DNA of 20,174 nucleotides from a virus. Shown piece by piece: positions 1 to 20,174 of this stretch. Location of the stretch: positions 1 through 20,174 of IMG/VR virus record IMGVR_UViG_3300013006_000858. One strand, given 5' to 3'. Made by a program: the position numbers and the translations under genes. The number at the start of each line of letters is the position of its first letter. Within the stretch, counting starts at the first letter, position 1. The notes beneath the pieces were generated by a model. That model made no database searches. It saw nothing but the letters and a program-made list of their open reading frames with translations, and was not told the DNA's origin.

Positions 1-1
1 G

Positions 2-2161
2 TATCATAGTGCTAGATTTGTTGTTTACAAGCCTGACCGTGAAGGTGCCACCCACTGGATAGCTGCTGATAGTGAACACTTCACTCATCACAGCATGGCT
101 CCAGCCATGGGAGCTTGGTTGATCCGAGGATATGTGCAATACCTGGGTGATGGCGAATATGCCTATCGCAGCATGGAAGTTTATTCTCCCAAAACTATGT
201 ACCATCCTTTACTTAAAACTTGGGAGCGGGCTGGTATTCAGGATGGCAATCCAGAAGTGGTAGAATCGCATGCCAGGATGGAATCCCTAATCAACAATGA
301 CCAAGGTTGGGGTAGGGTGCCCAACAATCAGAATGTGGACTACTTGGGCATGCGAGTGAGTATGAAACCCAGCATGTTCTTAAAACTGGCTGCACCTTTG
401 GAGAGAGTAGATGCTCATAGTTTGAAGGGCATGGTAACTCATCTAAACTCCGGTGGTACAGTAGCCAGTCCTTGGTTGGTCATACGCATACCAGAAGCAT
501 GGGAAGAGGGCAATTATGATCAGGCAGCCCAAGTTACCAGTCATGAAGGCAGAAACAGAATGTATGCCATCCAGGATGTGCAAGGTGACGCGCCTGTGGA
601 AGTGCATGTTTTCTTTGCATCAGGGCTGAGAGCCAGACACATAAAACCAGACTGGGTGCGTCACATGATGCATGAGCTGATTCCACAAGGTCATAACACA
701 CCACAGTCTGATACTTGGTTCACGCCCATCAAACAACAAGTGGATGAACATCTGGTAGCAGAGGCTGCATCAGTCAAACTAGGACCTCAGTTGTATGTGC
801 CGCATCCAAAAAATCTAAAAGAAGGTCTCAAACCAGAGGCCAAACTGTGGACCAGTACTGCTCACAAGAGTGATGCTGGTTACACTAGTGCCTGGGCAGA
901 ATGGTGTTCACATGCCATGCCAGCATGGTTGGGTCATGAAGGCACACTGTATGATGTGAAGCCTGGTGCTCGAATCCTCACGATAAACACTGACCGTCAA
1001 GCACGTGCCATAGCTAAAAAATATGGTGTGCAGATGACCAATGTGATGAGTCTGCTGCGTCTCATGCCCTGGGACCGGATCAGCCAAGACTATGATGCTG
1101 TGCATCATGTACCCTCTGGTGACAGACTGAGCAACTTGCTCATGGGCACATGGGACGTGGAAAGCACCGCTTGGTTCAACATGAACTTTTTGACCAATCC
1201 CCGCAAGGTGCACATAAGCACCCAAGATCCACCCTTAGATGAAGCTTGGAGCAAGAAATACAAAAAGAGCATCAACTGTGCCAACCCCAAAGGGTTTAGC
1301 CAACGTGCTCATTGTGCAGGCAGGAAAGCTAGATCAGCACACAGAAAAACTAAATCCACAAGTGTGAGTGAGGCTACCACCAGAACCAACAAGCAGGGTG
1401 CTCCAGGCACTCTCAAAGCCAAGATATCAGGCAAAGTCACATGTGACAAAGTGCAAAAACTCAAACACAGACGGAATGCCACTCCGCACGATGTGAGTCA
1501 AGCCAACTGGTTTATAAACATGCATAATTGTGAAGAATCTGTGCGCTTGAGTGAAATTTTCCAGGAGCCTGCGCAACCTGCAGACTGGAAAAAATTCCAG
1601 CACGGCAAATACACTTCCTGGGAAACAGAGTTTTATCTACTCAACAAATTGATAAAAGTGGAAGTTCACGGCGATTACAACCAGACTGGCGCACTGTTTG
1701 TCACACGCAATACAGATTTGGATTTACCCAAGACTTATCAAGGATATCAAGTCATATTCAGAGTGGCTGGCAGCACAGAAGTCACTGGCGAAATGGGTGC
1801 ATCTGCTGCCAAGGTATTCGAGGATGTGGTGAGCGTGTTCCGCGGTTTTTTTGACACACATGACTGGGACTATATTCTGTTCACAGGTCAAGAAGGCAGC
1901 AGAGATAGTTTATACGATAGGATAGCCCAACGGTTGGCCCGTCAAGTGGGTGCCAAAGTGGCCGCCTACAGAAGTGAATTTCTCATATACAAACCTGGTG
2001 ACGGATTAGCCGAACAGGGCGGAGTGGGGCTTGTGGTGCCGGGTGTGAACATGCCAGCCGGCATGCATCCAGATGAGATTCGCCGTCAGGCCAAAAAGTT
2101 TGGTTTTAAAACAACCAAAGATGGTGTGCCCCCTGTGGCAAGAACTGACGGAAAATATTGA
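2..2161 (+). CDS. Large mosaic phage protein of unknown function, 5' end outside the window
   Basis: The reading frame is open from base 2, so the gene starts upstream; the first in-window ATG (95) is not a convincing start. At least 719 residues are present. I see four segments. The first contains a SHEGRNRM motif (about nt 538-565) followed by GLRARHI, a combination I associate with uncharacterised marine-phage proteins. The second (about 880-1020) has an MPAWLGHEGTLYDVKPGARI-like stretch. The third is a basic Cys-containing patch (about 1270-1350) with INCANPKGFSQRAHC. The fourth is a C-terminal globular domain (about 1560-2010), followed by a tail reading HPDEIRRQAKKFGF and then GVPPVARTDG. 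No catalytic motif can be named. Its place ahead of glycan genes and a propeller protein suggests a virion or internal protein, but this is inference. Confidence 0.75.
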   Translation, partial: YHSARFVVYKPDREGATHWIAADSEHFTHHSMAPAMGAWLIRGYVQYLGDGEYAYRSMEVYSPKTMYHPLLKTWERAGIQDGNPEVVESHARMESLINNDQGWGRVPNNQNVDYLGMRVSMKPSMFLKLAAPLERVDAHSLKGMVTHLNSGGTVASPWLVIRIPEAWEEGNYDQAAQVTSHEGRNRMYAIQDVQGDAPVEVHVFFASGLRARHIKPDWVRHMMHELIPQGHNTPQSDTWFTPIKQQVDEHLVAEAASVKLGPQLYVPHPKNLKEGLKPEAKLWTSTAHKSDAGYTSAWAEWCSHAMPAWLGHEGTLYDVKPGARILTINTDRQARAIAKKYGVQMTNVMSLLRLMPWDRISQDYDAVHHVPSGDRLSNLLMGTWDVESTAWFNMNFLTNPRKVHISTQDPPLDEAWSKKYKKSINCANPKGFSQRAHCAGRKARSAHRKTKSTSVSEATTRTNKQGAPGTLKAKISGKVTCDKVQKLKHRRNATPHDVSQANWFINMHNCEESVRLSEIFQEPAQPADWKKFQHGKYTSWETEFYLLNKLIKVEVHGDYNQTGALFVTRNTDLDLPKTYQGYQVIFRVAGSTEVTGEMGASAAKVFEDVVSVFRGFFDTHDWDYILFTGQEGSRDSLYDRIAQRLARQVGAKVAAYRSEFLIYKPGDGLAEQGGVGLVVPGVNMPAGMHPDEIRRQAKKFGFKTTKDGVPPVARTDGKY

Positions 2162-2177
2162 ATCACTAGCAGTGTTC

Positions 2178-2191
2178 CCTCACAATTGAGG
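2178..2191 (+). promoter_or_regulatory. Small hairpin covering the ribosome-binding region of the FkbM gene
   Basis: CCTCA and TGAGG form a perfect 5-bp stem with a 4-base loop. The right arm holds the only Shine-Dalgarno-like bases (GAGG) before the ATG at 2194, only 2 bases away, which is closer than usual. It could mask initiation or be chance; the stem is short. Confidence 0.3.
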
Positions 2192-2193
2192 TA

Positions 2194-2880
2194 ATGCTCA
2201 GTATCAAACAACAACGTTTACTGGAACTGTCTCAACAGCCCCTGTTACCCCACACTCACGTTCAATATCTGGAACATCTCAAGGCTCAGGGGGTCAACCC
2301 CCGGGTTGTTTATGATCTGGGTAGTTGTGTGCTACACTGGTATAATGTGGCACATCAAATTTGGCCTGATGCCCAGTATCATGTGCTGGATGCCATGGAC
2401 AGTGCAGAGTTCCTGTATCAGGAGCAGCAGTTACCCTATCACATTGGGGTGCTCAGCAACAGTGATCGCAAAACTGTCACGTTCTGGCAAAATGACTATC
2501 ATCCAGGTGGCAACAGCTATTACAGAGAAAATCCTGAGATCAACCTGGAAGTGGACCAGTATTTCAATGATAGCCACAAGCGTGTTTTGCAGTGTAGCAC
2601 TTTGGACACTATCATAAGTGTGAACCATTGGCCTGTGCCTGATTTTGTAAAAATGGATGTGCAGGGTGCAGAGCAGGATGTTTTGTTGGGCATGACCAAC
2701 ACACTACCCCATGTGCAACATTTGATACTGGAACTGCAAAATGTGGAATACAACAAAGGTGCTCCGCTCAGCCAGCATGTGATCTCCTGGTTGGAGCAAC
2801 GTGGATTTGACTGTGTGGCTCCTTTGTTTAGTAATAATGGTGCTGATGGCGACTATCATTTTACAAGGAAGAGTTCATGA
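2194..2880 (+). CDS. FkbM-family SAM-dependent methyltransferase
   Basis: The 228-residue product has the Rossmann-type methyltransferase layout of the FkbM family. A SAM-loop-like VVYDLGS lies at residues 38-44 (Asp41), and the family signature DFVKMDVQGAEQDVL lies near 150-164 (Asp155, Glu160). FkbM enzymes O-methylate sugars or polyketides, so methylation of a glycan is the likely role. The stop codon overlaps the start of the next gene (ATGA at 2877-2880), and that gene encodes a multi-domain glycosyltransferase, which supports a joint glycan task. The start is uncertain because the only SD-like sequence sits 2 bases from this ATG and inside a small hairpin. The SAM loop is not the canonical GxGxG, as is common in this family. 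The substrate is unknown. Confidence 0.8.
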   Translation: MLSIKQQRLLELSQQPLLPHTHVQYLEHLKAQGVNPRVVYDLGSCVLHWYNVAHQIWPDAQYHVLDAMDSAEFLYQEQQLPYHIGVLSNSDRKTVTFWQNDYHPGGNSYYRENPEINLEVDQYFNDSHKRVLQCSTLDTIISVNHWPVPDFVKMDVQGAEQDVLLGMTNTLPHVQHLILELQNVEYNKGAPLSQHVISWLEQRGFDCVAPLFSNNGADGDYHFTRKSS

Positions 2881-5642
2881 AGATAGCATTTGTAGACACT
2901 CTGGGATTGCCCTATGACGGCAACACCATAAACAATCGTGGATTGGGTGGCAGTGAAAGTGCTGTGATCTATTTGAGTGCAGAGCTGATCAAGTTGGGCA
3001 TGGATGTGACAGTATTTTGTCATTGTAATGCTGATGATGCCAGGCCTGGAGTGTATAACGGAGTCAAATATATACCACTCCCTGAAATAGCCAACCATGC
3101 TTGTGATTTTGATGTGGCCATAGCCAGTCGTAGTGTAGAGACTTGGCTACCCCCGGAATTGCGTGCCAATGTGAACAGCAAAGTGGATCTGAATATTTTT
3201 GATCGTTTACAAGAGCGTGCCCGGTTCAAAGTGCTGTGGATGCATGACACCTTTTGCTATGGCGATCAGGTTGTGGAGCATTTGGTTGTGCATGGTTGTA
3301 TTCATGAGCTGTTTGTGTTGAGTGATTGGCATCTGAGTTATGTGCTCAACTGTGACCACGGTGCTCGTCGCAACTTTGAAGTGCTCAAGAACAAAACTTT
3401 CCTTACTCGCAACGGTGCCAAGAACTGGCTACCCTGGATTGATCCCAGCCAAAAAGACCCCCATCAGTTTGTATATAACAGCAGTGTCAGCAAGGGTATG
3501 GCTCCCTTGCTGGAACAAATTTGGCCACACGTCAAGCAGAACATTCCTGAAGCCAAGCTGAAAATCATTGGTGGCTACTACAGGTTCCGCCCTGAAGATC
3601 CGCCTGATGAACAAGAACAAAAGTGGCGCTTGTTGAAGGACACTTTTGATGGCAATCAGGGTGTTGAGTTCACTGGAATCATTACTCAACAACAGATTGC
3701 ACAGACTCTGGCCCAGAGCAGCCTCATGCTCTATCCTAGTGCATTTCCTGAAACTTTTGGTATCAGCGCACTGGAAAGTCTGAATGCTCTCACCCCATTG
3801 GTAACCTGCAGATTTGGAGCACTGGAAGAGATAGCCATTGACCAAGCCTGTTATAAAATGGACTATGCTATTGCACCCAATGGTTTGTTCCCCAACATAA
3901 ACAGTGAACAGCAGGTCAAAAAGTATGTGGAGTTGGTGTGCTGGGCACACAGCAACAAATATCTGCTGCAACAGAAGCAAAACTTCTGTCGTATTGTTCA
4001 ACCCCTGATTGGATGGGATACGGTGGCCCTTCAGTGGAAGCAACACTTGTGCAAAGTGTCGGGCAGATATTTGTTGTCACATGAATTTGACAAAGTTTCA
4101 CATGCAAAACTTCGCTGGCAGCAAGTGTTTGGTCGCAGATACACAAACCCGGAAGATCATAACACTGTGAGTAAACCACAGCAGCCCATTGTTGTGATCA
4201 CACCCTTTTACAACTGCCAATCATATATTGTAAGATGTATCATGAGTGTGGCCACACAAAGCTACGGGAACTATGTGCATGTGTTGAGAGATGATGCCAG
4301 CACTGATTCCAGTTACCAGGTGGCCCAATCTGTTATTGAAAGCCTGTCTCCTGACATTCAGCATAGGTTTATACTACAAAAAAACACCAGCAATCAGGGC
4401 GCAGTGCAGAATCAGTTTGAGATGTTGGAATATGCAAGGGACAGCCACGGCAGTGATACCATTGTCATGTTACTGGATGGTGATGACTGTTTGGTAAACC
4501 GAAACGATTTGTTTAGTTTTTACAACCAGCTGTTTGATCAAAACACTGAATTTGCGTATGGTAGTTGCTGGAGTCTGGCGGACAATATTCCCCTTGTGGC
4601 CCAGGAATATCCACCCCATGTCAAGCAAGACAAGAGCTATCGAAAGCACTTGTTCAACTGGCTCATGCCCTATACCCACCTGAGAGCTTTTCGTATGCAG
4701 TTGTTCAACACAATCAAGCCACAGCAATGGCAGGATGAAAATCAAAAATGGTTCAGGGCTGGCGGGGACACCAGTGTATTTTACAGTCTGATTGAAGCTG
4801 CTGATCCCTCCAAGGTTCGTGCTGTGCAGGACATTGTCATGAACTACAATGACACAAACCCACTCAATGACTACAAAGTGAACAGCGAAGAGCAAAACCA
4901 AACAGCACGCAAAGTGTTGGGAATGACTGTGCAAGCCCCTATGGTTCCCCTCACATCCCCAGCTGCTCAAGAAAAGCCATCCATGAACATCACACCAGCA
5001 CCAACACCCATGCCTGCACCCACATTGCTTAGAACCAAACAGATACTGATTGGAGTTCCCACAGCACGCTACATTGAAGTGGAAACATTCAAGAGCATCT
5101 ATGATCAGATTGTACCAGCCAACTGTGAAGCTCACTTCCAATACTTTTGGGGTTACAATGTGGAGCAAGTGCGTAACATCATGGTCCAATGGTGTTTGCA
5201 AAACAAGTTTGACTATATGCTCAACGTGGACAGTGACATTGTAATGCCGCCTCATGCTCTGAGCAGGCTCATGGAGATACAGGATGAAAAAACTGCCATC
5301 ACCAGTGGTGTTTATATCCAACGCAAGGAAGGTGTGAAGATACCTGAAGTGTTTGTTCACAATCCCGCCACAGGTGGGCAAATGAACATGCCCATTGAAA
5401 ATGTGCAGGGATCTGATCTCATTGAGGTGGAAGGAGTGGGCTTTGGCTGCTGCCTGGTGCGAACAGATGTATTCCAAGCAGTGGGCAACCCCTGGTTTGA
5501 ATACAGGAGCAGCATTGATTTCAGCAAGGTTGTGAGTGAAGATGTGGATTTTTGTACCAAAGCCAGAGCCAAAGGCTATCGTGTGGTGGTGGACACTGGG
5601 CTAAAACTGGGCCATCTCACCAAAACAACTCTTGTTGTGTAA
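2877..5642 (+). CDS. Triple-domain glycosyltransferase (GT-B + GT2 + second GT-A)
   Basis: The 921-residue protein joins three glycosyltransferase modules. Residues 1 to about 410 are GT-B (GT4-like): an N-terminal MKIAFVDT strand with a GLGGSESA loop, and an EX7E pair (Glu292 and Glu300 in FPETFGISALES). Residues about 435-685 form a GT2-type GT-A domain, starting PIVVITPFYN and carrying LLDGDD (Asp534, Asp536, Asp537). A Pro/Ala/Thr linker follows (about 686-718). Residues about 719-921 form a second GT-A-like domain with a DSD motif (Asp785, Asp787). Such fusions usually build a short glycan by successive transfers. The gene is translationally coupled to the FkbM methyltransferase upstream. 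The target could be a virion protein, host surface glycan or DNA; nothing here decides. All three active-site motifs look intact. Confidence 0.85.
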   Translation: MKIAFVDTLGLPYDGNTINNRGLGGSESAVIYLSAELIKLGMDVTVFCHCNADDARPGVYNGVKYIPLPEIANHACDFDVAIASRSVETWLPPELRANVNSKVDLNIFDRLQERARFKVLWMHDTFCYGDQVVEHLVVHGCIHELFVLSDWHLSYVLNCDHGARRNFEVLKNKTFLTRNGAKNWLPWIDPSQKDPHQFVYNSSVSKGMAPLLEQIWPHVKQNIPEAKLKIIGGYYRFRPEDPPDEQEQKWRLLKDTFDGNQGVEFTGIITQQQIAQTLAQSSLMLYPSAFPETFGISALESLNALTPLVTCRFGALEEIAIDQACYKMDYAIAPNGLFPNINSEQQVKKYVELVCWAHSNKYLLQQKQNFCRIVQPLIGWDTVALQWKQHLCKVSGRYLLSHEFDKVSHAKLRWQQVFGRRYTNPEDHNTVSKPQQPIVVITPFYNCQSYIVRCIMSVATQSYGNYVHVLRDDASTDSSYQVAQSVIESLSPDIQHRFILQKNTSNQGAVQNQFEMLEYARDSHGSDTIVMLLDGDDCLVNRNDLFSFYNQLFDQNTEFAYGSCWSLADNIPLVAQEYPPHVKQDKSYRKHLFNWLMPYTHLRAFRMQLFNTIKPQQWQDENQKWFRAGGDTSVFYSLIEAADPSKVRAVQDIVMNYNDTNPLNDYKVNSEEQNQTARKVLGMTVQAPMVPLTSPAAQEKPSMNITPAPTPMPAPTLLRTKQILIGVPTARYIEVETFKSIYDQIVPANCEAHFQYFWGYNVEQVRNIMVQWCLQNKFDYMLNVDSDIVMPPHALSRLMEIQDEKTAITSGVYIQRKEGVKIPEVFVHNPATGGQMNMPIENVQGSDLIEVEGVGFGCCLVRTDVFQAVGNPWFEYRSSIDFSKVVSEDVDFCTKARAKGYRVVVDTGLKLGHLTKTTLVV

Positions 5643-5657
5643 TCCTTAAATATTGGC

Positions 5658-6689
5658 ATGGTAATCTATGTTGACCGCTATGCCCTGGGTGCAGATCCTC
5701 TTGCTTATTATAGCAAAAGCAAGATAAAAAAGACTGTGGATAATGGACTGACTTGGAGTGATGTTCCAGCTCCTTTTCCAGTTCATCGCCAGCTTATCAG
5801 TGCTGCCTCTGGATACGTTGCTCCAAACACACATGTGATTGCATTGAGCAATGGTGGTGATGGTGCCATCAGTGTTATTACCCCCATCTCAGGCAGCAAT
5901 GATCCTGTGGATTGGACTACCTACAATTTTGAAAATCCCAGCTGGCAGCTCAACAAGGTAATAAACACCTCGTCCAGCAGCCCATTCCTAGCAGTTGGCT
6001 ATGAAAAGAATCTCACCGCCCGTGCAGAAATGGCAGTTGTTGTGTACACAGACACTGGATATGACAGCAGCACTTGGGAACGCAGATGGATCAGCACAGA
6101 CACTTACAGTGGGTTGTTTGATGTGAGTGCTATGGATTTTAACAATTATTTTGCAGTGGGCTACGTGAATAGTTTCGGCAGCCCACTATTACTTTGGAGC
6201 AGTGATACTCTCACCTGGAATCCTATTCCGTTGCCCTCTACTATCACGGGTCCTTTATATAGTGTTGCGACGGATGGATTCAATAGTATTATTCGTATTG
6301 GTGGCAATGGTTTTGTGGCCACTGCCACCTGGCAAGGGCCAAACACTCGTGACTGGGTGGTGAATAATAGGCTGTTGAGAAACGGCAAACCCAAAGCCAT
6401 CACAACACTTGTGAACACATTTGGTTTCCTGTCTGGCCCAGTCACAGGCATGGCGCTGAGCGGAGACACAATTTTCTGGAGTCAGAACGAATACGACTAC
6501 ACAAGCATCACTGTGCCTGGTTACAACTTTAAAAGTGCCTATTGGGATGGCACCAAATGGTATTTTGGTTGCACAAGCCGTTTGAACCAATACACAGGGT
6601 TCTTTGGCACCTTCACCAACGAAGCCAACCCCACGCTCCAGCTCACTGGATTCAATAATGGAGTTCACGCCTACGCTTGGTTGGGATAG
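5658..6689 (+). CDS. Beta-propeller-like (BNR/sialidase-type repeat) phage protein
   Basis: The 343-residue product has no catalytic motif that I recognise. It contains repeated blade-like units with aromatic and Asp-rich turns: TVDNGLTWSDVP near residues 23-34, DTLTWNPIPLP near the middle, and FWSQNEYDY and YWDGTKWYFG near the end. The D-x-G-x-T-W and S-D-x-x-T-W patterns resemble BNR or Asp-box repeats of beta-propellers. The protein is Ser/Thr/Asn/Gly rich with no signal peptide, as expected of a tail or receptor-binding component. The ATG at 5658 is 15 bases after the preceding stop and has a poor Shine-Dalgarno, so the start is moderately uncertain. It follows the glycosyltransferase gene and closes the first block. 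The virion role is inferred. Confidence 0.6.
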   Translation: MVIYVDRYALGADPLAYYSKSKIKKTVDNGLTWSDVPAPFPVHRQLISAASGYVAPNTHVIALSNGGDGAISVITPISGSNDPVDWTTYNFENPSWQLNKVINTSSSSPFLAVGYEKNLTARAEMAVVVYTDTGYDSSTWERRWISTDTYSGLFDVSAMDFNNYFAVGYVNSFGSPLLLWSSDTLTWNPIPLPSTITGPLYSVATDGFNSIIRIGGNGFVATATWQGPNTRDWVVNNRLLRNGKPKAITTLVNTFGFLSGPVTGMALSGDTIFWSQNEYDYTSITVPGYNFKSAYWDGTKWYFGCTSRLNQYTGFFGTFTNEANPTLQLTGFNNGVHAYAWLG

Positions 6690-6690
6690 T

Positions 6691-6719
6691 TTGACATAAT
6701 CGCCAGCCCACAACATACT
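6691..6719 (+). promoter_or_regulatory. Sigma70-type promoter for the dsbA-polymerase unit
   Basis: TTGACA (6691-6696, perfect -35), a 17-base spacer and CATACT (6714-6719, 4 of 6 for -10) lie just after the stop of the propeller gene and 35 bases before the dsbA-like ATG. Four other elements in the window share the TTGACA-like box and 17-base spacing. Confidence 0.65.
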
Positions 6720-6724
6720 CACTG

Positions 6725-6737
6725 GGTTATTATAACC
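6725..6737. promoter_or_regulatory. Dyad at the predicted transcription start (possible operator)
   Basis: GGTTA-TTA-TAACC is a perfect 5+3+5 inverted repeat beginning 5 bases after the -10 box. Its position fits an operator or a 5'-leader stem. It is short, so chance is possible. Confidence 0.3.
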
Positions 6738-6753
6738 TCAATGGAGATGTAAA

Positions 6754-7029
6754 ATGAGTCTGGGTGTACTAAGTGCTGCTGATAAGGCACGTATTCAAAA
6801 TTTGATCAACAGCGGCATTGATACCATGCGTGAAATTGCCACACTCAAGGAAGGCCTCAAGGATACTGTTTCAGCAGTGGGTGAGGAAATGGATCTCAAG
6901 CCTGCTGTACTCAACAAGGCTATCCGCATGGCCTACAAGGCCAGCGCCAAGAACCAGAATGTTGTGGAAGATGCACAGGAAGAGCTGGACACTCTGGAAG
7001 GCCTACTCAAGGCCGCTGGTGTGGCTTGA
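6754..7029 (+). CDS. dsbA: DsbA-like double-stranded DNA-binding protein, late-transcription coregulator
   Basis: The 91-residue, highly helical protein matches the pattern of T4-type DsbA. An N-terminal helix (SAADKARIQNLINSG) is followed by a long heptad-like helix (MREIATLKEGLKDTVSAVGE), then the conserved-looking EEMDLKPAVLNKAIRMAYK segment and an acidic C-terminal helix. In T4, DsbA binds DNA near late promoters and aids late transcription. The start is supported by GGAGA about 8 bases before the ATG. It is the first gene behind the 6691-6719 promoter and is coupled to the next gene, whose TTG start overlaps this stop. The neighbouring gp43 and gp45 homologues agree with T4-superfamily replication and transcription genes. 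The assignment rests on pattern and context. Confidence 0.75.
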   Translation: MSLGVLSAADKARIQNLINSGIDTMREIATLKEGLKDTVSAVGEEMDLKPAVLNKAIRMAYKASAKNQNVVEDAQEELDTLEGLLKAAGVA

Positions 7030-7319
7030 CTTTAAAAATCCTGTCGTTGATTGTTGATCTGGCAAGAGAATTTCGTAAGGAATTCTCTTGTCGTCCCTTT
7101 GTGGTGTGCTGTGAAACAGTGGGCACCATCACCAGCATGATAGCCAGTGTTATGGTAAGCTTTCAGCTGGCTGGCATGATGGCTGTGTTTTTATTATGGT
7201 TGGTGGGCAGTGTCTGCTTGAGTACTGCTGGGGTTTTGCGTAAAAATTTGATGTGGACTTTGTTAAGCATGTTTTACCTGATAATGAATCTGGTGGGCAT
7301 TGCACTTTTACTCATCTAG
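7026..7319 (+). CDS. Small integral membrane protein
   Basis: The 97-residue product begins at a TTG that overlaps the preceding stop (TTGA), which suggests translational coupling; no ATG lies near the N-terminus. A short amphipathic segment (residues 1-22, basic, with EFRKEF) precedes three hydrophobic stretches at about 24-46, 48-70 and 74-97, with LRKN as a positive loop between the last two. That fits a three-span inner-membrane protein. It lies between the dsbA-like gene and DNA polymerase, where T4-type marine phages often carry small membrane proteins of unknown function. No motif gives a role. A TTG start is less secure than an ATG, so the exact N-terminus may differ. Confidence 0.65.
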   Translation: MTLKILSLIVDLAREFRKEFSCRPFVVCCETVGTITSMIASVMVSFQLAGMMAVFLLWLVGSVCLSTAGVLRKNLMWTLLSMFYLIMNLVGIALLLI

Positions 7320-7331
7320 GAGATTAGAGTT

Positions 7332-10304
7332 ATGTATGTAGACGCTGTTTGGAACAAAGACAAACACAGTATTGATGTGGTTGAGCGTGTGAATGGTGAG
7401 AGGCGGTTTGTAAGCTATCCCAGTCGTCATGTGGTGATGTTTCCCAGCATCAAGGGCAAATACACAAGCATCTATGGTGAACCACTGGACAAGTTTGAAA
7501 CCAATAGATGGGAGGAGTTCCAAAAAGAGTTGCGAATGATTGCTCCTGAAAAGCGTTATGAGAGCGACATCAATCCCATTTTCCGTTGTTTTTATGACCA
7601 TTATCGCAACACTGCCAGTCCGCAGTTGCATATTGCCTATTTTGACTTGGAAGTGGACTTTGACAAAAAGAAGGGATTCAGCAGCACTGAAGAGGCTTTC
7701 AATCCCATCACTGCTGTGAGTGTGTATTGTAACTGGCTCAGCACCAACTTCACATTGGTGATCAAACCCAAGAGTTACACATATGAACAGGCACAGGACA
7801 TTTGCGAAAAGTTTGAAAACACTGTGTTGTGTGACACAGAAGAGCAACTGTTGGATGTGTTTTTGAGCATCATTGAAGATGCAGACGTGCTCACAGGTTG
7901 GAACAGCTCAGGCTACGATATTCCCTATTTGCACAATCGTATTGTGCAGGTGATGAGTCGCGAGCAAACTCGCCGCTTGTGCTTGTGGAACAAGTTTCCC
8001 AAGAAGCGTGAATATGAAATGTATGGCAAGACTCAGTTCACATATGACTTGTTTGGGCGCGTGCATTTGGACTATTTGGACTTGTATCGCAAGCACACCT
8101 ATCATGAAATGCACAGCTATCGCTTGGACTTTGTGGGCGAGTATGAAGTGGGTGATCACAAGGTTGCATATGAAGGCAGTCTGGACAAGCTCTACAACGA
8201 AGACTTTGAAAAGTTTATTGCCTACAACCGTCAGGATGTGATGCTGCTGGTAAAAATCGACAACAAGCTCAAGTTCATTGAGCTCAGCAACGATCTGGCA
8301 CACACCAACGGAGTGTTGCTCAACACCACACTTGGCTCAGTGTTGTTGATTGACAATGCCATCACCAATGAAGCACATGACCTGGGCTACCATATTCCAG
8401 CTCGTCCTCCCAGAGAGTTCCGAGACGAAGAACTTGTGGAAGATGACGATGAGCTGGGGGATGGAACGCCCAAGGGCATCGTGGGCGCTTACGTGGCAGA
8501 CCCAGTTCAAGGAATGCATGACTGGATTGGAGGAGTGGACATCAACAGTCTGTATCCATCAGCCATTCGCACACTCAACATGAGCAAGGAAACAGTGGTG
8601 GGGCAAATCCGCATGGATGCCACCAACCGCCTGATCCAAAAACGCATGAAAGAGGAAAAGCGCAGCTTTGCTGATTCCTGGAATGAAATGTTCAGCATTC
8701 TAGAATATGCACAGATGATGAACCGTGAGCAGGTGATTCTCACTGTAGACTTAAACGATGGCAGCAATGTGAACATGAGCGGGGACGAGCTGTATCAGTG
8801 GATCTTTGAAAATCCCAAGCGTAAGATGTGCGTGAGTGCCAACGGCACCATCTTCAGTGTGGACAGAGAAGGAATTGTTCCAGGTTTGTTGGCACGTTGG
8901 TATTCCCAGAGAAAAGAGATGCAAGCCCAGGCGCGTGAGTATGTGGACTTGTTGAGTGGTGGTATAGAACTCACAGACAGAAATGAGAAATATATTGATC
9001 CTCTGCAACAAGCACTGGCTGATCCTGATGTGCACGGTAATTGGGATGGCAACAGTGGCATTCTTGGGCTCCTGAACAAGGGCAATTATGCAGCGGTTGT
9101 TGCATTCATGCGCAAATATAATGTTACACTAGAGGGCAACAAACTGATTCTCAAGAGTCAAGACGCTGACGTGATCAACGAATTGAAAACGCAGAGAGAC
9201 TTTTGGGATAGACGCCAGCTTATTCGTAAAATTTTGCTGAACAGCCTATATGGCGCTATTGGGAATGCCAGCTCGGCCTGGCATGACAGTCGCATTGCTC
9301 AAAGCACTACTCTCACAGGCCGTTGTATCGTACGGCACATGGGCAGCAAGATCAATGAGTTGATTGCCGGGGACTATAATCACAAAGGGGCAAGCGTTAT
9401 CTACGGAGATACCGATTCAATTTATTTTAGCGCATATCCCATTATGAAGAATCAGGCGGAGTTCAGTGACTTTGGTTGGGACAAGGCAGATGTGGTAAAG
9501 TTGTATGACCAAATTGCTGAAATAACCAACCAAAGCTTTCCAGAATTCATGAACAAGAACTTCAACGTTCCAGAATCAAACAGTGTGATCAAGGCAGGAC
9601 GTGAACTATGCGCCAGCAAGGGAATGTTTATTACCAAGAAACGATATGCTGTGTTGATCTTTGACAAGGAGGGCAAGCGCAAGGACAAGGATGGGAAGCC
9701 TGGAGAAATCAAGGCCATGGGTCTAGACCTCAAGCGCAGTGATACTCCCAAGCCAGTGCAAGAGTTCTTGAGCAATGTTTTGGTGAACGTGCTCACAGAT
9801 GGCACCAAGGAAGCTGTGTTTGAACAGATCAAACTGTTTAGGGAAGAGTTTGCTGGATGGCCCAGCTGGGCCAAGGGCACCCCCAAGAGAGTCAACAAGC
9901 TCACATACTATGGCGACCTTATGAGAAAGCAGGAGGGTGGCCTGGGAGATGTGTTTGATGATCGTAAGCATGGTGCCAACAAGGCCATCCCGGGGCATGT
10001 TCGTGCCAGCTTGAATTGGAACCGGCTGCGTAAGATCTATAGTGACAACAACAGCATGGAAATACAAGACGGTTACAAGGTTATTGTTTGCAAGCTCAAA
10101 CAAAATCCTCTGGGATTGACCAGTGTGGCATATCCTGTGGACCAACTGATCCTTCCAGACTGGTTCAAGGAGATGCCTTTTGATGATGAGGAAATGAGTG
10201 AAAGTCTGATCACCAAGAAGGTTGAAAACTTGTTGGGAGTGATGGGTTGGAATCTCAACGACGCTCGCAAGAATGAAACCTTTGAAGACCTGTTTAGTTT
10301 TTAA
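7332..10304 (+). CDS. 43: DNA polymerase, family B (T4 gp43 type)
   Basis: This is the replicative polymerase with 3'-5' proofreading. Exonuclease motifs: FDLEV (Asp105, Glu107), GWNSSGYDIPY (Asp196) and YNRQDV (Asp302). Polymerase motifs: A, DINSLYPSAIRT (Asp403); B, KILLNSLYGAIGN (Lys633); C, YGDTDSIYF (Asp693, Asp695); then KKRYAVLIF. All expected catalytic residues are present. The protein has 990 residues against 898 in T4; the A-to-B distance is about 230 residues against about 152 in T4, so the extra length lies mainly there. The C-terminus ends ETFEDLFSF, which resembles a clamp-binding peptide like the one at the T4 gp43 C-terminus, and fits the clamp gene downstream. An AGGAGA ribosome site sits 9 bases before the ATG. 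It belongs to the dsbA transcription unit. Confidence 0.97.
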   Translation: MYVDAVWNKDKHSIDVVERVNGERRFVSYPSRHVVMFPSIKGKYTSIYGEPLDKFETNRWEEFQKELRMIAPEKRYESDINPIFRCFYDHYRNTASPQLHIAYFDLEVDFDKKKGFSSTEEAFNPITAVSVYCNWLSTNFTLVIKPKSYTYEQAQDICEKFENTVLCDTEEQLLDVFLSIIEDADVLTGWNSSGYDIPYLHNRIVQVMSREQTRRLCLWNKFPKKREYEMYGKTQFTYDLFGRVHLDYLDLYRKHTYHEMHSYRLDFVGEYEVGDHKVAYEGSLDKLYNEDFEKFIAYNRQDVMLLVKIDNKLKFIELSNDLAHTNGVLLNTTLGSVLLIDNAITNEAHDLGYHIPARPPREFRDEELVEDDDELGDGTPKGIVGAYVADPVQGMHDWIGGVDINSLYPSAIRTLNMSKETVVGQIRMDATNRLIQKRMKEEKRSFADSWNEMFSILEYAQMMNREQVILTVDLNDGSNVNMSGDELYQWIFENPKRKMCVSANGTIFSVDREGIVPGLLARWYSQRKEMQAQAREYVDLLSGGIELTDRNEKYIDPLQQALADPDVHGNWDGNSGILGLLNKGNYAAVVAFMRKYNVTLEGNKLILKSQDADVINELKTQRDFWDRRQLIRKILLNSLYGAIGNASSAWHDSRIAQSTTLTGRCIVRHMGSKINELIAGDYNHKGASVIYGDTDSIYFSAYPIMKNQAEFSDFGWDKADVVKLYDQIAEITNQSFPEFMNKNFNVPESNSVIKAGRELCASKGMFITKKRYAVLIFDKEGKRKDKDGKPGEIKAMGLDLKRSDTPKPVQEFLSNVLVNVLTDGTKEAVFEQIKLFREEFAGWPSWAKGTPKRVNKLTYYGDLMRKQEGGLGDVFDDRKHGANKAIPGHVRASLNWNRLRKIYSDNNSMEIQDGYKVIVCKLKQNPLGLTSVAYPVDQLILPDWFKEMPFDDEEMSESLITKKVENLLGVMGWNLNDARKNETFEDLFSF

Positions 10305-10315
10305 GGAACCATACC

Positions 10316-10477
10316 ATGACATACACAAAAGGTGACATTGTCAGCTTCATGAGGAACAAGCAGGTTGTTCATGCTGAGTTCGTTGAATATGTGGATCAGG
10401 GATTGAGAGCACGGGTTCTGGTCAAGCGAGAAAATTCTATCACAGTGCTGAGAGTAATAACACAAGAACTTGTTTAA
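10316..10477 (+). CDS. Small protein (53 aa), unknown function
   Basis: The ATG at 10316 follows an AAGGAA ribosome site that overlaps the polymerase stop region, 11 bases after that gene. The 53-residue product starts MTYTKGDIVSFMR and alternates hydrophobic and charged residues (VVHAEFVEYV, RARVLVKREN, SITVLRVITQ). That pattern suggests a single small beta-barrel of about five strands, KOW- or SH3-like. This is a shape guess, not a family match. It lies between DNA polymerase and another tiny gene and appears co-transcribed with both. Confidence 0.6.
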   Translation: MTYTKGDIVSFMRNKQVVHAEFVEYVDQGLRARVLVKRENSITVLRVITQELV

Positions 10478-10489
10478 AGGAAAAATATT

Positions 10490-10588
10490 ATGAAAATTGT
10501 AGACATGCAAGGCCCACTTGTGGATCCCACCACTTTTCAGCCCTATTTGAGAATCACCATGGACATATCCTTGAAGGTGCAACAGTAG
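10490..10588 (+). CDS. Very small ORF (32 aa), unknown function
   Basis: An AAAGGA ribosome site lies 8 bases before the ATG at 10490, 12 bases after the preceding gene. The peptide MKIVDMQGPLVDPT... is 32 residues and ends KVQQ. The same frame stays open beyond two more stops for about 27 further codons (10601-10681), so it may be the front of a decayed longer gene. It could also be a genuine micro-protein or chance. Confidence 0.4.
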   Translation: MKIVDMQGPLVDPTTFQPYLRITMDISLKVQQ

Positions 10589-10683
10589 CTAAGGTCATAA
10601 GAAGAAAATGCTCTGATCATTTATCGTGCATGGGTCAAGGCCCTAGGCGAATGGAGTAAGCCAATTTTATCAGACTCAGGTAT

Positions 10684-10712
10684 TTGACAGCGTCACCAAG
10701 TGGTTGCATAAT
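10684..10712 (+). promoter_or_regulatory. Strong sigma70-type promoter for the basic 77-aa protein
   Basis: TTGACA (10684-10689, perfect), a 17-base spacer and CATAAT (10707-10712, 5 of 6) make this one of the two best promoter matches in the window. The leader to the ATG at 10790 would be about 70 bases and includes a possible hairpin. Confidence 0.75.
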
Positions 10713-10749
10713 TATTACCATTACCATTTTGTTTTAACAGAATGCTAGG

Positions 10750-10769
10750 GCCTCTTTTTTTGAGGAGGC
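10750..10769 (+). promoter_or_regulatory. Leader hairpin with a T7 loop and a GAGGAGG arm
   Basis: GCCTC (10750-10754) can pair with GAGGC (10765-10769), or its CCTC with GAGG at 10762-10765. The loop holds seven Ts. The arm carries an almost perfect anti-ribosomal GAGGAGG that is 21 bases from the ATG, too far to be the main ribosome site (TAAGGA at 10778-10783 fits better). A standby site or leader control element is possible; evidence is weak. Confidence 0.3.
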
Positions 10770-10789
10770 GATCAAAGTAAGGAATAAAC

Positions 10790-11023
10790 ATGTTCAAGAA
10801 AATCGTTGCATGGTTCAACACCAAAGTGCTGAGAAAGTCAGTTGCACACTCCTCTGCTGTGCCTGTGGAAGCTGCTAAGGTGCCCGAAACTACGCCAGTT
10901 GCTGCCAATCCCGCTACAGCACCAAAGCCCAAGAAGGCAAGAAAGCCTGCTGCCCCCAAGACTCCCAAGGAGCCCAAGGCACGCAAGCCACTTGCTATCA
11001 AGACTCCTTCCATCAGCGAATAA
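10790..11023 (+). CDS. Small Lys/Pro/Ala-rich basic protein with an amphipathic N-terminus (histone-H1-tail-like)
   Basis: The 77-residue product begins with a short amphipathic helix (MFKKIVAWFNTKVLRKS), then a low-complexity Ala/Pro/Thr/Val stretch, then a strongly basic tail. The tail holds two copies of a unit, KARKPAAPKTP and KARKPLAIKTP. The composition resembles H1-type histone tails and bacterial Lys/Ala/Pro-rich nucleoid proteins, so nucleic-acid binding is likely but unproven. It is monocistronic: its own strong promoter lies upstream, and a new promoter starts 9 bases after its stop. TAAGGA sits 6 bases before the ATG. Early, high-level expression is therefore inferred, as for proteins that act on host DNA or transcription. 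The N-terminal helix could instead target the membrane. Confidence 0.65.
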   Translation: MFKKIVAWFNTKVLRKSVAHSSAVPVEAAKVPETTPVAANPATAPKPKKARKPAAPKTPKEPKARKPLAIKTPSISE

Positions 11024-11031
11024 TAACACGG

Positions 11032-11060
11032 TTGACACTGTCTGTATTTGCTGATATACT
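11032..11060 (+). promoter_or_regulatory. Near-consensus sigma70 promoter for the Thg1 gene
   Basis: TTGACA (11032-11037) and TATACT (11055-11060, 5 of 6) are separated by exactly 17 bases. It lies between the basic-protein stop and the Thg1-like ATG at 11093, leaving a leader of about 25 bases. It also rules out the upstream TTG at 11048 as the start, since that codon is inside the promoter. Confidence 0.8.
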
Positions 11061-11092
11061 GGGCTATAAAATGCAGACAGAAAGGCTTGCTC

Positions 11093-11902
11093 ATGGATGA
11101 TCTAGGCGATCGTCTCAAATCCTATGAGACACGAGAAACTGAGCAAAGGTTTTTACCGGGTGTGCCCATCTATGCACGAATTGATGGGCGCGGCTTTAGC
11201 AAGTTTACAAGGGACATGGAGAGACCTTTTGACGGTCGCATGACCTCTGCCATGATACACGCCACCAAATATTTGGTGGACAAGAGTCAGGCTACCCTGG
11301 GCTATGTGCAAAGTGATGAGATCAGCTTGGCCTGGGCCAACACAGATCACACCAGTGAGCCTTGGTTTGGAGGTAAGATTCACAAGCTCACAAGTGTGCT
11401 AGCAAGCATGGCCACTGTATCATTTGTGGATGGTGTCATCCACAACTTCCCCGACTGGCAGCAGTATTTTAGCCGCATGCCTCACTTTGACTGCCGTGTG
11501 TTCCAGGTGCCCAACCTGGATGAGCTGGCCAACTGCTTTTTGTGGCGCAACCTGGACTGCACCAAAAATGCCATCAGCATGGCTGCTCACCATTACTACA
11601 GCCACGCAGAGCTACAAGGCAAGAGTGGTGCAGAAAAGCAGGAAATGCTGTTCGCCAAAGGGGTAAATTTTAACGATTATCCTAGTGCATTCAAGCGTGG
11701 CACATTTGTCCGCAAGCATTTGGCGCAGCGCGCCTTTGATCCGCAAGAATGGGCATCTATTCCGCTCAACCACAGGCCTGACCTGGGCACGTTGTTGCTA
11801 AGGTCCGAAATGCACGCTTGGGATTTGCCCCCGTTGCAAAAGATCACCAACAGGGTGGAAACTCTGTTCCTCAAAGCTGATCCACAACAAAATACTCAAT
11901 AA
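11093..11902 (+). CDS. Thg1-family tRNA(His) guanylyltransferase / 3'-5' RNA polymerase
   Basis: Thg1 enzymes add nucleotides 3'-to-5', classically G-1 on tRNA-His; Thg1-like proteins also repair 5'-truncated tRNAs. From the ATG at 11093 the product has 269 residues, close to the family length. The metal-binding motifs are clear: IYARIDGRGFSKFT (Asp31, Gly32) and YVQSDEISLAW (Asp75, Glu76), equivalent to Asp29/Gly30 and Asp76 of human THG1. Further family features are the middle FDCRVFQVPN segment and the LWRNLDCTKNAISM helix. I chose 11093 because the in-frame TTG at 11048 lies inside the promoter and AAAGG precedes this ATG. It is a single-gene unit with its own promoter and terminator. Whether it acts on tRNA-His or in general repair is not decidable here. 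Confidence 0.93.
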   Translation: MDDLGDRLKSYETRETEQRFLPGVPIYARIDGRGFSKFTRDMERPFDGRMTSAMIHATKYLVDKSQATLGYVQSDEISLAWANTDHTSEPWFGGKIHKLTSVLASMATVSFVDGVIHNFPDWQQYFSRMPHFDCRVFQVPNLDELANCFLWRNLDCTKNAISMAAHHYYSHAELQGKSGAEKQEMLFAKGVNFNDYPSAFKRGTFVRKHLAQRAFDPQEWASIPLNHRPDLGTLLLRSEMHAWDLPPLQKITNRVETLFLKADPQQNTQ

Positions 11903-11910
11903 ATTGTTCA

Positions 11911-11940
11911 AGGCTGGGATTTAAAATTCCAGCCTTTTTC
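11911..11940 (+). terminator. Rho-independent terminator after the Thg1 gene
   Basis: AGGCTGG (11911-11917) pairs with CCAGCCT (11929-11935), with further A/T pairing inside the loop, and is followed directly by a T-rich run. It lies 8 bases after the Thg1 stop. Confidence 0.9.
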
Positions 11941-11949
11941 TTAGCCACC

Positions 11950-11978
11950 TTGACATTACTCATGAGCATGACTATCCT
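11950..11978 (+). promoter_or_regulatory. Sigma70-type promoter for the 63-aa protein and the clamp
   Basis: TTGACA (11950-11955, perfect), a 17-base spacer and TATCCT (11973-11978, 4 of 6) lie immediately after the terminator and 57 bases before the next start codon. Confidence 0.65.
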
Positions 11979-12034
11979 TTGCTATGAAATTCAGAGAGTG
12001 TGCATAACTACAAAAATTAAAGGATAACACCAAG

Positions 12035-12226
12035 TTGAAACAGCAATACAAACCCGAAGAGATTAAACTGTTGTTTGAGGCTCTTCAAAACATGCCCAGC
12101 TATCTCAGCAAGCGTTTTGTGCTCAAGAACATGCTGGGTTGGACAGATGAACAGTTGAAACTAAACCTGCAAATGTTGCAGGAAGAGGCAGACGCCAAAA
12201 AGCAAATTGGAGCAAAGGGATACTGA
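12035..12226 (+). CDS. Small helical protein upstream of the sliding clamp, TTG start
   Basis: The 63-residue product starts at TTG, with AAAGGA about 10 bases upstream; the first internal Met is at residue 19, too late to be convincing. It is helical and charged, with LLFEALQNMPSYLSKRFVLK, then NMLGWTDEQLKLNLQMLQEE and a basic end. The pattern of a Lys-Asn-hydrophobic turn followed by T-D-E-Q-h and a run of E/Q/K reminds me of the C-terminal tail of T4-type portal proteins, but this is a weak impression. It ends 2 bases before the clamp gene and shares its promoter, so a replication or late-transcription accessory role is conceivable. No function is assigned. Confidence 0.6.
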   Translation: MKQQYKPEEIKLLFEALQNMPSYLSKRFVLKNMLGWTDEQLKLNLQMLQEEADAKKQIGAKGY

Positions 12227-12228
12227 TT

Positions 12229-12987
12229 ATGGCAGCAACAAATGTACTAATGAAGGACGCTATTCAGGACCTGGTCAAGAATGTGACCAGCACTGGATTT
12301 TTTGATAAGATCAAAATCACTTCCAGTAACAAGGGAACAGTGATTGAGGCCATGGAAACCAACAAGCAGGTTATTCTCAAGGCCCGCACACTCAATCCTG
12401 TGCAGGATTGGGAGGGTGAGTTTGGTTTGGCAAATCTCAATCTGCTGGCATCCATTTCAGGCGACAGTGAGTTTACTCACAAGGACAGCAGCCTGGAATT
12501 GATTGTGGAACAAAAGGGCGGGCAAGATGTGCCCACTGAGCTGCACTATACCAACCGCAGCAAGAGCTTTATCAGCTACAGGTTCATCAGCAAGGATCTG
12601 GTGCCTGATCAGCCCAAGTATAACGAGCCAGTGTGGGATGTGGTTGTCAAGCCTGTCAAGTCCAGCATCCAGCAGTTCAACTGGGCAGCGGGCAGCTTGG
12701 GAAGCTATGAGCAATACTTTATCCCCAAGACTGTGGATGGCAATCTCAAGTTCTTTATTGGCGAAGAGAATGCAGCCAGCCAGCGTGGTGGTGTTGTGTT
12801 TGCTGCTGATGTCAAGGGCGAGTTTGACAGTAATCACAAGTGGCAGATTCAACTGCTCAGTCAGGCACTCAAGCTCGTGGGCGAAGCTGATGCAGAACTC
12901 AAGTTCAGTGTCAAGGGCGCAATCCAGCTAACACTAAACACTGGCATTGGTGAATACAGGTATATTTTCCCGGCCAAGATGCGATAA
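12229..12987 (+). CDS. 45: Sliding clamp (T4 gp45 type), DNA polymerase processivity factor
   Basis: The 252-residue protein resembles marine T4-type gp45 clamps. It has FFDKIKITSSNKGTVIEA near residues 23-41, WEGEFGLANLNLLASI in the first domain, the acidic-to-aromatic FISYRFISKDLV middle segment, DGNLKFFIGEE in the second domain, and the C-terminal IGEYRYIFPAKMR. Gp45 forms a trimeric ring loaded by gp44/62; it tethers gp43 and, in T4, activates late transcription. The ETFEDLFSF tail of the polymerase encoded upstream is a plausible partner. The start ATG is 2 bases after the small upstream gene, with AAAGGGA before it. A strong terminator follows the stop. Loader genes are not in this window. 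Confidence 0.9.
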   Translation: MAATNVLMKDAIQDLVKNVTSTGFFDKIKITSSNKGTVIEAMETNKQVILKARTLNPVQDWEGEFGLANLNLLASISGDSEFTHKDSSLELIVEQKGGQDVPTELHYTNRSKSFISYRFISKDLVPDQPKYNEPVWDVVVKPVKSSIQQFNWAAGSLGSYEQYFIPKTVDGNLKFFIGEENAASQRGGVVFAADVKGEFDSNHKWQIQLLSQALKLVGEADAELKFSVKGAIQLTLNTGIGEYRYIFPAKMR

Positions 12988-12995
12988 CTGAATTT

Positions 12996-13025
12996 GGGCG
13001 GACTAAATGTCCGCCCATTTTGTTT
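12996..13025 (+). terminator. Rho-independent terminator after the sliding clamp
   Basis: GGGCGGAC (12996-13003) and GTCCGCCC (13009-13016) form a perfect 8-bp G/C-rich stem with a 5-base loop, followed by ATTTTGTTT. The next gene's ribosome site (TAGGAG, 13027-13032) begins right behind it. Confidence 0.92.
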
Positions 13026-13040
13026 ATAGGAGAACACAAC

Positions 13041-13598
13041 ATGGCCATTGAAAATGAACGCAAACTGCTGCTGGATACCTCCAGAGCACAAGAACTATTG
13101 GCTGATTTTAAAAAGAAAAGGGCTGAGCTTTCAGCCAACTTTTACGACATCACACAAAGCTATCTGAGTGGCAGCGCCCGAATCCGGCATGTTGTGCCTC
13201 ACAGCCAAGCACCAGAGCAGCACATCTTCACATACAAAACCAAAGTGGCCGGCAGCACTGTGGAGATTGAAACCGAAATCAGCACACATGACTATCATAA
13301 ACTTTTTCTAGTGGCCAAGCCAGTGGTTCTCAAAACCCGTGTCAAGTTCTTCCAAGAAGCCTACACTTGGGACATTGATTTTTTTAAACAACCCAAAAAC
13401 GGATCAGTTTATTTGGCCATGGCGGAAGCTGAAATGCCCGAATTCGAAACGGAAACTCCGGATATACATCCTGTGCTTGAACCTTATGCTCTACGATGGA
13501 TTGATGTGGGCGATAAGAGATTCAACAATAAAAATCTAGCCAACATCAAAAAAACACAAGTTTCTGTTCGTGATCTGCTAAAAAATGAAAAACCGTGA
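13041..13598 (+). CDS. CYTH-domain triphosphate tunnel metalloenzyme
   Basis: CYTH proteins hydrolyse or cyclise triphosphates (inorganic triphosphate, thiamine triphosphate, RNA 5'-triphosphate, ATP to cAMP) in a beta-tunnel. The 185-residue product has the signature IENERK (Glu4, Glu6, Lys8), then SARIRH (paired Arg), TYKTKV (paired Lys), EIETEI (paired Glu), WDIDFF, AMAEAEM (paired Glu) and the C-terminal DKRFNNKNLA. All tunnel-lining charged pairs appear present, so it should be active. TAGGAG lies 8 bases before the ATG at 13041; the in-frame TTG at 13020 is inside the terminator and was rejected. No promoter is evident between that terminator and this gene. Its stop overlaps the next gene by 14 bases. 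The substrate cannot be told from sequence. Confidence 0.9.
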   Translation: MAIENERKLLLDTSRAQELLADFKKKRAELSANFYDITQSYLSGSARIRHVVPHSQAPEQHIFTYKTKVAGSTVEIETEISTHDYHKLFLVAKPVVLKTRVKFFQEAYTWDIDFFKQPKNGSVYLAMAEAEMPEFETETPDIHPVLEPYALRWIDVGDKRFNNKNLANIKKTQVSVRDLLKNEKP

Positions 13599-13803
13599 AC
13601 CGGCAAATGTTCCTCGCATGATTTGCCACTCTTGTGGCAGTGGCTTGAAGCGCTCTGAAAAGTGGATGAACAACAATCAAGGGCAGATATTTTGTGTTCA
13701 TATAGATGTGTGGCCTGAATATTTTTGGGACCAGCCTGATACAACAAGACTGGAGTTCTGCAACCCCAAATGTGTGTTGGATTTCATAGGCTCATGTAAA
13801 TAA
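13585..13803 (+). CDS. Small Cys-rich, probably zinc-binding protein
   Basis: The 72-residue product overlaps the end of the CYTH gene by 14 bases, which suggests translational coupling. It has CHSCG (Cys14, Cys17) near the start, a lone Cys37, and FCNPKC (Cys59, Cys63) near the end, then Cys71. CxxC and CxxxC pairs about 45 residues apart fit one four-Cys zinc site. Between them is an aromatic acidic stretch (DVWPEYFWDQ). A second in-frame ATG at 13618 would give a 61-residue form starting at the zinc motif; neither start has a strong ribosome site. The function is unknown. It sits between the CYTH and PlcP-like genes. Confidence 0.65.
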   Translation: MKNREPANVPRMICHSCGSGLKRSEKWMNNNQGQIFCVHIDVWPEYFWDQPDTTRLEFCNPKCVLDFIGSCK

Positions 13804-13807
13804 TCTG

Positions 13808-14575
13808 ATGGCTGATTATAAAACTATTTGGATATCCGATATACATTTGGGCAGCAGAGGTTGCAAAGCCCATCAACTTTGTAAATTTCTCAAAGATAAC
13901 AACTGTGAAACGCTCTACCTTGTGGGCGATATAGTAGATGGTTGGAGATTATCCAAAACATGGTTTTGGCCTCAATCTCACAGTGATGTTTTGAGAAGGA
14001 TTCTTACAAAAGCGAAACGCGGCACCAAGATTGTGTATGTTGTGGGCAACCATGATGAATTCCTCAGATCCTGGCTCAAACATAAACTGGTAATAGGCAA
14101 CATAAGTATTACAAATCAAGCCACCTATACAGATGTCACAAACCGCAAATGGCTAGTCACCCATGGTGACTTGTTTGATCAGGTCACAAGACATTATCGT
14201 TGGGTGAGTGTGCTGGGTGATCAAGCTTACAACTTGTTGCTGGCTAGCAATGGTCTAGTTCATAGGTTCCGGTCCATGTTTGGATTGGGATACTGGAGTT
14301 TAAGCAAATATATCAAATCACACACCAAGCAGGCAGTAAACTTTGTGTGCAAGTTCGAAGAGCATTTGAGCAAACATGCCAAAAACAATCATGCCCATGG
14401 AGTCATTTGTGGCCACATTCACACACCCACCATCAAACTCATGGATGGAATAGTGTATGCCAATGATGGAGATTGGGTGGAGAGTTGCAGTGCCCTAGTT
14501 GAGACCCTGGATGGAGAATTTCAACTGCTTGTTTTGAATAGTCAAGGCAACATGGACATAGTAGCCACACACTAG
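13808..14575 (+). CDS. plcP: PlcP-like metallophosphoesterase (phospholipase C type, LpxH-related fold)
   Basis: The 255-residue protein has the full calcineurin-like metal site: SDIHLG (Asp11, His13), GDIVDGW (Asp41, Asp44), GNHDEF (Asn81, His82), THGD (His119, Asp121) and CGHIHTP (His203, His205). The segments YLVGDIVDGWRL, WFWPQSHSDVLRRIL, LGYWSLSKYIK, AVNFVCKFE and NDGDWVESC match what I know of the alphaproteobacterial PlcP family more closely than LpxH itself. PlcP removes phosphorylated head groups from phosphatidylcholine or phosphatidylethanolamine under phosphate starvation, leaving diacylglycerol. The next gene starts 1 base after this stop and is Agt-like, the usual partner. The start at 13808 has no clear ribosome site and probably relies on coupling. 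LpxH-type activity remains an alternative. Confidence 0.85.
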   Translation: MADYKTIWISDIHLGSRGCKAHQLCKFLKDNNCETLYLVGDIVDGWRLSKTWFWPQSHSDVLRRILTKAKRGTKIVYVVGNHDEFLRSWLKHKLVIGNISITNQATYTDVTNRKWLVTHGDLFDQVTRHYRWVSVLGDQAYNLLLASNGLVHRFRSMFGLGYWSLSKYIKSHTKQAVNFVCKFEEHLSKHAKNNHAHGVICGHIHTPTIKLMDGIVYANDGDWVESCSALVETLDGEFQLLVLNSQGNMDIVATH

Positions 14576-14576
14576 C

Positions 14577-15581
14577 ATGCGAATTGTAATTGTCACAGAC
14601 ACATGGAATAACATCAACGGTGTAGTCACCACCTTGAAAGCCACTGTCAAAGAGATGGAAGCCCGGGGGCATCAGCTGTTGGTGATAGAGCCCAGTCACT
14701 TTCACACCATTGGCTGTCCAGGATACCCGGAAATCAAATTTGCCTGGAACATCTGGAAAATTTGCAAACTTATCCGCCAATTCAATCCAGACTGTATTCA
14801 CATAGCAACAGAAGGACCACTAGGCTTGGCTGCCAGATTATACTGCAAGATCACCAACAAGCCCTTTAACAGCAGCTATCACACCAAATTTCCTGAGTAC
14901 TTGAAAATGCATTATAACCTACCCATAAGCGTGGGTTACTTTTGGATGCGAATTTTTCATAAATTCAGCCACAGAGTTTTGGTAACAACCGAATCTATGA
15001 AACATGAATTGGAAGCTCGCGGATTCCAAAACTTGATTGTCTGGAACAGAGGAGTGGATAACCAGTTGTTTTCACCTGTGTCTAGGAGCAATCACATAGC
15101 CAGCAAACCTGTCATATTGTGTGTATCCAGAGCCAGTCATGAAAAAGGGCTGGATGATTTCTGTTCCTTACAAACATCAGGAACCAAAATTTTAGTAGGC
15201 GATGGCCCCTACTTGGCAGAACTGAAAAGCAAATATCCAGATGTGATCTACACAGGTTACAAATCTGGATCAAGTTTGGCACATTATTATGCCAATGCAG
15301 ATGTGTTTGTATTTCCCAGCAAAACAGACACTTTTGGAGTGGTCATGTTGGAGTCCATGGCGTGCGGCACTCCTGTGGCTGCCTATCCTGTGACTGGCCC
15401 CAAAGATGTCATACAACCAGGAATAAATGGGTACTTGGACACTGACCTCCACAAAGCAATAGATCAATGCGTAAGCTTGGATCGAACTGTGGTGAGGGCA
15501 ACCAGTGAGCTGTATTCCTGGAAGTCTTGCACTGACATTTTTGAACAGTCACTTATCAAAATATCCTCCACCAACACTTGA
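14577..15581 (+). CDS. agt: Agt-like diacylglycerol glycosyltransferase (GT4 family)
   Basis: The 334-residue GT-B protein starts 1 base after the PlcP-like stop. The N-terminal domain has VTDTWNNINGVVTTL (donor/acceptor loop), GCPGYPEIKFAW, HIATEGPLGLAARLYC, SSYHTKFPEYLK and FQNLIVWNRGVDNQLF. The C-terminal domain has SKTDTFGVVMLESMACGTPVA and YPVTGPKDVI; the first Glu of the EX7E motif is Asp, as I recall for this subgroup. These blocks match the bacterial family that follows plcP in alphaproteobacteria. In Agrobacterium, Agt makes glucosyl- and glucuronosyl-diacylglycerol during phosphate limitation. With PlcP it would convert phospholipid to glycolipid. Sugar specificity cannot be read from the sequence. 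A new promoter overlaps its stop codon. Confidence 0.83.
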   Translation: MRIVIVTDTWNNINGVVTTLKATVKEMEARGHQLLVIEPSHFHTIGCPGYPEIKFAWNIWKICKLIRQFNPDCIHIATEGPLGLAARLYCKITNKPFNSSYHTKFPEYLKMHYNLPISVGYFWMRIFHKFSHRVLVTTESMKHELEARGFQNLIVWNRGVDNQLFSPVSRSNHIASKPVILCVSRASHEKGLDDFCSLQTSGTKILVGDGPYLAELKSKYPDVIYTGYKSGSSLAHYYANADVFVFPSKTDTFGVVMLESMACGTPVAAYPVTGPKDVIQPGINGYLDTDLHKAIDQCVSLDRTVVRATSELYSWKSCTDIFEQSLIKISSTNT

Positions 15582-15606
15582 AATAACACTGATTCTCCGA
15601 TATCTT
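15578..15606 (+). promoter_or_regulatory. Sigma70-type promoter for the PTPS-like / GT / TGT-like unit
   Basis: TTGAAA (15578-15583, 5 of 6), a 17-base spacer and TATCTT (15601-15606, 4 of 6) overlap the stop of the Agt-like gene and lie 25 bases before the next ATG. Confidence 0.5.
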
Positions 15607-15630
15607 TACACAACAATATGGAGAATACCT

Positions 15631-16008
15631 ATGACTCAAAAGACTTTTGTTTATTGCACCTTCCAGAAAGAAGGTTATCATTATTTCCCAGGTGCTGACA
15701 CCAACCCCACATATGCCACAGGCGATGAATATGATGTGGGCCATCTGGGACTAAGGCATATGCACTACTTCAACTTCAAGGTGTGGGTGCAAGTCAATCA
15801 CAACAATCGTGAGATTGAGTTCATTCAGCTCAGGCGATGGATTGAGAATCTTTACAAGACCAACAGTCTGGAGATGGATCATCAGAGCTGCGAGATGCTG
15901 GCAGAAGCCTTGTATGCAAAGCTGAGTGAGCGTTACCCAGGCATGGAAATTCGTATTGACATCAGTGAAGAAGGCATCAATGGTGCGTATGTTGAGTTCC
16001 AACCCTGA
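15631..16008 (+). CDS. PTPS/QueD-fold protein lacking the usual catalytic Cys
   Basis: I chose ATG 15631 (GGAGAA about 6 bases upstream); a longer frame from 15505 would overlap the Agt-like gene by 77 bases and its extra residues look random. The 125-residue product follows the 6-pyruvoyl-tetrahydropterin synthase / QueD layout. His17, His43 and His45 (RHMHYFNFKV) match the zinc triad; Asp83-His84 (EMDH) lie 40 residues after the first His of the H-x-H, the same spacing as in rat PTPS (His48, His89 region) and QueD. SCEMLAEALYAKL matches the T-x-E-N-h-A helix, and IDISEEG matches the C-terminal Glu strand. Position 37, where the catalytic Cys is expected, is Gly. So it may do a different reaction or bind a pterin or deazapurine. 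Family assignment is by pattern. Confidence 0.6.
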   Translation: MTQKTFVYCTFQKEGYHYFPGADTNPTYATGDEYDVGHLGLRHMHYFNFKVWVQVNHNNREIEFIQLRRWIENLYKTNSLEMDHQSCEMLAEALYAKLSERYPGMEIRIDISEEGINGAYVEFQP

Positions 16009-16123
16009 CATTTAAATCAGTTGTTATCTGATCTGTGCAGCTATTATGAAAAGTTGATCAAGCAGCCTTGCACTGAATCTTATTCTCAACTACACTCATA
16101 ATACAAAGTTCAAGGACAAATCT

Positions 16124-17224
16124 ATGACCAATATCTATATTGTGCCGCTAGAGCGTATTGACAGCCGCTACACGGCACAATGGTACACAAGTATTCCCAG
16201 TGATTTACGCAACACCATGCAATCACGTGGTATCTCCAATGTTCAAGTGGTGAACGTGGATGGTGTGGAACCCACAGTGGACGCAACCACAAGTGGTGCC
16301 TTTTTAAACTTTGCACACACCAACTCCTTCAAAGCTACTCAAGTGGAGGCCATCAGTCACATGTTTGCACGTGGCGACGTCAAGGCTGGTGATGTGTTTT
16401 TGTTTACAGATGCTTGGCACTTTGGAATCACCGCCCTGCGCTACATGAGCGAACTGTTGGATATCCCAGTGGGCATCATGGGAATTTTTCATGCGGGTGC
16501 TTATGATCCCAGCGACATCCTGGGCATGAAGATGAGCAAGCCCTGGCCCTGGCATCAGGAGCGTGCCTGGTATTATGCCTGTGACTATGTGTTTTATGCC
16601 ACTGACTTTCATCGTCAAATGTTCCTCAACAACCTGAACATTCCCTTGGAAGATCAGTATCGTGCTGTGGTGAGTGGACAGCCACACAGTGCCATCATCA
16701 GTCACATGGAACAGGTGACCAGTCAAGCAGGGGTGCAATCTGGTGTGATTTGGCCACACAGGTATAACGCGGACAAGCAGCCCATGATTGCTGAAGATTT
16801 GAGTTCCAGCATGAGCCAGCCCTGGTGCATCACCCAAAAGATGAAGCTCAACAAGCATGAATATTACCAGACTCTTGCTGATCATCGGGTAATGTTCAGT
16901 TGCAGCCTACATGAGAACCTGGGTATCAGTGTCATGGAGGGAGTGTTGGCTGGTGTGATTCCTGTGCTGCCCAATCGTTGCAGCTATCAGGAAATGTATT
17001 TGCCCGAATTCCTGTATCCCAGTGAATGGACTCAGGATTGGAACAATTACCGCAAACACAAGGATGAGCTCATGCAGTTTATCCAACATCGTCTAGACAA
17101 CAGTCATGAGTATCGAGACGCCATGCACAAGCAGACGCAGATTCTTCTACGGGAGTATCTCAATGCTGACGTCATGTACAGATACATGTTGAACTATGTT
17201 GAAACTCACGGCACAACCAAGTAA
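16124..17224 (+). CDS. GT-B glycosyltransferase resembling tRNA-queuosine mannosyltransferase (DUF3524/GTDC1 type)
   Basis: The 366-residue protein has a GT-B C-terminal domain with VIWPHRYNADK (Trp210-Lys218) and LHENLGISVMEGVLAGVIPV (His263; Glu264 and Glu272 as an EX7E pair), then PEFLYPSE. The WPHR-x-x-x-DK block, the YYQTLADHRVMFSCS strand and the P-E-F-L-Y-P ending resemble the animal and bacterial queuosine-tRNA mannosyltransferase family. The N-terminal half (FLFTDAWHFGITAL, GIMGIFHAGAYDPSD) is less familiar. AAGGA lies about 8 bases before the ATG. Flanked by a PTPS-like gene and a TGT-like gene, a sugar transfer to a 7-deazaguanine base is an attractive inference. It could equally be a generic GT4 enzyme acting on DNA, protein or glycan. 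Confidence 0.75.
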   Translation: MTNIYIVPLERIDSRYTAQWYTSIPSDLRNTMQSRGISNVQVVNVDGVEPTVDATTSGAFLNFAHTNSFKATQVEAISHMFARGDVKAGDVFLFTDAWHFGITALRYMSELLDIPVGIMGIFHAGAYDPSDILGMKMSKPWPWHQERAWYYACDYVFYATDFHRQMFLNNLNIPLEDQYRAVVSGQPHSAIISHMEQVTSQAGVQSGVIWPHRYNADKQPMIAEDLSSSMSQPWCITQKMKLNKHEYYQTLADHRVMFSCSLHENLGISVMEGVLAGVIPVLPNRCSYQEMYLPEFLYPSEWTQDWNNYRKHKDELMQFIQHRLDNSHEYRDAMHKQTQILLREYLNADVMYRYMLNYVETHGTTK

Positions 17225-17233
17225 GATTGTAAT

Positions 17234-18886
17234 ATGAAAAAACTCACAAGCCCCAATCCACACCTAGCTAAAACATATGAAAATATGGGGGAAGTGGCTG
17301 GTAAGGATCTATGGACTAGCAATTCCGATTTCGCTGTATTCCTTCCTTCGATCAGCGCCATCTATGCACGCCAACAGAGTGACCCTACCAGCAGAATTCC
17401 TGCTGGACTAAAGGGAGGGCTGCGAGATTTGGACTTTTTGGATCATAAAACCAATCTGTTCTTTTATCCCATCTCGCTCTACTCCAGCGGCCACAGTGTG
17501 TGGGATCTGGAGCAGAGTGATGTTGTGGAAAGCATGGTACAAAAGAGGGCCAAGGACAAGACTGTGATCATTGGAGACAGTGGTGGTTATCAGATTGCCA
17601 CTGGTGTGCTCAAATGGCCTTGGCAGAAAAAGCCCAACCAGGACGATGCCAGCTGGGTCAAGGACAAAGATGCCATTCGTATGCAAATTTTGCGCTGGCT
17701 GGAACACTCATGTGATTACAGCATGGTGCTGGACGTGCCCACTGGCAGCTTGCTCAAGTTTGGTAACGACCCGGTGACTGGAGAAAACTTGCATCCTGGA
17801 GTCAAGAATTTCCGTGACTGTTTGAACAGCAGCATGGAAAATCATGACTTCTTTATTAGGAATCGCAAGGAAGGTGCCACCAGGTTCATGAACGTGCTTC
17901 AGGGTCGTAACCAGGAGGAAGGTGATGTGTGGTGGGATGTGGTCAAGGACTTGCCTTTTGAAACCTGGGCCTACTCCAACGTGCAGGCCAGCAACTTTGC
18001 CATCAATTTACGACGTATCATTCTACAGAGGGACGGCAAGTATTTGGATGGGCGTGACTGGATCCACTATCTGGGTAATGGCAAGATCAAAATGGGATGT
18101 GCCCTTACAACGCTCCAGAGAGTGTGGCGCAAGCATATCAATGAGAAGGTCACGCTCAGCTATGATGCTGCTAGCCCGTTTGTGAATGTGGCCAAGGGTA
18201 ACATTTACTATAGCTGGGAACTTAGCCCACAGAATATTGCGTTCAAGGGTGGTAACATTCCCGACGACAAGGCGCTCAAGGGTAATCCACAGTTGATCCA
18301 GGAATGGATCAATGCTCGCAACCTAAAATGGGCACGTCGTGAAAGCGAGATCTGCAAAGCAATCACCCTGGGTGATGTATGCTGCAAGGGCTATGAGGAT
18401 CTAAAGCACAAGAAGGTGGCTTTCACAAAGAAAGAGCTGGAAAGTGATTGGTATCCACTGACACCTGAAGGCAGGGCAGGTGACACGTTCCGTTACAGTG
18501 ATGCCTACAAGGAATACATGACCCATCATGGTGATCATGGTGGTTTGTTTGACTGGACTGCTAATGAGTTTGATGACGAACGTAACAAGTATCAGGTCAA
18601 GTGGCCCAGCAGCATGGACGGCATGAGCTATGTGCTGCTCATGAATCACAATGTGGAATTACACATTGATGCAATTCAGCAAGCATGCGCTGCACAGGAC
18701 TTGCCCATCAGCCAAGCCAAGGAAATACTCACACCTGATGTGCTGGAGTTTGCCAGTGGACTTTGTGAACAGATCCTCACCAGTGAAAAGCCCATGACAC
18801 TGATTGACAAGCACCAGAAGATGCTTTGTAATTTGAGTGGAATGGATGCAGACAACTCCATCAGCATGGATTTGGGTCTGCTGTAA
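17234..18886 (+). CDS. TGT/DpdA-superfamily base-exchange enzyme, long form
   Basis: TGT enzymes swap guanine for a 7-deazaguanine in tRNA; DpdA homologues do so in DNA. The 550-residue protein has IIGDSGGYQIATG (Asp115 to Gln120, the DSGGFQ motif), MVLDVP (Asp167), NVLQGRN (Gln223, the V-x-Q-G motif), a GKIKMGCAL glycine loop and LSYDAASPF (Asp311, at the position of the nucleophilic Asp in FDCVLPT of bacterial TGT). So the barrel active site looks complete. Bacterial TGT has about 375 residues; this one has about 150 extra C-terminal residues of unknown role, with a possible Cys/His cluster (GDVCCKGYEDLKH). It starts 9 bases after the GT gene. DNA versus tRNA as substrate is not settled by sequence. 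Confidence 0.82.
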   Translation: MKKLTSPNPHLAKTYENMGEVAGKDLWTSNSDFAVFLPSISAIYARQQSDPTSRIPAGLKGGLRDLDFLDHKTNLFFYPISLYSSGHSVWDLEQSDVVESMVQKRAKDKTVIIGDSGGYQIATGVLKWPWQKKPNQDDASWVKDKDAIRMQILRWLEHSCDYSMVLDVPTGSLLKFGNDPVTGENLHPGVKNFRDCLNSSMENHDFFIRNRKEGATRFMNVLQGRNQEEGDVWWDVVKDLPFETWAYSNVQASNFAINLRRIILQRDGKYLDGRDWIHYLGNGKIKMGCALTTLQRVWRKHINEKVTLSYDAASPFVNVAKGNIYYSWELSPQNIAFKGGNIPDDKALKGNPQLIQEWINARNLKWARRESEICKAITLGDVCCKGYEDLKHKKVAFTKKELESDWYPLTPEGRAGDTFRYSDAYKEYMTHHGDHGGLFDWTANEFDDERNKYQVKWPSSMDGMSYVLLMNHNVELHIDAIQQACAAQDLPISQAKEILTPDVLEFASGLCEQILTSEKPMTLIDKHQKMLCNLSGMDADNSISMDLGLL

Positions 18887-18894
18887 GGAGAATC

Positions 18895-19329
18895 ATGGAA
18901 GACAATCTCAGGGCAAGTGTTACGGAAGTTGTGGGACAGATTTTGGAGTTGCGCCAATCTGTGGCCTCCAACAAGGAGCAGATCAAGGCACTAAGGCAGC
19001 AGATCAACGCATTGGACCAACTAAACGATCAAATACAAAACGATATTGATCAACAACGTAGGCTTTTGGATTATGTGCTGGAAACAGGCGAGGACCCTGT
19101 GGCTGCCAGCTTGCAGTTCAGTCAAAAAGAGATTGAGCGTAAAACCAAAGAGGCCCAGTCTCAACTTCTGGGTGCAGTAGGGTCAGACTACGACATTTTT
19201 TTTGATAATCAAACCCATTATCCCGATATGGGACCAGACAAGCTAGCTGCGGCACGGGACATTTACAAAAGCCGCGTGGTGGATGCCATGCGGCGCGGCC
19301 TGGCCAACACCACAAAGGACAAAAAATGA
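18895..19329 (+). CDS. Coiled-coil protein A of a tandem paralogous set
   Basis: TAAGGAG, overlapping the previous stop, gives a strong ribosome site for this ATG. The 144-residue product begins with about 50 residues of coiled coil (ILELRQSVASNKEQIKALRQ and on). Then comes the shared motif LLDYVLETGEDPVAASLQFS (residues 57-76, Pro68), and a C-terminal region with DYDIFFDNQTHYPDMGPDKL and a helical basic end. The motif recurs with the same Leu/Val-to-Pro spacing of 11 in the next two genes, so the three are likely paralogues. The function is unknown; oligomeric accessory or virion-assembly proteins are possible. Its stop overlaps the next start (ATGA). Confidence 0.75.
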   Translation: MEDNLRASVTEVVGQILELRQSVASNKEQIKALRQQINALDQLNDQIQNDIDQQRRLLDYVLETGEDPVAASLQFSQKEIERKTKEAQSQLLGAVGSDYDIFFDNQTHYPDMGPDKLAAARDIYKSRVVDAMRRGLANTTKDKK

Positions 19330-19772
19330 AAACACTCAATTCCTTGATAAAAGAATTTCGCAAAAAGATCAAGCAGGCAAATAGCCATCAATCCCGGATC
19401 ACAAATCTGGAACAAAAAAGAGAGGCAATGAATCAACAGCAGCATCAGAGAAACTCTGAAATTGCTCAGATGAAAGAGCTGATTGATTGGTGTGTGTTGA
19501 CTGGCGAACAACCAACTGAAGCCGTGTTAAAACACACTAGGGAACAGATGAGAAATCAATTGCGAAGTGGCACAGTCTACAACATGCCCAGCATTGCAGG
19601 TGCCGGCTGGCACGCCACAATGGTGGGTCATTCAGGAGCATCCACCCCTATGGGATCACAATCCACTCTCACCCTGAGTGCCAGCCCTGTGACTATTTCG
19701 TGTGGGGGCGTGGGTGGAGGATCCACAACATATACCAGTTCTGTAACTCACAGTGGCAAAACCAGTGTATGA
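19326..19772 (+). CDS. Coiled-coil protein B with a Gly/Ser/Thr-rich tail
   Basis: It starts within an ATGA overlap with protein A. The 148-residue product has a basic N-terminal helix (SLIKEFRKKIKQ), a coiled coil to about residue 50, and the shared motif LIDWCVLTGEQPTEAVLKHT (residues 52-71, Pro63). The remaining 70 residues are low complexity: GAGWHATMVGHSGAS, many Ser/Thr, and SCGGVGGGSTTYTSS. The tail is unlike those of its paralogues and resembles a flexible, surface-exposed segment. The function is unknown. The 3' end overlaps the next gene by 20 bases in another frame. Confidence 0.7.
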   Translation: MKTLNSLIKEFRKKIKQANSHQSRITNLEQKREAMNQQQHQRNSEIAQMKELIDWCVLTGEQPTEAVLKHTREQMRNQLRSGTVYNMPSIAGAGWHATMVGHSGASTPMGSQSTLTLSASPVTISCGGVGGGSTTYTSSVTHSGKTSV

Positions 19773-20043
19773 AGTAAAAACAGAGGAACTGCTGCCTCTG
19801 GTTGAGGAGTGGCGTCTGTTACGTTTGGAAGCCAACAATCTTTCCCAACAAGTGGACGAATCCAGGGACAACTTCCTGGAACTTCAAAAGAAGTTGGACA
19901 AATTAAATCATGAACTGGCCAACTTAAATGCAGTTATCAATTATTGCATTGATAATGATACGGACCCAGTTCATGCCAAGCTCAGCTTGAGCTCCAGGTC
20001 CACTACAAACAACAACATAAAATCCAACTGTAATACATCATGA
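19753..20043 (+). CDS. Coiled-coil protein C of the tandem set, GTG start
   Basis: The frame has no ATG near its N-terminus, and GTG at 19753 overlaps protein B by 20 bases. The 96-residue product is a coiled coil (EEWRLLRLEANNLSQQVDES and on) followed by the shared motif VINYCIDNDTDPVHAKLSLS (residues 61-80, Pro72), and a short Asn/Ser/Thr tail. The motif keeps the Y/W-C-[VI] core and the Pro spacing of protein B. The start is the least certain part; a second in-frame GTG occurs at 19765. Its stop overlaps a tiny downstream ORF (ATGA). Confidence 0.65.
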   Translation: MAKPVYEVKTEELLPLVEEWRLLRLEANNLSQQVDESRDNFLELQKKLDKLNHELANLNAVINYCIDNDTDPVHAKLSLSSRSTTNNNIKSNCNTS

Positions 20044-20114
20044 ACGACTCCAAGGAGAAGAGAGCAAGCAAGCCAGGACTGATCACCAGACTTATTCAAG
20101 CATTTCGTGGCTGA
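20040..20114 (+). CDS. Tiny coupled ORF (24 aa)
   Basis: ATGA at 20040-20043 overlaps the stop of protein C. The peptide MNDSKEKRASKPGLITRLIQ... ends AFRG and looks like a basic amphipathic helix, similar in character to the N-terminus of protein B (SLIKEFRKK). It may be a real micro-protein, a decayed copy of the same family, or chance. Confidence 0.35.
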   Translation: MNDSKEKRASKPGLITRLIQAFRG

Positions 20115-20130
20115 TGTAGCATCAAATATA

Positions 20131-20159
20131 TTGTCAACTGTGACTCCCAGCACTAGACT
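20131..20159 (+). promoter_or_regulatory. Possible sigma70-type promoter at the window end
   Basis: TTGTCA (20131-20136, 5 of 6), a 17-base spacer and TAGACT (20154-20159, 4 of 6) follow the last ORF and would serve a gene beyond the window. Confidence 0.4.
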
Positions 20160-20174
20160 CAACCTACACATGCA

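What the first reader, a model, noticed from the sequence alone, without database searches (positions are those of the whole stretch)
15631..18886. PTPS-like, queuosine-GT-like and TGT-like genes together: possible glycosylated 7-deazaguanine pathway
Seen: three consecutive genes behind one promoter with PTPS/QueD-fold motifs, a WPHR-x3-DK glycosyltransferase and a TGT barrel. Known: QueD makes a 7-deazaguanine precursor, TGT/DpdA insert deazaguanine into tRNA or DNA, and the DUF3524/GTDC1 family mannosylates queuosine in tRNA. Inference: the set could insert a deazapurine and add a sugar to it, either hypermodifying phage DNA against restriction or altering tRNA. A sugar-decorated deazaguanine in DNA would be new as far as I know.
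Basis: partly seen in the sequence, partly recalled or inferred. Interest (0 to 1): 0.87.

Follow-up and report, generated by a model that had tools for sequence, protein, structure and literature searches.

The report
Phage operon predicted to sugar-coat deazaguanine DNA
This virus carries genes to build an altered guanine, swap it into its DNA and, by prediction, hang a sugar on it, a kind of DNA decoration not known to me and widespread in environmental phages; no chemistry has been measured yet.

Summary
The three genes are real and conserved as a set. Gene 1 (15631-16008) has a QueD/PTPS fold but lost QueD's catalytic Cys. Gene 2 (16124-17224) is a GT4-type glycosyltransferase whose profile matches the queuosine-tRNA mannosyltransferase (QTMAN) family end to end (98.4%, E 4e-15; other GT4 controls 1-4%). 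Gene 3 (17234-18886) is a divergent TGT/DpdA with the family's catalytic motifs. A contig identical to the window's last 1585 bp continues with FolE 35 bp later, then QueE. Of 80 environmental phage loci found with the glycosyltransferase, 79 carry another 7-deazaguanine gene within 6 kb; the set also occurs in cultured phages (PA5oct/Paride, X1, ACP17, Phosso, BUCT-ZZ01). No clear QueC was found in 49 viral contigs, so the base probably derives from 7-carboxy-7-deazaguanine, not preQ0. Sugar-nucleotide genes lie inside many operons. GT plus DpdA also occurs in alphaproteobacterial genomes. Best reading: DpdA puts a 7-deazaguanine derivative into phage DNA and a QTMAN-like enzyme glycosylates it. 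The base, the sugar and the DNA (rather than tRNA) target are inferred. The paper most likely to overlap (Cui et al. 2023) could not be read.

The parts
15631..16008 (+). PTPS/QueD-fold protein, 125 aa, phrog_17812; three putative zinc His (H17, H43, H45) and E113 kept, QueD catalytic Cys replaced by Leu39. Probably acts on 7-carboxy-7-deazaguanine (candidate decarboxylase)
16124..17224 (+). GT4-type (GT-B) glycosyltransferase, 366 aa, sister of the queuosine-tRNA mannosyltransferase (QTMAN) family; E264-x7-E272, R213, K218. Proposed to glycosylate the inserted deazaguanine
17234..18886 (+). Divergent TGT/DpdA-type base-exchange enzyme, 550 aa (group A here); motifs D115-SGG-x-Q, D167-x-P, Q223-G224, LGxG 280-283, SYD311. 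Proposed to swap guanine for a 7-deazaguanine derivative in DNA

Best explanation
This is a piece of a phage operon for glycosylated 7-deazaguanine in phage DNA. FolE, QueD and QueE (FolE and QueE just outside the window) make 7-carboxy-7-deazaguanine (CDG) from GTP; there is no QueC, so preQ0 is not made by the phage. The PTPS-like protein, a QueD-fold enzyme without QueD's catalytic Cys, then processes CDG, perhaps by decarboxylation. DpdA exchanges guanine in replicated DNA for this base. The QTMAN-like retaining GT4 enzyme transfers a sugar from a nucleotide sugar to the modified base, most likely after insertion, as QTMAN does to queuosine in tRNA. The bulky sugar would shield the DNA from restriction and other nucleases, as glucosylation does in T4. 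Shown here: the genes, folds, motif conservation, gene association and lack of QueC. Inferred: the reactions, the order of insertion and glycosylation, DNA as substrate, the sugar, the attachment point and the function.
For: (1) Gene association: of 80 IMG/VR loci found with the GT, 73 have the PTPS-like gene, 66 a DpdA, 61 FolE, 45 QueE within 6 kb, and 79 have at least one; of 80 found with the PTPS-like gene, 78 have the GT. (2) The same GT and PTPS-like genes accompany two DpdA groups, A (window, Paride, Phosso) and B (X1, ACP17, BUCT-ZZ01), in unrelated cultured phages. (3) GT profile vs QTMAN 98.4%, E 4.4e-15; controls 1-4%. (4) GT4 fold with an EX7E motif. (5) TGT-type catalytic motifs invariant in DpdA. 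(6) FolE in 18 of 20 records; FolE 35 bp beyond the window's end in a contig 100% identical over 1585 bp. (7) No clear QueC in 49 viral contigs, control CAjan E 1.7e-76. (8) Sugar-nucleotide and related dehydrogenase genes in 74 of 152 distinct loci, inside the operon more than in shuffles (90 vs mean 71, max 86 of 1000); representatives identified as epimerase, UDP-glucose dehydrogenase, DegT aminotransferase, phosphomannomutase and nucleotidyltransferase-mannose isomerase. (9) GT next to DpdA also in alphaproteobacterial genomes.
Against: No chemical data. The acceptor is unclear: CDG offers a carboxylate, 7-deazaguanine no good hydroxyl, whereas QTMAN uses the cyclopentene-diol of queuosine. 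In five alphaproteobacterial genomes the PTPS-like gene is missing, and in the loci examined from that group a transporter-like (Vut_1) gene sits beside the GT instead, so the base may differ between systems. GT and DpdA distances correlate only moderately (r 0.39), less than with replication genes. The loci are the best 80 of more than 570, so biased to closer relatives. Pfam PF12038 (QTMAN_N) does not hit the GT. Phages carry sugar genes for other ends too.
Confidence: 0.7

Rival explanations
1. The same enzymes act on tRNA: the TGT-like protein modifies tRNA during infection and the GT glycosylates that base, a phage version of mannosyl-queuosine.
For: The GT's nearest family is the tRNA enzyme QTMAN; the TGT fold is mainly a tRNA fold; the window also has a tRNA-His guanylyltransferase homologue.
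Against: The enzyme lacks the CxC..C zinc motif expected of bacterial tRNA TGTs in all 17 sequences of both groups; three TGT-like lineages go with a complete synthesis pathway, as in phages shown to modify DNA (Hutinet 2019, PMC6884629); DpdA distances follow clamp and polymerase (r 0.78, 0.76), though that may only show vertical descent; the bacterial carriers have a normal tRNA TGT besides.
Confidence: 0.11
2. The GT has nothing to do with the base: it decorates virion proteins or host surface sugars and only sits in the same cluster; DNA carries a plain 7-deazaguanine.
For: Phages often carry glycosyltransferases of that kind, and the window has two others (2877-5642, 14577-15581).
Against: Loci found with this GT family almost always hold deazaguanine genes (79 of 80), across unrelated phages and in bacterial loci with little else conserved; the GT4 at 14577-15581 is missing from relatives L001, L004 and L005; profile relation to QTMAN.
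Confidence: 0.1
3. The GT acts on a free small molecule (the free deazaguanine base or a pterin) before DpdA, or for another purpose, like tetrahydrobiopterin glucosyltransferase.
For: Fold neighbours include BH4 glucosyltransferases; FolE and QueD relatives make pterins.
Against: BH4 glucosyltransferases rank below many other GT4 enzymes; GT and DpdA stay together where FolE and the PTPS-like gene do not, which points to the DpdA product.
Confidence: 0.09

Closest known systems
Phage 7-deazaguanine DNA modification (FolE-QueD-QueE-QueC-DpdA; Hutinet et al. 2019, PMC6884629)
   Same: Guanine-exchange enzyme of the TGT kind, FolE and QueE, a PTPS-family QueD gene in most complete relatives, large DNA phages
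   Different: No QueC in the relatives searched; an extra PTPS-like protein and a glycosyltransferase; DpdA groups with no Pfam hit and no profile match to CAjan DpdA
QTMAN (GTDC1/DUF3524, PF12038), queuosine-tRNA mannosyltransferase
   Same: End-to-end profile match 98.4%, shared HR..DK and E-x7-E regions, GT4 kind
   Different: Not detected by the Pfam QTMAN_N model; sits with DpdA; substrate presumably DNA; sugar genes vary between phages
QueD / 6-pyruvoyl-tetrahydropterin synthase
   Same: Fold (Z 11.6-12.2), three zinc-type His and the Glu near the C-terminus
   Different: Catalytic Cys is Leu in all 82 homologues, and separate PTPS-family genes are present besides
DpdL, predicted CDG decarboxylase of Cui et al. 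2023 (from memory; paper not held)
   Same: Would fit a QueC-less pathway; the PTPS-like gene also sits close to FolE in Cellulophaga phage phiST
   Different: Identity not checked; DpdL is not, to my memory, linked to a glycosyltransferase
T4 glucosylated hydroxymethylcytosine
   Same: Sugar added to a modified base in phage DNA against restriction (function by analogy)
   Different: Other base, base installed after replication, other GT family

Membership tests
DpdA / tRNA-guanine transglycosylase superfamily | Catalytic motifs (DSGG-x-Q, second Asp, QG, LGxG, late Asp) | tested here: met
   Invariant in 10 group-A sequences except Q223 in 9 of 10; aligned to group B and group B to E. coli TGT
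DpdA / tRNA-guanine transglycosylase superfamily | TIM-barrel fold | not tested
DpdA / tRNA-guanine transglycosylase superfamily | Acts on DNA rather than tRNA | not testable with these tools
   Only indirect: zinc motif of bacterial TGT absent, pathway context
QueD (CPH4 synthase) | PTPS/T-fold | tested here: met
   Z 12.2 and 11.6, rmsd 2.0 and 2.2 A over 93 and 108 residues
QueD (CPH4 synthase) | Three zinc His | tested here: met
   H17, H43, H45 in 82 of 82; the metal itself not tested
QueD (CPH4 synthase) | Catalytic Cys (Cys27 in E. coli) | tested here: not met
   The position is Leu in 82 of 82, so it is not filed as QueD
QTMAN (PF12038 + GT4) | Sequence family by profile comparison | tested here: met
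   98.4%, E 4.4e-15 over residues 1-356; controls 1-4%
QTMAN (PF12038 + GT4) | Pfam QTMAN_N score over the curated cut-off | tested here: not met
   No PF12038 hit at E<=1; hence a sister family, not a member
QTMAN (PF12038 + GT4) | Mannose transfer to queuosine | not testable with these tools
   Needs an enzyme assay
Phage preQ0-type DNA modification pathway | FolE and QueE | tested here: met
   FolE 35 bp beyond the window in a contig 100% identical over the overlap, then QueE
Phage preQ0-type DNA modification pathway | QueD | tested here: inconclusive
   Not in the window fragments; a PTPS-family gene over cut-off in nine of ten phage records searched
Phage preQ0-type DNA modification pathway | QueC | tested here: not met
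   Only weak ATP-pyrophosphatase-like hits in the GT-bearing relatives, positive control E 1.7e-76

The most novel reading that the evidence does not exclude
A widespread class of phages carries glycosylated 7-deazaguanine in DNA, made without preQ0 and finished by a DNA-acting relative of the queuosine-tRNA mannosyltransferase, with the sugar varying between phages through sugar-nucleotide genes carried in the operon. Some alphaproteobacteria carry the same GT-DpdA pair in their genomes, perhaps modifying their own DNA.
Probability: 0.6. Interest if true: 0.88.

Novelty: new variant of a known kind. Interest (0 to 1): 0.76.

Why it matters
Known 7-deazaguanine DNA bases carry small C7 groups (as far as I know cyano, amido, aminomethyl, formamidino, carboxy, methylaminomethyl or formylaminomethyl, or none). 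A glycosylated one would join T4-style glucosylation and the deazaguanine pathway into a new layer of protection against restriction, show that a QTMAN-like enzyme can work on DNA, and give a cause to test for how jumbo phages such as PA5oct and Paride evade defences. It is testable at once in cultured phages.

Tried and rejected
Pfam, NCBIfam, PHROGs and PADLOC gave no useful name for DpdA, and Pfam also misses the known CAjan DpdA, so this is no evidence against. HMMER against PDB sequences gave nothing useful for GT, DpdA or PTPS. Direct profile match of the PTPS-like family to phage QueD is weak (34%, E 4e-4); the fold settled it. No profile link from DpdA groups A or B to the short group C of phiST, Vibrio phage D479 and Aeromonas phage Ahp1, nor from group B to CAjan DpdA; these stay inconclusive. 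Distance correlation of GT with DpdA shows nothing beyond shared descent. Promoter scan not above chance. Papers: Cui 2023 and the 2024 MMBR review are not held; no held paper found that names glycosylated deazaguanine in phage DNA; Iyer 2021 (PMC7824862) notes a deazaguanine system in PA5oct, and the passages found name no GT in it.
Full report
OBSERVATION. The three ORFs are present and consecutive on the + strand: 15631-16008, 16124-17224, 17234-18886. The window is a 20174-base virus record with a family-B DNA polymerase and a tRNA-His guanylyltransferase homologue. No family library names the third protein, but Pfam also misses the accepted DpdA of phage CAjan. The 'one promoter' part is not supported: 8 sigma-70-like sites against 11.5 in shuffles.

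GENE 1, PTPS-LIKE. An AlphaFold2 model from 82 homologues (pLDDT 94.2) matches Pyrococcus PTPS (Z 12.2, rmsd 2.0 A over 93 residues) and E. coli QueD (Z 11.6, 2.2 A over 108). H17, H43, H45 and E113 are invariant, which fits the zinc site and the pterin-binding Glu, but the position of QueD's catalytic Cys is Leu39 in all 82, and the residue after Asp83 (the catalytic His in QueD) varies. Most complete phage relatives have a separate PTPS-family gene. So it is a QueD-fold enzyme with another job. Because it travels with QueE and without QueC, CDG is the likely substrate (inference). From memory, Cui et al. 2023 predicted a CDG decarboxylase, DpdL; whether this is it could not be checked.

GENE 2, GLYCOSYLTRANSFERASE. 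The model (pLDDT 94.5) is a GT-B fold of the GT4 kind (sucrose-phosphate synthase Z 26.5, BshA, MshA). R213, K218 and E272 are invariant in 69 homologues and E264 is Glu in 63, giving the EX7E pattern of retaining enzymes. The GT profile matches A12 at 98.4%, E 4.4e-15, over residues 1-356. Controls: the window's own GT4 family 1.0%, a second GT4-like protein from BUCT-ZZ01 4.1%; QTMAN itself against that GT4 set 16%. The Pfam QTMAN_N model does not hit the phage GT. It is thus a sister family, closer to QTMAN than to the GT4 proteins tested.

GENE 3, DPDA. The 550-aa protein aligns with a second group (X1, ACP17, BUCT-ZZ01) at 92%, E 6e-7, and that group aligns with E. coli TGT at 85%, E 7e-6 through the DSGG, FDE, QG and LGVG motifs. 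D115, D167, G224, LGxG and D311 are invariant in ten sequences. The CxC..C zinc motif of bacterial tRNA TGT is missing from both groups, which mildly favours DNA over tRNA.

NEIGHBOURHOOD. Protein searches of annotated phages found the DpdA in 13 records, the GT in 22 and the PTPS-like gene in 27. The order DpdA-GT-PTPS occurs in Paride, GT-DpdA-PTPS-QueE in X1, QueD-FolE-...-DpdA-GT-PTPS-QueE in ACP17, and PTPS-GT-...-FolE-...-QueE in Phosso with DpdA elsewhere; BUCT-ZZ01 has the full set. phiST, Ahp1, RHph_I1_18, Bakedbeans and D479 have the PTPS-like gene with FolE and no GT hit. A contig identical to the last 1585 bases of the window continues with FolE 35 bases later and then QueE.

STATISTICS. 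Of the 80 PTPS-seeded loci 78 have the GT and 72 a DpdA; of the 80 GT-seeded loci 73 have the PTPS-like gene, 66 a DpdA, 61 FolE, 45 QueE and 79 at least one deazaguanine gene; none shows QueC with a CAjan-based model. The Pfam QueC model on 49 viral contigs of up to 462 kb gave only weak ATP-pyrophosphatase-like matches against E 1.7e-76 for CAjan. This is the best 80 of each set, so close relatives are over-represented; the cultured phages show that the pattern is broader.

SUGAR SUPPLY. Among 152 distinct environmental loci, 74 carry a gene of the sugar-nucleotide or related dehydrogenase clusters, and these lie between the outer deazaguanine genes more often than in shuffles (90 of 121; shuffle mean 71, maximum 86 of 1000). 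Representatives were identified as NAD-epimerase, UDP-glucose dehydrogenase, DegT aminotransferase, phosphomannomutase and a nucleotidyltransferase fused to a mannose-6-phosphate isomerase domain. This fits a sugar that varies between phages. The two other GT genes of this window (2877-5642; 14577-15581) are not part of the conserved set.

BACTERIA. A genome scan returned 24 further loci, many in Alphaproteobacteria, with GT beside DpdA in most. In Magnetospirillum the PTPS-like gene and a QueD-family gene join; in others a transporter-like protein (Vut_1/YhhQ family, weak to moderate scores) sits next to the GT, and five of 13 genomes lack the PTPS-like gene. QueC and QueE were not found in Aurantimonas, Devosia, Sulfitobacter, Shimia and Thalassobius genomes, though all 13 have tRNA TGT. 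So GT plus DpdA looks like the constant core, with the base made, or perhaps imported. The genomes may be incomplete.

MECHANISM AND CONFIDENCE. Proposed order: GTP to CDG (FolE, QueD, QueE), CDG to an unknown base (PTPS-like), exchange into DNA (DpdA), sugar transfer (GT). I give 0.7 to glycosylation of a DpdA-inserted base in DNA. Open: the base, the bond (ester to a carboxylate, or to another group made by an unknown enzyme such as the conserved 175-aa family), the sugar and the role against restriction.

NOVELTY. The deazaguanine system of PA5oct was noted before (Iyer 2021, PMC7824862) and 7-deazaguanine DNA modification is established (Hutinet 2019, PMC6884629). I found no report of its glycosylation in the held library, but key papers were not readable. 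Hence: new variant of a known kind.

Noticed in passing
window 11093-11902: tRNA-His guanylyltransferase (Thg1) homologue, PF04446 E 4e-30, next to the polymerase region; conserved in near relatives.
   Followed up: no
window 2194-5642: FkbM-type methyltransferase followed by a 921-aa protein with several glycosyltransferase regions.
   Followed up: no
window 13808-15581: LpxH-like metallophosphoesterase and a plain GT4 gene just before the PTPS-like gene; present in L009 but not in relatives L001, L004 and L005, so an accessory pair.
   Followed up: partly
window 13050-13598: Begins ENERKLL, resembling the CYTH triphosphatase signature; only PHROGs of unknown function match.
   Followed up: no
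window 12229-12987: Conserved 252-aa protein, homologue annotated as sliding clamp in phage Phosso; distances within its family follow the polymerase (r 0.90).
   Followed up: partly
window 18895-20043: Consecutive small coiled-coil-like genes after dpdA, at least the first two paralogous.
   Followed up: no
L107:5453-5965 and 95 of 152 distinct loci: Unnamed 170-180 aa family next to the PTPS-like gene, no Pfam, NCBIfam or PHROG match; possibly another enzyme of the pathway. A divergent relative may be in ACP17.
   Followed up: partly
L131:7765-8325 and 65 of 152 distinct loci: Xanthine/guanine phosphoribosyltransferase-like gene in the operon; could recycle the guanine released by DpdA.
   Followed up: no
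L184:12152-12772, L164:5391-5990: Queuosine-precursor transporter (YhhQ family) in some phage operons.
   Followed up: no
L205, L209, L210: Contigs binned as archaeal genomes carry the phage-type operon; probably misbinned phage contigs.
   Followed up: no
L222:12567-14321, L224:12596-14425, L221:9212-10987: Unnamed protein of about 590-610 aa directly after DpdA in rhodobacteral loci; no Pfam hit (L222, L221) and no PADLOC hit (L222, L224).
   Followed up: no
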